A stretch of 64,000 bases of DNA from Balneolaceae bacterium (GTDB lineage: Bacteria > Bacteroidota > Rhodothermia > Balneolales > Balneolaceae): the NCBI GenBank assembly GCA_020832285.1, contig JAFIFB010000120.1:1-64000 (forward strand), read 5' to 3'. Both the position numbers and the translations under genes were made by a program. This document shows, one piece after another, positions 1 through 64,000 of the stretch (its first letter is position 1; every line of letters begins with the position of its first letter). The notes beneath the pieces were generated by a model. That model had not been told where the DNA came from. It made no database searches and saw only the letters and a list, made by a program, of their open reading frames with translations.

Positions 1-137
1 ATACACCAAAAGCACACAATAACAAACAAAGTAAATACATTTACATGGGTACAAATAAAAGACAATGATATCCCGTAAATCTATATTTAAAAATGTCTTA
101 GAAAGAATTTTAGGAGGTTTCTCGCTGGAACTTCAGT

Positions 138-1103
138 TTAAACATCACACAATTCAATGGCTTCTCTCAGTCCTTCCATCGGGTCCCGTGTGGGGATGAA
201 CTCCTGTCCTACATATCCTTCATACCCGATCTCAAGCAGGGCTTCCATAATGGGCGGATAGAACAGTTCCTGTTTGTCATCCAGCTCGCGGCGGTGAGGA
301 ACCCCGGCGGTATGGATATGGCCGATCAGATCGGTGCCGTATTCATGAATCCGGGCTATTACATCACCGTTCATCATCTGCACGTGATAAATATCAAACA
401 GCAGCTTTACGTTGGGCGAACCTACACGACGGATAATATCAGCGCAGTAATCAATGTCATCACCCTGGTAGCCGGGATGTCCTCTGTAATCGTCATTCTC
501 ATACCTGGAGTTCAGATGCTCAAGGCAGACGGTTACCCCCAGCCGTTCAGCATCCAGAGCCAGCTCTTTAAGGCCTTCAATGGTGTAAACGGCTCCTTCA
601 TCGGGCGAGATGACTCCAGCATCACGATTGTCGAGATCTCGGTATTTAAAGCCGGTAAAGGCGATCACATTAGGAACGTTGGCTTCAGCGCACTCCTGGA
701 TACGGCGTTTGGTTAGTGCAATCACTTCATCGCGGTATCGCGGATTGTTAAGCCCCTTCTCAAATGGTGGATCGGGCATGCCATTGACAGACATGCCGCA
801 TACAAGACCATATTCCTGCATAGTGGGCCATTCATCCGGCCCAACCAGTTCAATTCCGTGGCAGCCCAGTTCAACCGCTGCCTGGCATAGCTGTTCAAGG
901 CTCCACTGATCGCCAAAACTCATAAATGGCCAGGAAACCAGTATTTGTTTGATGCGATCGTTGCGAACGGCTTTACCACGTTCTTTTTGACCGGATGCCA
1001 TCAGTGATCCGGGGAGTGATAATCCTGCGGCTAATGATGCAGAAAGAGCTGCACTGTTTTTTAACATGTTGCGCCGGGAAATCGGTTTATCTGATTGAGA
1101 CAT
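138..1103 (-). CDS. Hydroxypyruvate-isomerase-like TIM-barrel protein, exported
   Basis: This 321-residue protein is a sugar phosphate isomerase/epimerase of the AP-endonuclease-2 (xylose-isomerase-like) TIM-barrel fold, closest in motif to hydroxypyruvate isomerase (Hyi). A twin-arginine signal (S-R-R-N-M-L-K, residues 9-15) is followed by an Ala/Ser/Leu-rich stretch to about residue 38, so export by Tat is likely. Glu195 (LEHLNS), Asp237 (FDIYH), His264 (GHIHTAG) and Glu301 (QEF) sit where the metal/catalytic residues of the Hyi family lie. His264 stands where Hyi usually has Gln, so the substrate may differ. It lies 90 bp downstream of a ThuA gene on the same strand and may share its transcript. 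These families recur together in 3-keto-sugar and inositol-type catabolic clusters. The fold is secure; the substrate is not known. Confidence 0.88.
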   Translation of the reverse strand: MSQSDKPISRRNMLKNSAALSASLAAGLSLPGSLMASGQKERGKAVRNDRIKQILVSWPFMSFGDQWSLEQLCQAAVELGCHGIELVGPDEWPTMQEYGLVCGMSVNGMPDPPFEKGLNNPRYRDEVIALTKRRIQECAEANVPNVIAFTGFKYRDLDNRDAGVISPDEGAVYTIEGLKELALDAERLGVTVCLEHLNSRYENDDYRGHPGYQGDDIDYCADIIRRVGSPNVKLLFDIYHVQMMNGDVIARIHEYGTDLIGHIHTAGVPHRRELDDKQELFYPPIMEALLEIGYEGYVGQEFIPTRDPMEGLREAIELCDV

Positions 1104-1152
1104 AATGATAAGAGTTAGATTCGTTAAATGGTTTGTCTTGTTGAAAAGTTAG

Positions 1153-1193
1153 CCTGCATTTCTCACCATGATTATTTCTATGAGAAATGTGGG
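1153..1193. mobile_element. 41-bp palindromic mini-element flanked by TTAG
   Basis: Left arm CCTGCATTTCTCA (1153-1165) and right arm TGAGAAATGTGGG (1181-1193) are inverted repeats matching at 11 of 13 positions, with a 15-bp loop. TTAG stands directly on both sides (1149-1152 and 1194-1197), like a 4-bp target duplication. The right TTAG contains the stop codon of the ThuA gene. The left arm shares its first 8 bases and its TTAG flank with the larger element at 2306-2485. As RNA it would fold directly after the ThuA stop codon and might act as a terminator. Confidence 0.6.
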
Positions 1194-2177
1194 TTAGTTG
1201 TTGGCTTCGTCGAGCATATCCTGAATCTCCTGATGGTCCCAGTCGTCTGGAATGGGGTCATCGGTCAATTCGGCCAGCTGAAGAGCGGTGATCGATGAAA
1301 ATTGAAGTCCGTTTTCGGGCACCTCTAACCCAGCAGTCCAGACGATAGCATTTGCCACCACTCTCCGGAACTGATTGTGTCCCCAATTCCAGTGATAGTG
1401 GCCGCCGGTAAATCCGAATGAACGTCCGCCGTTAGGCCGTTCAAATGCCCAGGCTACATGCTGATCTTCCTGGTTTTCAAGAACAGCCTCACGCACGTAT
1501 GGATTGTTGGAGTGGGGGCCATCATCGCGGTCGAGGCTTTCGGCGGGGGGGAGGTCGGTCAGAATGGGTGAAACTCCCGCCATTTCATCGGCAAATCTCA
1601 TGTGATAGTACCATTCATCACGGATTTGGAAAGGCTCAACACCATTGCTGATTGGGTGAGGTGGGTACTCGGTGAAGTTGGCAGTCCAGAAGGGATTGAC
1701 CGACCAGTGAGTCTCAAAATAGCCGCCCTGCCATTCCAGGAAAAGATCACCAGCTTCTCCTGGCGGCACTTCAACAGCATAGTGAAGGGTTACAAATCCC
1801 ACACCGCGATCCATCACCTCCTGAAAGCTGTCAAGATGATCCATAATCGGGTGGCCGGGGCCTCCGTTGGAATAGATCACAACAGCGTCCACATCATCAA
1901 AAATTGATTCATCTTCAGGCCAGCCGCTGATAACAGTTGTTCTGGCACCCGCATCCGCTTCTTCTATTGTGGCTGCAAGTAGAGTTGAGCCGCCATAATG
2001 TTCATGATTTCCGAAACCATGAGAGGGGGCCCCTGCAATGAAAAGAATGTGGCGTTCTTCGGTGATCTCTTCACAATTGGTAAAAAAGAGTGTGGAAGCC
2101 ATCAAAAATATGAAAATAAAGACTGGCTGAAGAATGGATTTAAATCTGAGCTTATTTTTTGTCATGTTAAAGTTCAA
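1194..2177 (-). CDS. ThuA-like domain protein, membrane-anchored
   Basis: The 327-residue product has an N-terminal hydrophobic segment (about 15-33) ending in F-F-T-N-C, so Cys35 may be lipidated, although Asn before the Cys is unusual for a lipobox. The rest (about 42-280) is a ThuA-like domain of the class-I glutamine-amidotransferase-like fold, recognised from the opening I-L-F-I-A-G-A-P-S-H-G-F block, a V-V-I-Y-S-N-G-G strand, the V-T-L-H-Y block and a G-G-H-Y-H-W-N-W-G-H block near the end. Homologues are linked to trehalose and other sugar use and to keto-glycoside metabolism, mostly without biochemical proof. A second in-frame Met at residue 5 is an alternative start. It is divergent from the ThuA-DUF1080 gene and upstream of the Hyi-like gene on the same strand. 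Confidence 0.87.
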   Translation of the reverse strand: MNFNMTKNKLRFKSILQPVFIFIFLMASTLFFTNCEEITEERHILFIAGAPSHGFGNHEHYGGSTLLAATIEEADAGARTTVISGWPEDESIFDDVDAVVIYSNGGPGHPIMDHLDSFQEVMDRGVGFVTLHYAVEVPPGEAGDLFLEWQGGYFETHWSVNPFWTANFTEYPPHPISNGVEPFQIRDEWYYHMRFADEMAGVSPILTDLPPAESLDRDDGPHSNNPYVREAVLENQEDQHVAWAFERPNGGRSFGFTGGHYHWNWGHNQFRRVVANAIVWTAGLEVPENGLQFSSITALQLAELTDDPIPDDWDHQEIQDMLDEANN

Positions 2178-2305
2178 TTAAAGCAGGATGTAAGCCTGAA
2201 ATTAAGATGTAAATAGGTGTTGAGTGGGTGTTTTCTGATTTTTAGAATCAAAAATACCGGTTCAAAATGCATAAAAAATGTTTAAAATGCAGTACAATTC
2301 CTTAG

Positions 2306-2485
2306 CCTGCATTATTCGCCAAGAGATTTGGTTGTGGGCAAAACATTCCTGAGACTACGTAGCCCATTGGCAAATTTCGCAGTATGTGACAATACTTTGA
2401 GAAAAAATTTAATCTTTGTCTGATAATAGCTAATCATAACACATAGCGATTAATCCAATCATATATTTTTTGTGAATAATGCAGG
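2306..2485. mobile_element. 180-bp MITE-like element with TTAG duplication
   Basis: Perfect 12-bp terminal inverted repeats, CCTGCATTATTC (2306-2317) and GAATAATGCAGG (2474-2485), bound a 180-bp AT-rich stretch without an ORF. TTAG is repeated immediately outside both ends (2302-2305 and 2486-2489), as expected for a 4-bp target-site duplication. It fills most of the 420-bp spacer between two divergent ThuA-type genes, so it may also supply or displace their promoters. The ends resemble those of IS1380-type elements from memory, which is not checked here. No transposase for it is in the window. Confidence 0.75.
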
Positions 2486-2597
2486 TTAGATGTTTACGCA
2501 CTTTAACTTGCAAAATCAAAAGATGATACAGATTTTGTAAAAATAAAATAAACGATGAAGAAACATAATATTTCTTTAAACATTAACTGAAGATAAC

Positions 2598-3968
2598 ATG
2601 AAAAACCCGATGTACTACTTTAAAACCCTGGCAGGAGCGTTAGTGATTGCAACCCTGGCCACCATTCAGGGAATTTCAGCAGCAAATAGTGATAACGATC
2701 CCTTAAACGTATTGATGATTACCGGAGGCGGGTGGCACGATTATGAGGTGCAGCAAGAAATTCTGGAAAGAGGCCTTACTGACCGAATCGGAAATATCGA
2801 GTTTACGATTGATTTTGAAAGCGGAGCGGAAAGCGAATTCCGGCTTACTCGACATGAAAATACAGATTGGGCCGAACAGTATGACCTGGTGCTCTACAAT
2901 CACTGTCATACGGAAGTGGGCAGTGCAGATTATGTGGAAAGAATAGTGGATGCACATGTGGAAAATCAGCTTCCGGCTGTAATGCTTCACTGCGCTGTGC
3001 ATTCTTATCGTGAGGACACAAACCGGTGGTTTGAGTTTGTAGGTGCACGATCGCACCGCCACGAAGGACATCAGCCGTTTACGGTGGAAGTAATAGAGCC
3101 GCACCATTCGATTATGGCAAATTTTCCGCGAACCTGGCGAACACCCCACGGTGAGTTATATGAAATTGTAGAATTGATGCAGGGAGCCACTCCGCTTGCC
3201 CGGGCTTATGGAATTGACACAGAACGCTACCACGATGTGGCATGGATTAATAAGTATGAAGGTGTGCGGGTCTTCAGCAGTACTCTGGGCCACCACAATG
3301 AAACCATGGGGCACGATGTAAACCTGAACCTGGTGGCTTCGGGACTGCTTTGGGCAGCCGGAAAGCTGAATGATGACGGAACCGCTGCAGACGGGTTTGA
3401 AGGTGAGCGCGGCCACGGATGGATTTCGATCTGGGACGGTGAATCACTGGACGGATGGCGCGCGAGTGAAAATACCGAATCATTTTGGGTGGAAGATGAA
3501 CGAATTGTTGTGGATGGACCCCGCAGCCACCTTTTTTACGAAGGACCGGTAGTTGGCGGAGATTTCAAGAACTTTGAATTCAAGAGCCAGGTCTATACCT
3601 ATCCTGAAGCGAATTCCGGTGTGTTTTTCCACACCCGATTCCAGGATCACGGATGGCCCCAGCACGGATACGAAGCCCAGGTTAATGCTACTCATGGCGA
3701 TCCGAGAAAGACCGGAAGTCTTTACGCCGTAAATGATGTTATGGATGATGCCCCGCACGATGATCACGAGTGGTTCGACTATTACATCAAAGTGGATGGG
3801 CGTGATATTAAATTCAAGGTTGACGGTGAAGTGGTCATGACGTTTGCCGAACCGAAATGGAGAGAAGGAACCATCAGCCTGGACCGGGGAACAGTCTCTC
3901 TGCAGGCCCATGACCCGAACAGCCGCATCTATTTCCGAGACCTTTATATTCGGTTGTGGCCCGATTGA
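2598..3968 (+). CDS. ThuA domain fused to DUF1080 (3-keto-disaccharide hydrolase-like)
   Basis: A 456-residue exported protein with a Sec-type signal peptide (about 1-28, ending G-I-S-A-A). Residues about 36-255 are a ThuA-like domain (V-L-M-I-T-G-G-G-W-H-D-Y; L-Y-N-H-C-H; M-L-H-C-A-V-H). Residues about 272-455 are a DUF1080 beta-sandwich (W-I-S-I-W-D-G-E-S-L-D-G-W; S-G-V-F-F-H-T-R; H-G-Y-E-A-Q-V-N; I-Y-F-R-D-L-Y-I-R at the end). DUF1080 members are annotated as 3-keto-disaccharide hydrolases that cleave oxidised glycosides, and the fusion supports a joint role for the two domains on an oxidised sugar. It starts 110 bp after the MITE-like element and is followed by an intrinsic terminator. 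The domain calls are strong; the substrate is inferred from the family. Confidence 0.9.
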   Translation: MKNPMYYFKTLAGALVIATLATIQGISAANSDNDPLNVLMITGGGWHDYEVQQEILERGLTDRIGNIEFTIDFESGAESEFRLTRHENTDWAEQYDLVLYNHCHTEVGSADYVERIVDAHVENQLPAVMLHCAVHSYREDTNRWFEFVGARSHRHEGHQPFTVEVIEPHHSIMANFPRTWRTPHGELYEIVELMQGATPLARAYGIDTERYHDVAWINKYEGVRVFSSTLGHHNETMGHDVNLNLVASGLLWAAGKLNDDGTAADGFEGERGHGWISIWDGESLDGWRASENTESFWVEDERIVVDGPRSHLFYEGPVVGGDFKNFEFKSQVYTYPEANSGVFFHTRFQDHGWPQHGYEAQVNATHGDPRKTGSLYAVNDVMDDAPHDDHEWFDYYIKVDGRDIKFKVDGEVVMTFAEPKWREGTISLDRGTVSLQAHDPNSRIYFRDLYIRLWPD

Positions 3969-3998
3969 TCTGAGTGGATCCCTGATCTTTTTATCCAT

Positions 3999-4035
3999 AA
4001 AACCGGAAGGCAGTAAATGTCGCTCCGGTTTTTTT
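3999..4035 (+). terminator. Intrinsic terminator after ThuA-DUF1080
   Basis: A 9-bp perfect stem (AAAACCGGA 3999-4007, TCCGGTTTT 4024-4032) with a 16-nt loop runs into a T-tract (to 4035), 30 bp after the stop codon of the upstream gene. Confidence 0.8.
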
Positions 4036-4084
4036 ATTTGTCTCTATAGGAAACTTTTTAAATTGTAAATTGAAACTAAACAAA

Positions 4085-4247
4085 ACAACCTGCCAGAGTT
4101 TGAGCGGAGCGAAATCCTGGCAGAGTTATGGTTTGGGGGCTTGGTTGGCTTTATGGAAAGTTTGGGTATCGCCCCGCGACTGCCAGGAGCCCTTGAAAAG
4201 CACAAGGGCACTCTTGTTGCACAGCGATCCCTTTGGTGCAGGTCGCT
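4085..4247 (+). repeat. Long palindromic repeat, copy A
   Basis: First of a family of 145-165-bp elements. It opens AACAACCTGCCAGAG and ends GCAGGTCGCT. Paired parts are outer ACCTGC 4088-4093 with GCAGGT 4238-4243, inner CCTGGCAG 4116-4123 with CTGCCAGG 4180-4187, and hairpin GCCCTTG 4189-4195 with CAAGGGC 4203-4209 around an AAAAGCA loop. This copy has an extra stretch with AGCGA/TCGCT pairing before its end, also found in the copies at 28.4 and 35.7 kb. It lies between the terminator and mutA. The remaining spacer up to 4448 shows no gene. Confidence 0.85.
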
Positions 4248-4448
4248 GAATAAAAATTTAACACAAAGTTTCCGGCAGATCCTATTATTTTTCTGAAGCG
4301 ATAAAATCGATTATAAATAAAGCATACATACTAATGACTACTTGCAGCTTAAGGTTAGGGAATGAAATCACGCATTGCTATTTTTTGTTTTTGAGGGAAA
4401 AATCTATTAATAAATAGTAGATATGTGGTCTAAATAAAAATCTGATAT

Positions 4449-6428
4449 ATGTCTGCCGATCCAACAGAACCCGATCAACTTTTTTCCGAATTTTCCCCGT
4501 TGAGCAAATCGCAGTGGGATGAACTTATTACAGAGCAGGTAAAGGGAAAAGAAGGGCGGGAAAAACTCAACTGGCAAACTCTGGAGGGATTTACAGTACC
4601 TCCTTATTGCACAAGGGAAGATTGGGTACAACTGAAAACAACTACGGGGAAACCGCTCTATGATAATAGAAACTGGAGGTGCACGGAACCCGTTTTTGAT
4701 GCTGATCCTTACCAGGCTAACCGTTCTGTCAAAATAGGGCTGCAAAGCGGGGTAGAAACATTTTTGATCCGATCGATAGCGATGAAGGGAGAAGGTGTGC
4801 TGGGCAGTGACCTGGCCGGAATACAGATTCAGTCGCTGGATGATTTCAATACGCTGATCAAGGGAATAGAGGATGAGCAGTTTGAGCTGATTTTTGATAC
4901 AGGCCTCGCCTCTCCGGCTTTCCTGGCGATGGTACAGTGTAGTGCATTTAAGCCGGAACGAGCCCTGTTTTGCTATGATCCGTTTTCATTTGTTGCCAGG
5001 TACGGAAGATTACCGCTTCCCGAAAAAAAAATAAGATCTTTTATCCGGCAGATTACGGAAGTAAGCAGTTCAAAGATTTTCTGTGCCAATACTTATTTTT
5101 GGCACCATTCAGGTGCCACCATTGTGCAGGAACTGGGAATTACACTTGCTGTGCTAAGTGAATTTCTGGCTTCTGTTGAAACGAAACAGCGCCGCAAAAC
5201 AGCCGGATTGTCTTTCGTGAAAATGGCAGCCGGGCCTCTCTATTTTCCTGAAATCGCAAAGTTTCGGGCAATAAGATTGCTGTGGAGTCAGCTCCTTGAG
5301 GCGTATGAAATAGAATCAAACAGACCGCTTACTATACTTGCTGAAACCACCGGGCTGAATAAAACGGTAACCGATCCAAACAATAATATGCTGAGATCTG
5401 TAACGGAGGCGATGGCTGCCATTACAGGCGGGGCGGACTATCTGGCGGTTCAGCCATTTAATTCTCTCTCAGAAGAACCGGATGAATTTTCAAAACGCAT
5501 CTCCAGGAATGTACAGCACATTTTGCGGGAGGAGGCTCATTTTGATAAAACAGCCGATCCCGCAGCAGGCTCTTACTACATCGAAACATTGACGGATACC
5601 ATTGGCCGGAAAGCATGGGATTTTTTCCGGCAGATTGAAAAGGAAGGCGGAATCATCACAGCTCTCAAAAACGGATTGATTCAGAATGAAATCGGAAAAT
5701 CAAAAGAGGGCAAAGAAAAGGCGTATCATACCGGAGACCGGGTCCTGGTTGGAACAAACAATTATCCCAACACAAGAGAAGCACTGCCCGAAAGTCCCGG
5801 TACCCCTGTTTTCACAACCTCACTGAAGGAGTCGGCTTATAACTTCAGGCCCGGTAAAAACAAGGAACTGTCCGAATTAAAACAGGCATTCCGGAAGGAT
5901 GCGCTGCTTGGTGATGTGCTCAGTACTATTCTGGAACCGCAAAGAGTCCACTACAGAACGGTTGAGGAGTACCGGGCCGGACAGATTTTTGATGAGATTC
6001 GTCTGCGAACAGAAAATTATTGTCGAAAAACAGGATTCAGGCCTAAGGTACAACTGGTTCCGGTGGGCGACCGCAAATGGCGAAATGCAAGAGTTTACTA
6101 TGCACAAAATTCACTGGGGTGCGGCGGGTTTGAAATCAACCGTCCACCTGGGTTTGAAACCATTGAACAGGCAGTGGATGGGCTGAAAAATCAGGAAGTT
6201 GATCTGTTTGTACTGTGCAGTTCAGACCACGAATATGACGAACTGATTGCGCTTTTTTGCCAGGCATTTAAAAACCGGGGATTGCTTGTACTTGCCGGCA
6301 AACCGGGCAAAAAAGAGGAAGTCTGGCGCAAAGAAGGTATTGATCATTTCATCGGGAAGGGGATGAATCTGCCACAGGTTTTGATTGCTGTTCAGAATAA
6401 ACTGTTTAGGGAAACGGAGGAATCATGA
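4449..6428 (+). CDS. mutA: Methylmalonyl-CoA mutase, small (beta) subunit
   Basis: The 659-residue protein is the non-catalytic partner of the adenosylcobalamin-dependent mutase that interconverts succinyl-CoA and (R)-methylmalonyl-CoA. It has the mutase barrel (about 30-460, including [16 protein letters not shown] and [10 protein letters not shown]) and a degenerate C-terminal cobalamin-binding-like domain without the D-x-H-x-x-G base-off motif, as is normal for MutA. Its stop overlaps the mutB start by 4 bases, so the two are translationally coupled and probably form the usual heterodimer. The pathway would be propionate or odd-chain/branched carbon use. No epimerase or meaB chaperone gene is present in this window. 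Confidence 0.95.
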
Positions 6429-8560
6429 CAAGGCCTGATTTTTCAAAAATAGAATTCAACCCGAAAATAGATACGCTGCCAGATCAAAAGAGTGAAAGGG
6501 AGTGGATAACCCCGGAAAAAATTCCGATAAAATCACGGTTCAGTGCTGACGATGCCGAGCATCTATACCATCTCGGTTTTGGAGCGGGGGTGCCGCCATA
6601 TCTCCGAGGCCCGTACGCCACGATGTACACACAGCGTCCGTGGACCATCAGGCAGTATGCAGGATTTTCCACAGCTGAAGAATCGAATGCGTTTTATCGC
6701 AGAAATCTGACTGCAGGACAGAGAGGCCTCTCAGTGGCCTTTGATCTTGCTACTCACCGGGGCTACGATTCCGATCACCCCCGTGTAACCGGTGATGTTG
6801 GCAAAGCGGGTGTGGCCATTGATTCCATCCTGGACATGAAAATCCTGTTTGACCAGATTCCTCTCGATCAGATGTCGGTTTCCATGACGATGAACGGCGC
6901 GGTAATTCCGGTTATGGCATTTTACATCGTAACTGCCGAGGAGCAGGGTGTATCTCCAGAAAAGCTAAGCGGTACCATCCAGAACGATATCCTCAAAGAG
7001 TTCATGGTGCGAAACACCTACATCTATCCGCCGGAGCCGTCGATGCGCATTATCGGTGATATTTTTGAGTATACTTCCAAAAAAATGCCGCGATTCAATT
7101 CTATCAGTGTGAGCGGGTACCATATGCACGAGGCCGGAGCCACCGCAGATCTTGAGCTGGCTTACACACTGGCCGATGGGCTGGAGTATGTACGCAGGGG
7201 CATAAATGCAGGGCTGGATATTGACGATTTTGCACCAAGAATTTCCTTTTTCTGGGCCATCGGGATGAATCATTTTATGGAAATCGCCAAGCTTCGTGCG
7301 GGCAGAATGTTATGGGCAAAGCTGATGAAACAGTTTAACCCGGAAAATCCCAAATCACTATCACTCAGGGCACATAGTCAGACATCGGGCTATAGTCTCA
7401 CAGAGCAGGACCCCTTCAATAATGTAGCGCGAACCTGCATAGAAGCGATGGCCGCGGCCCTGGGGCACACGCAATCCCTTCACACAAATTCACTTGATGA
7501 GGCGATCGCTCTGCCGTCCGATTTTTCAGCGCGAATTGCCCGGAATACACAGCTTATTCTTCAGGAAGAGAGTGGTATCACCCGGGCGATTGACCCCTGG
7601 GCTGGTTCTTACTATGTGGAATATCTCACCGATCAGCTCTCGCGCAGGGCATTGAAGCTGATAGAAGAAGTGGAGGAGCTGGGTGGTATGGCCGAAGCGA
7701 TTGAAACAGGAGTTCCCAAAATGAGGATAGAGGAGGCCGCAGCCCGTAAACAGGCCCGTATCGACAGCGGCAGAGAAGCCATTGTGGGTGTGAATAAATT
7801 CCGGTTGGAAAAAGAAGAGCCATTCGATATTCTTGAAGTGGACAATGAAAAAGTGCGAAAAACCCAGGTGGAACGGATCAACCGGCTAAAAGCGGAACGT
7901 GACTCTGAAGCAGTTGAACAATCACTGAAAGCGATTACCCGCTGTGCAGAAACCGGCAAAGGAAACCTGCTGGAAAAAGCTGTTGAAGCTGCCCGAAACC
8001 GTGCCACACTGGGAGAAATCTCACTGGCAATGGAGAAGGAATTCGGGCGATACCGTGCAACCATCAAATCGATATCCGGTGTGTATTCATCAGAACTTGA
8101 AAATGACGAAACATTTCAAAAAACGCGGAAACTTGCCGATCGTTTCGCAGAACGTGAGGGCAGGCGTCCCCGAATCATGGTGGCCAAAATAGGCCAGGAT
8201 GGGCATGACCGCGGGGCCAAGGTGATCTCAACAAGTTTTGCCGATCTCGGTTTTGATGTGGATATCGGGCCGCTGTTTCAAACCCCTGAAGAAGCCGCCA
8301 AACAGGCTGTAGAAAATGATGTGCATATTTTGGGGATTTCAAGCCTTGCAGCCGGGCACAAAACACTGGTGCCTGCTGTCATTGAAGAATTAAAAAATTT
8401 GGGGCGGAATGATATTATGGTAATTGTTGGCGGCGTGATTCCCAATAAAGATTATCCGTTTCTTTACGATAAAGGCGTGGCCGCAATATTTGGCCCCGGG
8501 ACTGTGATCGCCAATGCTGCGCAAAATATTCTGAACATTTTACTGGAAAGTGGCGATTAA
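6425..8560 (+). CDS. mutB: Methylmalonyl-CoA mutase, large (alpha) subunit
   Basis: A 711-residue catalytic subunit of typical family length. The substrate-binding TIM barrel covers about residues 40-550 ([31 protein letters not shown]), and the C-terminal Rossmann-like cobalamin domain begins near 580. The base-off cobalamin ligand His594 lies in the D-G-H-D-R-G motif (592-597), and V-I-V-G-G-V-I-P is also present. The start ATG at 6425 overlaps the mutA stop (ATGA) and is preceded by GGAGG, a clear ribosome binding site that is uncommon in this window. Reaction and cofactor follow directly from the family. Confidence 0.97.
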
Positions 8561-8678
8561 AACAAAATCGGAAAAACTTCGTACGAAGGAATAGTTACTG
8601 GAAATCAGTGATGAAAATTTTTTCTTCTGTTCAGGTTAGTCTGGGGTTAGCAGAATTTTATTCAAAAAGAGTAATGTT

Positions 8679-9052
8679 TTGAGTTTTCAAAATACTATTT
8701 ATCGGAAAATACAGGGACTTGTATGTCTGTTATTTTTTGTTATTCCACCCGGTTTTCTTTTTTCGCAGGATCACTATCCGCCGGCGCTGTCCATAACCCC
8801 CGATCTTTTTGAAGATGGTGAGGTGCTTTCGCTAACATATGAAGGCCCCTGGTTTTATAAAGCCGGAGATGACACAGGCTGGGCCAATCCTGGATATGGC
8901 ACCAGAGGCCACATTGGCACAGCACTTTGAAGACAGTGCTGCCGAGCGAAGTGTGGGAATGGCTGCCCAAAGCTATTCAATGGGAGCTTCCACTGCGCTG
9001 GGATTACTCCTGCTCTGAGTTAATTATTATGACTTTTTTCAACGTCTATTTA
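8679..9052 (+). pseudogene. Truncated, frameshifted exported sensor-type protein remnant
   Basis: Frame one (8679-8930, 83 residues) has a signal peptide (about 10-30, ending F-L-F-S-Q). It is followed by L-T-Y-E-G-P-W-F-Y-K-A-G-D-D-T-G-W-A-N-P, which resembles the opening of extracellular domains of Bacteroidota sensor or PP2C-phosphatase proteins (W-x-Y-x-x-G-D-D-x-x-W-A-x-P). At 8930 the frame stops, but another frame continues with L-K-T-V-L-P-S-E-V-W-E, which fits the next block of the same family, before ending at about 9052. The kinase or phosphatase part is missing. I read it as a decayed gene start; the TTG start at 8679 is uncertain. The rest of 8561-9195 holds only the dyad at 9122. 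Confidence 0.5.
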
Positions 9053-9121
9053 TAAGCTAACTTCACTGCTCTCTAAATTTCTGCCTTCAAGATTATTGGT
9101 TCGTACGTTGATTTATTCATA

Positions 9122-9143
9122 CATTCAATAAATAGATTGAATG
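9122..9143. promoter_or_regulatory. Operator-like dyad, ArsR/CadC type
   Basis: A perfect inverted repeat of CATTCAAT (9122-9129) and ATTGAATG (9136-9143) is separated by 6 bp. TATAAT (9145-9150) follows directly, and the rhodanese ATG is 52 bp further on. Spacing and AT-rich arms resemble the operators of ArsR/SmtB/CadC-family repressors. The downstream gene is itself a deleted ArsR-rhodanese fusion, so this is likely its former autoregulatory site. Function is inferred. Confidence 0.55.
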
Positions 9144-9195
9144 ATATAATAATTTGTGGTGTTTTTAAATTGTCACAGAAATCAAACAAAGGCCT

Positions 9196-9543
9196 ATGAA
9201 CGTCAGAGACTTTAAAAGCAAAATTTATACTGAACTGGCTACCATCACGAAAGCTTTGGCCAATCCACACCGGCTGGAGATTATTGAACTGATATTGGAT
9301 GTAAGGCACCGCGAGGAGTATGAATCCGGGCATATCGCCTCAGCCATGTCCATTCCCCAGGATGAATTGATTGAAAAGCTAAAAGAGCTTCCAAAGGATA
9401 AAGAGATTGTTGCATACTGCAGGGGGCCTCTCTGTGCAATGGCACACGATGCCTTAGAATTGCTGAATAAGCATGGTTTTAAAGCCGTGAGACTCGAAAC
9501 CGGTTTTCCTGAATGGGAAATAAATGGGCTGCCGGTTGAATAA
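9196..9543 (+). CDS. Rhodanese domain protein with residual ArsR N-terminus (internal deletion)
   Basis: The 115-residue protein begins M-N-V-R-D-F-K-S-K-I-Y-T-E-L-A and continues K-A-L-A-N-P-H-R-L-E-I-I-E-L. This is the typical start of ArsR-type winged-helix repressors of the ArsR-rhodanese fusion family. It then jumps at about residue 33 directly into L-D-V-R-H-R-E-E-Y, the start of the rhodanese domain. The fusion family is about 215-225 residues, so roughly 100 residues containing the recognition helix and wing are missing without loss of frame. The rhodanese part is complete with active-site loop C-R-G-P-L-C-A (Cys75), suggesting sulfur transfer or persulfide chemistry remains possible. 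DNA binding should be lost. It precedes an MFS transporter by 73 bp on the same strand. Confidence 0.85.
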   Translation: MNVRDFKSKIYTELATITKALANPHRLEIIELILDVRHREEYESGHIASAMSIPQDELIEKLKELPKDKEIVAYCRGPLCAMAHDALELLNKHGFKAVRLETGFPEWEINGLPVE

Positions 9544-9616
9544 TATAGATTCCTCAAACAGGCGGCATGACACGTGTATTAATCAAATAAATCAGAAAAT
9601 TTTTCGCTGACAAGCA

Positions 9617-10858
9617 ATGACGATTCCACAAGCAAATGTGCCCGGACTTAAAGGAAACTGGAAGCAATTCTCCCTACTTGTTCTTATAAACGCCTTTGTT
9701 GGTGGGATGGTAGGAATGGAGAGAACCATTCTACCTGAAATAGCTGAAACCGATTTTGGCATCGCCGCCCGTTCGGCCATTTTTTCCTTTATAGTTGTTT
9801 TCGGAATTACCAAGGCACTGGCTAACTATTTTGCGGGAAGATTTGCACAAAAATATGGCCGCAAAAAGATGCTGATTGCCGGCTGGTTGTTTGGCCTGCC
9901 GGTACCCTTTATTCTGATGTATGCACCGGACTGGAACTGGATTGTGGCGGCAAACGTATTGCTCGGTATTAACCAGGGCCTGGCATGGTCGGCCAATGTA
10001 ATCATGAAAATTGATCTGGCCGGGGAAAAAGACAGGGGGCTTGCCATGGGATTAAATGAATTTGCCGGTTATCTCGCAGTGGCAATCGTGGCTTTCCTTA
10101 CGGGTTGGATTGCAGCTGAGTTCGGCCTCAGGCCTTATCCTTTTTATATAGGTATTGTACTGGCAGTTCTGGGCCTGGTTATGTCTATTGTCTGGGTGCG
10201 TGATACGGCTTCATTCGTGGACTATGAGTCTGAAAATTCTGTTCTCGAGCACAAGAAAAAAAATCTGTTCATGGAAGTCAGTTTTCGGGACAGGAATATG
10301 CAATCGGTTTCACAGGCTGGTATGATGACCAATTTTAAAGACGGGATGGCATGGGGAGTATTTCCGCTTTTCCTTGCAGCGGCAGGTTTAACCATGACAC
10401 AAATTGGCATAGTAGTGGCTGTTTATCCTGCTTTTTGGGGAATTCTTCAGATAGCTACAGGAAAAATATCCGATTATACGGGACGAAAGAAGATGCTTTG
10501 GGCCGGGATGGCGGTTCAGGGCCTCAGCCTGTTGCTGTTTCCTTTTCTTGAACAGTTTTATGCCTTTATACTTCTCGCTGCCTTTTTGGGTACCGGCACG
10601 GCGATGGTTTACCCTACCTTTCTTGCAGCGATTGCAGATTTAACGCATCCAAAAGACAGGGCCGAAAGTATTGGCGTTTTCAGACTTTGGAGAGACGGCG
10701 GGTATGCAATTGGTGCCATCTTTTCCGGTGTTGTTGCCGATCTTTTCGACATCAACCTGGCAATTACGTTAACCGGTGTTTTAGCCCTGGTATCGGCCTT
10801 ATGGATAGTATTCAGAATGAACCGCCTTAATGAACCGGTTATTAAGAAGCTTGATTAA
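9617..10858 (+). CDS. MFS transporter, rhodanese/ArsR-associated
   Basis: A 413-residue major facilitator with about 12 predicted membrane segments. Motif A is seen twice, as expected for the duplicated six-helix fold: G-R-F-A-Q-K-Y-G-R-K-K-M (about 74-85) and K-I-S-D-Y-T-G-R-K-K-M in the second half. A hydrophilic loop lies near residues 200-230. It directly follows the ArsR-rhodanese gene and its dyad, so the pair may be one transcription unit for export of a toxic or sulfur-related compound. The sequence does not reveal the substrate. Confidence 0.9.
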   Translation: MTIPQANVPGLKGNWKQFSLLVLINAFVGGMVGMERTILPEIAETDFGIAARSAIFSFIVVFGITKALANYFAGRFAQKYGRKKMLIAGWLFGLPVPFILMYAPDWNWIVAANVLLGINQGLAWSANVIMKIDLAGEKDRGLAMGLNEFAGYLAVAIVAFLTGWIAAEFGLRPYPFYIGIVLAVLGLVMSIVWVRDTASFVDYESENSVLEHKKKNLFMEVSFRDRNMQSVSQAGMMTNFKDGMAWGVFPLFLAAAGLTMTQIGIVVAVYPAFWGILQIATGKISDYTGRKKMLWAGMAVQGLSLLLFPFLEQFYAFILLAAFLGTGTAMVYPTFLAAIADLTHPKDRAESIGVFRLWRDGGYAIGAIFSGVVADLFDINLAITLTGVLALVSALWIVFRMNRLNEPVIKKLD

Positions 10859-11201
10859 AAGGCAGTTGCACGAACTAAACTAAAAAGGATAAGTTCGTGG
10901 CTAACCAGGAATTGAGCAGCAACGAAGGAATGAAGTCGGGAACGGTTTTGTGAAATAGCATCTCATCTCCCCTTTGTTCAACCCTATCGCTCCTCATCGC
11001 ACCATTGACAGATTTGATTTTTGGCGTTGACAGTTGACAATATGTCCACTCGGACCCATCCCCCGGCCTCATCCCAATTCCACAGATGTACGGCACAAGT
11101 TAGTGTTTTTTTAATCCCGACCATTCGGAGGAAGGGGTGATTTTTTACCATGTTTATGATTTACATACAGCAGAACAAACCGGAGTCAAAATATAGGGTT
11201 A
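10859..11201. other. Spacer between convergent genes, no gene seen
   Basis: This 343-bp spacer separates the MFS transporter from the ThuA lipoprotein gene running toward it. An 8-bp inverted repeat (CACGAACT 10869-10876, AGTTCGTG 10892-10899, 15-nt loop) stands 11 bp after the transporter stop but has no T-tract, so it is only a weak terminator candidate. Short open frames here lack any recognisable domain. Confidence 0.5.
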
Positions 11202-12179
11202 TCAATCAACCCTGAGCATGATGTCATCCGGTCTCAGGTTTTGCTTGAATTGTTCTCCAAAACCGGCGGGGTTTGGATCATACACACCTAAGATATCCAC
11301 ATTCAGGCCTTCATCAGGGATCTGATCTTCCATCCCCAATGCCCAGAAAAAACCCTGGATGGCAAGCCTTCTCATATTTTCATCAAAGAAGTCGTTCGGA
11401 TGGCCTAGAGTGGTAAAAAATACGCGGCTGTTTCCATGTTCACCTTCATAATAGTTTGTCCAGGCCACGGTGTGCGGGTCGTCAAAATAGTCACCACCGG
11501 GCTGAGCACCTTCAACTGCACGGCCTGTTAGGAGCGGTACAGCATCATCGAGAAGAGTATTGGCGTGATAGAGCCAGCTGCGGGCGTGAAAGGGTTCTAC
11601 GCCTCTCAAAACGGGGTGATCACTGTTCTCCTCATCGATCAGTACATCGGTAGAATTGGAGCCACCGTGATGGCTGATCCAGGGGAGACCAAATACTTCT
11701 TGTGGCCATTCGAAATCCATGTGATGATTTTCGTGATTTTCACCATAACTGAAGGCGTGTGTGGCGGTTCTGAAACCAGCCATAGGTTTACCCGATTCGG
11801 CAAAATCTGTAATGTACTGAAGCTGTTCATCTGGCAGGCTTCGGAACCGGGTGTACATCACCATCATATCGGCATCTACAAGTACATCCAGACCTTCAAT
11901 GTTATCCTGGTTATTGGGATCGATGTATCCATCAGTAAGAGCGTAGCGGACGGAAACCTGAAATCCATAACGGTTTTTTAAGATACGTGCCAGCATCGGC
12001 ATACTCTCTTCTGACCGGTACTCCTCATCTCCGGTTACAAACACGATGTGAATTGAGGATGGGTCGATTGATTCTTGTGAGGATTCTGCTGCCTGTTGTG
12101 TGGTTTCTGACGATTCGGACTGGCAGGCGGCCAGCATCAGGGTCAAAGGAAAAATTATGAGTAGATTCAGATATTTCAT
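11202..12179 (-). CDS. ThuA-like domain lipoprotein
   Basis: A 325-residue lipoprotein with signal peptide and lipobox L-A-A-C (Cys19), followed by a Ser/Glu-rich linker (20-40). The ThuA-like domain covers about 44-290: H-I-V-F-V-T-G-D-E-E-Y-R-S-E-E opening, V-D-A-D-M-M-V-M-Y-T-R-F, G-F-R-T-A-T-H-A-F, S-H-H-G-G, and V-F-F-T-T-L-G-H-P near the end. It lies 24 bp downstream of the SGNH/propeller/cupredoxin gene on the same strand, so both are probably one operon for an envelope sugar-oxidation function. This is the third ThuA-type protein in the window; the three are clearly divergent from each other. Confidence 0.9.
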   Translation of the reverse strand: MKYLNLLIIFPLTLMLAACQSESSETTQQAAESSQESIDPSSIHIVFVTGDEEYRSEESMPMLARILKNRYGFQVSVRYALTDGYIDPNNQDNIEGLDVLVDADMMVMYTRFRSLPDEQLQYITDFAESGKPMAGFRTATHAFSYGENHENHHMDFEWPQEVFGLPWISHHGGSNSTDVLIDEENSDHPVLRGVEPFHARSWLYHANTLLDDAVPLLTGRAVEGAQPGGDYFDDPHTVAWTNYYEGEHGNSRVFFTTLGHPNDFFDENMRRLAIQGFFWALGMEDQIPDEGLNVDILGVYDPNPAGFGEQFKQNLRPDDIMLRVD

Positions 12180-12203
12180 GAGGACTTTATTGTTATTAAT
12201 TGT

Positions 12204-15062
12204 TTACTCTACAACTTCCATAATGCCACGCATCAATTCTCCGTGGCCGGGAAAGGTACAGATAAAGTGGTAGCTCCCCGGCTCATCTGGTGCACTGAAC
12301 GTCAATGTCTGGCTTTCTTCATGCTGAAGCAGGTCGGTGGCTTGCAAGACCATGGGTGTATCGGGGATAAACTGCATCTCGAAACCCGCAGAGCCGAGAT
12401 CTACCGCCATCCGGTACACTTCATCGACAGTGCCGGGTTCGGTTATAAGCAGATTATGCGGCATATAATCGGGATTATCAAGTGTCAACTCAACCGGCTG
12501 GCCACTTCGGATGGTAAAATGTACCACATCAAACCTCATCTCGGAAACCAGTGCGGTGATGGTGAACTGTGCAACTTCAGCATCAGTGAGGTCGAGGTGG
12601 ATATCACGCTCAATCTCTTCTGAAGTTTCGACTTCCTCCCCATCGGGATGGTCGTGTACGACTGGTGCCATAGATGGCCTCCGTTCATCCCAGTGCCACT
12701 CTACCCGTTGTGCAGCAATTCGTGCATTTTCTTCTGGAGAACTGAGTACCCGGCCTAATAATTCGAAGTTCGGGCGGTTGTGCTGCTGGTGAATCCAGAG
12801 AGCTTCGAGCAGCGGCAGGGCATGTTCCGGATCGGAATGGTCGAACTGCTGGGCCCAGTCACGCACAGCATTGATCACATCATCAGTATCACGTTCGCTC
12901 AGTTCAATGCGTACCCTGTGGCGCACACCGTCGGTGGGATGTGTAAGAAGATCGAGCAGATGCTCTATCGGTTCGCCGTGGATGGAGACCGGTTCAGAGA
13001 GCTCTCTGCCGGTTGCAGTAATTCTGAAAATGCGGCCGTGGGTGTGGTCCCGCATAGGGTCACGCAGGTTGTGCTGCATGTGGCCGATGATGACATTTTG
13101 CCAATCGCTCACATAAAGCGCTCCGTCGTTACCGACCACTCCGTGTGTAGGGCGAAAGTTGGAATCGTCGGAAACAAACAGATTGCCGATCTCTTCTCCC
13201 CAGACCACACCGTTATCGTACTCCAGTTCATAGCGCTTGGCCCCGAGGAATCCGATCACGTTATAGATGAGAAAGTTGTTTTGGAACTCCTCGGGTAAAT
13301 GATCGCTGGACAGGACCTGGTTGCCCGGTACAGGGCGCATTGTGTGATCGAGAAGCCGGCGTGACTGAAACTGATTGCTCTCAAAATCGGGATAGACCTG
13401 GTAGGCTGCACCGCGGGTGCCATCGGTGATAAACTGATAGCCCCATTTATCGAAGCTAATACCGTGAGGGTTCCAAATATTCTCAACCACAAATTCGAAT
13501 TCGTGCGTTCTCGGGTTGAACCGGTAGAGGCCTGAGGTTTCTGATTCCTGTGCGGCCTGCCAGGGAGTTTCTACATTATTTATGTGAAATACCCCGCGCT
13601 GATAGTAGATCCAGCCATCAGCCCCCAGTACTACATTGTTGGCTGTGTGATGAGTATCAGCCGAGTCGATAGCTCCCATCAGGCGCACTTTTTTGTCGGC
13701 TTTGTTGTCGCCGGTGGTGTCTTTCAGGAACAAAATGTCGGGTGCAGAAACCACAATAACACCGCCGTTCCAGAACTCAAAACCGGTGGGGTTGTGAATA
13801 TTGGCAAACGTGGTAGATTGATCGGCAACGCCGTCGCCAGTGGTATCTTCAAGGATCAGAAGGCGGTCGTTCATCTCTTTGAGCGGCTCCCATTTGGGAT
13901 AGGTTGCCCATGCCGCCACCCAAAGACGTCCCTGCGGATCAACCTGCATTTGCACGGGGTTAATCAGTTCGGGAAACATCTCTTCCGAGGCAAAAAGGTT
14001 GATCTCCAGTCCGTCTGCCAGGGTAATCAGCTCCATCGACTCTTCCCCGCTCAGGTAATTGGCTTCACCTTCAAAATTGGTTTCGACCGGATCGGGTTGG
14101 GGTACGTTGCTGTCGTCCACTTCAAACTCTTCGCCTCTTGCACTTGCCCAGACCCATTGATCGCGATTGGCGGTCATCACATCGAGCATTACCAGCTCGT
14201 GTTGAAGAGTTTCCCGGTTTCCGTGCAGCTCGGCCCGGCTTCCCCATACATCGTTTCCGCTGGTGGCCCGGTATCGGTTAAACCAGTGCCAGTTTTTGTC
14301 AAGGACAGCCTGGCGGATATCCTCTGTCAGGTTTTCTGCTCTGCGTGAAAGTCCTCCAAAAAGATCATCCGCGATATATCCGGCAATCTGTTTATTACCC
14401 TCTTCTGAAAGATGCACACCGTTGATGGTCAGGGGCTCATCTGCCTGCTCATACAGGCGCTGGGAGGCGTGAAAAAGGTCCACAAATGTAATGTCGTACT
14501 CTGCAGCTACTTCTTCCATTGCAAGAGTGTAAGACTCCAGGCGGCGGTTGTTCTCGGCGCCATCGGGCAGGTTAGGATTATTCAGATTTTCGTGCGCAAT
14601 GGGAGAAAATAGTACAATTCGCGGTGTGGACTCCCCATCATACTGCTGTTCTTTAGTGTGATCAATCCACTCTCTCAGGTGATTTTTAAATCCGTCGGGG
14701 TCATCATCATACGATTCGTTATATCCGAAAAAGGAAAAAATTACATTGGCCCGGACATTTGTGAGATGATAATCGGCATCCCCAAAATCTTCGTGTGCAC
14801 GTGGCCGGTGATGTATCATGTCTCCGGTAAAGCCGAGGTTGCGAATTGCAATTTCGTGATCAGGGTGTGTGGCCTGAATGTAGGTTTCCAGCCAGCCGTC
14901 ATGCTGCATGCGGTCGGCAAGAGAGTTGCCGATAAAGGCGATTCGGTCTTCAGGATTTAGTTCAAATCTTGGTTCCGGTGCGCAGCCGTATGAAACTAAA
15001 ATTAAAGATGAAATGAGAATAAGGAGGGGAGCTTTATAACAGCGAAATATATTATTTTTCAT
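12204..15062 (-). CDS. SGNH hydrolase, PVC-type dehydrogenase propeller and cupredoxin fusion lipoprotein
   Basis: This 952-residue lipoprotein (lipobox V-S-Y-G-C, Cys27) joins three modules. Residues about 38-245 are an SGNH/GDSL-type esterase: I-G-N-S-L-A-D with Ser47, an asparagine block near W-x-E and a final N-G-V-H-L block where the usual Asp-x-x-His has Asn. Residues about 335-690 form a propeller of the membrane-bound dehydrogenase type common in Planctomycetes (P-V-Q-M-Q-V-D-P-Q-G-R-L-W-V-A-A-W), followed by a helical HEAT-like stretch to about 820. Residues about 845-952 are a type-1 copper domain: His869 (P-H-N-L-L-I) with Cys935, His940 and Met944 in C-T-F-P-G-H-G-E-L-M. The copper centre could take electrons from substrate oxidation. 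The activity itself is not established. Confidence 0.85.
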   Translation of the reverse strand: MKNNIFRCYKAPLLILISSLILVSYGCAPEPRFELNPEDRIAFIGNSLADRMQHDGWLETYIQATHPDHEIAIRNLGFTGDMIHHRPRAHEDFGDADYHLTNVRANVIFSFFGYNESYDDDPDGFKNHLREWIDHTKEQQYDGESTPRIVLFSPIAHENLNNPNLPDGAENNRRLESYTLAMEEVAAEYDITFVDLFHASQRLYEQADEPLTINGVHLSEEGNKQIAGYIADDLFGGLSRRAENLTEDIRQAVLDKNWHWFNRYRATSGNDVWGSRAELHGNRETLQHELVMLDVMTANRDQWVWASARGEEFEVDDSNVPQPDPVETNFEGEANYLSGEESMELITLADGLEINLFASEEMFPELINPVQMQVDPQGRLWVAAWATYPKWEPLKEMNDRLLILEDTTGDGVADQSTTFANIHNPTGFEFWNGGVIVVSAPDILFLKDTTGDNKADKKVRLMGAIDSADTHHTANNVVLGADGWIYYQRGVFHINNVETPWQAAQESETSGLYRFNPRTHEFEFVVENIWNPHGISFDKWGYQFITDGTRGAAYQVYPDFESNQFQSRRLLDHTMRPVPGNQVLSSDHLPEEFQNNFLIYNVIGFLGAKRYELEYDNGVVWGEEIGNLFVSDDSNFRPTHGVVGNDGALYVSDWQNVIIGHMQHNLRDPMRDHTHGRIFRITATGRELSEPVSIHGEPIEHLLDLLTHPTDGVRHRVRIELSERDTDDVINAVRDWAQQFDHSDPEHALPLLEALWIHQQHNRPNFELLGRVLSSPEENARIAAQRVEWHWDERRPSMAPVVHDHPDGEEVETSEEIERDIHLDLTDAEVAQFTITALVSEMRFDVVHFTIRSGQPVELTLDNPDYMPHNLLITEPGTVDEVYRMAVDLGSAGFEMQFIPDTPMVLQATDLLQHEESQTLTFSAPDEPGSYHFICTFPGHGELMRGIMEVVE

Positions 15063-15325
15063 TTAGAAGCCGTAGGAAATTCTCGAATTTGAATGATAAG
15101 AAAGATAGTGGCATTGAGATTAGGAAAAAAGTACCCATGCATCAACTAATTTTACTTCCTTTTTCCTTCATGAAATGTTTATTCAAACAGTCTATCTTTA
15201 GCGGTCTGTCTGAATGGGTGTTCCATTGATGATTCTGTAATTTTTTGTTATTAATTAACAATAAGTTCTGGTCATAAGAGCTGATTGAATAATCCTTTTA
15301 TTTACACCCGAAATGAAGAAATTGA

Positions 15326-16597
15326 ATGAATAAACCTGCTCTTGCTACTGTTTTTCTGGTTGTGGTGATTGACCTTCTCGGTTTCGGGATTGTACTGCCA
15401 CTGCTCCCATTTTACGCACAGGAGTTTGCCGCCTCTGCCGTGATGATCGGCCTGCTATATAGTGTTTATTCGTTTATGCAGCTTATTTTTTCACCAATTT
15501 GGGGAAGCTGGTCCGACCGGATCGGAAGGCGGCCCATTATGCTCCTAAGCACATTCGGAGCGGTGATCGCCTACATCATTTTCGGACTGGCCGAATCGCT
15601 CGGTGTGCTCTTCTTTTCTCGGGTGGTTGCCGGAACGATGGGGGGAAACATCTCCACTGCTCAGGCCTACATCGCCGATGTGACCGACAGTGAAAACCGT
15701 GCGCGGGGCATGGGCCTGATTGGTGCGGCGTTCGGGATCGGGTTCGTGATTGGCCCAGCGACAGCAACAGCACTGATTCATCCCGCCTTTCACGAATTTG
15801 TTGCAAACACCGGTATGACCACTGTTGCTGCCTGGATGGAATCAAACAGGTTTGCCTTGCCCGGTTTTTTTGCAGCATTTTTGTCACTTTGCAGCTTTTT
15901 AATGGTTCTTTTTAAACTTCCCGAAACAGTAGATACATCCAAACCGCGAGAAAACTATGTACGAAAACCGAGTGTGTTTACTCCGAGATTCTGGCGGACT
16001 CTTTCCAACCAAAAGGGGAAAGCGGCACGCGGATACTTGATTCCGCTGGTTATCGGATTTTTTCTGCTCTCTTTTGGTGAATCGAGTCTTTACAGTTCTT
16101 TCCCGCTTTTTGCCGAAGGGGAACTTAATATGACGGCAGAAGAAGTAGGTATTCAGTTTTTCTATATCGGGATCATCGCAGTCGTAGTACAGGGATTTCT
16201 GATCAAACCGCTTACCAATCTCTTTGCCGAGGAGAAGCTTTTTATGGTTGGAAACATTTTGATGGTGATCGGCCTCGGGTTGATTCCAGTGGCTCAAAAT
16301 ATGCTCACACTGGCCATGTTTCTCGGATTAATGGCACTTGGCAAAAGCCTGAATACGCCCACCATCACCAGCCTTATTTCGAAAGAAGCAGATGAAGATA
16401 ATGTGGGTGCGATTATGGGAGCGTCGCAAGGCCTTTCAGGGCTCGGAAGAATGATCGGCCCAACCTGGGGGGGAGCACTGTTTGCCGTCTATTTTGGTTT
16501 GCCATTCGGGGCCACCGCACTAATCGTGGCGACTACAATCTGGATTGCTTTTGGGTTGATTGTGAAAGAGAAAAAGAGGCTTTCCGTTGATCAGTAA
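15326..16597 (+). CDS. TetA-like MFS drug/H+ antiporter
   Basis: A 423-residue major facilitator of the 12-segment drug:proton antiporter-1 type. The opening (V-V-V-I-D-L-L-G-F-G-I-V-L-P-L-L-P), motif A at about 60-71 (G-S-W-S-D-R-I-G-R-R-P) and the long central hydrophilic loop (about 205-235) resemble class A-C tetracycline exporters and their many multidrug relatives. It stands alone between a minus-strand gene cluster and an AT-rich gene, so the context says nothing about its substrate. Calling it a resistance gene would go beyond the evidence. Confidence 0.9.
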   Translation: MNKPALATVFLVVVIDLLGFGIVLPLLPFYAQEFAASAVMIGLLYSVYSFMQLIFSPIWGSWSDRIGRRPIMLLSTFGAVIAYIIFGLAESLGVLFFSRVVAGTMGGNISTAQAYIADVTDSENRARGMGLIGAAFGIGFVIGPATATALIHPAFHEFVANTGMTTVAAWMESNRFALPGFFAAFLSLCSFLMVLFKLPETVDTSKPRENYVRKPSVFTPRFWRTLSNQKGKAARGYLIPLVIGFFLLSFGESSLYSSFPLFAEGELNMTAEEVGIQFFYIGIIAVVVQGFLIKPLTNLFAEEKLFMVGNILMVIGLGLIPVAQNMLTLAMFLGLMALGKSLNTPTITSLISKEADEDNVGAIMGASQGLSGLGRMIGPTWGGALFAVYFGLPFGATALIVATTIWIAFGLIVKEKKRLSVDQ

Positions 16598-16704
16598 AAA
16601 GCAGTTTTACAGCAAATTTCCTTGTCTAAAAGTGTAAACTGGCATTTCTAAATGGTTTTTTATTTTTTTAAGCGTGGCTTTTAAGGATAAAAATCAATTG
16701 AAAA

Positions 16705-18012
16705 ATGAAGGTGCTCCAAAAAGTCAGGGGGTTCTTTTATCCAGTTAAAAAGTGGATTAAACGGGTTATTTTCCAGTTAAAGATAAAAAGAGTCTCTCTG
16801 AACCACTTTATTGAGGTAAAAAGAGTAAAGAAGAAGAAAAAAATCAGGGTAGCGTTTTTTGTAATTGAAGCTTCGATTTGGAAGTACGATCTGTTATTTC
16901 AACTCTTGCTGGAGAATCCGCGCTTTGACCCCGTTATCGTAATTTGTCCTTATCAATATTATGATGATGAAGATCAGGCTTATAAGATGGAAAGGTGCAA
17001 AGCCCTGTTTGAAAGGAAAAAATACCCTCACATTTTAACAAAATCTGATGATGGAAATTGGCTGGAAGTTAAAGAATATGTAAAACCAGATGTAGTATTC
17101 TTTACAAGTTCATGGCCGCTAACCCATTCAGAATACTTAATATATAATTACCTGGATACTCTGACATGTTTTGCAGGTTATGGGTTTCATACAACAAAGC
17201 TGAATATTGCGAATCTAAATAATCCTTTTCATAATCTGCTCTGGAAACGATTTTATGAGACTGAAGTCCATTTTCAAATGGGCAGGAATATTGCGGATAA
17301 CAAAGCAAAAAACGGAGTGGTATGTGGCTATCCCGGAATGGACAGAATTCTAAAGAAAGATGAAAAGAGTGAGGATTTGTGGAAAATCAAAGACCCAAAT
17401 ATAAAAAGAGTTATCTGGGCACCACATCATACGATACCGGGAAGTAATGTAAATCTTTTAGAACTTTCTACATTCATGACATACTGGAAATTTATGGCTG
17501 AAATAGCAGAAAAATTCAGAAAAACCGTTCAGTTTGCTTTTAAACCTCATCCGTTGTTAAGAGAAAAACTGAAAAGAAATAAAATTTGGGGTAAGGAAAA
17601 AACGGAAAAATATTATGAGTTTTGGAGAGATCAGCCCAATACAGTCTTAGTTGAGAGCGATTATCTTGACCTTTTTAAAACCTCTGATGCGATGATTCAT
17701 GACTGTGGTGCTTTTACGGCTGAATTTCTTTATTCAGGTAAGCCGGTAATGTATTTGTGGCGGAACGCTCAGATAAAAGAGATGTTCAACGAGATTGGTA
17801 AAAAAATCATCGATGTTCATTATAAAGCAAGTGGAAAAGAGGATGTGTTGCAGTTTATTTACCAGCAGGTATTGAAAGGAGTAGACCCGCTGGAAGAAAA
17901 AAGGAAATTTGTTTTTGAAAAGTATATCCGTCCTCCCAAAAAAAAAACAGCATCAGAAAACATACTTGATCATTTACTTGAAGAGTTTAACAGATACTCA
18001 CCAAAAAATTGA
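16705..18012 (+). CDS. CDP-glycerol glycerophosphotransferase-like protein
   Basis: The 435-residue soluble protein has the C-terminal signature of TagB/TagF-type CDP-glycerol:poly(glycerophosphate) transferases and related GT-B enzymes: W-A-P-H-H-T (about 236), F-K-P-H-P-L, and H-D-C-G-A-F-T-A-E-F-L-Y-S-G-K-P (332-347). The first 50 residues are strongly basic, which suits contact with the inner membrane face. In Gram-negative relatives such enzymes act on capsule or LPS decorations rather than teichoic acid. Codons are clearly more A/T-rich than in flanking genes, and no other polysaccharide genes are near, which hints at transfer. It precedes serA by 91 bp on the same strand. Confidence 0.8.
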   Translation: MKVLQKVRGFFYPVKKWIKRVIFQLKIKRVSLNHFIEVKRVKKKKKIRVAFFVIEASIWKYDLLFQLLLENPRFDPVIVICPYQYYDDEDQAYKMERCKALFERKKYPHILTKSDDGNWLEVKEYVKPDVVFFTSSWPLTHSEYLIYNYLDTLTCFAGYGFHTTKLNIANLNNPFHNLLWKRFYETEVHFQMGRNIADNKAKNGVVCGYPGMDRILKKDEKSEDLWKIKDPNIKRVIWAPHHTIPGSNVNLLELSTFMTYWKFMAEIAEKFRKTVQFAFKPHPLLREKLKRNKIWGKEKTEKYYEFWRDQPNTVLVESDYLDLFKTSDAMIHDCGAFTAEFLYSGKPVMYLWRNAQIKEMFNEIGKKIIDVHYKASGKEDVLQFIYQQVLKGVDPLEEKRKFVFEKYIRPPKKKTASENILDHLLEEFNRYSPKN

Positions 18013-18103
18013 TCCTGATTTAAAAGAATGGTTTATTTATCAGGAATATCTGCTGCTGAGCATTATTTTAGAGAATAACCAAAGGATCAACCGAGATAAA
18101 TTT

Positions 18104-19306
18104 ATGAATATTTATATAGCCGATAAATTGCCTGAAGAAGCAATAACCGAACTTGAAAAGCTTGGGTTGAATGTAACGAATGAGCCTGGTTCCAAAGCTG
18201 CCGATCTTGATCGCGGCCTGGGTGATGCACAGGTACTCATTGTAAGATCTACCGTTGTAAGTGAAGCGTGTGTAAAAAACAGTCCCTCACTTAGTCTTAT
18301 AGTCCGTGCCGGAGCGGGTGTCAACAACATCGACATGGAGGCCGCCAGCAGCCTGGGTATTTACGTGGCAAATTGTCCCGGAAAAAATGCTATTGCCGTG
18401 GCAGAGCTAACCTTTGGGCTGATTTTGTCCCTGGATCGTTTTTTGGCAGATAACGTATCTGAATTTCGTGCGGGGCACTGGAATAAAGCCGCATACAGCA
18501 AGGCCGATGGACTGTACGGTAAAGTGCTTGGAGTAATCGGAACCGGGCAAATCGGGCAGGAAGTGATTTTTCGAGCCCGGGCTTTTGGTATGCCCGTAAT
18601 CGCCTGGTCGCGCTCATTAACTCCTGAAAAAGCTGATGAACTGGATGTTATTCGCGCCGGATCAATTAAAGAAGTGGCATCCAAGTGCGATATCCTCAGC
18701 CTGCATCTGGCATTAAAGGATCAGACAAGGGGAGTTATCTCAAAAGAGGTTCTATCGGAACTTTCCGATGGTTCATATCTCATCAACACCTCCCGGGCTG
18801 AAGTTGTGGATGAAGAAGCCCTTTATGAAGAGCTTAAATCGGGTCGGATAAAAGCCGGGCTGGATGTGTTCAGCGATGAACCGGAATTTAAAGCAGGAGA
18901 GTTTTCGAGCCGGTTTCAAGATTTGGAAAATGTGTATGTAACTCACCATATCGGGGCAAGTACCCGGCAGGCCCAGCTTGCAGTGGCAGCCGATGCCGTG
19001 GATATTGTTCGCGGATATGCACAGGAAGGCCATGTTCGTAACTGGCTGAACCGCTGCGAGCAGACCGATGCTCCCTGGCAGCTCGTGGTACGCCACTATG
19101 ACAAACCCGGAGTTATTGCCAATGTGATGAGCGAGCTGAAAGAAGCCCACATCAATGCACAAGAGCTCACAAATGTTATATTTGAGGGTAAAATAACCGC
19201 CTGCTGTACCATTCAGCTCGATATGAAACCGTCTGATGAGATTATGGATAGCATACGTACAAGACAGGATGAAGTGATCAGCGCTACGCTTATTTCAATA
19301 GGGTAG
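18104..19306 (+). CDS. serA: D-3-phosphoglycerate dehydrogenase
   Basis: A 400-residue NAD-dependent 2-hydroxyacid dehydrogenase. It would oxidise 3-phosphoglycerate to 3-phosphohydroxypyruvate, the first step of serine synthesis. I place the start at ATG 18104 (M-N-I-Y-I-A-D-K-L-P) because the upstream 65 codons overlap the previous gene and lack homology. The NAD motif G-T-G-Q-I-G is at 146-151. The catalytic triad fits Arg231, Glu259 and His282 (H-H-I-G-A-S-T). The C-terminal 80 residues form an ACT-like regulatory domain (V-V-R-H-Y-D-K-P-G-V-I-A-N-V). Glycerate or other hydroxyacid dehydrogenases are possible alternatives, but the ACT tail favours SerA. Confidence 0.88.
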   Translation: MNIYIADKLPEEAITELEKLGLNVTNEPGSKAADLDRGLGDAQVLIVRSTVVSEACVKNSPSLSLIVRAGAGVNNIDMEAASSLGIYVANCPGKNAIAVAELTFGLILSLDRFLADNVSEFRAGHWNKAAYSKADGLYGKVLGVIGTGQIGQEVIFRARAFGMPVIAWSRSLTPEKADELDVIRAGSIKEVASKCDILSLHLALKDQTRGVISKEVLSELSDGSYLINTSRAEVVDEEALYEELKSGRIKAGLDVFSDEPEFKAGEFSSRFQDLENVYVTHHIGASTRQAQLAVAADAVDIVRGYAQEGHVRNWLNRCEQTDAPWQLVVRHYDKPGVIANVMSELKEAHINAQELTNVIFEGKITACCTIQLDMKPSDEIMDSIRTRQDEVISATLISIG

Positions 19307-19549
19307 TTTTAAAGGAATTATCCCATTTTATAAACCACTTACCACAACAGGGTAATCGAATATCGCTAAATCGTTACATCTCAAAAATCATATATCATTA
19401 TATTTTGCGATTAAATATTTGTTAATACGTGATATAAAGCTTTTGTTATTGATTTCAAACAGTAACCAGTAACCTGCCACACATCTCTTATTTAATTTAT
19501 ATCTAAAATTTGGGGTAATTTCTCGGTAGACATTCTGAAAGAGGTGATT

Positions 19550-20755
19550 TCACTGTTGTAAAAGCTCCAGGGTCTCGATCGCCCAGGTAAAAACTGTGGT
19601 GGCATGTGTTCCACCCTCAGGGCGCATGTAAGTGATATTCTCCTTGCCTGCGGATCTTGCCTGTTCATACAGTTCATCACTGTTAAATACCGGGGCAACA
19701 CCGTCATCTGTTCCATGAGCAAGGAAAACAGGTGCTTCCGGAATATACATCAGATCGTTCAGGCTGAGAGCTTCCCGTAAATCCGATTCTCCGCCATTTA
19801 AATAACTTTGAATAAATTCTTCTTCAAAAAGGTTCTTACTTTCACGGGGCAATGTGTTTCTGATATGACTCCCGGAGTAGTCTCCCATAAACAATCCATC
19901 ACTGATTGCTTCTTCATGTGGAGGCTGAAAATAATAACTTAAAGGATTCTGAAGTTCATAGATTTGATGATAAGCGTAGATAAAATATGCATAACATTCT
20001 ACACATTCGTTCAGATCACCTATATTTTCCATGATGTATTCGGCAGTATCCGATAAATTAAAAATACCGCCGCCCATTGAAATCTTTCCGGGTATAATAG
20101 GTGAATTACCCATTTCAACCCTTTCAGCGAGGGCGAGGGTGGCAAAAGCTCCTTCAGAATAACCGATCATATTCACCATATAATCCGAAGGCGTCAGATT
20201 GTTATTTTCGATAAACTCCATGCCTGCCAGAATCATATCGTAACTCGCCGATGCAAGTGTTTCCTTGTGCTGGTAGGGATGTAATAGATCTGCTGTAACA
20301 CCAAAACCCAAATAATCTGGCAGAAAAGTAATGTAACCTTGTGCCGCAAAAATGGCCTTATTTGTAATTACCGAGGGAAGGGTGTTATCTACTGAGGGAG
20401 CTTCATTATTCGACAAAATGGTTGCATGCTGAACAGAAAGCAGGCCTGGATTTTCGATTCCTACAGGAACCATAATTGCACCGGAGGCTTCAATCGGATC
20501 ACCATTCAGTCCCACGGTATTATACACAACTCTGTACACGTCAATATCGTAAGCTATATAATTCCCCGCCTGCGACTGTCCCACCTGAGTCCAGAAAAAA
20601 TTCAATTGCTGTTGTGTAATCGTTCGGAATTTTTCAGCCGATACAAGATATTGTTCAGGTCGATCAGGATCCGATATGCTGTCTCCGGTATCACAGCCTG
20701 CTGCTATTGCCAAAAGACCGGCAATGAATATTACACCAAAAAGCTTAATTTTCAT
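19550..20755 (-). CDS. Alpha/beta-hydrolase lipoprotein (secretory-lipase-like)
   Basis: A 401-residue lipoprotein (lipobox A-A-G-C, Cys21) with an alpha/beta-hydrolase fold. The nucleophile elbow is G-Y-S-E-G with Ser200. Asp350 or Asp351 (H-G-T-D-D-G) and His384 (G-G-T-H) complete a catalytic triad in the expected order. A lid-like insertion rich in aromatic residues lies between about 235 and 320 and contains C-V-E-C. Overall layout resembles secretory lipases and feruloyl/acetyl esterases acting outside the cell. It is monocistronic and divergent from the beta-helix gene. Substrate unknown. Confidence 0.85.
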   Translation of the reverse strand: MKIKLFGVIFIAGLLAIAAGCDTGDSISDPDRPEQYLVSAEKFRTITQQQLNFFWTQVGQSQAGNYIAYDIDVYRVVYNTVGLNGDPIEASGAIMVPVGIENPGLLSVQHATILSNNEAPSVDNTLPSVITNKAIFAAQGYITFLPDYLGFGVTADLLHPYQHKETLASASYDMILAGMEFIENNNLTPSDYMVNMIGYSEGAFATLALAERVEMGNSPIIPGKISMGGGIFNLSDTAEYIMENIGDLNECVECYAYFIYAYHQIYELQNPLSYYFQPPHEEAISDGLFMGDYSGSHIRNTLPRESKNLFEEEFIQSYLNGGESDLREALSLNDLMYIPEAPVFLAHGTDDGVAPVFNSDELYEQARSAGKENITYMRPEGGTHATTVFTWAIETLELLQQ

Positions 20756-20811
20756 GAGTTGTATTTATAATAAAAAACCAATTTGTAATTTTATTTTTAC
20801 AGTAAATAAAA

Positions 20812-20839
20812 AAATCAGGCTGCGGACTTAACCTGATTT
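20812..20839 (-). terminator. Minus-strand terminator-like hairpin in the hydrolase leader
   Basis: An 8-bp stem (AAATCAGG 20812-20819, CCTGATTT 20832-20839) is followed on the minus strand by a T-rich run. It lies 57 bp upstream of the hydrolase ATG and not behind any gene, so it could attenuate the hydrolase transcript. No leader peptide or riboswitch was recognised. Confidence 0.35.
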
Positions 20840-21014
20840 ATAATCACTTTTTTGGATGTTGCAGCGTTTGTAAAAACCGAACTGGAATTACGTTTTAAAA
20901 CACATGCTTTTCAGTTAAAAAATTCGTGAAATCAATTACTTTTAACAGAATACAATTAAAAAATTAAAAACGTTACCAGATAGTATTATTATTTCTCATC
21001 CAAGCCAAGAAAAA

Positions 21015-22298
21015 TTGAACATAAGAAGCTTGATATTCAGCCTTTTTGGGCTGTTGGTGCCATTTATATTTCTCCTTTCAGGATGCAACGGGAACAACTC
21101 TGTCAGTCAAAATGGCGAACCCGACCTCATTCTCCCGGGGCCTGACGCCCAGCAAATCATCCAGCAGGCTTTCATTGATGCCGAAGAAGGTGATGTTATT
21201 CGATTTGGTGAAGGCACATTTGAACTAACTGCCACAATTACTCTCAACAATAAAACCGGTGTAACTCTGAAAGGAAGCGGCCGGGATGAAACAGTGTTTT
21301 CATTTTCAGGCCAGACAGATGGGTCTGACGGGCTGCTCATCTCCAACTCTTCCGGAATCATCGTACAGGATTTAACCATAAGTGACACACCCGGGGATGG
21401 ATTGAAGGTACGAGATACAGACGGGATTGTGATTTACAGGGTAGGTGCGGTATGGAGCGGTGAGCCGTCATCGGAGAATGGGGCCTATGGAATTTATCCC
21501 GTACTGAGCAGTAATGTCATGATTGATGAAAGCTATGCCTATGGTGCATCAGATGCGGGAATTTATGTGGGGCAGTCCGACAGGGTTATCGTTAGAAATT
21601 CTCTGGCTGAAGGAAATGTAGCCGGAATTGAAATAGAAAATACAACAAATGCAGATGTTTATGGAAATACGGTAACCGACAATACGGGCGGGATTATGGT
21701 TTTTGATCTTCCCTGGCTGTCTGTAAGCGGCAGCCATGTGAGAGTATTCAATAACGTGGTTCAGCATAACGGCAGAGTTAATTTTGCCCCCGCCGGGAAT
21801 ATTGTAGCCCAGGTACCTGCCGGTACCGGAATTCTGGTGATGAGCACAAACAACGTAGAAGTTTTTGATAACGAAATTGAAGAAAACAACGTGATCGGAA
21901 CCGGGGTTTTCAGCATTAATTCGATGATTGAACTTGGTGAACTTCCTTCAAACGTTCAGATGGATGAATCGTACAATACGAATAATGTTTACATTCACGG
22001 TAACAGCTACAGTCGAAGTAACATATATGTTTCACCAGAAGACCAAAATACGATCGGAAATCTGTTAACTCAGAGTTTTGGAGAAAATCCAATTCCTGAT
22101 ATTATGCTTGATGGTTTTTTGTCTGGTGATGCAAATGAATCCGGTGATATTTGTGTTCAGAACAATATCGGCAGCGGTTTTGTAAATCTGAATATTCCCT
22201 TCAGTTTTCCAGATAATATAAGTTTTGATTCCAGTCCGCACGATTGCAGCCTGGAGCCGCTTCCGGAGGTTCAGGTTGAAATTCCTGTATATAATTGA
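21015..22298 (+). CDS. Parallel beta-helix lipoprotein (TIGR03805-like)
   Basis: The 427-residue product starts at TTG (21015). No ATG exists before the lipobox L-L-S-G-C (Cys24), and only this start gives a complete signal peptide. Residues about 35-340 form a right-handed parallel beta-helix with repeated N-x-V/G-V-x-x turns (I-I-V-Q-D-L-T-I-S-D-T-P-G-D-G-L; A-G-I-E-I-E-N-T-T-N-A-D-V-Y). Architecture and partner match the beta-helix family that regularly sits beside cytochrome-like proteins of the TIGR03806 type. The next gene starts 4 bp after this stop and is such a protein, so they are one operon. The pair acts in the envelope; its reaction is not known to me. Confidence 0.85.
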   Translation: MNIRSLIFSLFGLLVPFIFLLSGCNGNNSVSQNGEPDLILPGPDAQQIIQQAFIDAEEGDVIRFGEGTFELTATITLNNKTGVTLKGSGRDETVFSFSGQTDGSDGLLISNSSGIIVQDLTISDTPGDGLKVRDTDGIVIYRVGAVWSGEPSSENGAYGIYPVLSSNVMIDESYAYGASDAGIYVGQSDRVIVRNSLAEGNVAGIEIENTTNADVYGNTVTDNTGGIMVFDLPWLSVSGSHVRVFNNVVQHNGRVNFAPAGNIVAQVPAGTGILVMSTNNVEVFDNEIEENNVIGTGVFSINSMIELGELPSNVQMDESYNTNNVYIHGNSYSRSNIYVSPEDQNTIGNLLTQSFGENPIPDIMLDGFLSGDANESGDICVQNNIGSGFVNLNIPFSFPDNISFDSSPHDCSLEPLPEVQVEIPVYN

Positions 22299-22302
22299 AA
22301 AG

Positions 22303-23445
22303 ATGAATAGATCAGCTTCTTCGAATCAGTATAAAGAGATTGGCGCGAATCTGTTCGCTCCTTTTCTTTTCTGCACTGGTTTATGTTTACTCCTTTTGAC
22401 TTTATATTCTTGCCAGTATTCAGAAGAAAATTACAATGACGGTCTTAATATCCCGCCCCAAGGCTATCATTCTAATCTGTCTGAATATGGTTTTTTCAGT
22501 GGTAAGATGAGAAATTTAGATCCTGTGGATTCACTGCTGCCTTATGACCTGAATACAGAGCTTTTTTCTGATTATACCAAAAAACAGAGGTTTGTTTACA
22601 TTCCCGAAGGAGAACCGGCAAAAATTCCGGACGGAAACAGAGTCGTATTCCCGGAAGGTTCGCTACTGATTAAGAATTTTTACTACCCGCACGATGAAAG
22701 TGATCCTGCCCTTGGCCGGACCCTTATTGAAACACGCCTTTTGAAGCTCCGACAGGGCAACTGGACAGCAAACACCTATGTCTGGAATGAAGAACAAACC
22801 GAAGCGTTTTTACGGCAAACCGGCTCCAATCAGGAAATATCATGGCTCGATTACAAGGGAGTGGAGCGTATGGTCAATTACCGGATTCCATCTGTGAATG
22901 ATTGCAGTACCTGTCATTCCAAGCAGTCTAAATTGGTTCCGCTGGGTCCGGAAGCTGAAAATCTGAACAGAGAATATGCCTACAGCAGCGGGAAGGAAAA
23001 CCAGTTGGAAAAATGGAGAAGCCGTGGCTTCTTATCCGCAGATACAGAACTGGCTTCACTGTCTGAAATGCCGGTTTGGGATGATCCATCCACAGGAACA
23101 CTGAACAATCGCGCACGTGCTTACCTGCATGTAAACTGCTCAAGCTGCCACAACCCTGCAGGTTCGGCCCGAAATTCAGCTCTGTTTCTTGAATACACGC
23201 AGGAAGATCCCTACTATATCGGCGTTTGTAAAACACCGGTAGCAGCCGGTTCCGGGTCGGGTGGGCTAAGGTACAGTATTGAACCGGGAAGTCCGGATGA
23301 ATCTATCCTGTTCTACAGAATGGAATCGGTAAAACCGCAGGAAAGAATGCCGGAAATCGGACGAACTGTGGTTCATGAAGAAGCCGTAGTTTTGATTCGC
23401 GATTGGATCGAAAAGATGGATTTGCCGGCCTGTGGCGGTTCCTGA
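22303..23445 (+). CDS. Di-haem cytochrome-c-like lipoprotein (TIGR03806-like)
   Basis: A 380-residue protein. The start ATG 22303 is chosen because it directly follows the upstream stop and precedes a hydrophobic signal ending L-Y-S-C (Cys37). Residues about 60-195 match the conserved non-haem domain of this family (L-P-Y-D-L-N-T-E-L-F-S-D-Y-T-K-K). Two c-type haem sites follow, C-S-T-C-H at 201-205 and C-S-S-C-H at 279-283, with a likely distal Met in M-P-E-I-G-R near the end. It probably passes electrons in an envelope redox reaction together with the beta-helix lipoprotein encoded just upstream. Confidence 0.88.
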   Translation: MNRSASSNQYKEIGANLFAPFLFCTGLCLLLLTLYSCQYSEENYNDGLNIPPQGYHSNLSEYGFFSGKMRNLDPVDSLLPYDLNTELFSDYTKKQRFVYIPEGEPAKIPDGNRVVFPEGSLLIKNFYYPHDESDPALGRTLIETRLLKLRQGNWTANTYVWNEEQTEAFLRQTGSNQEISWLDYKGVERMVNYRIPSVNDCSTCHSKQSKLVPLGPEAENLNREYAYSSGKENQLEKWRSRGFLSADTELASLSEMPVWDDPSTGTLNNRARAYLHVNCSSCHNPAGSARNSALFLEYTQEDPYYIGVCKTPVAAGSGSGGLRYSIEPGSPDESILFYRMESVKPQERMPEIGRTVVHEEAVVLIRDWIEKMDLPACGGS

Positions 23446-23465
23446 AATTTCCATTCTAATCCTGC

Positions 23466-24215
23466 TTACTGAGCACATCGAAAACCGATTTCTCTGCTTC
23501 TGTTTTGCCGGAATGTATATACCCGCCAGTATGTCCGGATGGTGAAAGGTAATTGGAATGAACTTCCTCCGCGGATCACTCTCAGACCTTTCTCCTCTGT
23601 TGGGTAATAAACTCTTCTGATCGGATCACCCTGATACTGCATGTACCAGTCACCGATCCATTCATACACGTTTCCGCTCATATCGTAAATGCCAAGTCCG
23701 TTCGGTTTTTTGGTGCCAACTGTGCGGCTGATCGGCGGGCTATTGTAGCGGAAGTGAGCATAGTAGTGGAGGCTGTCACGGATGTTTGTCCCCGAAAACA
23801 TCTCGACTTTTCCTCCTGATCTTGCAGCATACTCCCACTCCGTTTCTTTCGGAAGCCGGAAACCTAGCGATTCACAAAACGCCAGGGCTTCATCCCATGA
23901 TACATCCACCACGGCTCTGTCTCCCCGCTGTCGTTGCCATTCAGCCGGGAGCGGAATGCTGTTTAATCGGGCAAATTCATCGAACTGAGCGTATGTAACC
24001 GGATATCTGCCGATGTAAAAATTATCCAGCCGAACACGGTGCACCGGCAGGGCATCGGGATTATGCTCAAAAAAGAGATCACCCATCAAAAACTCTCCTC
24101 CTTCAACAAAAATCATTTCATACTCAATCTCTGATGCCGATTCGTATTCTGATTGAGCCGTGAGAGTTAAAGGTAAAAGAAAAATAGCGGCTGGTATGAT
24201 GGTGCCAATCCGCAT
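23466..24215 (-). CDS. Formylglycine-generating-enzyme-like (SUMF1) protein, exported
   Basis: The 249-residue protein has a signal peptide (1-20, L-T-A-Q) and an FGE-sulfatase/SUMF1 domain: V-E-G-G-E-F-L-M-G, R-L-P-K-E-T-E-W-E-Y-A-A-R, G-N-V-Y-E-W, and the final R-G-G-S-S-F ... G-F-R. In formylglycine-generating enzymes a copper-binding cysteine pair lies in the last block, in the form C-R-x-x-x-R. Here that stretch reads T-I-R-T-Y-W-R with no cysteine, so sulfatase activation by the known mechanism is unlikely. Such catalytically altered members are common and often ligand-binding. No sulfatase gene is nearby. It converges on the cytochrome gene across only 20 bp. Confidence 0.88.
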   Translation of the reverse strand: MRIGTIIPAAIFLLPLTLTAQSEYESASEIEYEMIFVEGGEFLMGDLFFEHNPDALPVHRVRLDNFYIGRYPVTYAQFDEFARLNSIPLPAEWQRQRGDRAVVDVSWDEALAFCESLGFRLPKETEWEYAARSGGKVEMFSGTNIRDSLHYYAHFRYNSPPISRTVGTKKPNGLGIYDMSGNVYEWIGDWYMQYQGDPIRRVYYPTEEKGLRVIRGGSSFQLPFTIRTYWRVYTFRQNRSREIGFRCAQ

Positions 24216-24406
24216 GATTCAGAATGTTAAGTGTTAACAGAATATTCTGTACTAATTTTTGCCGGATTCTGTTGCAGAATACCTGGCATACGCCACTGGG
24301 TTTGCTTGCAGACCCTTCAGGTATAACCTTGCAGATTTTCTATTAGATTAATGCTTAAAAGGAGATTTATATTTTTCGAAATCCTGAAGGTTTTTGAATA
24401 AAATGC

Positions 24407-26473
24407 CTATCGCTCCTGCAGTTCCGGCCGTTCGATAAACGGAATCCCCTCAACAATCCAGGGAGCGGGTTCTTTGCCCAGCAGATAGTGTGCGTGCCAT
24501 TCCATCGCCCGGTTAGCATAGTCGATCTGGTTTTCACGGCGGCCGAGCCCGTGGCCTTCGCCTTCATATACCAGCATCACAAACTCTTTATGCATCCGGC
24601 GCATCGTTGTATAGAGTTCCACTCCCTGGTTGAAAGGTACGGCTCCATCATCCGTGCCGAACATCAGCATCAGAGGAGTTTCACTGTTTTCGATCTGATG
24701 GAGAGGTGAATTTTCGAGAAAGTATTCCTTGTCTTCCCACCATGGATAGGGGAAACGGCCCTGGCTGGTTTCAAAAATATAGCCCTGGTGAAATCCCGAA
24801 CTCCAGTAAATAGAGTTGTACATACTGATGAGGTTCACCAGCGGAGCCCCGGCTACGGCTGAGGAAAAAAGATCGGTTTGTGTAATAATAAAATTGGTAT
24901 GATATCCGCCCCATGAATGCCCTGTTAGTCCGATTTTGCCGGGATCGACCATTCCGGTTTCAAGAACCGTTTCTACAGCGGGCACGACACTTTCCACGGC
25001 CGACATTCCAGGCCGGTTCAGTTCATAGGTGATGTCGGGCATAAAAACAAAGTACCCTTCCGATGAAAATCGCCGCTGGTTGTATGCACTGGTCCGGCTG
25101 GGCAGTGAATAATTATGAAGAGTCTGTGACATTCTTTCATAGATCAGTACAATCATCGGGTACTGCTGACCGGGATCGTAGTTGGCCGGGTAGAGCAGGC
25201 GCCCTTCCAGTTCTTCACCGCGCTTGTTTGTAAAATGGATCAGCTCATCTTCTGCCCAGTAAAAATCTTCCTGTTGGGGATTGGTATTCGTAAGCGCCAC
25301 AGGACTGCCAAACTCTGCATCCGTGAGGTAATAATTGGGTGAATTCACGGCGGTTTGCCGCTGATAGATGTATCGCGGGACATCTTCGGCTTTCACCAGG
25401 TTTGAGATAGCGGCCGATTCGTAGATGAGTGTTTCAACTTCGCCATTCAGGTTTACCCTTGCGTAACCGCGATCTTTGGTGCGCTCACCAAATTTATTCA
25501 GGTAAAACGGATCCTCAGGATTGATTTCGGTTGTTTCAAAATCAAGACGCTGCTGGCGGTAGCGGATTTTATGTTCGCGCCCGTCTGTGATTCGTTCAAT
25601 ACGACTGCCGTCTGGGGATGCTTTGTATACGTCAAATTCATCATATAGCAACACCCATTCATCCAGGTGCTGCTGCATCACCCGCTGGCGCGACTGCAAG
25701 GGATCATCCTGCCAGTGCCAGATTAGTTTTTCATACTCCGCTTCATCGCTTTCCAGCACACGGGTGCTCATCGTTTCAAGATTGATCAGGTGAACACCGT
25801 TACCGATCTGGTCGTGAGAATCGATAAGGTAAGCGAGTTTGGTTCCCTCTTCATTAAGTTCATATTCTGCCACATTACCAATCAGTTGATTGGTTCCGGC
25901 CTCAAGGTTACGGAGAATCAGATCATATCCGCGAATTTCGGAATTTTCTGGCCGGTATTTTCTCATCAGCAGGATGCGGCCGTCTTCCGAAAATTCATAA
26001 GTTGAAATATTGTTAAACGTATCAATCTCTGCTGAGGAAAGATCCTTGAGTGCAAGCTGATATTTGATCCGTTCGTTTTGATCAGACATCTGCCTTCTCT
26101 CCTCCTCCGAAACGCCGATCAGAAATGCGAACCAGCGGTTGTCAGCACTGAAACCGGGACGCAGTGCGTGCTCAAATTTTTTTCCATCATCGGGGTCTTC
26201 TCCCGTTTGTTGAAGCATCAGCCAACCGTCTCCTTCCACCAGGTGTATGGTCCAGGAAAACCAGTCTGCGTTGGGTGAAAGCTGAGCCGTGCTTATCCGC
26301 TGCCACTGGGCATAATCTTCGGGTTTTAAATCTTTTTTCTGCTCCGTGGCCTGGCCTGAAGGTTCGGGTTTGATTCCTGCAGCGTCTGCAAATTCCGCAC
26401 TGCTAATCCAAAATAAGCAGGCAATTAGCAGTATTATGGAGGGTTGAGAATGAATCAGGCTGGTTTTCATCAT
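24407..26473 (-). CDS. S9-family (prolyl-oligopeptidase-type) peptidase, exported
   Basis: A 688-residue serine peptidase with a signal peptide (about 1-31, A-E-F-A-D-A), an N-terminal beta-propeller (about 50-430) and a C-terminal alpha/beta-hydrolase domain. Ser520 lies in G-H-S-W-G-G. Asp608 or Asp609 (G-T-D-D-G-A) and His641 (G-E-G-H-G-L-G) complete the triad. The layout is closest to exported S9 acyl-peptide or glutamyl-type peptidases of Bacteroidota that trim short peptides in the periplasm. It is followed by a 191-bp spacer and preceded by a repeat-bearing one, so it is probably transcribed alone. Confidence 0.92.
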   Translation of the reverse strand: MMKTSLIHSQPSIILLIACLFWISSAEFADAAGIKPEPSGQATEQKKDLKPEDYAQWQRISTAQLSPNADWFSWTIHLVEGDGWLMLQQTGEDPDDGKKFEHALRPGFSADNRWFAFLIGVSEEERRQMSDQNERIKYQLALKDLSSAEIDTFNNISTYEFSEDGRILLMRKYRPENSEIRGYDLILRNLEAGTNQLIGNVAEYELNEEGTKLAYLIDSHDQIGNGVHLINLETMSTRVLESDEAEYEKLIWHWQDDPLQSRQRVMQQHLDEWVLLYDEFDVYKASPDGSRIERITDGREHKIRYRQQRLDFETTEINPEDPFYLNKFGERTKDRGYARVNLNGEVETLIYESAAISNLVKAEDVPRYIYQRQTAVNSPNYYLTDAEFGSPVALTNTNPQQEDFYWAEDELIHFTNKRGEELEGRLLYPANYDPGQQYPMIVLIYERMSQTLHNYSLPSRTSAYNQRRFSSEGYFVFMPDITYELNRPGMSAVESVVPAVETVLETGMVDPGKIGLTGHSWGGYHTNFIITQTDLFSSAVAGAPLVNLISMYNSIYWSSGFHQGYIFETSQGRFPYPWWEDKEYFLENSPLHQIENSETPLMLMFGTDDGAVPFNQGVELYTTMRRMHKEFVMLVYEGEGHGLGRRENQIDYANRAMEWHAHYLLGKEPAPWIVEGIPFIERPELQER

Positions 26474-26510
26474 AATCTTTTTTGATTGATGGCTTATCCC
26501 TTTGAAATAA

Positions 26511-26646
26511 ACAACCTGACAGCACCTGCTGGATCTGTCAGAGTTGTGTACCAGGTAATTACCTTGATGCTGATAAAAGGCCGAAAAGGCTCAGAGGGAT
26601 CGGGACCAGAAAAACACTGGCCCCGAGGGCATGCTGTCAGGTCGCT
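26511..26646 (+). repeat. Diverged palindromic repeat, copy B
   Basis: It opens AACAACCTGACAG and ends TGTCAGGTCGCT, like the other family copies, but its interior has diverged. The outer stem is perfect over 10 bp with different bases from the other copies: CCTGACAGCA 26515-26524 with TGCTGTCAGG 26632-26641. Behind it, 26690-26740 resembles 60,200-60,250 (both contain CCATCATTTGT in a shared stretch of about 45 bp). The rest of the 305-bp spacer shows no gene. Confidence 0.6.
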
Positions 26647-26778
26647 AAACAGATACGATCCGAACCTCTGGGTTTGCCATATTGTACGTGCATCCAGTAC
26701 TCTTTCAGGTCTTCCAAGACGCCATCATTTGTATTCAGACTGAGTATGAAAACCCGGTATCGTGATTACGGAATATAA

Positions 26779-28161
26779 TCAGTTCAGCCGGTGCCGGATC
26801 TCTTCCAGCAGTTCGTCAATCTCTTCACGGCTCAGATACTCTCCTTGCCGAATGACTCCCTCGATGGCGTGGCCGAAGGGAAGTGTTTCCAGCGGGTTAA
26901 CACTGAGAAGCAAGAGGTCGGCACTGAAACCCGGTAACACTTTGCCCGTCAGGTTTTCCTCACCAAGATAGTGTCCTACATTCACCGTACCTGTTCGCAG
27001 TGCTTCAAACGGAGTGAGGCCGGCATCGATCTTGATTTCGAGCTCGCGGTGGACCGAAAAGCCGGGTGGGTTGAAGATTTGCGGGGCATCGGCACCGAGA
27101 AGTAACAGGTCCGGGCCTTCCTCGTAAAGGGCGCGTGTCAGCTGCTTGCGGATTTCGAGAAAACGACGGGCCTGTTCGGGGTCGTATTCTGGTACAGAAC
27201 GAATTTCATTAACGCGTTCGCTCCAATTTTGCACCATATCGGAAGGCAGGATGTCCATACCCGGCCACTGACGCATTGTTTCAGTTGACAGGTCCGGATT
27301 GAAGACATTCTCCAGCAGTGTATTGGTCGGTGAATTGCCTACTCCTGTTTCAACAGTCAGTCGTGCCGCTTCAGTGATCCGGGCTTCATCGACCTGTGGA
27401 GTCAGATCATAGCCAAACCAGATGGTTGGCGGGTCTTCCCGATCTTCCGGATCACCAGCCAAAAACTCCATGTAGCGATCCAGGTGGTCTATGGTGCCGT
27501 ATGGCGCCTCCAGAGCATGGAGCAGGCCCACAGAAAAGGGAATGTGCCCGGAAAATTCGATTCCGAGCGCGTTAGCTTCATCTGCCATGGCATTAAAGAC
27601 CTCCAGACTCATGCCGGTTGCTACTTTAAGCAGGTCATGACCAGCTTCATAATGTTCGTTAACCCTGGCACGGGCTGTTTCGACATCCGGCGCGGAACCA
27701 CCGCTTAAGGACGGGCTTGCCGACATGATTCTGGGGCTGATAATCTCTCCCCGCTCCGCGGCTTCGCGAAGTTCCAGATGCAACGGATTACCGGCCATAC
27801 TTCGCACGAATGTCACCCCCTGGGCTACATAAAGTGCCAGCATATCTTCTGCATATTGTCGGCCTTGCCCGGCACCCGGAATATGTCCGTGCATCTCTGC
27901 CAGTCCCGGCATCACATAATAATCACCTTCGATAACGGTAGCTCCGTCGGGTAGAATCGCTTCATCGGACGCACCGACCCATTCGATGAGTCCATCGACG
28001 ATAACAACAGTCTGGCCTGTAAGAATTTCCTCGTCTTCCATTGTCAGTAAATTTACGTTGCTCAGAATCAGTGAATCCTCCGGGAATGGCGATTCTTGTT
28101 CACAGGCGGAAAAAAGTAGCAGGAATATCAAAATTGGCAGAAAAAATTCGGATCGGTTCAT
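26779..28161 (-). CDS. Amidohydrolase lipoprotein (imidazolonepropionase-like)
   Basis: A 460-residue lipoprotein (lipobox F-S-A-C, Cys20) of the metal-dependent amidohydrolase superfamily. The first metal pair is His91 and His93 (M-H-G-H), followed by F-S-G-H-I-P-F, T-I-D-H-L-D-R-Y and L-L-G-A-D-A-P, which fit the remaining metal ligands and the catalytic Asp. The strand-rich N-terminal and C-terminal parts form the usual composite sandwich. Exported relatives in Bacteroidota are annotated as prolidase-like or imidazolonepropionase-like. The sequence gives no substrate. It may act with the S9 peptidase gene downstream on the same strand, though 305 bp and a repeat separate them. Confidence 0.9.
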   Translation of the reverse strand: MNRSEFFLPILIFLLLFSACEQESPFPEDSLILSNVNLLTMEDEEILTGQTVVIVDGLIEWVGASDEAILPDGATVIEGDYYVMPGLAEMHGHIPGAGQGRQYAEDMLALYVAQGVTFVRSMAGNPLHLELREAAERGEIISPRIMSASPSLSGGSAPDVETARARVNEHYEAGHDLLKVATGMSLEVFNAMADEANALGIEFSGHIPFSVGLLHALEAPYGTIDHLDRYMEFLAGDPEDREDPPTIWFGYDLTPQVDEARITEAARLTVETGVGNSPTNTLLENVFNPDLSTETMRQWPGMDILPSDMVQNWSERVNEIRSVPEYDPEQARRFLEIRKQLTRALYEEGPDLLLLGADAPQIFNPPGFSVHRELEIKIDAGLTPFEALRTGTVNVGHYLGEENLTGKVLPGFSADLLLLSVNPLETLPFGHAIEGVIRQGEYLSREEIDELLEEIRHRLN

Positions 28162-28449
28162 GGCTTTTTCATTTTATATAATTTCAGTTGAATCACAGCA
28201 AGTAATGATATGCGTATTGTTGTATTGTAATGAAAGACAAATATCCCAGAGATCTCTTGGTAAAATATCCAGGTTTCATGTAGCATGTACAAATTAACAA
28301 AAATCAAAAAAAAAGCAAGAGACTTGAGGAAGAGGAGTTATCCCATTTTTTAAAAATTTTGATAACAAATTGGGTTTTTAAACCCCCACGCCACCGAAGA
28401 CTTTGAGAGGCAGGCTTTATGAAGTATGTGTTTAGATCTTTATTATAAA

Positions 28450-28616
28450 CAACCTGCCAGAGTTTGAGCGGAGCGAAATCCTGGCAGAGTTGTGGTTTGG
28501 GGGTATGGTTGGCTTTAAGGCATTTCAGGGCAGAACGTTGCGACTCTGTCATGAGCCCATGAATAGAGCAAGGGCACTCTTGCCGCATAGCGATCCCTTA
28601 GTAGGGACAGGTCGAT
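28450..28616 (+). repeat. Long palindromic repeat, copy C (partly decayed)
   Basis: This copy matches copy A closely through AACAACCTGCCAGAG and the TTTGAGCGGAGCGAAATC stretch, and again at AAGGGCACTCTTGCCGCA. Its right inner arm (CTCTGTCATGAG) no longer pairs with CCTGGCAG, and the small hairpin is broken. Such decay suggests loss of selection on an old insertion. It lies in a 659-bp spacer (28,162-28,820) that otherwise contains no recognisable gene. Confidence 0.8.
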
Positions 28617-28820
28617 AATTAATTCTAATTTATTTTAAATTTGAGATTACGGGGAGACTTTTCAGTTTGAGGGGATTTTTCAGCAGCACATACGGTAGTA
28701 AAAATCTATTTTTGAGTTCACATAGTTTCCGTTTATAATCCTATGCATGTAATGCAGAATTTATTTGTATACCTGAGTAAGATCCCTGACAAATTGTATA
28801 AGCAAAATAATAAAAAAGCT

Positions 28821-29792
28821 ATGAAAAAAGTTCGTTTCGGAGTTTTGAGCACCGCAAAAATCGCTCGCGAAAAAGTAATTCCTGCGATGCAGAAATCATC
28901 ATTTTGTGAAGTAACGGCAATCGCCTCAAGGAATGAGAAAAGAGCCAGGGAAGTGGCAGAACAGCTCTCTGTTCCAAACAGTCACAGTACTTACGAAGAA
29001 CTTTTGGCCGATCCTGAAATTGATGCGATTTACAACCCGCTGCCCAATCACTTGCATGTACAATGGTCAATAAAAGCACTGATGGCAGGGAAACATGTTT
29101 TATGTGAAAAACCGGTCGGGCTGGACGCAGAAGATGCCCGAAGACTGCTGGATGCATCCCGCCAGTTTCCCGGGCTGAAAGTGATGGAAGCGTTCATGTA
29201 TCGTCACCATCCCCGGTGGAAACGTGCAGCGGAGCTGGCTCATTCCGGTAAACTTGGAGAGATCAAAGCGGTCCACTCCTTTTTCTCTTATTACAACGAC
29301 GATCCGCAAAACTACCGGAACAGTGCAGAAATGGGCGGCGGCGGACTGATGGATATCGGCTGCTACTCTGTTTCAGTAGCCCGTTTGATTTTTGGACGGA
29401 AACCGGATTTCGTTACCGGTTTTATGGAACTGGATCCGAATTTCAAGGTCGATCGGCTTACTTCCGGTTTAATGGCATTCGGAACCGGTACTTCGGTCTT
29501 TACCTGCGCAACACAGTGCCATAAAGATCAATATGTGAAAATTTACGGCACTAACGGAAAGCTGGAAATTGACTGGCCATTTAATCCCGACTTCACAAAA
29601 AAAACAGTATTGAAAGGGGAAATCGGAAATGATGAATTTATGGAAGAGTTCTCTCCCTGCGATCATTTTACACTTCAGGGCGATGCGTTTGCAAGATCAG
29701 TTTTAGACACTACTCCTGTACCCATTCCACTCGAAGATTCCATTGAGAATATGGAAGTCATTGACTGGATCAGAAATAACCAGGCTCGTTAA
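28821..29792 (+). CDS. Gfo/Idh/MocA-family NAD(P)-dependent oxidoreductase
   Basis: The start is placed at ATG 28821, giving 323 residues beginning M-K-K-V-R-F-G-V-L-S. The 26 upstream codons of the open frame have no family match. The N-terminal Rossmann fold binds NAD(P), and the family hallmark E-K-P is at 96-98 (C-E-K-P-V-G). The C-terminal alpha/beta domain contains G-G-G-G-L-M-D-I-G-C-Y, with Asp and Tyr typical of the substrate pocket. Members oxidise or reduce sugars and inositols, for example forming 3-keto-glycosides. It is the only soluble dehydrogenase of that type here and would fit with the ThuA and DUF1080 proteins. No signal peptide is seen, so it is cytoplasmic. Confidence 0.93.
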   Translation: MKKVRFGVLSTAKIAREKVIPAMQKSSFCEVTAIASRNEKRAREVAEQLSVPNSHSTYEELLADPEIDAIYNPLPNHLHVQWSIKALMAGKHVLCEKPVGLDAEDARRLLDASRQFPGLKVMEAFMYRHHPRWKRAAELAHSGKLGEIKAVHSFFSYYNDDPQNYRNSAEMGGGGLMDIGCYSVSVARLIFGRKPDFVTGFMELDPNFKVDRLTSGLMAFGTGTSVFTCATQCHKDQYVKIYGTNGKLEIDWPFNPDFTKKTVLKGEIGNDEFMEEFSPCDHFTLQGDAFARSVLDTTPVPIPLEDSIENMEVIDWIRNNQAR

Positions 29793-30174
29793 TTGTCTGT
29801 TTTCATATTTGCCTGGAAAGATTCATTTCACTTGATTAATCTCTGAAAAATAGTTGTATTCAAATATGGCAACAAAATCAGAGAAATATGTATTTATCAA
29901 AGATCAGAGCCGCTTTATTAAGCTTTCTTTTTATATTCAGTATGGGATGGTGCTCAGTTTTAACAGCACAGTATCCCAGCGAACAGGTTCACGGAAAAAT
30001 CACCACAACCGGGATCGGCTGGTCTGAACCGGAACATATTCCCCTTGATTTGGAAAAACGGAATCCGGCCGGAGCAGATATTGCAATTGGCAGCGATGGC
30101 CTGTACATCACCTTTCAAGCTTATACGCCCGGCATACTCCCGCCTCATGATGTATGGCTGATGACACAAAAAAA

Positions 30175-30264
30175 CGATAACGGCTCAGCGTTTGTGCTGC
30201 CGGGCGATTCACCTAAATGTAGAGAAAATACCCGAACCGGTCAGCACGAAACGCGTTGTTATAA
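30175..30264 (-). repeat. attC-like recombination site of an integron cassette
   Basis: Read on the minus strand, an R''-like arm (TTATAAC, 30264-30258) is followed by L'' (GCGTTTCGTGCTG, 30254-30242), a variable central stretch, L' (CAGCACAAACGC, 30199-30188) and R' (GTTATCG, 30181-30175). L'' and L' pair over 12 bp with one extra unpaired base in L''. Spacers between R and L arms are unequal (3 and 6 bases). Both features are hallmarks of attC sites and set the orientation. It lies just downstream of the cassette genes, where an attC belongs. Confidence 0.82.
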
Positions 30265-30283
30265 AGCGGGCTCAGATAATGAT

Positions 30284-30649
30284 TTATGGTGTATTTCTTT
30301 TTTCTATTCGTTCTTGTTCTCGTTCTTTCAAATACCACCACTCACTTTTGTCATCTTTCCTAATAGTTTTTTTTGCTCCTATTTCATGCAGTATTTGTTT
30401 AATTTCATCATCGGAAAAACCGCCAATTCGTTTTTTTAAAGCAACAAATGAGCGATCTGTATGAGTACGGTGATTCAACATGTCAATTAAAATCTCCTTT
30501 ACCATCTCCTTGCTTCTATTCTGAAGGCGGAACATTTCTTTATTGTGTTTAAACTGACTTTTCTGTAAAACATAATTAATTACTCCAGTTAAAACACTTC
30601 CAATAATTACACCTATTACTACCCAATGTGCATCAGTCAACCACTCCAT
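30284..30649 (-). CDS. Cassette protein 2: membrane-anchored, winged-helix-like C-terminus
   Basis: A 121-residue protein with one N-terminal membrane segment (about 8-28, V-V-I-G-V-I-I-G-S-V-L-T-G-V), a basic/amphipathic helix (30-60) and a C-terminal block R-I-G-G-F-S-D-D-E-I-K-Q-I-L-H-E-I-G-A followed by W-W-Y-L-K-E-R. That block has the pattern of a small winged-helix module seen in hypothetical proteins; this is an impression, not a database match. Its ATG overlaps the stop of the preceding gene by one base (TAATG), with AGGAG at 30658-30654, a strong ribosome site for this genome. The stop lies 20 bp from the attC-like site. Function unknown. Confidence 0.8.
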   Translation of the reverse strand: MEWLTDAHWVVIGVIIGSVLTGVINYVLQKSQFKHNKEMFRLQNRSKEMVKEILIDMLNHRTHTDRSFVALKKRIGGFSDDEIKQILHEIGAKKTIRKDDKSEWWYLKEREQERIEKRNTP

Positions 30650-31065
30650 TATTCTCCTATTATTAGTTTAATGAACTCCTCTTTAAATTGATATTTTGGT
30701 AAGTTTCCTGGTGTAATATCAATTATAAAGTTAGCATGTTCTAAAGATCTGATATTGCTCATGAGGTTTTCATGTTGATCTTCATAATAAAAAAAGGCTG
30801 GTTTTGAATGATTAACGAGAACCTTTTGACTTGGTGAAACAAAAAATTCCCTGCAATTTTTAAATTCAGGATTTTCGAGATCTTGTTTTATTTCATCAAA
30901 TAATTTGGGCATCTGATTCTTTAGGTCCAAATATTCCTTTTTGCGTGCCTTTTCCTTGTCTTTAACTTTTGATTTTTCACTCCATCTATTGGCTACATAG
31001 TTACCAACTATACCAATTAAAAGTCCACCTAAAAAAGTTACCAGATGTGAAATCCAAGGATCCAT
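30649..31065 (-). CDS. Cassette protein 1: membrane-anchored protein of unknown function
   Basis: I choose ATG 31065 (138 residues, M-D-P-W-I-S-H-L-V). A GTG nine codons earlier (31092) is an alternative. One membrane helix (about 7-26, L-G-G-L-L-I-G-I-V-G-N-Y-V) is followed by a lysine/glutamate-rich helix likely to be a coiled coil (29-65). A C-terminal domain has F-F-Y-Y-E-D-Q-H-E-N-L-M-S-N-I-R-S-L-E and a closing Y-Q-F-K-E-E-F-I-K-L-I, which reads like a small winged-helix or beta-alpha module. It has the same layout as its partner: short N-terminus, anchor, charged linker, small cytosolic domain. The two are translationally coupled and probably act together. Base composition is low in G+C relative to the host gene. 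Confidence 0.78.
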   Translation of the reverse strand: MDPWISHLVTFLGGLLIGIVGNYVANRWSEKSKVKDKEKARKKEYLDLKNQMPKLFDEIKQDLENPEFKNCREFFVSPSQKVLVNHSKPAFFYYEDQHENLMSNIRSLEHANFIIDITPGNLPKYQFKEEFIKLIIGE

Positions 31066-32437
31066 ATATGTTCTTTTTTGTTTATGCCACACAACTTATT
31101 TATACACGCAATAAAAATGTGCTTTACATGAAAATATAGAGGTATAGGCGAACATTTTTACTGCGGGTTTATTAATTAATATGTGTTCAAATTGTCTTAT
31201 GAAAATTCCGCTTTATAACTGGCAATCTCCCGCCCTGATCGCTGAAACATCCATGACCAGTGACACCCGAATAGCTGTTTCCGGGAAGGGACAGAAAGAA
31301 GTGGTTCACATTTTATGGTGGGATAAACTATCAGATCAACCTTACACTGCGGATCACCTTCCCGGTGAAGATTCTGTTTCCGAAATCTGGTACACAACTC
31401 TTGAAAACGGAAAATGGACCGGGCACATGAAGCTATTTGAGGGTAATCATTTTATACCAAAATTTACGAAGTCGTTTGCCAGCAAGGAAGACGGCTCTCT
31501 CTATTTTATGTTTTATGCAGGTCAGAATGATGAGAACGACGGCATTCCATCCCTGTATCTGGCTGGAAAAGAAGATGGTGCCTGGCAAATCAGAGGACCT
31601 GTTTTCTCAGGAGGTGGTGCCGAAGCCTCTGCAGCCCAATTATACGATGACACCTTCATAGCGGCTTACAGAGGTCCTGGATTCGACTGGGCAAAAGAAA
31701 ATTTTGAGAGTGACTGGCGGGGCATCCTGCTTAAAATTTCCGAAGACAGGGGTGAAACCTGGGGCGAACCTTTTTTGATTGATCGAAATGAATGGAAGAT
31801 GACCGTAACGGCCCGCCCTCAGATCATTGCAGACGGAAACGAATTTGTTCACCTGTTTTGGAGACAGGATACGACCGGAGACAATCAGGCTGATAACCTG
31901 GTTCATACATGGACGAAAGACGGTGTCAACTGGGCAGAGATCGAGTTGCCGGGAGATCGTCTTGCAGATGCAGCCTTCATCCGGAATTATGATGTATCAA
32001 TCACCCCCGGGGGAAATATGCACCTTATTTATGAGGCATGGACGAAGAATGATAACGGCACACTGGTGCATTCCAACTGGAACGGTCAGAATTGGAGCGT
32101 GCCCCAGTTGTTATTTGAAGGGGAAGGTTTCCGGAACCCCGTAATGGCTTTTGATGATATTAAGAACCGCCTTCATCTTGTTTTTCAGGCCCGGAACAAA
32201 ATGGAGCCTGATCAAACCGGAATGGATGAGTGGAGGATCATCGGGATGGATCCGGCTGACAAAGGCGATTCAGGTTATGAGCATTTTACCGGGTGGAGCT
32301 GGTATCATTCAGTTTATCAGGAATAGGAGGACAGGAGTAGTGTTGTGTCAAGCCTGAAGTTTCGTAAAAAACCCGATGTTTTATCATTGACACGATAGTA
32401 GATTGGAAGGCCTTCTTGCCCGGTCATCTGAGTGGCT

Positions 32438-34081
32438 TCAGGTTTTCCCAAGCACCGAATCCACAATCGCAATCGCTTCTTCCTGAATCTGTTTGAGGTG
32501 ATCGATGCCCTTGAAGCTTTCAGTGTAGATTTTGTAGATATCTTCCGTGCCCGAAGGCCGTGCGGCAAACCAGCCGTTTTCTGTTTCCACTTTCAACCCG
32601 CCAATGGGAGCATCGTTGCCGGGAGCGCGGGTCAGTTTTTTCAGGATCGGTTCGCCTGCAAGCGTGTCAGCAGTTACCTGCTCGGGTGAAAGGTTCCCTA
32701 GAATCTTTTTTTCATCCAGAGAGGCGGGTGCATCCAGCCGTTCATACACCGGGCTGCCAAATTTTTGTTCTAGAGCCACATAGTGCTCAGAAGGATCTTT
32801 TTCAGTTTTTGCGGTAATCTCGGCTGCCAGAAGGTTCAGGATAATTCCGTCTTTATCGGTAGACCATACGGTGCCGTCTTTTCTCAGGAAGGATGCCCCG
32901 GCGCTTTCTTCTCCTCCAAACCCGTAGGAGCCATCAAGCAGGCCGTCTACAAACCACTTGAAACCCACCGGCACTTCAGCCAGATTGCGTCCGATGGAGC
33001 GGGCCACCCGGTCGATCATGCTACTCGAAACCAGTGTTTTGCCAACAGCAGAATCTTTTCTCCAGCCGTTCCGGTTTTGAAATAGATAATGGATCGCTAC
33101 GGATAGGTAGTGATTGGGATTCATCAATCCGCTGCTGGTGACAATTCCGTGTCTGTCGAAATCGGTATCGTTACCGAAGGCGATATCGAAGTTGTCTTTC
33201 AGTTCTATCAGGCTTGCCATAGCATGGGAAGAAGAGCAATCCATTCGTATTTTCCCGTCCTTGTCTACCGTCATAAAACTAAAGGTTGGATCCACCCTTG
33301 GATTTACCACTTCGAGATTAAGCCCGTACTTTTCAGCGATGGGTTCCCAGTAGGCGATGCCGGAACCGCCCATCGGATCAGCCCCGATTTTCAAACCCGA
33401 ATCACGGATGATTTCCATGTCCACAACGTTGATCAGGTCATCGGTATAAGGATGAAGATAGTCGTATGCCCGGGTAGACGGTTTACGCAATGCTTTTTCG
33501 TAAGGAATGCGATTGACCCCGGTCAGGCCTGTTTTCAGATATTGATTGGCCGTGTTTTCAATTTCTTTGGTGATTTCGGTTCCGGCCGGACCACCGTGCG
33601 TGGCGTTGTATTTAAAGCCGCCGTCGGATGGGGGATTGTGTGAAGGTGTAATGACCACTCCGTCCGCCTTGGGTTTTGAGCTCTCTTGGTTCCAGGTCAG
33701 AATTGCGTGAGAAATAGCTGGTGTTGGCGTGTAACCAAATCCTTCCTGGTAGCGAACTTCTATATCGTTGGCAGCAAAAACTTCGAGAGCAGAAACCATT
33801 GCCGGTTCTGAAAGAGCGTGCGTGTCAATCCCTAAAAAAAGTGGCCCTTTGATTCCCTTTTTCTGTCGGTAATCCACCACGGCCTGGCTGATCGCCAGAA
33901 TATGATCTTCGTTGAAGGTAAAATCGAGCGAAGAACCTCGATGTCCGGATGTGCCAAACCGTATGGCATGTTGTGGATTCGCCGGATCGGGACTACTGCT
34001 GAAGTAGGATGTAATCAGCCTCGGAATATTTTCTAAAATGGTGTAGGGAGCTTTTTTGCCTGCCAGTTCGTGATTCGCCAA
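32438..34081 (-). CDS. pgm: Phosphoglucomutase (alpha-D-glucose phosphate-specific)
   Basis: The 547-residue enzyme interconverts glucose 1-phosphate and glucose 6-phosphate. Motifs appear in family order: substrate loop G-T-S-G-H-R-G-S (43-50), the phosphoserine loop T-P-S-H-N-P (145-150, Ser147), the magnesium loop D-T-D-F-D-R-H-G, the sugar-specificity loop G-F-G-G-E-E-S-A-G and the phosphate-binding [10 protein letters not shown] near the end. Length and motifs match the bacterial Pgm subgroup of about 545 residues rather than the ManB group. It is cytosolic. It converges on the interrupted BNR gene over 111 bp and lies 374 bp downstream of kbl, so probably has its own promoter. Confidence 0.97.
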
Positions 34082-34455
34082 TGGTTTACCTCCGTTTATC
34101 AGGTTGAGTGGTTAAAATAATTACCCTCGTTTAAAATGATTGTTATTGAAATAAATGGCAAGTAGCGATAAAGTGAGAAAGAGGAGATGAATGGGAGGCT
34201 TTGGGTGCAGGTCTATGTAAGATCAGCGAATTCGACAGACGAGAAAAGATTCGTCAGTCGATTAGAGTGTAAAAGGAAAAAAGAGTGGTAAGTCATCTGA
34301 CGATTTTTTGAAAAAGTATCATTTCAGATGATTGGAAAAATCCCGGATCGACTCGTCTGATGACTCTTCTACACATATATAGATGATAAGGCACTCGCCA
34401 GCCGATAAATAAAGAGCAGAAAACTCACGTATTGATATGTGCTTTTTTTCCTATA
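34082..34455. other. Spacer between kbl and pgm with two imperfect hairpins
   Basis: No gene is seen. Two imperfect inverted repeats occur: CGACAGACGA 34233-34242 with TCGTCAGTCG 34251-34260, and AGTCATCTGACG 34291-34302 with CGTCTGATGACT 34354-34365, each with one mismatch. Both lie between the kbl stop and the pgm start and could serve as terminator or regulatory structures, but neither has a clear T-tract. Confidence 0.45.
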
Positions 34456-35646
34456 TCAACGAATTATCCCGAGCTCTTTTCCAATCTCCGAAAAGGCGTT
34501 TACGGCTTTGTCCAGATGTTCGCGTTCATGAATGGCGGAGAGCTGTACGCGGATTCGCGCCTGCCCCTTCGGTACCACCGGGTAGTAAAATCCGATCACA
34601 TAAATTCCTTTTTCCAGGAGTTTTTCGGCAAAATCCTGGGCCAGTTTGGCTTCGTACAGCATCACTGGCACGATGGGATGATTGCCCGATTTAATCTCAA
34701 ACCCGGCATCAGTCATCTTTTTGCGGAAATAGGTTGTATTCGATTCCAGTTTATCACGCAGTTCGGTGGTCTCGCTGAGCAGTTTCAGCACCTCAATGGA
34801 TGCACCTGCAATAGCCGGGGCCAGTGTGTTCGAGAAAAGATAGGGCCGCGAACGCTGCCTCAAAATATCCACAATTTCCTGGTGGGCAGCTGTAAATCCG
34901 CCCGAAGCTCCGCCAAGAGCTTTGCCCAGCGTCCCGGTGATGATATCGACCCGTCCAATTACATCGTGATATTCATGAACACCGCGGCCCGTTTTGCCTA
35001 CAAATCCCGTTGAGTGGCATTCATCTGACATCACCAGGGCGTCGTACTTATCGGCGAGATCACATATTTTATCCATTTGTGCGATGGTCCCGTCCATAGA
35101 AAAAACTCCATCAGTAGCAATGATACGTGTACGTGAATCCTGGGCTTCTTTCAGTTTCTCTTCAAGATCAGCCATGTCATTATGTTTATAAACATAGCGA
35201 TCGGCCTTGCAGAGGCGAACACCATCAATAATGGAGGCATGATTTAACTGATCAGAAATAATGGCATCGCCCTTGCCAATGAGCGGCTCAAAAACACCCC
35301 CGTTTGCATCAAATGCAGCGGCATAGAGAATGGAGTCATCCGTACCTAAAAATTCAGCAATTTTCTGCTCCAGCTCTTTGTGGATGGTTTGCGTTCCGCA
35401 GATAAACCTCACGGAAGACATCCCGTACCCGTACTCATCAATCGTTTTTTTGGCAGCTTCAATCACTTTCGGATGGGAAGAGAGCCCAAGGTAATTGTTG
35501 GCGCAAAAATTAATGACTTCATCGCCCTTTGTGGTTTTGATGACAGCCCCTTGCGGTGTGGTGATGATGCGTTCCTCTTTGTAGAGTCCGTCTGCCTTGA
35601 TTTGATTGAGTTCCTTTTGGAGATCTTTTTTCAGATTGGTGTACAT
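34456..35646 (-). CDS. kbl: 2-amino-3-ketobutyrate CoA ligase (glycine C-acetyltransferase)
   Basis: A 396-residue PLP enzyme of the alpha-oxoamine synthase group. It cleaves 2-amino-3-ketobutyrate with CoA to glycine and acetyl-CoA, the second step of threonine breakdown. The PLP lysine is Lys242 in T-L-G-K-A-L-G-G, with [11 protein letters not shown] and [10 protein letters not shown] upstream, matching E. coli Kbl almost position for position in length and motif placement. The companion threonine dehydrogenase (tdh) is not in this window. Related 8-amino-7-oxononanoate synthase (BioF) is an alternative, but the motif set and length favour Kbl, and no biotin genes are near. Confidence 0.93.
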
Positions 35647-35747
35647 ATAGAATGATGAAATTCTGTTTTAATGGATTTTCTATTTGGACTGAAATTACGA
35701 AAATTCTGGTGAAATTTGTGTCGCAGCTTACACATTTCGCTACTATA

Positions 35748-35904
35748 ACAACCTGCCAGAGTTTGAGCGGATCGAAATCCTGGCAGGTTGTGGTTTTGGG
35801 GTACGATAGGCTTTAAGTAGATTTTGGGTATGGCCCCGCGACTGCCGGGAGCCGGAATAACATCGGGCACTCTTGCCGCACAGCGATCCCTTGGGCAGGT
35901 CGCT
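35748..35904 (+). repeat. Long palindromic repeat, copy D
   Basis: It begins AACCTGCCAGAGTTTGAGCGG and ends GGGCAGGTCGCT. The inner stem CCTGGCAG pairs imperfectly with CTGCCGGG, and the small hairpin is degraded. It shares the extended tail (GCACAGCGATCCC) with copies A and C. It fills much of the 523-bp spacer between kbl and the giant surface-protein gene; the remainder shows no gene. Confidence 0.82.
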
Positions 35905-36079
35905 TTAACCTTTAATTGTCTCCAACTTTGAACCACTATCCTAAACATCGCAGAAAGCTGGAAAAAGAGTAAGATAAATTCATGATTTTTAATTTCGATA
36001 AACCATTGATGCTAAAGCATATATTCTAAATAGATTTAGAGCGCTACTCATTAATTTTTCTTTTCTTAAAGTAATGTGT

Positions 36080-36087
36080 TATGTTTG
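36080..36087 (+). promoter_or_regulatory. Candidate Bacteroidota-type -7 box
   Basis: TATGTTTG matches the TAnnTTTG -7 consensus of Bacteroidota primary sigma factors and lies 82 bp upstream of the giant protein's ATG. The corresponding -33 region is T-rich but has no exact TTTG, so this is tentative. Confidence 0.3.
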
Positions 36088-36169
36088 CAGCTGCTTTTTT
36101 TGGGGTCAAAAAGAACCAAATAGTACAGACTAAAAGTATCAAATCTGCAACTTTTCTAACCTGATTTAA

Positions 36170-39100
36170 ATGATGCGCTCTTATCTGAAGTACCTTTTGT
36201 CTACACTCACCATCCTGTTATTATCCGGCCAATTCATGACGGCCATAGCCCAGACAGATATCGAGTCTTGGGAAGACCTGGCGAATATGAGCCTGAGTGG
36301 TAACTACATTCTAACAGAAGATCTTGATAGCTCCACTCCGGGTTACAACGATTATGCTGGCCCAAACGCTAATAGCGGAAGCGGCTGGGAGCCGATTGGT
36401 GATACAGACAATCCATTTACCGGAACACTGGATGGTGGAGACAACAGTATTTCAGGACTTCGAATTAACCGCGGAACTGAAGAGTTTGTGGGCCTTTTCT
36501 CTGCAATAGATGGGGCAACGATTCAAAATCTCACGATCGATGATGCAGAAGTAAACGCCGACGGAGGTAATGAGCAGGTAGCAAATGTATCAATTCTGGC
36601 CGGCCAGGGGCTAAATTTTACCATCGAGAATTTTACATTGAATGGAAAAATTACGGCAACTACTGATTTTATAAGTGGTAATGATCGGATAGCTGTGAGC
36701 CAAATAGGCGGCCTTGTAGCTTTTGTTCCTGATGTTGTAGATAATGAAGTTACCATCAGCCAACTAAACTTTGATGTCGATGTTGAAGTGACGGTGAATC
36801 GCGATGGTGCTGATATTGATGAGTTTGATGCTGTTTCTATCGGGGGGCTTGTAGGAAAAACAGGAGAAAATCGCAGTGATTATACAAATGTCTGGACAAT
36901 CGAAGATATTGAAGCAACCGGTTCATTTAATTTGGATGTAGATGGACGGTCAGAATTCCTGTCATTACTGTTCGCTGATGCGATTAGTTCTACTGGTGAA
37001 TGGAATCTAAGCAATATTAATGTTGATCAACCTCGGATGGAAGTTAATGGTAATGGTCCAACAGATCTTGGCATATTTGGTGGGCGGCTACAAAATTCAA
37101 ACTTAAATAATCTAACTATTACAGATGGGAGTTTGATTGTTAACTCATTAGAAGATGGCGGCGGAAGTGTTCGGCGTATCAGGCGGGCTGCTTTAGGTGT
37201 TGGCCGTTCTGGTTCAAGCTGGGAAATAGAAAATTCCGGGGTAATCGGTAATGTGACGATAAATGGAGATAATAGTGTTAGTTCGGTAGGGTTGTTTTTT
37301 GGGAGAACAAGCAGAGAATATATCATAACTGATTCCTGGGCAGAGGGTAACATAAATATAACCGCGGGCAGAGATGCTGATGAAGTTGGCCTTTTTCTTG
37401 GATCCAGACAAAATGCGAATGACTGGGAAGTAACCGATTCACATGCTGAGGGAAATATAACTATATCAGCAGGTAGAAATGTTGATGAAACCGGTATTTT
37501 TGCAGGTAGTGCCGGTAGGGGTTGGAATCTTACAAACTCCTGGGCTAAAGGCAACATTAATATTACAGCCGGGCTGGATCCGGATAATTCCTCCGGTGAT
37601 GTGGAAGGTATTGCAATTTTTGTGGGAGAGTCAGATAGTGGATGGAATGTAACCGATTCCTGGGCAGAGGGAGATATTATTATAGAAAATCTGCATCGTG
37701 ATGTAGAAGAGATAGCTATTTTCACCGGTACCACCGAGAGTGATTGGGTTGTTACAAACTCTTATGCCAGGGGAGATATCACAATAGATACTGTTCGCGA
37801 TGTTGAAGATGTAGCTATTTTTGCAGGTAAAGCGGTTGGAAACTGGAAAGTCGAAAATTCAGAAGCTGAAGGTGATCTGCTAATAACCACTTCAGAGGGT
37901 GACGTAGATGAGGTTGCAATTTTTACCGGTGATGCAGGCATTGATTGGGAAATCATAAATTCCCATGCAAAAGGAGATGTTACGATCAACGCCGGAGGTG
38001 AAGTAAGTGAAGTGGCTGTGTTTATGGGTAATTCAAACAGCAGATGGGATATAACCGATTCAAGTGCAGAAGGTGATATAGATATCACTGCAGGTACTCA
38101 CTCATCGGGTAGAGTAGATGATATAGGCATATTTGCAGGAAATCCCGGAGGCACCTATAACTTCAATAATTCTACTGCAAGGGGAAATATTAAAATAACA
38201 AATCCCGGGGATGTAAGAGAGGTTGGCATATTTGTTGGAGATTCCAGTTTAGATTGGAGTGTTATTGACTCAAATGCTGAGGGTGATATTACTATTGAAA
38301 GTACTGGGGGAGATGTATACGAAATTGGTGTATTTGTCGGTGACCAGTCACGAAACTCAACTTTTACGAATACCTATGCTAAAGGGAATATTGACATTAC
38401 TGCAGACCAGGATATATATATGATTGGTGTCTATTTTGGAATCATGTCAACCGGATTGACTATAAAAAATTCTTATGCAATGGGTGATATTACAGCAAAC
38501 GCCGGTAATGAACTATTTTGGATTGGCTCATTCATTGGCTTAAGCTCTCCGTCTTTTAATATTGATACAAATATATCCAACGTATTTTCTTCAGGTGACA
38601 TCACGGTAAAAACATCTGATGAAAATGCAGATTTTAATAGTATAGGCGGGTTTATTGGGTATATAGGAGATTATGGAGATGAATCTATCACTATAGAAGA
38701 TGTTTACTCCTATGGAGATATAGCTGCTGATGGTGCCAGCTCTGTAGGTGGACTCGTTGGTACAATTCTTGGTAGCAGTGCAACAATTTCTAACACCTAT
38801 GCTGCCGGAGAAGTGATTGGTAATGCCGACACAGCAGGTCTTATTGGTTTACAAGAAGGTGCTAATACTATAGAGAACTCCTTTTTTGACAAAATCTTGA
38901 ATCCTGGCATGCCGGATGAAGCAGACTTCGGAAAAACCACCCAAGAGATGAAAGCATCGGATATCTTTACCACAGCAGGCTGGGATTTTACCGATACCTG
39001 GACTACTGCATCATCAGAATTCTCCAAATATATTTCGTATCCCTACCTGCAGGAGATTAACTACGACGAACCGGGAGCCGAGCCGGGAGTAAATCCCATA

Positions 39101-42100
39101 CCCGGCTTGGAATTATTGTACGCTGGTGGCGAAGGCACCGATGAAGTTCCCTATGAAATCGAAACCTGGGAACACCTCGATAACGTACGCCTGAACCTCG
39201 ATGCTAATTTCATTCTTGTGAACGATCTAAGTTCTTCAGATGATGATTACGATGATTTTGCATCCGATCAAGCCGATGGAGGCAACGGCTGGGTGCCCAT
39301 CGGCACAAATTCTGATCGATTCACAGGAACTTTTGACGGAGACGGGCATGAGATCGAAGGATTGTACATTAGCAGATCCAGTGTTTCTGAGCAGGGCCTT
39401 TTTGGTAGAATCCACACGGCTACGATATCAGATCTACATCTCATAAACGCTGAAGTCAGAGGCAATACGAGAAGCGGTGGGCTTGTTGGCTTTGCCACCT
39501 CAAGCAGTACCATTCAGGGTAGTTCTGCGGATGTGGATATAAGCGGCCCTGCCTATATCGGTGGTTTGGTGGGCCAGGCGGAGAATTCAGATATCATTGA
39601 TTCTTATACGTCCGGTTCGCTCTCAGGTCCAGGAACTAACTGGGTAGGTCAAAGCGGCGGCCTTGTCGGTATGCTGTTGAGTAACAGTACTATCATAAAT
39701 TCCTACAGCTCTGTCAATGCGACACGGGCCGGTACACGGGTAGGTGGATTGGTCGGGCAAATGGATGATTCCGAGATATTTGATTCCTATGCCACGGGAG
39801 ACATTAACGGGCAAGGGCCATGGAATGAATTGGCTGGTTTCGTCGGTGTTATCTTTGGGAACAGCCTGATTCAAAATTCCTACAGTTCCGGATCGTATTC
39901 AGATGACAGAATCGCCGGATTTGCCGGTAACATTGAGGATGACAGCGAAATCAGATCCTCATTCTGGAATGAAAGTGTTCAGGATGAGGGTACGACAGAG
40001 GAGGGAGTGGGGGAGAATACATCGTCAGGAACCGTTGAGGTAAACGGACTCACAGATTCTGAGATGCAGAATATATTCACCTTCTATGATGCAGGATGGG
40101 ATTTTATCGGCGAAACGGCCAATGGCACGAATGATATCTGGAAATGGAATCCGAATGATAATTCGGGTTATCCTTTTCTGAATTGGCAGGATGGCACCAA
40201 CGTCATTCCACCGCTTCTGATAAGTCTGACTCCTGAAGATGAAGCCGGCGGTGTTGCTGTTGATACAGAAATCAGCGTTACATTCAGTCTTGATATCGAA
40301 ATTGAAGATACCGGTAAAATTGACCTTAGGGATGATCAAGGCAATCCCGTCGCTATTTCGGCAACCACCGAAGATGAAAAATTAATTATCACTTCGGATG
40401 CTGGTGATCTGGAAAACGACATGAAATATACCGTCGCTATTGAAACCGGTGCTGTGACGACAATTGATGAAGCAGCCAACCGGCACATCGAATGGAGCTT
40501 CACAACGACAATGGCAGCACCGGTAGCCGACAATCAGCGTCTGCTGGTCAGCAACGCCACTGCTTTTGTATTCAGTGGAACAGACTTTGGTGTGTCTGAT
40601 GCAAACTACTCGATTAAGATCGAATCGGTCCCTGATAAAGGCACCCTGAGTGCTGAAGCTGATGATGTGCTGAGTATTATCGATATCAATGCCGATCAAT
40701 TAACCTGGGAACCCCCGGCCGATGAACACGGCTACGGGTTTACTACCTTTGAGTTTATCGTTGTCGATGAGTATGGCCAGGAAAGCGAAGAAACCTACAC
40801 CATGACCCTCGACCTGGCGGCTACCTCGGTAGAGCTGACCGCCGGCAAAGGCTGGCGCTTTTTAACCAGTTCCTCGGTTGGAGACACCTTTGAGGATTTC
40901 CTGGAACCAATCTATGTGCAAGGTGTGCCCGGCTCGAATAACCCCGGCGCGCAGGAAACCAGCCTGTACATCCTCAATCAGGAGGATTATCAGTGGGAGC
41001 TGCCCGATGGGATGGGTGAGGAGATTACACGCGGCAACGGATTTATCGTCTTCGGTTTTGAGGACGATATGCCGTCCACGCTGAGCTCCGGCGAGAACTG
41101 GGCACCGCTTGAGGATGTTTTTGAGTATGAAGGCCTGTTTTTTGATCCCGATCAGGGAGAGTTTGGTGAGAGCCACTTTTTGATTGCCAATCCGCACCCG
41201 ATCAGCCTGGACTTCTGCGCTTTTGATGAATCCAGCGTGGCCGATTACATCCAGATCTGGGACCCTTCGCACAACGATGGGGACTACCGCACACTGAGCT
41301 GCTCGAATGGTGAAGCTGAGATTGCCCCATTTCAGGCCTTTTGGATCCGCACGCTGGACGAGCAGGGTGATCCATCACTGTCCATTCCCGAGCAGGCCTA
41401 CCTGAGCGTTCCGGCCGATGAGCAGTTCAATAGATTCAAAGACATTGCGAATTCAGAAAATTCCCCCCTAAAAAGGGGGGACGAAAAGGGGGTGTCCGTA
41501 CTGGCACTTAGCGTTGAAGGCGAGTCCACGGACGATCCATTTACCAACACCACCCGCATATTATTCCACAATGAGGGCACCGAAGGGATGGACCGTTTTG
41601 ATGCGCCCAGGCTGAGCCCGCAGGGGCTGACAGAAAGATGGCTGAGCTTTTATGTGCTGGACGAGCAGGAAAGAGGCTATGCCCTGAGAAGTCTGCCGCA
41701 GCAGATTGATGAGCAGTTGACCATTCCCCTTGCAGTAGAAACCACGCAGCCGGGCGCCTACACCCTGAGGTGGGCCCTGCCCGAGGCCTCGCACTTCTCC
41801 GGCAGCTACTACTTGCGGGATACTCGTACAGGAGATCTCACCGAGCTCAACGAAGGCCAAAGCTACCGCTTTGAAATAGAGGAATCCCAAGCCGCCAAGG
41901 TTAATAACTCCACCCTAAAAAGGGGGGACGCAAGGGGGGTGTTTAGTGCCCGGGCACATGAACATGAATCCACCCCGCGCTTCGAACTCATCCTCTCCAC
42001 AGAACGACTCGAGGATAGTGATAATCGTCCCAATAGCATCACCCTGGCCCAAAACTACCCCAACCCGTTTAACCCAACCACTCAGATTACCTACGAACTG

Positions 42101-42295
42101 CCCCAAACCGAACAGGTGCGACTGGAGGTCTACGATATGACCGGACGACAGTTAGCCACACTGGTAGACGGGCAGGTATCGGCGGGTTCACATACAGTAA
42201 CCTTCGATGCACAAAATCTTGCCAGCGGGGTCTACATCTACCGACTGCAGGCCGGCGGACAACTTCTGACGAGGCAATTAACATTAATTAAATAG
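36170..42295 (+). CDS. Giant secreted repeat protein with GLUG repeats and T9SS sorting domain
   Basis: The 2,041-residue protein has a signal peptide (about 1-28, A-I-A-Q). A block of GLUG-like repeats follows. About 370-880 is a run of 41-43-residue units of the form W-x-V-T-D-S-x-A-E-G-D-I-x-I, then E-I-A-I-F-x-G. A second classical GLUG block (about 985-1300, G-G-L-V-G), an SbsA/Big-5 Ig-like domain (about 1350-1440) and a cadherin-like segment (1450-1545) come next. A Balneolaceae-style linker precedes a type IX secretion C-terminal domain (about 1955-2041: Y-P-N-P-F-N-P-T-T, G-V-Y-I-Y-R-L). It should be exported by T9SS and anchored or released at the surface, plausibly as an adhesin. 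Two short palindromic repeats are inserted in frame. The repeat block is more AT-rich than the C-terminal third. Confidence 0.92.
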   Translation: MMRSYLKYLLSTLTILLLSGQFMTAIAQTDIESWEDLANMSLSGNYILTEDLDSSTPGYNDYAGPNANSGSGWEPIGDTDNPFTGTLDGGDNSISGLRINRGTEEFVGLFSAIDGATIQNLTIDDAEVNADGGNEQVANVSILAGQGLNFTIENFTLNGKITATTDFISGNDRIAVSQIGGLVAFVPDVVDNEVTISQLNFDVDVEVTVNRDGADIDEFDAVSIGGLVGKTGENRSDYTNVWTIEDIEATGSFNLDVDGRSEFLSLLFADAISSTGEWNLSNINVDQPRMEVNGNGPTDLGIFGGRLQNSNLNNLTITDGSLIVNSLEDGGGSVRRIRRAALGVGRSGSSWEIENSGVIGNVTINGDNSVSSVGLFFGRTSREYIITDSWAEGNINITAGRDADEVGLFLGSRQNANDWEVTDSHAEGNITISAGRNVDETGIFAGSAGRGWNLTNSWAKGNINITAGLDPDNSSGDVEGIAIFVGESDSGWNVTDSWAEGDIIIENLHRDVEEIAIFTGTTESDWVVTNSYARGDITIDTVRDVEDVAIFAGKAVGNWKVENSEAEGDLLITTSEGDVDEVAIFTGDAGIDWEIINSHAKGDVTINAGGEVSEVAVFMGNSNSRWDITDSSAEGDIDITAGTHSSGRVDDIGIFAGNPGGTYNFNNSTARGNIKITNPGDVREVGIFVGDSSLDWSVIDSNAEGDITIESTGGDVYEIGVFVGDQSRNSTFTNTYAKGNIDITADQDIYMIGVYFGIMSTGLTIKNSYAMGDITANAGNELFWIGSFIGLSSPSFNIDTNISNVFSSGDITVKTSDENADFNSIGGFIGYIGDYGDESITIEDVYSYGDIAADGASSVGGLVGTILGSSATISNTYAAGEVIGNADTAGLIGLQEGANTIENSFFDKILNPGMPDEADFGKTTQEMKASDIFTTAGWDFTDTWTTASSEFSKYISYPYLQEINYDEPGAEPGVNPIPGLELLYAGGEGTDEVPYEIETWEHLDNVRLNLDANFILVNDLSSSDDDYDDFASDQADGGNGWVPIGTNSDRFTGTFDGDGHEIEGLYISRSSVSEQGLFGRIHTATISDLHLINAEVRGNTRSGGLVGFATSSSTIQGSSADVDISGPAYIGGLVGQAENSDIIDSYTSGSLSGPGTNWVGQSGGLVGMLLSNSTIINSYSSVNATRAGTRVGGLVGQMDDSEIFDSYATGDINGQGPWNELAGFVGVIFGNSLIQNSYSSGSYSDDRIAGFAGNIEDDSEIRSSFWNESVQDEGTTEEGVGENTSSGTVEVNGLTDSEMQNIFTFYDAGWDFIGETANGTNDIWKWNPNDNSGYPFLNWQDGTNVIPPLLISLTPEDEAGGVAVDTEISVTFSLDIEIEDTGKIDLRDDQGNPVAISATTEDEKLIITSDAGDLENDMKYTVAIETGAVTTIDEAANRHIEWSFTTTMAAPVADNQRLLVSNATAFVFSGTDFGVSDANYSIKIESVPDKGTLSAEADDVLSIIDINADQLTWEPPADEHGYGFTTFEFIVVDEYGQESEETYTMTLDLAATSVELTAGKGWRFLTSSSVGDTFEDFLEPIYVQGVPGSNNPGAQETSLYILNQEDYQWELPDGMGEEITRGNGFIVFGFEDDMPSTLSSGENWAPLEDVFEYEGLFFDPDQGEFGESHFLIANPHPISLDFCAFDESSVADYIQIWDPSHNDGDYRTLSCSNGEAEIAPFQAFWIRTLDEQGDPSLSIPEQAYLSVPADEQFNRFKDIANSENSPLKRGDEKGVSVLALSVEGESTDDPFTNTTRILFHNEGTEGMDRFDAPRLSPQGLTERWLSFYVLDEQERGYALRSLPQQIDEQLTIPLAVETTQPGAYTLRWALPEASHFSGSYYLRDTRTGDLTELNEGQSYRFEIEESQAAKVNNSTLKRGDARGVFSARAHEHESTPRFELILSTERLEDSDNRPNSITLAQNYPNPFNPTTQITYELPQTEQVRLEVYDMTGRQLATLVDGQVSAGSHTVTFDAQNLASGVYIYRLQAGGQLLTRQLTLIK
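41461..41494 (+). repeat. In-frame palindromic mini-repeat, copy 1
   Basis: TCCCCCCTAAAAAGGGGGGA is a near-perfect palindrome followed by CGAAAAGGGGGTGTC. It lies inside the giant gene and is translated as N-S-P-L-K-R-G-D-E-K-G-V, unlike the surrounding acidic sequence. A second copy is at 41,908. Confidence 0.8.
41908..41942 (+). repeat. In-frame palindromic mini-repeat, copy 2
   Basis: CTCCACCCTAAAAAGGGGGG followed by ACGCAAGGGGGGTGTT repeats copy 1 in the same orientation and the same reading frame, translated N-S-T-L-K-R-G-D-A-R-G-V. It sits between the linker and the T9SS sorting domain. Confidence 0.8.
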
Positions 42296-42306
42296 ATAAC
42301 AGTAGG

Positions 42307-42375
42307 GAGTATTGAGTATCGAGTATCGAGATAAATTCTCACTACTCAATACTTGCTACTCACTACTCAATACTC
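42307..42375. repeat. Hairpin of GAGTATTGAGTA repeats after the giant gene
   Basis: GAGTATTGAGTA (42307-42318) is exactly complementary to TACTCAATACTC (42364-42375), and shorter GAGTATCGAG and CTACTCA repeats lie between. It starts 11 bp after the stop of the giant gene and could end its transcript, although no T-tract follows. Confidence 0.6.
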
Positions 42376-42381
42376 AAAACC

Positions 42382-42492
42382 ATGAAAAAAAGACAGAACA
42401 AAACCGATTGGCAGACGCCAAAAATTACAGAACTAGAGATAGCAGCAGCGACGCGTCAATTGCCGGTACCGGACGAGCCGCAGCGGTCGTAG
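42382..42492 (+). CDS. 36-residue peptide with RiPP-leader-like motif
   Basis: A short open frame, ATG 42382 to TAG 42490, encodes M-K-K-R-Q-N-K then D-W-Q-T-P-K-I-T-E-L-E-I-A-A-A-T-R and a Pro-rich tail L-P-V-P-D-E-P-Q-R-S. The stretch W-x2-P-x-I-x2-L resembles the Y-x2-P-x-L-x2-L leader motif of lasso-type and related ribosomal peptide precursors. Similar small peptides of unknown role occur in Bacteroidota. It follows the hairpin behind the giant gene. No peptidase, cyclase or transporter for such a peptide is nearby, and no ribosome site is visible, so it may be untranslated or an orphan. Confidence 0.4.
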   Translation: MKKRQNKTDWQTPKITELEIAAATRQLPVPDEPQRS

Positions 42493-42539
42493 CGGGGAAA
42501 ATGGCATAAAAACAAAAAACCTGCCAGGCCGCTTTGTTA

Positions 42540-42682
42540 AACAACCTGGCAGAGTACGCAGCGGAGCGGAGTTCCTGCAAGAGTTGTGGTTTGGGGGCAC
42601 GGTTGGCTTTAATGTGATATTGGCAGTGCCTCGCGACTCTTGCAGGAGCCCGGAAAAGCACCGGGCACTCTGCCAGGTCGCT
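42540..42682 (+). repeat. Long palindromic repeat, copy E, 3' of RAYT
   Basis: All stems are perfect. The outer stem is CCTGGCAGAGT 42545-42555 with ACTCTGCCAGG 42667-42677. The inner stem is CCTGCAAGAGT 42574-42584 with ACTCTTGCAGG 42636-42646. The hairpin is GCCCGG 42648-42653 with CCGGGC 42661-42666 around AAAAGCA. It ends 6 bp from the transposase stop codon. A partial end (ACCTGCCAGGCCGCTT) stands just before it at about 42,519-42,534. Confidence 0.88.
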
Positions 42683-42688
42683 TGGTAT

Positions 42689-43330
42689 TTACTCTAAATA
42701 ATATTCTTCACCGAGCATTAGCTTAAATTCCTGGTGTGCTTCTATAAAATTCTCCCTGCCACCTAACTGTGTTAACACCTTTTCTTTCTCTAAGAAGGGA
42801 TATTCTTTATTAATTGAATGGATATAGGAGTGGTATGATGAGTATGGATAATCTGAATAGTTGTCCGTAATTCCATGATGAATTGGATTGCGATGGATAT
42901 AGCAAACAAGATGGGTGAAATGATTTTCATCCTTGATTCTTTTTCGTTTAAACGCTCCCGCTACCAGTGTTCCGGATCTCATCATTTTCGGATTGATCGA
43001 TTTTGTGAAACTATTCATCAAATGTGAAAATTGTTTGGAAGCCTGGTACGGTTTTGTGGAGTTAAAATGATCTCCGTAAAAGGAACCTTCAGGATAATTA
43101 TTTTTGATCTGTTGAAAATGTCTCACCTGCTCATCCTGACTTCTCACCCGTATCAATAAGTGATAGTGATTTCTCAACAGGCACTAAGCATATGTTTCTA
43201 CAGGGGTGAATAGGTAGTAAAAATATTTTTTGATAAATAATTGATAATCATTTTCAGACAAAAAAATATCAGCTTTACCCGCCCCGCGATTATAAATATG
43301 GTAGAAATTTCCCTCCTCAAGTGGTTCCAT
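42689..43330 (-). pseudogene. RAYT-type (REP-associated tyrosine) transposase, nonsense-broken
   Basis: The frame from ATG 43330 (M-E-P-L-E-E-G-N-F-Y-H-I-Y-N-R-G) continues to 42,689 except for one in-frame TAG at 43186-43184. The stop falls in V-E-T-Y-A-stop-C-L-L-R-N-H-Y-H-L-L. Relatives have Tyr there, so a single base change from TAC or TAT explains it. The HUH motif is N-H-Y-H-L-L, and the likely catalytic tyrosine lies in V-C-Y-I-H-R-N-P. Total length would be about 213 residues, normal for IS200-like Y1/RAYT proteins. It is bracketed by palindromic repeats E on one side and F and G on the other, as RAYTs are by REP/BIME sequences. Restart at a TTG after the stop would lack the N-terminal part. 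Confidence 0.88.
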
Positions 43331-43405
43331 CTCTTTTTTTACTTTAGATTTTTCTCGATTTAAAAAAGTAGTTTCTTGAAAGAATATTATCAAGGCCTGG
43401 AATAG

Positions 43406-43550
43406 ACAACCTGCCAGAGTACGAAGCAGAGCGGAGATCCTGGCAGAGTTGTGGTTTTAGGGTAAGGTTAGCTTTAAGGCGCTCATGGGCATTGCCTCGC
43501 GACTCTGCCAGGAACCCTTGAAAAGCACAAGGGTACTCTTGCAGGTCGCT
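43406..43550 (+). repeat. Long palindromic repeat, copy F, 5' of RAYT
   Basis: The outer stem CCTGCCAGAGT 43410-43420 pairs with ACTCTTGCAGG 43535-43545 with one mismatch. The inner stem CCTGGCAGAGT 43439-43449 pairs perfectly with ACTCTGCCAGG 43502-43512. The hairpin is ACCCTTG 43514-43520 with CAAGGGT 43528-43534. Stem bases differ from copies E and G yet still pair. It is in tandem with copy G, 6 bp away. Confidence 0.87.
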
Positions 43551-43556
43551 GTGTAA

Positions 43557-43700
43557 ACAACCTGGCAGAGTACGAAGGCGAAGCGGAGTTCCTGCAAGAG
43601 TTGTGGTGTTGGGGTATGGTTGGCTGTAAGGCGACTTTAGACATTGCCTCGCGACTCTTGCAGGAGCCCGGAAAAGCACCGGGCACTCTGCCAGGTAGCT
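43557..43700 (+). repeat. Long palindromic repeat, copy G, tandem with F
   Basis: Perfect outer stem CCTGGCAGAGT 43561-43571 with ACTCTGCCAGG 43685-43695, inner stem CCTGCAAGAGT 43591-43601 with ACTCTTGCAGG 43654-43664, and hairpin GCCCGG 43666-43671 with CCGGGC 43679-43684. It is nearly identical in its stems to copy E on the far side of the transposase. Confidence 0.88.
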
Positions 43701-43732
43701 GTAAACCTCAATACCTTTGAACCTTGTAACCT

Positions 43733-44821
43733 TTAACCCTTTACCATAGTCATACTGAGGTAATTCCAGTGTTCTTCACTCATGGTGTGGTCGGGGAAAA
43801 TGGTGATTCCTGCCGCGCCGTTTTCCATCGCGTATTCGTAGGCCTGGGAAACTTCAATGGCAGTCATCTCAGGAACATATAATCCGCAGTAGAGTGCCGT
43901 GGTCGCAGGCATTTCGCGGCGGCATTCAGCCACTGCATTACCCACCCAGCTCACCGGTTTGTGGTAGAAATGGTTGTAAATCATCGGGAAGAAAGCGTCG
44001 AGGTTCCAGTCGGGCCAGTTTTGCCGCACAAGTGAACGCGCAATATCGGGAGTGGGAAACACAGCAGCGGTTACCTTTTTACCCCGGTTACGCACGCTAA
44101 CGGCAATTTGGTTCACAAGATGTGTGACCTGATTATATCTGAACCGGTTCCAGATTTCATGATCTTCAGGTTTTTCAAGATCCATCGGGTCTTCACCGTG
44201 CAGATCCCGGAATTTACTCCGGCAGGCATCACAGTAACAGTAGTCGTATTCGGGATATTCACGATCCTGAACAATATCATAGGTAGGCTGTAGCTGGATC
44301 GGTAAAATCACATCGGGGTAGCGGATATAGTCAAGGTGAATGCTTTTTATTTCCGGTATCTCCATGATGTCATCAATCCGGTTCATCAGGTACTCTTTGG
44401 CCTCAGGCCGTGTGGGACAGAGCCATTTGTAGTAGCCGACATAGGCGGGTTTATCGATCGAAGAGTCACCGTTACGGTTTACCATAAAAAGTTCGGGATG
44501 ATTTTCGATCAGGTAGTTATCACTGCCTCGCTGAAGGGTGATAAACCAGGCGTGTACATCCAGGTCAAACTCTCCGGCCATGCGGGCCCAGTATTCATAA
44601 TTTCCTGATGGGAGAATGCCATTTAATCCGGCCCGTTTTATTCTTTCGAGCCGGCGCCGGGCTTCATCATCATCGTCGGTATGGTTGGAGATCCAGGTAT
44701 AGTCGCGGGAGTTCCAGCGCCGTCCCTGTGTCATGGCATGAAGTTTGGCTGGCATTGAACTGAGCGCTGCCATTCCGGCGGCACCGGCACCTAATTTTGT
44801 AAGGAAATCTTTTCGATTCAT
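43733..44821 (-). CDS. Glycoside-hydrolase-like TIM-barrel protein (GHL10-type), exported
   Basis: The 362-residue protein has an N-terminal signal of twin-basic type (N-R-K-D-F-L, then a Gly/Ala-rich stretch to about 30). The rest is a TIM barrel resembling putative glycosyl hydrolases of the GHL10/DUF187 kind. The signature L-D-Y-I-R-Y-P is at 163-169, followed by a cysteine cluster C-Y-C-D-A-C (195-200) that could bind metal or form disulfides. F-P-M-I-Y-N and G-I-T-I-F-P-D close the barrel. The substrate is unknown. It lies 71 bp downstream of the DUF5107/TPR gene on the same strand, which suggests a shared role in handling carbohydrate outside the cell. Confidence 0.85.
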   Translation of the reverse strand: MNRKDFLTKLGAGAAGMAALSSMPAKLHAMTQGRRWNSRDYTWISNHTDDDDEARRRLERIKRAGLNGILPSGNYEYWARMAGEFDLDVHAWFITLQRGSDNYLIENHPELFMVNRNGDSSIDKPAYVGYYKWLCPTRPEAKEYLMNRIDDIMEIPEIKSIHLDYIRYPDVILPIQLQPTYDIVQDREYPEYDYCYCDACRSKFRDLHGEDPMDLEKPEDHEIWNRFRYNQVTHLVNQIAVSVRNRGKKVTAAVFPTPDIARSLVRQNWPDWNLDAFFPMIYNHFYHKPVSWVGNAVAECRREMPATTALYCGLYVPEMTAIEVSQAYEYAMENGAAGITIFPDHTMSEEHWNYLSMTMVKG

Positions 44822-44892
44822 GTCTTGAGATAAGAATTCAAATTTGTGTGGTCATAAATTTTTTATGTGGTTGCCAATAAAAGCAAAATAGA

Positions 44893-47800
44893 TCAATCAT
44901 GTTGTAATAAGTTATTAGCGGCACGAACCGACTGTGCGAAAAGCTGCAACTGGAGATTGTCTGTGTGTTCCTGTTCGATTTGCCGGATAAGTGTTTCATC
45001 TCCTTTAAAATGAGCGTTTGCCCACTGCAATTGAACTTGATCCGGTTGTGCATTTGCCCAGTTTTCCAAGAGCCTTTCAGCTTCTTCGGACTGCCCGGTT
45101 TCGATAAAAGTGAGAATGGCGGAATAATGTCCGGCTCCCCATCGGGTTGAAAAATCTGCTGTGTAGGCAGTTATTTCACGAAAAAGTTCTTCGGCTCTGT
45201 TGCGATTATCCAGTTGTTTTTGTGCGGCAGCCTCCATGAAATTCTGGAGTCTCAGGTCTGGATCAAAAGGTTTGCCTACAGCCAGGTTTTCGGGCCATGT
45301 TCTTGCATATTCAATATATGTAAGGGCCTCATTAAACCGATCTTCTTTAAGGAGCTGTGCCGCGTGAAGTATGTTGGATTGTTCAAAGAGTGCCCTCGAC
45401 TCACCAGCTTGGTAGAACGGAAGAATTTGTGTGTTTTGAAGATGATCAGCGGCTTGTTCATAGTTACGGGTGTGAAGCAGTGCTTTTGCATAATCAATGC
45501 TGATGGCGTCAACTTCCGGGAAGTTTCGCGCGGATCGTTCTGCCGTTTCTAAAGCATCGTCCCACATGGAATGGCGCAAGTAATATGTGTTCAGGTGATG
45601 CCATGTCCGCCACTCATCTGGGGCCAGCTCTGCCGAGTATTCAAAATCACGTAAAATACGTTCGCTTTCGTAATCGAGGTCGCCGCGGAGGGTGCCTCGT
45701 GCCAGGTAGAATGGTGCATAGTCCGGGTCAAAGTCCAGGTGGTCGAAAATTTCAACTGCATCATCTTTTCGGCCGGTGCTCCAGTGAATCAGCCCCAGGT
45801 AATAATCGTTTTTCCAGGATGGATTTTCGGAAGCAGCCCATTTCAGTACCGGAATACTTTCGGGACGGAAGGGAAAAACGAGAAAGGGTGATTTTTCAAC
45901 TGCGCGGGACAAATATTCACTGCTTTGATTTTCATCTCTGTGAAGATATGCCAGCCAGTAGTCAACCATCGCTGCAGGCGGAGACTGGTTCAGTACCTGA
46001 ACGGCTTCATCACTAAAACCGAGATTGGAATAGTAAACCGCCAGTTCGAGGTACGTTTCATGAGGCAGTTCGTTGCGTATCATAGAAGAAAAGATGTTCA
46101 GATCCTCTTCATTGCCACTCAGCAGATACTGTTCAAACCGTGCGAAATGATTGAGCGGATCGATCTCAAGCATTGTTTCCAAAACGGCTACTGCCTGATC
46201 CGTCTGATTGAGTTTTCTGTGAAGAACAGCCAGAACCTTAAGTGCAGGGATTTGGCTTTGATTGTAGTGGAGAGACCGCTTTGCATAGGTTTCGGCGCGA
46301 TCGTACAGTGTTTTTTCAAGGTAAATTTCTGCCATCGAAGCGTAAGCGCCAGACCGGTGCTGCAGCGAACGTGCTGCCCAGCCAAGGGCTTCTAATGCCA
46401 TTACGGGCTGACCCATTCTTTTTTTCGAAAGTCCATAGACGTGATTGGCACCGGGGTCGTAGGTGTTTTGAGACAAAGCAATTTTGGCCTGGTGAATCGC
46501 CTTCTCATACTCGCCTTGTTTGTAGTAGATGTTAGCAAGTGTGTTATATGCAGGTGTAAAAGCCGGGTCTTTTACAAGAGCTGCATGAAGTTCCTGGTAG
46601 GCATCCGGGTAATTGCGGTCGGCAATGTGATTTATGGCATCCTGGTAGTGTTTGCCAGCGGAAGAAATTTCAGTATCAACCAGTGTTTGGAGAGGGCGGT
46701 TCAGTTTTCTGAAATCTTCACTGCTGTCATACACCAGTTTTTGATGCCCCAGTTCGACCCGGAGTTCATCATCCTGTACTTCGGTTTCAATTGTGTGGGT
46801 GAACATTTCAAGCGGGTTTAGTTCAACCGAAAGAGTTGTGCTGCCGGCAGAAGAGCGGATATGAAGCTCATCACTTACAGGCTGAAGGGCCATCAGCCGG
46901 AGTTCCGTGGAGTGGTTGTCCGAAGGGTGCAGGTGCAGCACAGCGTGAGGAGATGCGGCCGATATTCCGCCCGTTTGAACAACAGGGAACCAGATTTCGC
47001 TCCATTGTTCGGTGATGTCTGGCTGCAGAATATCGTAATTAAAAGGGGTCTCGATGCTTCGTCCGATTGCCTGGGAAAAAAGCCTGCCCGACTGAAATTC
47101 AATATATTGGCCATCTTCATCGGTCAGCAGGTCTTCCCATATACCCCCGGCTTGTGAAAGTGCCCAGATCCACAATTTTTTGCCGGGCATATCGGAGTAG
47201 AGGGACCAGTTTCCAAAACCGAAATCTTTATCATGCCAGTATCCGCCAAAATATTCGGTTTTCTGGCCCAGCACGTGGTATGATTTGCTCCCGCCAAAAT
47301 CGTTGTTTCTGTACCAGGAGAGATCTACACCATCTGCATTTACCGGCCAGGGATGGGCATCACCAGAGTGTCCCACGTAATGAGTTCCTGGATAGATCAG
47401 CTGTAAATCTTCCCGTGCTTCGGCGGCTGCATTCATCCATACATAGTTCGACTGTTCCATGGGTAGCGGATTGTACCAAAAACTCTCCGTTTCGAAATAG
47501 GCTTTATCAGCGGGAAGCGTGATCTCAACCCTCCACTCAGTTCGGGATGGCAGATCCAGTCCCCCGATTACTGTGCTTACACTGCCATCTTCGTGTTCAC
47601 GAATGAGATAATCGACCGGATGAGCTGTGGCGGGTGTGTGGCCAACAATCCCGAAATTAAATTCGATGCCCCCGGAAGTCCAGGGTCCCCGCAAAGCGAT
47701 ATCCCTGAATTTTTTTACGTGATTTTTGTAGATGAATTCATGACCGGTCGACTTTTCAATCGCTCCCCATACTTTTCCTCCCACTTCCGGTAAAATGGTT

Positions 47801-48084
47801 ACTTCAATGTAATCATTTTCCATAGTAATGACCTCCCAATCCCTTTCTTCACCCTGTTGGCTGTAGTTGTTAAATGAGAAATAAGGGTAGATATTTACAC
47901 TGCCTCTCTGGTTGGTGATATCAGCAAAAATTGGAATGGGTGAGGGATCGCCGAAGGGGTATGTGGTAATAGTTTCATAATTTTTACTGATTGAGGCACT
48001 TTTGTCTTCAGTTTTGTCGGAAGAGTGCTGGGTAATCAGACTTAATAAAATGAAAAGAGGAAAAGCAGAAAAAAACCATTTCAT
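44893..48084 (-). CDS. DUF5107 and TPR-repeat protein, exported
   Basis: A 1,063-residue protein with a signal peptide (about 1-22). Residues about 40-340 form a DUF5107 domain, a galactose-mutarotase-like beta-sandwich (Y-I-E-V-T-I-L-P-E-V-G-G-K-V-W-G; G-G-I-E-F-N-F-G; F-G-G-Y-W-H-D-K-D-F-G-F-G). Residues about 480-1,040 are a long run of TPR-type helical repeats (A-Y-N-T-L-A-N-I-Y-Y-K-Q-G-E-Y-E-K-A-I). Such proteins are common in Bacteroidota and Planctomycetes sugar loci and probably bind glycans through the sandwich. The segment 47,735-47,970 has a decayed copy at 50,588-50,806. No catalytic residues are established for the family. Confidence 0.9.
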   Translation of the reverse strand: MKWFFSAFPLFILLSLITQHSSDKTEDKSASISKNYETITTYPFGDPSPIPIFADITNQRGSVNIYPYFSFNNYSQQGEERDWEVITMENDYIEVTILPEVGGKVWGAIEKSTGHEFIYKNHVKKFRDIALRGPWTSGGIEFNFGIVGHTPATAHPVDYLIREHEDGSVSTVIGGLDLPSRTEWRVEITLPADKAYFETESFWYNPLPMEQSNYVWMNAAAEAREDLQLIYPGTHYVGHSGDAHPWPVNADGVDLSWYRNNDFGGSKSYHVLGQKTEYFGGYWHDKDFGFGNWSLYSDMPGKKLWIWALSQAGGIWEDLLTDEDGQYIEFQSGRLFSQAIGRSIETPFNYDILQPDITEQWSEIWFPVVQTGGISAASPHAVLHLHPSDNHSTELRLMALQPVSDELHIRSSAGSTTLSVELNPLEMFTHTIETEVQDDELRVELGHQKLVYDSSEDFRKLNRPLQTLVDTEISSAGKHYQDAINHIADRNYPDAYQELHAALVKDPAFTPAYNTLANIYYKQGEYEKAIHQAKIALSQNTYDPGANHVYGLSKKRMGQPVMALEALGWAARSLQHRSGAYASMAEIYLEKTLYDRAETYAKRSLHYNQSQIPALKVLAVLHRKLNQTDQAVAVLETMLEIDPLNHFARFEQYLLSGNEEDLNIFSSMIRNELPHETYLELAVYYSNLGFSDEAVQVLNQSPPAAMVDYWLAYLHRDENQSSEYLSRAVEKSPFLVFPFRPESIPVLKWAASENPSWKNDYYLGLIHWSTGRKDDAVEIFDHLDFDPDYAPFYLARGTLRGDLDYESERILRDFEYSAELAPDEWRTWHHLNTYYLRHSMWDDALETAERSARNFPEVDAISIDYAKALLHTRNYEQAADHLQNTQILPFYQAGESRALFEQSNILHAAQLLKEDRFNEALTYIEYARTWPENLAVGKPFDPDLRLQNFMEAAAQKQLDNRNRAEELFREITAYTADFSTRWGAGHYSAILTFIETGQSEEAERLLENWANAQPDQVQLQWANAHFKGDETLIRQIEQEHTDNLQLQLFAQSVRAANNLLQHD

Positions 48085-48221
48085 AGCAGTAGAATTAATT
48101 AGAAGTTAACAGTCTGCCGTAAATACCACAGTACAATCGCAGATTTATTTAATTATATAGTAAAATCACTAAGAGCGACATTTGAAGAATTTTTGCTCAG
48201 GTTTGAAATTTATAGTTCTAT

Positions 48222-49580
48222 CTACAATATGATTGAATCTTTTGAAACTTTCACCAAGTCTGTAATTTTTTTCCCATTCCTCATGTGTTGTGCAAGAGTA
48301 TAAACATTACCGGCCGGGTCTGTTGCTATAGAATTTGCGTAAGTTGGTATTTGACCGTCACTAAAATAGACAGGCCCATGATCTTTGTATGTACGTGTGG
48401 GAATATGGAAGGTGATGAGATGCAGGTTTTCAAGGCCTTTAGCCCCAATCAGAATTTCTTCATCCTTTTGAACCCGTTTACCGTCTTTATAAGCCGGTCC
48501 GCCAGTGAGATAATAAAGTGTTTCTTGATCTGGCCCCAAGTCAAACCCCAGGTATCCATAATAGAAAAGGTCGAACATCCCGCTTTTCTTTGAGGGTTCT
48601 GATGTGATTCTTTCAACAACTTCAATACTTTTAGCTCTGGGATCGAACCTGAAAAGATAGCCGGAGGTGGCATGTACACCATAGGCTGCTTTTTCCGGGG
48701 CATACCATACAATACTACGCCAATGGTATGCCATACTCCCCGGCCTGGCTGGATCATATTGGCCGAAATAGTCGAGCCTTAAATCCACATCGTTCAGTTT
48801 ATTCAGCGTTTCTTTTATTGGGTTGTATTCAAAAATATCCCCATCAGATGTTGAGTAATAGACAGATGCTGACTCCGGATTTACAAACATGGTTCTGGGC
48901 AGAACACGAAAATCATCTCCAACGGTGCCTGCTTCCCCTTTCCCGGAAATTGGCCCCAAATGAACAGATTTCCCGCTTATCAGGCTATAATGGATAAAAA
49001 AACCGGTTGGCCAGGTAATTGCATAGATATGCCCCCGCTTCTGATCCATAGTCATCGCAATTATACCTTCACCGGACGGTGCTTGAGCCAGCGTATTCAT
49101 TTTCCCTGATGAAATATCATAAGAGAGGATATGTCCGCCAGGATAAGGTTTATGATTTTTTGGTGATTTTACAGGCAATTCAATGCCGTCGATCCTTTCA
49201 TATACTCCCACATGGGTCGCGAAATAGAGTTTTCCCTCAAATTCAAAAAAGTTGACATGACTTTTGCCCTGAGGAATTGCATTCAGAGATTTTTCACCAC
49301 AAGCTTCGGTAAGTTCCGCAATAAATTGTATTTGATCACTATCCGGATCATAAACATAAAAGTGCCCGCCAGTGTAAACAGATTCTGTGGATAGTATATA
49401 ATAAATTTTCCCATTGCTGCCAGCTGATATTGAATTGTAAGTATCACTCGAAGAATCAAATCCGGAATAGTAATATTTAGCGGTCAGAGATTTATCTTTT
49501 GAGGAGGAGCTGTTACTTTCGGAGGGAGTAAGAACATTCATAGCTATAGAGAAGAAGTTTTTTGATATATAACGAGGCAA
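48222..49580 (-). CDS. Beta-propeller-like protein of unknown function
   Basis: The open frame gives 452 residues. An internal Met at residue 14 (M-N-V-L-T-P-S-E-S-N) is an alternative start, and neither start yields a signal peptide, which is odd for a protein of this kind. The sequence alternates short strands and turns in about seven repeats (G-K-I-Y-Y-I-L-S; G-K-L-Y-F-A-T-H-V; G-H-I-Y-A-I-T-W; A-S-V-Y-Y-S-T-S-D-G-D; E-T-L-Y-Y-L-T-G-G-P; G-N-V-Y-T-L-A-Q), typical of a beta-propeller. Weakly similar to PVC and Bacteroidota propeller proteins in sugar loci. It may have lost an N-terminal signal. No enzymatic motif is recognised. Confidence 0.75.
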   Translation of the reverse strand: MPRYISKNFFSIAMNVLTPSESNSSSSKDKSLTAKYYYSGFDSSSDTYNSISAGSNGKIYYILSTESVYTGGHFYVYDPDSDQIQFIAELTEACGEKSLNAIPQGKSHVNFFEFEGKLYFATHVGVYERIDGIELPVKSPKNHKPYPGGHILSYDISSGKMNTLAQAPSGEGIIAMTMDQKRGHIYAITWPTGFFIHYSLISGKSVHLGPISGKGEAGTVGDDFRVLPRTMFVNPESASVYYSTSDGDIFEYNPIKETLNKLNDVDLRLDYFGQYDPARPGSMAYHWRSIVWYAPEKAAYGVHATSGYLFRFDPRAKSIEVVERITSEPSKKSGMFDLFYYGYLGFDLGPDQETLYYLTGGPAYKDGKRVQKDEEILIGAKGLENLHLITFHIPTRTYKDHGPVYFSDGQIPTYANSIATDPAGNVYTLAQHMRNGKKITDLVKVSKDSIIL

Positions 49581-49651
49581 GTTGCTGAAATTTCCGTAAA
49601 TAAGACGAAAAGATCATGTTATAAAAATATTTATATCATGACAGCTTTGGA

Positions 49652-50419
49652 TTATTCAAAAAAGAGTGATCCAAAAAATTCAGGTCTGTGGAAATCGGGT
49701 TCGGGGTGATTTACGAACGACCAGGTTAGCCAGTGCGGGTTTGATGTTTCATCTGCTATTTTATAGAAGTTGGCTTTCCACTCAACACCCGGCGCGGGAT
49801 GCGTTACTTCTGTGAATTCATGAAGAATTTCAAAAGGTATGCGATATTCTATAGTCCACGTAACCGGGTCTGTGATTTCCGGTTCAACAATTTGTGGCAT
49901 AGAGTGAGCTAGGGTAATTTTTTCAAATACACTTTCAGGAATATTGACCCTTTCAACACCTCTCTCTTTTTGGAATGCAAACAGGGCTGTACCTCCGCAA
50001 TTTACCTCCAGGTTGAAATAACCCTTTGATATGTCGTTGCCTGGTACAAAGAAAAATTCCACACAACTATCTGTATAAACAGGGCCCTGGTATTCGCCCA
50101 CAACGCATCTGACAAACTTATCATCAACATGAAAAATCACATAGATTGCATCTTCATCATAGGCAACCCTGGCTTTTACATCTGGCCGGAAATCTGGTTC
50201 ATCGCCCATATGATTACTCAGATGCAGTGCTGGTATTTCATTCCATACACTTTTTCCCCAATTGCTGTCTATTTCTATCGGTTCAGTTAATTTCGTGACT
50301 TTATAAACTGAATCTTCAGTATTACTTTCGGAGGTAGTGCAAAAGCTGATAAAAGTGATGATCGAAATAGCGGTTAACAGCAAGATTGCCATGCGGATTG
50401 TTACTGGGAGACTATACAT
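49652..50419 (-). CDS. CBM9-like carbohydrate-binding lipoprotein
   Basis: The 255-residue protein has a hydrophobic signal ending I-S-F-C, with Cys27 as likely lipid site. Residues about 45-255 match the family-9-like carbohydrate-binding (DOMON-related) sandwich: W-N-E-I-P-A-L, A-R-V-A-Y-D-E-D-A-I-Y-V-I-F-H-V-D-D, V-Y-T-D-S-C-V-E-F-F-F, Y-F-N-L-E-V-N, and a final H-R-P-E-F-F-G-S-L-F-F. It would hold a saccharide at the cell surface or in the periplasm. It is divergent from the SusC gene and shares strand with the propeller and DUF5107 genes, which supports a common glycan-use locus. Confidence 0.88.
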   Translation of the reverse strand: MYSLPVTIRMAILLLTAISIITFISFCTTSESNTEDSVYKVTKLTEPIEIDSNWGKSVWNEIPALHLSNHMGDEPDFRPDVKARVAYDEDAIYVIFHVDDKFVRCVVGEYQGPVYTDSCVEFFFVPGNDISKGYFNLEVNCGGTALFAFQKERGVERVNIPESVFEKITLAHSMPQIVEPEITDPVTWTIEYRIPFEILHEFTEVTHPAPGVEWKANFYKIADETSNPHWLTWSFVNHPEPDFHRPEFFGSLFFE

Positions 50420-50587
50420 ATATTAAATTTTATGTCGTCTGATTTCTGACTTTCCATTTTTTGATTGATTTAATAATAATATCACTTTCGTAAGTAAATG
50501 TTATTATTATTTTATGGAAATAATATAATAATAGTATTCAGTCCATCTTAAATTGCTTTTTTTATTTTTGTAATTGGTATTCAGGCG

Positions 50588-50806
50588 TATTCATAACCGC
50601 CCGGCTTCTCAGTTGTATTCAATATTTTTTCCTCCGACTTCCGGTAAATTGATTACTGCGATGAAATCATTTTCTATCTGATATCGCTTTCCTCTCCCAG
50701 TTGGCAGTACTTGTTAAAAGAAAAAGGGATAGATATTCACATTGCTTATTTGATTTTGATATCAACAAAAATGAGGATCGGTGAGCTTCTTCGTAGGGAT
50801 GTGTTT
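50588..50806 (-). pseudogene. Decayed fragment of a second DUF5107 gene
   Basis: The plus-strand text here follows 47,735-47,970 closely. Both contain the TTTTCCTCC and ACTTCCGGTAAA blocks, the AATCATTTTC block, and AGATATT then CAC, in the same order and spacing. The minus strand would encode the segment from P-I-F-A-D-I to E-V-G-G-K-V of the DUF5107 protein, but with stops and indels. It is a remnant of a paralogue 3.0 kb from the intact gene. Confidence 0.72.
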
Positions 50807-51305
50807 TGATCAGCTTAGATTCTTTTCAAAGAGGTCAATTCTACTCTTCGAATAACATTTGAATAAAGTAATGATATGAAAGAAAAAAATACAATTTTTA
50901 AAATAAAAGAAAATAACCAACCTTGTTTTTAGGTGTAATTTTCTGGAATAGCCGTAATTGGAAGTTTTATGAATTCTTTATGAAATAAAGTTGAGATGAT
51001 GTAATCATTTTTGTAGAATACACAAGATGTTAAAAGCTATTAATTAGTATTAATAAATATTAATAATAGTTGCATGTTTGTGCATTTTACCATAATGCAA
51101 GCTGCAAAAAGCAGTGTTCAGGGTATTCGTACTACTTGTATGTTAGGCCTAAATAAACCAGCTATTTGATTACTAAAGTATAAGCATCTGTTCGCTTCAG
51201 GGAAGATATCAGCACTTCTTGATTTACATTTTCTTTGCCTGTCCTTGTACTTTCTGTTTTCAGCTACAAAAAAACAAAATAACTGTCAGATAGAAAGGAG
51301 TATCT
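50807..51305. other. Upstream region of the SusCD operon
   Basis: No gene is seen in this AT-rich stretch before susC. It holds TATTAATA-type repeats at about 51,046-51,067 and an inverted repeat TTGCAT/ATGCAA around 51,070-51,100 that might be regulatory. No ECF-type or HTCS regulator gene is adjacent, so the control of the operon is unclear. Confidence 0.4.
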
Positions 51306-54300
51306 ATGTTGAATAGAAATAAGCTACCACTATTGTCGATTTTCGGGGCATTTCTTCTCTTGCTTGTATTGAATATCGATGTTAAGGCACAAAATACGGT
51401 TTCAGGGACTGTTACTACGGATGGGGAACCATTTCCGGGGGTAACTGTAACTGTACAGGGTACCAATATTGGTACTGCAACCGATGTAAATGGAAACTAT
51501 GAGCTTGATGTGCCTTCACTTGAAGGAACTCTCGTGTTTTCATTTATAGGTTATCAAACAAGATCAATTCCTATAGATGGCCAGTCAACCATTGATGTTG
51601 ATTTACAGCAAGCCATTGTTGTTGGTGAAGAAATGGTAGTAACTGCATTTGGAATTCAGAGAGAGGCACGGTCTCTTTCTTATAGTACGGTAGGTGTATC
51701 TACTGAATCGATAACACAAGCACGCGATACCAATGTTATGAACTCATTACAAGGGCGTGTGGGTGGTATGTCTATTACACAGGCATCAAGTGGTGTGGGA
51801 GCCCCGACGAGGGTAGTTCTTCGGGGTAATCGCTCGATATCAGGAGACAGCCAGCCACTTTATGTAGTGGATGGTGTGCCGATTCGGGGCAATCCTCAGG
51901 ATATCAGCCCGGATGACATTGCCAGCATTGATGTTCTCAAAGGACCAAATGCTGCTGCTCTCTATGGTAGTGCTGCCCAGAATGGTGCTATTGTGATTGA
52001 GACACATCGCGGCCAGGCGGGTGTTGTGAATGTAAGCCTCAGTAACAATTTTACTGTAAGCCAGGCCAATATATTAACAGATTACCAAAATGAGTATGGC
52101 CAGGGAACAGCAGGAAATTACTCTCGAAGTTCTGAGTTTTCCTGGGGACCGCGAATGGAAGGCCAGCAAGTTGATTTTTGGACACCGAATCCCGCTCACC
52201 CAATGGCCGGACAAACGTATTCAATGACTCCTCAGCCAAACAATGTGAGTGATGTATTTCGTACCGGTTACAACAATGCATCTAACCTGACCGCTCAGAT
52301 TGGTGGTGAAAGAACCCAGACCGTTTTTTCATACACCTATACGACAGCCCAGGGAATTATGCCGGGTAATGATCTTCAGAGAAACAATATTTCGTTGCGT
52401 GTTTCCAGTGATCTGCACGAAAGGCTAAGACTGGACAGCCGTTTGAGCTACATGCGTCAGAATATTGACAATCCGCTTCCACAGGGTGAAAATTTCGCAA
52501 ATCCGCTTCGAAACACCTATCGCATGCCGCGAAATATTCAAACCCAGCACTATCGGGAATTTGAATACACGGATCCAAACGGAAATCTGTTGCAGCACTA
52601 TTTTAATCCCGGTTCAAACGGAGGGAATAATCCCTATTGGGTAATCAACCGAAACCTGGATTTTGATGAAAGAGAGAGAGTTTTGGCTATGGCCAGCCTG
52701 AACCTTGAAATTCTGCCTACGGTAAATCTGATGGTTCGTGCTTCGTACGATGGTTTAAATACCGAGGGTGAAACAAAGCGATATAATGATTCGTATGTAA
52801 TTGCACCAAATGGCTTTTATGCAGTTTCACAAGCAAATAGTTTTGAATGGAATGGAGAATTTCTGCTCCGTTATCAGGAAGATGTCAGTCCAGACTGGAA
52901 TGTGAGTGCGAGCTTTGGTGGCAACATCAAGCAGCAAAGAAATGAATCTCTTTCGTCGAACACCACCTCCAATCCAGGTATGACACTTCCCAATTTCTTT
53001 GCGCTTTCCAATACACAAAATGTGAGCTCAAGTCATGGTATCGGCTCTCCTATGGATATCCACTCCCTCTACGCATTTGGTCAAATTGGCTGGAGAGATG
53101 CAATCTATCTGGACGTAACGGCCCGAAATGACTGGAGTTCCACTTTACCGGCAGATAATCGTTCCTATTTCTATCCATCTATAGGTATGACAGCAGTGAT
53201 TAGTGATCTGGTTAGTATGCCAGATGTTATTTCACTTTTCCGCCTTCGAGCATCATATGCCCAGGTGGGAAGCAGTGCACCTCCTTTTCAGCTTGTCAGA
53301 ACTGCGAGTTTTGCTGCAGGAGGAAGAGGCGGGTTTATAACACTTAGTGGTACATTACCTGCTGAAAACCTGAGGCCCGAGCAGACCGATGCCTACGAAA
53401 TAGGTGCAGATATCCGGTTTTTCCAGGGGCGCCTGGGGATTGACGTAAGTGCGTACATAACCAATACCATTGATCAACTCTTTACAGTTGCTCTTCCGGT
53501 AGGTTCAGGAGCTTCTCAATTTTTTACAAATGGTGGAGATATTGAAAACAAGGGTATTGAAATTGCTCTGAATACGACTCCAGTACGTGGTACTACATTT
53601 AACTGGAATTTCGACCTGAATTTTGGTTTAAACAGAAACATGGTAGTTGCAATTGATGATGAACGACCCCGACTTGTAATAGGTAGTGACTTTCTTCGGG
53701 ATGCTGTCATTGAAGAGGGGAGACCTTTCGGAGAAGTCTATTCCCGGGGCTATGTACGTGACGGCGAGGGAAGAGTTCAGATCGACCCTAATACCGGAGT
53801 ACCTCTCATTACAGCGGGCAAAAGCGTTCTTGCAGCTAACTTTCAGCCAGACTGGATTGGGGGTATTAGTTCAGACCTTTCATACAGAAACTGGAATGTT
53901 GGTTTTGTAATCAGCCATCGTCAGGGTGGAACAATCTCTTCACTCTCAAATGCAGTTACCTATGCCGACGGCCTTACCAAACAAACTCTCGAAGGAAGAG
54001 ATGGTGGGTTAATTTTTGGTCAGAATTTCATGACAAATGAAACGGCCGTATATCAAGGTACAAACACTGCACCGTCCACTCCGTTCAAAGCTGAAGATTT
54101 TTGGCGTGCAGTTGGCGGCCGTAATGCTCCTGCGGGAGAGATTTTTCAGGAAAGCTCAACGAACACCCGGTTAAGGGAATTAACAGTTGGGTATTCTTTG
54201 CCAGAGTCGATTACTGATAATCTGCCGGTAAGTAATATTACTGTGTCATTTGTAGGCAGAAACCTGTTCTTCATCTATCGCGCATCCGATCACATCGATC

Positions 54301-54401
54301 CGGATCTGATGGTCGGTACATCTCCGGCTGCTGAAGGTTTTGAATCGTTCACACTGCCGACAACACGAACATTCGGTGCAAACCTTCAGATCGACTTTTA
54401 A
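51306..54401 (+). CDS. SusC/RagA-family TonB-dependent outer-membrane receptor
   Basis: A 1,031-residue outer-membrane transporter. A signal peptide (1-29, V-K-A-Q) is followed by a CarboxypepD-regulatory-like domain (about 31-105: V-S-G-T-V-T-T-D-G-E-P-F-P-G-V-T-V), the plug with L-Q-G-R-V-G-G-M, V-L-R-G-N-R-S and L-Y-V-V-D-G-V-P-I, and a 22-strand barrel to the C-terminus ending in an aromatic residue (Q-I-D-F). It imports large ligands, usually oligosaccharides, with energy from TonB. The SusD partner starts 33 bp downstream. No glycan specificity can be read. Next to CBM9, DUF5107 and UnbV proteins, a sugar ligand is the best guess. Confidence 0.96.
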   Translation: MLNRNKLPLLSIFGAFLLLLVLNIDVKAQNTVSGTVTTDGEPFPGVTVTVQGTNIGTATDVNGNYELDVPSLEGTLVFSFIGYQTRSIPIDGQSTIDVDLQQAIVVGEEMVVTAFGIQREARSLSYSTVGVSTESITQARDTNVMNSLQGRVGGMSITQASSGVGAPTRVVLRGNRSISGDSQPLYVVDGVPIRGNPQDISPDDIASIDVLKGPNAAALYGSAAQNGAIVIETHRGQAGVVNVSLSNNFTVSQANILTDYQNEYGQGTAGNYSRSSEFSWGPRMEGQQVDFWTPNPAHPMAGQTYSMTPQPNNVSDVFRTGYNNASNLTAQIGGERTQTVFSYTYTTAQGIMPGNDLQRNNISLRVSSDLHERLRLDSRLSYMRQNIDNPLPQGENFANPLRNTYRMPRNIQTQHYREFEYTDPNGNLLQHYFNPGSNGGNNPYWVINRNLDFDERERVLAMASLNLEILPTVNLMVRASYDGLNTEGETKRYNDSYVIAPNGFYAVSQANSFEWNGEFLLRYQEDVSPDWNVSASFGGNIKQQRNESLSSNTTSNPGMTLPNFFALSNTQNVSSSHGIGSPMDIHSLYAFGQIGWRDAIYLDVTARNDWSSTLPADNRSYFYPSIGMTAVISDLVSMPDVISLFRLRASYAQVGSSAPPFQLVRTASFAAGGRGGFITLSGTLPAENLRPEQTDAYEIGADIRFFQGRLGIDVSAYITNTIDQLFTVALPVGSGASQFFTNGGDIENKGIEIALNTTPVRGTTFNWNFDLNFGLNRNMVVAIDDERPRLVIGSDFLRDAVIEEGRPFGEVYSRGYVRDGEGRVQIDPNTGVPLITAGKSVLAANFQPDWIGGISSDLSYRNWNVGFVISHRQGGTISSLSNAVTYADGLTKQTLEGRDGGLIFGQNFMTNETAVYQGTNTAPSTPFKAEDFWRAVGGRNAPAGEIFQESSTNTRLRELTVGYSLPESITDNLPVSNITVSFVGRNLFFIYRASDHIDPDLMVGTSPAAEGFESFTLPTTRTFGANLQIDF

Positions 54402-54434
54402 CAGTCTGATTCTAACTCCTAAACATTATTTATT

Positions 54435-56006
54435 ATGATTAAGAATAAAACATATCTAAAAAGGACAAGTTTCGGGCTGATGGCTCTGCTGGCAGTTTTT
54501 ATATATGCCTGTACAGATTTCGACGAGCTGAATACTCCCAGTAACCAATTGGTAGCTGACCAGCTCGATGAAAGTCTTCTCGGACAACAATTTGCACAAT
54601 CCCAGTTTCATGGGGTAAGGGGTAACGCCGGGCCCATGCAGCTTGGCAAGAGTCTTTTCGGAGATCTCTATTCGCAATATTTTGCAACTACTTTCGAAAA
54701 TTTCGACTCCGATCAGTATATCCAGGTAGGTGGCTGGGCTAATGGTGCATGGAATTACATTTATGCAACACCCGGCCCACAGATTGCAGCACTTGTAGAT
54801 TTTACTGAAGAAAATAATCTGCCTGTACTCAATGCTGTGGCGAAAGTGTGGAAAGTGAATATCTTTCATACGATGACCGACCAATGGGGACCGATTATTT
54901 ATTCGGAGTATAATAACGGACAGACATCTGTGCCCTATGATTCTCAGCAAGATGTGTACAATCAGTTCTTCCAGGAGCTGGAGAGTGCAATTGGTGTGCT
55001 ACAAAACAATCTTGGAGCTAGTGCATACGGGAACGATGATCTCGTTTACAGCGGGAATGTTCAGCAATGGCTTCTTTTTGCCAATTCGCTCCGGCTTAGG
55101 CTTGCAATGAGAATTGTATATGCTGATGAAAGCCTTGCAAGGCAACAGGCTGAAGCTGCTGTGAATCCTGCTAACGGTGGAGTTATTGAAGAGAATGCAG
55201 ACAATGCATTTGTTTTCACAACTGAAAATAACATGAACCCGATGAACACAATTACCAACTGGGGTGAATTCCGGATGAGTGCAACCATGCAGTCGGTACT
55301 TCAGGGATATGAAGACCCACGGATTTCTACATACTTCAATGTGCCAACCAGTCCAGATTTTAATGACTATCAAGGTCTGCGTAACGGGCTTACACCAGGA
55401 CAAAAAGATGCATCGCTGAATGCGATTTATTCAGATTTGGATACACGCTGGCTGCCTGGTGGAAATCCGCCAATTGAAGTTTTAAGGGCTTCAGAAGTGT
55501 GGCTGCTCCGTGCCGAAGGTGCTATTCGCGGTTGGGACATGGGTGTTAGCGGACAGGTAGCGTATGAAACCGGTATTCGCCGGTCGATGCAGGAAAGACC
55601 TGCCGCTGATGAAGCTGGAATAACAGCTTATCTGGCAAGCAACAATACACCGGCTGACTATGAGAATGAATTAAATCCAGACTGGAATATTGGCGCACCA
55701 TCAAATGCACCGGTTGCATGGGCTGGAGATTTCGACACACAACTGGAACAAATTGCCATTCAAAAATGGCTTGCACTGTATCCAGACGGAATTCAGGCCT
55801 GGGCTGAAATGAGAAGGCTGGGGGCACCCTTTCTGCCGATCATTGAATCGCGGAACTCAAATGTTTCTGAAACGCAAATGATGAGGCGGCTAAGTTTCGT
55901 GCAGGTTGAGTATGATAATAACTCGTCTGCTACAAATGAGGCCAGAAATCTGCTAAACGGGGATGACAACAACGCAACCCGCGTGTGGTGGGATGCCCGG
56001 AATTAA
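54435..56006 (+). CDS. SusD/RagB-family outer-membrane lipoprotein
   Basis: The 523-residue lipoprotein (signal 1-25, lipobox I-Y-A-C, Cys26) is of the SusD-like-2 type, an all-helical TPR-based substrate-binding lid for the SusC barrel. Family features include F-D-E-L-N-T-P-S-N-Q at the start, L-R-L-R-L-A-M-R-I-V and E-V-W-L-L-R-A-E-G-A-I-R-G-W, and a C-terminal Q-K-W-L-A-L-Y-P-D-G-I-Q-A-W block. It is co-transcribed with susC and ends just before a strong terminator. Confidence 0.95.
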   Translation: MIKNKTYLKRTSFGLMALLAVFIYACTDFDELNTPSNQLVADQLDESLLGQQFAQSQFHGVRGNAGPMQLGKSLFGDLYSQYFATTFENFDSDQYIQVGGWANGAWNYIYATPGPQIAALVDFTEENNLPVLNAVAKVWKVNIFHTMTDQWGPIIYSEYNNGQTSVPYDSQQDVYNQFFQELESAIGVLQNNLGASAYGNDDLVYSGNVQQWLLFANSLRLRLAMRIVYADESLARQQAEAAVNPANGGVIEENADNAFVFTTENNMNPMNTITNWGEFRMSATMQSVLQGYEDPRISTYFNVPTSPDFNDYQGLRNGLTPGQKDASLNAIYSDLDTRWLPGGNPPIEVLRASEVWLLRAEGAIRGWDMGVSGQVAYETGIRRSMQERPAADEAGITAYLASNNTPADYENELNPDWNIGAPSNAPVAWAGDFDTQLEQIAIQKWLALYPDGIQAWAEMRRLGAPFLPIIESRNSNVSETQMMRRLSFVQVEYDNNSSATNEARNLLNGDDNNATRVWWDARN

Positions 56007-56031
56007 ACTTAATCGATTAGAATAAATGTAT

Positions 56032-56070
56032 AAAATCCCCGTGCTTTTATGTAGAGTACGGGGATTTTAC
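56032..56070 (+). terminator. Intrinsic terminator after susD
   Basis: A perfect 11-bp stem (AAAATCCCCGT 56032-56042, ACGGGGATTTT 56058-56068) with a 15-nt loop and flanking A and T runs lies 25 bp after the susD stop. It is nearly symmetrical and could work on both strands. It separates susCD from the UnbV gene. Confidence 0.82.
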
Positions 56071-56122
56071 GTTTACCAAATATGAACAATAAAAAATAAA
56101 GTGTTTAAAAATCTGTTTCTGC

Positions 56123-59100
56123 ATGATTCGTCTATCTGGTATTTTTTTGGTTCTGTTATCTCTGACTATTGCATGCAGGCCGGCAGAAGAGCAACAACAT
56201 TCTCTTTTTCAACTTCTTACTTCATCAGAAACGAATATTCATTTTTCGAATGATCTTGTTTCAGATCAGCAACACAACATCTACACAGACAAAGATTTTT
56301 ATGCCGGTGGCGGTGTAGGCCTGGCCGATATCAACAATAATGGCCTGTTGGATATTTATCTTGTTTCAAACCAGGGAACCAACCGGCTTTATCTGAATAA
56401 TGGCGATTTCCAATTTGAAGATATCACCGAAAAAGCGGGAGTTGGCGGATCCAAACCCTGGTCAACCGGAGTCAGTTTTGTTGATATTAATGGAAACGGT
56501 TATATGGATATCTATGTAACCAACTCAGGTAGTTCGAGCCCTGAAGAGAGAAAAAACGAACTTTTTATTAATAACGGTGATTTAACATTCACCGAAAGTG
56601 CCGCTGAATACGGGCTGGATGACAGCGGATATTCCATTCACGCCGCTTTTTTTGATTATAATAACAGCGGCCGCCTCGACATGTATCTGCTGAATAACTA
56701 TGCAGAACAACCTATCGGCAGTTACAATCTTGAAGAGCAAAACCGGGAAGAGATCGTTCATGAAGGAGGTGACCGTCTCTTTAGAAATGATGACGGAAAT
56801 TTTACAGATGTAACAGTCGAGGCGGGTATTTACAGCAGCGGGATCAGCTTTGGGCTGGGGGTGTCTGTGGGTGATGTGAACCGTAATGGGTGGATGGATA
56901 TCTACATTTCGAACGACTTTTTTGAGCGCGATTATTTCTATATGAACAATGGTGACGGAACCTACAGCGAGGTGCTGGAAGAAAAGTTCAACAGTATCAG
57001 CACCACATCTATGGGTGGTGACATTGCTGACCTTGACAATGACGGCTTCCCTGAAATTTTTGTAACAGATATGCTGCCCGAATCCGAAGAACGCATCAAA
57101 ACTATTACAGATTTTATTAGCTGGGAGGAATATCAGCGGGAAGTGGATCTGGGCTATCACCGCAAATTTACAAGAAATACACTTCAGTACAACAATGGCG
57201 ACGGAACCTTCAGCGAAATCGGCAGATATTCGGGTGTAGATGCCACCGACTGGAGCTGGGGAGCTCTTATGGTTGATTTTAATCTGAGCGGCTACAAAGA
57301 TATTTTCGTGGCAAACGGGTTCTACAAAGATGTAACCGGGAAAGATCATATGGTGGAAATTTCGCGTCTCGACAGATCAGAACTGGTCCTGCCGGATGGC
57401 AGCCTGGATTATAACAAACTGGTAGAGATGATACCCTCAACCCCCATCTCTAACTACCTTTTTGAAAATCTTGGAAATATGCAGTTTGCAAACAGAGCCG
57501 AGGAGTGGGGAGTGGCACAGCCGGGATTTTCTCACGGTTCGGCATTTGGCGATCTGAACGGAAACGGTGTTCCGGATCTGATCGTAAACAATGTAAACGG
57601 AGAGGCATTTATCTATAAAAACCGGGTTTTAGAATTTTATCCGGAGAGATCATGGCTGCAGGTTGTTTTGAAAGGTGAACCACCAAACACAAACGGTGTG
57701 GGAGCGAAAGTGGAAATGACAGACGAAGGTAAATACTGGTACCTGGAGCAGATGCCGCAGCGAAGTTTCCAGTCTTCAATGGACCCGGTATTGCACGCAG
57801 GTTTTGGCGATGGTATCGAAAAAATTGATACACTCCAGGTTGAATGGCCTGACGGGCGAATTTCACTGCTTACAGATGTGGATACTCGCCAAAAATTGAC
57901 CATCAGCCAGCAGGATGCATCAAATGATATAGAACCGGTAATTCTTAGCCCGGCAAAGAAAAAGAAGCTCCGGTCTACTCCGCTGCTTCAGGATGTTACT
58001 GATCAATCAGGGATTGATTGGACTCATTCAGAATCTGACTTTAATGACTTTGATGTTTCACCTTTTTTATTCCACATGCGCTCATCAGAAGGCCCGCCGG
58101 TCTGTGTGGCCGATGTAACAGGTAACGGTCTTGATGATATTTTTGCCGGAGGTGCTAAAGGACAGCCCGGAGCTCTATTTATTCAATACGAAAGCGGAAG
58201 GTTTGAAAAAACAGAGCAGCCCGGTCTTGAAGCCGACAGGGAATCAGAGGATACCGCATGTCTGTTTGTCGACTTGAACAGAGATGGCACGCCGGAACTT
58301 TATGTTGGCAGCGGAAGCAGTGAATTTCAGGCAGGAAGCAGTGCATTAGCCGACCGATTATACCGGATTACACCTGATCATCAACTTGTGCGCCTGGAAG
58401 GTTCACTTCCACGGCCTTCAGGTGGACATAAGCCCACCGGAGTGGTTACTGCCGCTGATATAGACGGTGATGGATATTCAGAAATTTTTGTGGGTGAGCG
58501 AATGATGCCTGCAGGAATGGGTGCACAGCTTGGCTACGGAGTCCCGGTTGGCGGATATATTTTAAAACATGCCGGTGCAGGGCAGTTTGATGATGTAACC
58601 GATGATCTTGTACCTCAATTACGGCCCGGTCAGTTGAAAGCTGCCGGGATAACCAGTGCGGCCTGGGAAGATATGAACGGCAATGGAATGCCCGATTTAG
58701 TGGTTGCCGGGGAATGGATGCCCATCACAGTTTTCTACAACCAGAACGGCCAACTGGTGAAAAACGATGCTCCTGATAACGGCCTGTCGGATAAAAAAGG
58801 ATGGTGGCAGAAGATCGCTGTAGCAGATTTAAATGGAAACGGCAGACCTGATATTGTGGGCGGAAATTTTGGACTGAATACAAACTTCCGGGCAGGCCCC
58901 GAAGGGCCTCTTCAAATGTGGGCTGACGATTTTAACCGGAATGGAAGAGTGGAACAAATTTTTACTTCCTATAATCAAAATGAGGGGCCGTTTCCTTTGG
59001 CATTGCGACAGGATTTGCTGCATCACTTTCCTCAAATCAGCTCAGTAATACCCAGTTTTGAGGTGTATGCGGGCAAAACGATTCAGGAGGTATTTCCAGC

Positions 59101-59512
59101 CGAACAGTTGGATAGGGCTGAGCATTATTCCGTTACCGAACTGGCGAGCATTGTGGCCTGGAACGAAGGTGATGGCACCTTCCGTGTAGAGCAGCTTCCC
59201 TTCAGGGCGCAATTAACCCCCATGTATGGTATTCTACCATTTGAGATAAATAGTGGAGAATTGCCAGTAATTTTGACAGGAGGGAATCTGGACAGGGTGC
59301 GGCCACAAGCCGGCCCCTATGATGCAGGCTACGGAGCGATACTGAAAATGGATCAATCGGGAAACTATCAGGATTTGCCTGCAGGGATCAGTGGTTTTTT
59401 CAGTGATGGTGAAATACGATCGATCCAATTGGTAAGAACAGGGGGCGAACCACTGATTGTCGTTGGAAAAAATAACAGTTCTTTGCAGTTTTTTAGAAAA
59501 GCAGTAGAATAG
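56123..59512 (+). CDS. FG-GAP/VCBS-repeat lipoprotein with ASPIC/UnbV domain
   Basis: A 1,129-residue lipoprotein (Cys18, T-I-A-C) built of calcium-binding FG-GAP/VCBS-type repeats, D-x-N-x-N-G-x-x-D-I/L-Y being seen many times (D-I-N-N-N-G-L-L-D-I-Y; D-V-N-R-N-G-W-M-D-I-Y). The ASPIC/UnbV domain lies at about 520-595 (Q-V-E-W-P-D-G-R). A second set of FG-GAP repeats fills the C-terminal half. The family (CRTAC1-like) is very often found next to SusCD pairs in Bacteroidota and is thought to bind ligands at the surface; its activity is unknown. It follows susCD after a terminator but on the same strand, so partial read-through could still link them. Confidence 0.93.
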   Translation: MIRLSGIFLVLLSLTIACRPAEEQQHSLFQLLTSSETNIHFSNDLVSDQQHNIYTDKDFYAGGGVGLADINNNGLLDIYLVSNQGTNRLYLNNGDFQFEDITEKAGVGGSKPWSTGVSFVDINGNGYMDIYVTNSGSSSPEERKNELFINNGDLTFTESAAEYGLDDSGYSIHAAFFDYNNSGRLDMYLLNNYAEQPIGSYNLEEQNREEIVHEGGDRLFRNDDGNFTDVTVEAGIYSSGISFGLGVSVGDVNRNGWMDIYISNDFFERDYFYMNNGDGTYSEVLEEKFNSISTTSMGGDIADLDNDGFPEIFVTDMLPESEERIKTITDFISWEEYQREVDLGYHRKFTRNTLQYNNGDGTFSEIGRYSGVDATDWSWGALMVDFNLSGYKDIFVANGFYKDVTGKDHMVEISRLDRSELVLPDGSLDYNKLVEMIPSTPISNYLFENLGNMQFANRAEEWGVAQPGFSHGSAFGDLNGNGVPDLIVNNVNGEAFIYKNRVLEFYPERSWLQVVLKGEPPNTNGVGAKVEMTDEGKYWYLEQMPQRSFQSSMDPVLHAGFGDGIEKIDTLQVEWPDGRISLLTDVDTRQKLTISQQDASNDIEPVILSPAKKKKLRSTPLLQDVTDQSGIDWTHSESDFNDFDVSPFLFHMRSSEGPPVCVADVTGNGLDDIFAGGAKGQPGALFIQYESGRFEKTEQPGLEADRESEDTACLFVDLNRDGTPELYVGSGSSEFQAGSSALADRLYRITPDHQLVRLEGSLPRPSGGHKPTGVVTAADIDGDGYSEIFVGERMMPAGMGAQLGYGVPVGGYILKHAGAGQFDDVTDDLVPQLRPGQLKAAGITSAAWEDMNGNGMPDLVVAGEWMPITVFYNQNGQLVKNDAPDNGLSDKKGWWQKIAVADLNGNGRPDIVGGNFGLNTNFRAGPEGPLQMWADDFNRNGRVEQIFTSYNQNEGPFPLALRQDLLHHFPQISSVIPSFEVYAGKTIQEVFPAEQLDRAEHYSVTELASIVAWNEGDGTFRVEQLPFRAQLTPMYGILPFEINSGELPVILTGGNLDRVRPQAGPYDAGYGAILKMDQSGNYQDLPAGISGFFSDGEIRSIQLVRTGGEPLIVVGKNNSSLQFFRKAVE

Positions 59513-60310
59513 ATTGATTTTGTGTCAATTCTAACTATAGGGATAATGGGCGCTTTAAGCGCCTAAAAAAGAAATTCTACAGGAATTGTTGTTGGTAGTT
59601 ATTTTTGAGATAATTGAAATCTCCTCCCCGAGGGGTTAGGATTTCGAAATCCTCTTTCAACTTGAGGGGAAAAGTTAGTCAAAAACACGATTTGTCGTGA
59701 TTTATTGATTGATGATGGGTGCTTTTGCTCAGCCCTGTAAGTGGGACATCCCGATTCCTTCAAAGAATTTTTCGGGGTAGGTGATCTTGCGCAAAACGTA
59801 AGAGCTCGATTGTTTTGTTGAATGAAACCCATTTTTAAATGAAATTTGTCATCCAAATTATGGCGCGAAAAAAAAGATAAAAAAAGTGCCATCCGGCACG
59901 AGGTATGTTGTAACCCGGTGATTCATCACCGGGATTTGCACTATAAGGAAAAGTAACCATCGGAATCATTCTTGCGAAAGCAGCTGCACAGAATCCGATG
60001 GTTGATCCACAAAACCTCATCAACGCCACTCTTTGATCCCAATCATGCCGGCTTTATCTGAAATTGGCAGCCTGACCCTGTGGTTCGTACCTATCAGCCG
60101 GTGGGCAGACACCTTTGGCGCGGTACTTTCACATTCGGGGCTGCCCTGTTCCCGGCGATGCCCCACCAGGGATCGCTATGCGGAATCACCGGGCTACTAT
60201 ATTTGCCGTGCTTTCAGCACTCTATCCGGCCTTTCCAATCACCATCATTTGTTTTACAATGATTTCAAAAAATTGTGACATTTGCAGTAGTCAGATGTTT
60301 TATTAACAAT
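59513..60310. repeat. Non-coding hairpin-rich repeat region 1
   Basis: No gene is seen. Strong palindromes follow one another: AGGATTTCGAAATCCT (59638-59653); GTGCC/GGCAC (59886-59899); CCCGGTGAT 59914-59922 with ATCACCGGG 59925-59933; and AACCATCGGA 59955-59964 with TCCGATGGTT 59994-60003. Further pairs include GGTGGGCA with TGCCCCACC around 60,097-60,167. The end at about 60,200-60,250 resembles 26,690-26,740. Short frames encode G-D-E-S-P-G-Y-N and C-R-A-F-S-T-L-S-G-L strings, which I associate with dispersed repeats in Bacteroidota; that recollection is unverified. Confidence 0.6.
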
Positions 60311-60379
60311 CTTAGTAAGATGAAACAACTTTAAAAATTCTTTGATTCCTTCGGGAGGCGCCATAACACAGCCTCTACT

Positions 60380-60790
60380 ACGCGAAATTCCCCTATTTCA
60401 AAGTTTCAAACATGGTAAATCTTCGAAGAGCAGGCCAGGGCACAGTGAGCAAAGCAAACGACGCCCTGGGATAGAATGGAATCCAAAAACACCCCGAGGC
60501 GAGTAGTTTTGAAAAAGCCAGGCCAGTGGCATAACCATCCCTTGCGGGGCGGCCTGCCGGTTTGAGACGTGACTTTTTTACTTGGGGCGAGTGCCCCAAG
60601 CTTTGTTATTTCAGGCCTTCGGCCTGCATGTGATAATTTGTTTTGGGCCCTATCCGTTTGGCCCGGCCTTGAATCAATTGGCAGCACCCGCCGTCAATTG
60701 ATTCAAAGCCTAGATCTTTTGGTTCGTTTTGGATCAAGCCAAAATGAACAATGAATCCAACGAATGCTTAAAGTCGTTGTGCTACAATGT
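60380..60790. repeat. Non-coding hairpin-rich repeat region 2
   Basis: A GC-rich stretch unlike its surroundings with consecutive stem-loops: CTTGGGGC/GCCCCAAG (60581-60600); AGGCC/GGCCT (60613-60625); TTGAATCAATTG 60669-60680 with CAATTGATTCAA 60695-60706; and GTTCGTTTTGG 60722-60732 with CCAAAATGAAC 60739-60749. Open frames on both strands look like by-products of the palindromes. It reads as a dispersed repeat or structured RNA locus rather than a protein gene. Nothing further is seen up to 60,967. Confidence 0.55.
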
Positions 60791-60967
60791 TTTTTGTATT
60801 ATATAATAATATTACATGGGTAATGTCAGTCCCCCCTGCCCCTTCCTTATCCCGACTAAAACAGAGTCGGGACAACTTAGTATTTTTCTCTTCCCAATAT
60901 TTCGTGGGGATGGGGGACGTTTTGTAGTGTTTCTGAATACTGATACCAAGAAATACGGCAAAGAATC

Positions 60968-62773
60968 TCACTCTTGATGAATCGATTCCCGAACAGTACG
61001 CACCTCATCAACCGAAACGCTGTCTGACGTTTCACCGAAATTTTGGCGGATAAATGTCGCCACTTCAGCCAGCTCTTCATCACTTAAGAAGCCGTGATTG
61101 GGCATCGGGATTTCATACCTCGGTGAATCAAGTCCATTGAGGATAATGGTAATAAGTGGCTCTTTGGGGCCATTTACCCATTGAGGGGCATAGATCGGGG
61201 GGAACCGCCCATCTACTCCCGCCCCGTCCATTTGATGGCAGGATGCACAATAAGTTTGATAGATCGCCTCACCTACAACAGGTGCATCGCGCTGAAGATT
61301 GTCCTCTTCTTTATCGGGGGTGCGAATATTGCTGGCTGAGTGCTTTTCCTCTACCATCCGGACAAGTGCATTTTCGCCAAATTGGTTTCTGTCACCTGTG
61401 AACATCACTTTCCAGATTCTTCCGATAACCGAATCAGAAACGTAAAGTGAACCGTCTGGCCCAACGGCCAGCCCCATCGGTCTGTGATGGGCATCACCGG
61501 TACTGACAATGGGGTCAACTACAGCAAATCCGTTTATAAAAACATCCCAATCTTTCGAAAACTCTCCGTTTTCATAAGGTACAAAAGCTACAAAATAGCC
61601 TGCCTGAGGATAGGGATTGCGGATGGTGGAGCCGTGAAACGCGATAAAGGCGCCGTTTTTATAATAATCGGGAAATTGTTCTCCCTGATAGAACTGAAGG
61701 CCATTCGGGGCGTAATGTCCCGGAAAACCGATGATTGGGTCATCATAATCAGCGCATCGGCCAGCCGCTTCGCCGTCACCGCCATACTCCGGACCCAGCA
61801 CCATTTTACCCAGGAGCTGATCGTAAAAACAGTAAGGCCAGCCATAATCGGAGTCTTCGGTTACGACTACAAATTCTTCGGCCGGAAGCATGGCATTATC
61901 CCAGGGAGAGTAGATGTTTGGCCACATCCGGTGCAGGTTGTCTCTTCCGTGAAGAACGGTATAGAGTTCACCATCTTCAGGGTTCCAGTCCATCGCCACA
62001 ATGCTACGCAACCCCGTAGCATAAAGCTTCCCCGTTGGATTTACCTGTTCCGTAATATTTTTACTCTCCTCCTGAACCTGGTTCAGTGAATCGGCATAAA
62101 ACTTCCAGACACCGCCATGTTTTTCCAATTGGGGGCAGGGATCCAATCCCGGAGAAGCGGGCAGCCGGTTCGTTTCCTGGCATACATCAGACGGTGCACC
62201 GTACGGAATGTACATATAGCCGTTGTTATCGAATGAGATCGGTTTGGCAATATGTTCGTGTGAGCCGTGTTCGTGATCATCAATCACAAGTGTATCAAGC
62301 CGGGTAGTGTCTGGCAGGAGTTCTCCCGGAATAAGCGGATAGCGCATTACATGAAGATGCGTGCTGAAGTAGAGATAACCATCACGTATTGCGATACCGG
62401 TTTCGTAAGAGCCGCGCGATTCCCTGCCGCCAAACCGTTTGATCAGATCTGCTTTGCCGTCATTATTGGTATCCCTGAGTGCCACAATATTGCCTTCTTC
62501 GGTTGCCCTCCGAAGCTTTACATAAATATCACCGTTCTCATTTACAACAATATGACGTGCCGGGCCCACACTGTCGGCAATCATTACGGCAATAAATCCA
62601 TCGGGCAGTAACAGCGATTCGTCAGATGGGAGCTGAATGGGCGTGGGTTGACAGCCAGTGAATTGAAGAGTAAAGAAAGCTGTAAGAAGAATTATACATG
62701 CTGACCTTATTCGGCTGGCATCAAAATAAGATGAAATGCAGAAATGATTCACCCGGCATAGTTTATATTCCAT
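60968..62773 (-). CDS. PQQ-type sugar dehydrogenase propeller with C-terminal cytochrome c
   Basis: The 601-residue lipoprotein (lipobox F-T-G-C, Cys41, after an unusually long N-terminal region) has a six-bladed soluble-glucose-dehydrogenase/sorbosone-dehydrogenase-like propeller (about 55-470: G-L-R-S-I-V-A-M-D-W-N-P; G-H-Y-A-P-N-G-L-Q-F; H-R-P-M-G-L-A-V-G-P-D-G-S-L-Y-V-S-D). A class-I cytochrome c domain with C-A-S-C-H at 509-513 follows, with a likely distal Met in P-M-P-N-H-G-F. Electrons from sugar oxidation would pass directly to the haem. A shorter start further downstream in the N-terminal region cannot be excluded. It is divergent from the SMP-30 gene across 271 bp. Confidence 0.9.
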   Translation of the reverse strand: MEYKLCRVNHFCISSYFDASRIRSACIILLTAFFTLQFTGCQPTPIQLPSDESLLLPDGFIAVMIADSVGPARHIVVNENGDIYVKLRRATEEGNIVALRDTNNDGKADLIKRFGGRESRGSYETGIAIRDGYLYFSTHLHVMRYPLIPGELLPDTTRLDTLVIDDHEHGSHEHIAKPISFDNNGYMYIPYGAPSDVCQETNRLPASPGLDPCPQLEKHGGVWKFYADSLNQVQEESKNITEQVNPTGKLYATGLRSIVAMDWNPEDGELYTVLHGRDNLHRMWPNIYSPWDNAMLPAEEFVVVTEDSDYGWPYCFYDQLLGKMVLGPEYGGDGEAAGRCADYDDPIIGFPGHYAPNGLQFYQGEQFPDYYKNGAFIAFHGSTIRNPYPQAGYFVAFVPYENGEFSKDWDVFINGFAVVDPIVSTGDAHHRPMGLAVGPDGSLYVSDSVIGRIWKVMFTGDRNQFGENALVRMVEEKHSASNIRTPDKEEDNLQRDAPVVGEAIYQTYCASCHQMDGAGVDGRFPPIYAPQWVNGPKEPLITIILNGLDSPRYEIPMPNHGFLSDEELAEVATFIRQNFGETSDSVSVDEVRTVRESIHQE

Positions 62774-63044
62774 ACTGGTAAGTAAATTAGACAGGCGATA
62801 CCCCGAACCTGCAAGTTTTAATTAAAGAATTGCGTATATGCTGGAAAATATTGATGACCAATTGCAGCAACTACCCATTCAATAAAGTATATTCAAATCA
62901 ATACTTCAATTTTATACGGAAAATTTGTGATTATTTTTTTGATCCTCAAGGCTTACATTAAGAGGTGTAATCAGACTGATCATTAATACATTGTTATTTC
63001 CATCTATGATCTGAAAAAAGTCATAAACTCTTACATACAATTCT

Positions 63045-63989
63045 ATGAAAAGGATCGATTTTATAAAAAAGGTGGGAAGTGCCGTGTTTATTTCTGCACC
63101 GTTCCTGACTTTTTTACATGGCCAGAAACATCTCTTCTCTGATAATGACGAACTGTTTCAGGCCCGGCATTTTACTGAGCCGGGCAGTTTTACCGCCGGC
63201 ATTGAAGGCCCCGCAGTGGATATAGAAGGCAATCTCTACGCGGTAAACTTTAACCGGCAGCACACAATCGGGAAAGTTACGCCTGACGGAGATGCCACTG
63301 TTTTTGTTGAACTGTGGAACGGTAGCATTGCCAATGGCATCCGGTTCAGTAGCCGGGGAGATATGCTTCTTGCCGATTATGTGAATAATAATGTGCTTAA
63401 AGTGGACATGGAAACACATGAAATTTCAGTCTATGCACATGAACCGCGTATGAACCAGCCCAATGACCTGGCTATCGGGGCGAACGATATTGTCTATGCC
63501 AGTGATCCAAACTGGGCCGATTCCGATGGACAATTATGGCGGGTTGATCCCGATGGAAGCACTGTACTGCTTGAAGAGAACATGGGTACTACCAACGGAA
63601 TTGAGGTAAGCACGGATGAAACAAAGCTCTATGTGAATGAATCGGTGCAGCGTAATGTCTGGCAATACAATTTATCACCGGACGGAGAAGTGAGTAACAA
63701 AGAACTATTGATTCAATTCCCCGATTACGGAATGGACGGAATGCGGTGCGATGCCGATGGCAATCTTTACATTACCCGGTATGGGAAAGGAACTGTTGCG
63801 GTGGTATCACCTGAAGGAGAAGTGATTCGTGAAATTGAAATGGCCGACGGATCGAATATCAGCAATCTAGCGTTTGGCGGGCCCGACGGGCAAACAGTGT
63901 ACGTGACAGTTGCAGATATCGGTAATATTCAGGTCTTTCGTGCAGACAGACCGGGCAGAAGCTGGCTGCTATATGAGCAGAGGCGGTAA
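63045..63989 (+). CDS. SMP-30/gluconolactonase-family protein, exported
   Basis: A 314-residue six-bladed propeller. The first 27 residues (K-R-I-D-F-I-K-K then a hydrophobic stretch to H-G-Q) look like a signal peptide. Metal ligands of the family fit Glu54 (G-I-E-G-P), Asn184 (T-T-N-G-I-E) and Asp231 (G-M-D-G-M-R-C-D), with Asn140 (Q-P-N-D) in the active-site rim. The usual reaction is lactone hydrolysis. Next to a sugar dehydrogenase that would form lactones, this gives a plausible two-step envelope oxidation. It ends 11 bp before the window edge and is complete. Confidence 0.92.
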   Translation: MKRIDFIKKVGSAVFISAPFLTFLHGQKHLFSDNDELFQARHFTEPGSFTAGIEGPAVDIEGNLYAVNFNRQHTIGKVTPDGDATVFVELWNGSIANGIRFSSRGDMLLADYVNNNVLKVDMETHEISVYAHEPRMNQPNDLAIGANDIVYASDPNWADSDGQLWRVDPDGSTVLLEENMGTTNGIEVSTDETKLYVNESVQRNVWQYNLSPDGEVSNKELLIQFPDYGMDGMRCDADGNLYITRYGKGTVAVVSPEGEVIREIEMADGSNISNLAFGGPDGQTVYVTVADIGNIQVFRADRPGRSWLLYEQRR

Positions 63990-64000
63990 AAATCTAATTC

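Follow-up and report, generated by a model that had tools for sequence, protein, structure and literature searches.

A RAYT gene flanked by oriented copies of a long two-hairpin repeat in a Balneolaceae genome, probably a REPtron

A repeat of about 145 bases stands on both sides of a Y1-type transposase gene in the 64,000-nucleotide stretch of Balneolaceae DNA analysed here (the window; contig C125 of genome G000, 5.33 Mb in 130 contigs), raising the question of what the repeat is and whether it belongs to the enzyme beside it. We consider it very probable that the locus is a REPtron, in which a single-copy RAYT gene has cognate REPIN/BIME copies on both sides, and that the repeat is probably a unit spread by the RAYT protein family. 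The arrangement itself is of an already known kind, here in a long variant. The locus consists of the following features.

42540-42682, plus strand: element copy E, 164 bits with the covariance model, antisense to the RAYT gene
42689-43330, minus strand: RAYT (Y1 HUH endonuclease) frame, 213 codons from the ATG at 43330, with motifs NHYH and YIHRNP and a fold match to 4er8
43405-43550, plus strand: element copy F, 157 bits with the covariance model, antisense to the RAYT gene
43556-43700, plus strand: element copy G, 159 bits with the covariance model, antisense to the RAYT gene and in tandem with F

The end of E lies 6 bp from the RAYT stop codon, F starts 74 bp 5' of the ATG, and a 5-bp gap separates F from G. 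The first-pass annotation had described the gene as framed by E on its 3' side and by F and G on its 5' side, and we confirm this layout and its spacings. It had also counted four further copies in the window, three of which we recovered as A, B and C.

4084-4247, plus strand: element copy A, X insert in arm 4, found with the covariance model
26510-26646, plus strand: weak match outside the A-G family, 21.9 bits, E=8e-4, to be compared with L043 and L046
28448-28616, plus strand: element copy B, X insert in arm 4, found with the covariance model
35747-35904, plus strand: element copy C, X insert in arm 4, left boundary of a 7.9-kb block absent from the relative G052

The fourth claimed copy, at 26510-26646, has arms (CCTGACAGCACC...GGATCTGTCAGAGTTGTG) that resemble the element next to a different RAYT lineage (L043/L099, L046), and we therefore assign it to a sister family. 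The six strong copies (A, B, C, E, F and G; covariance-model E-values of 8e-17 to 1e-40) all lie on the plus strand, in line with the common orientation noted earlier. Counted genome-wide, the element yielded 39 matching pieces by blastn and at least 34 copies by covariance model R2, the latter figure being a minimum, as the model scored exactly 34 candidates; model R1 was discarded for its poor automatic structure. Nearly all checked copies (22/23; 6/6 in the window and 16/17 elsewhere) are intergenic, meaning outside open reading frames of at least 150 aa, in a window with an ORF density of 82%. Outside two genera, the covariance model found almost no element matches, and an Rfam search of the window returned zero matches, so that the element corresponds to no known RNA family.

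In order, the element comprises arm 1, a linker, arm 2, a spacer, arm 3, a small hairpin and arm 4, and spans 143-146 bp in E, F and G. Arms 1 and 2 read CCTGNNAGAGT, and arms 3 and 4 read ACTCTNNCAGG. Hairpin 1 (ACAAC-CTGnCAG...CTGnCAG-A-GTTGT) carries an asymmetric bulge and is followed by a partly conserved spacer; hairpin 2, also asymmetrically bulged, runs from GCGAC-T-CTGnCAG through a small GC hairpin with loop GAAAAGCAC to CTGnCAG-GTCGC. The small hairpin varies by compensation between copies (GCCCGG...CCGGGC versus CCCTTG...CAAGGG). The canonical 5' GT[AG]G foot is missing from the feet, which are AACAAC, GCGAC and AGCGAC, and GTGG is confined to the 3' foot of hairpin 1.

Because a single sequence, in variant forms, makes up all four arms, two folds are open to the unit: separate tandem hairpins with feet ACAAC/GTTGT and GCGAC/GTCGC, or one nested structure in which arm 1 pairs with arm 4 and arm 2 with arm 3. 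Folding with DNA parameters favours the nested form in E, F and G, with plus-strand z-scores of -6.9, -4.1 and -6.0, respectively, and zero shuffles folding as well. Among the G000 elements, pair counts exceed shuffled controls for both folds, and the comparison within the genome is thus not decisive. Over 12 representative elements, 157 of 168 core positions are paired in the two-hairpin fold and 150 of 168 in the nested fold. For this count, arms were chosen by eye; the search recovered their strings in order at all loci but L043, whose spacer probably exceeds the permitted length. In E, G and L042, the nested fold pairs perfectly. Its long stems, which the first-pass annotation had proposed, pair above shuffles within the genome, but they did not hold as the sole structure, being broken in L043, L046, L047 and L054. 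Since the two-hairpin fold is perfect in these four, the unit is, judging from its sequence, best read as a REPIN/BIME, with two imperfect REP hairpins and a structured spacer, and not as one giant REP. Known REP dimers also pair end to end (PMC3733652). The unit of about 145 bp is thus real, but its description as much larger than classical REPs had set a dimer against a monomer.

Many copies of the family contain hairpin inserts of 21-25 nt, overlooked in the earlier reading. The X insert, about 20-25 nt long, is made of two adjacent mini-hairpins (e.g. CGC-ATA-GCG-AT-CCC-n-GGG) and its insertion point is CTCTTG^CAGG, in either arm 3 or arm 4 of its carriers (A, B and C; L012, L017, L018, L021, L028-L030, L033 and L037). 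Variants with other stem sequences are present in the REPs of other RAYT families (L040, L043, L049), within arms or loops, and in a subset, X-like inserts numbered 13 in real and 1 in shuffled sequences. On a speculative reading, to which we attach a low probability, the insert of about 22 nt (NNN-nnn-N'N'N'-AT-CCC-n-GGG) would be a separate parasite of REP hairpins that holds one set position in arms or loops across several REP families of the genus that are unrelated to one another, its stems being kept by compensatory change; if true, a second single-strand-processing system, or RAYT itself, would put tiny hairpins into REP stems. A different insert, Y (23 nt, about TCGCAGATnCCGATACTTCGGTG), is always found in arm 2 at AAG^AGTT (L029, L030, L033, L037). 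At 60150-60190 of the window, outside ORFs of at least 150 aa, there is also an X-like double mini-hairpin, here in the loop of a GCCCGG palindrome that is unrelated.

The RAYT frame, too, holds a feature that the first-pass annotation had missed, an in-frame TAG at 43186-43184 (codon 49). This stop lies just upstream of the HUH motif NHYH, so the window RAYT is probably a pseudogene. Close relatives have an aromatic residue at this position, which is W in L041 and L042, whose RAYT frames are open. As nothing else in the frame is broken, we read the window gene as probably a recent pseudogene, barring a sequencing error. The stop at codon 49 concerns the activity of this copy and not the origin of the family.

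In the window frame, the catalytic-Tyr motif YIHRNP follows downstream of NHYH. Alignments of 24 and 27 relatives show no variation in either His, in the Tyr or in the Asn that follows it, and HxH and YIHxNP are preserved among RAYT relatives. What the clade lacks in the alignment is the W/Q region, through which GTAG is read in E. coli (PMC6006769). Pfam Y1_Tnp gave no match to the clade, NCBIfam REP_Tyr_transpos (NF047646) matched L041 with E=2.4e-14 and 53 bits, below the curated cut-off of 80 bits, and the RAYT-REP hairpin complex PDB 4er8 is a weak sequence match. An AlphaFold (AF2) model built from the window protein, with the TAG read as W, plus relatives reached a pLDDT of 89, and 4er8 was its sole PDB fold match below E 0.001 (E=3.6e-8, TM 0.52/0.66). 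The other RAYTs in G000 are 34-36% identical to the window RAYT, which is therefore single-copy and does not multiply as an IS would. Arrays of a further REP family (CGTCAGTCCAG...CTGGACAGACGAG) stand on the flanks of one of the different RAYTs (L040, G000:C83:2533-3006), and G000 contains seven more Y1/IS200-like matches (PF01797; L001-L007), several of them truncated.

We sought RAYT relatives across 92 genomes of the family; the named relatives in the clade are Balneolaceae MAGs and Rhodohalobacter species. Homologous elements, likewise antisense to the gene, flank the nearest intact RAYTs, L041 (72%) and L042 (62%), on both sides. Most other close RAYTs have their own oriented direct repeats (L043, L044, L046, L047, L049-L056 and L058); none were seen flanking L045 and L057. 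In a tree of 61 RAYTs, the window sequence falls within a set of 16 rows (SH-aLRT 99), 14 of which have oriented direct repeats of at least 50 bp, and among the other 45 rows, 26 have short simple palindromes and 13 none detected. Shared repeats flank most Bacteroidota RAYT relatives and were found at 0/110 random window positions. Across the flanks of 16 RAYTs, element similarity follows protein identity (Mantel rho 0.62, p=0.0005). The link between RAYT and element proposed by the first-pass annotation is thereby borne out, and on these sequence comparisons the association is specific. Palindromes of other kinds do flank distant RAYTs, as co-divergence predicts, while the close ones have related elements. 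Averages within the genus also favour genomes with a close RAYT (8.1 covariance-model matches per genome with a close RAYT and 1.9 without; one-sided Mann-Whitney p=0.017, a comparison that ignores phylogeny and assembly quality and serves as supporting evidence only); copies occur without a cognate RAYT in G052 (6 copies, assembly 86% complete) and G055 (8 copies, 93% complete).

For G052, a close relative with 92-94% identical DNA, the RAYT block is missing at its site, which accounts for copies without the gene through loss or because it was never gained. Comparison with contig C129 of this genome defines two further features of the window.

35775-43660, no strand: block absent at the orthologous G052 site, where one degraded element joins both flanks
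36170-42295, plus strand: gene for a 2041-aa GLUG/Big_5/Por_Secre_tail secreted protein, cargo of the block missing in G052

The left flank of G052 reaches window position 35774, inside C, and the right flank resumes at 43661, inside G. The site therefore lacks the 2041-aa gene, E, the RAYT gene, F and most of G, a block of 7.9 kb from C to G, and no copy of the window RAYT was found elsewhere in the G052 assembly. At the junction stands a single degraded element with an X insert and a further insert of about 230 bp. The latter (L230, G052:C129, ~7230-7470) is MITE-like, has matching ends CCGCATTTCTCAC/GTGAGAAATGCGG and lies inside the X insert. The absence of the block together with the single junction element suggests that element copies act as recombination points, and recombination between the direct copies C and G would explain the indel, whether as a deletion in G052 or as an addition in G000. 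Elsewhere, comparison of L010 (G000:C69:55842) with L251 (G052:C83) shows wholly different gene content on the left, with the break at the element edge. Together these sites suggest that copies mark places of nearby gene gain or loss. None of the A, B, L010 and L014 sites proved cleanly empty of its element in G052: those of A and L014 hold degraded elements, that of B falls in a contig gap and that of L010 at the gene-content break. The neighbours of the block differ in G055, and its flanks are on separate contigs in G056.

These observations are consistent with a model in which RAYT would recognise the hairpins in single-stranded DNA, for example on the lagging-strand template, and would cleave and rejoin them through its HUH/Tyr site. 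The unit would thereby be spread between genes, and the remaining direct copies could serve as sites of homologous recombination. With the stop preceding the HUH motif, the element family is probably no longer mobilised by the window RAYT protein.

Could the repeats instead serve the host, as terminators, mRNA-stability hairpins or gyrase/nucleoid sites, with the RAYT gene beside them by chance or by insertion? Their strong folding and almost wholly intergenic placement would suit such roles, as would the persistence of copies where RAYT is missing. However, co-divergence with RAYT speaks against host function, as do copies on both sides and in one orientation at independent RAYT loci and a high but patchy copy number in step with the presence of RAYT, and we regard this explanation as quite unlikely. 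Somewhat less so, but still unlikely, is a composite transposon, in which the moving unit would be either the entire C-G block or RAYT together with the direct copies beside it. Direct copies do bound both the gene and the 7.9-kb block, and G052 has one element where G000 has the block and its elements; yet a deletion between direct repeats explains G052 equally, a second RAYT-element unit was not seen, and the RAYT gene is single-copy, given the low identity of the other RAYTs in G000.

Long imperfect hairpins in one orientation also recall the attC-like sites of an integron-type system, in which single-strand hairpins are read by an integrase. Here the copies stand kilobases apart between unrelated genes, direct reading of the sequence revealed no core pair of the form RYYYAAC/GTTRRRY where one would be expected, and the association is with a Y1 HUH protein. 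We rejected this identity on layout and motif and consider it extremely improbable. A REPtron remains our preferred reading of the locus.

The structures flanking Bacteroidetes RAYTs have previously been called 'atypical' and were spotted by manual inspection. Our study provides a concrete layout for one Balneolaceae RAYT clade, an oriented two-hairpin unit that co-diverges with the enzyme. The hairpins so defined may serve as substrates for understanding REP recognition where the enzyme lacks the W/Q guide-reading motif and the REP lacks GTAG. In addition, the block missing from G052 suggests that such repeats shape gene content as recombination points, even with the transposase dead or absent.

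REPtrons, BIMEs, REPINs, the pairing of one RAYT with each REP family and their co-divergence are established (PMC2817692, PMC3116915, PMC6006769). Among the described classes, the window RAYT is probably of the type of subclass 2.6 TnpA_REP (Bertels group 5), whose description it fits although its motifs differ from those listed. Subclass 2.6 genes, from Bacteroidetes, are flanked by 'atypical secondary structures' without GT[AG]G (PMC6006769); both groups are Bacteroidota RAYTs with such structures and further copies across the genome, and the W94/Q95 guide-recognition region is not conserved in either. In contrast to the motifs listed for subclass 2.6 (NH[LIV]H, WQ and YIH[QN]NP; PMC6006769), the window clade has NH[FY]H and YIHRNP and no WQ, and it is flanked by a long, oriented unit, as direct repeats that mostly measure 57-219 bp. 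TIRtrons with their TIRYT genes (PMC3733652) likewise place a RAYT-like gene between long repeats other than GTAG REPs, but those are terminal inverted repeats, whereas the window gene is flanked by direct repeats, every unit of which contains palindromes of its own. The E. coli TnpA_REP (yafM) REPtron with its Y/Z2 BIMEs and the Pseudomonas REPINs also have a single-copy RAYT between two-hairpin dimers, bulged stems and units dispersed between genes, and the best fold match, 4er8, points the same way. Compared with these, the window unit has no 5' GTAG foot, is longer, flanks its gene in direct orientation, and carries an extra small hairpin inside the second REP as well as inserts in its arms.
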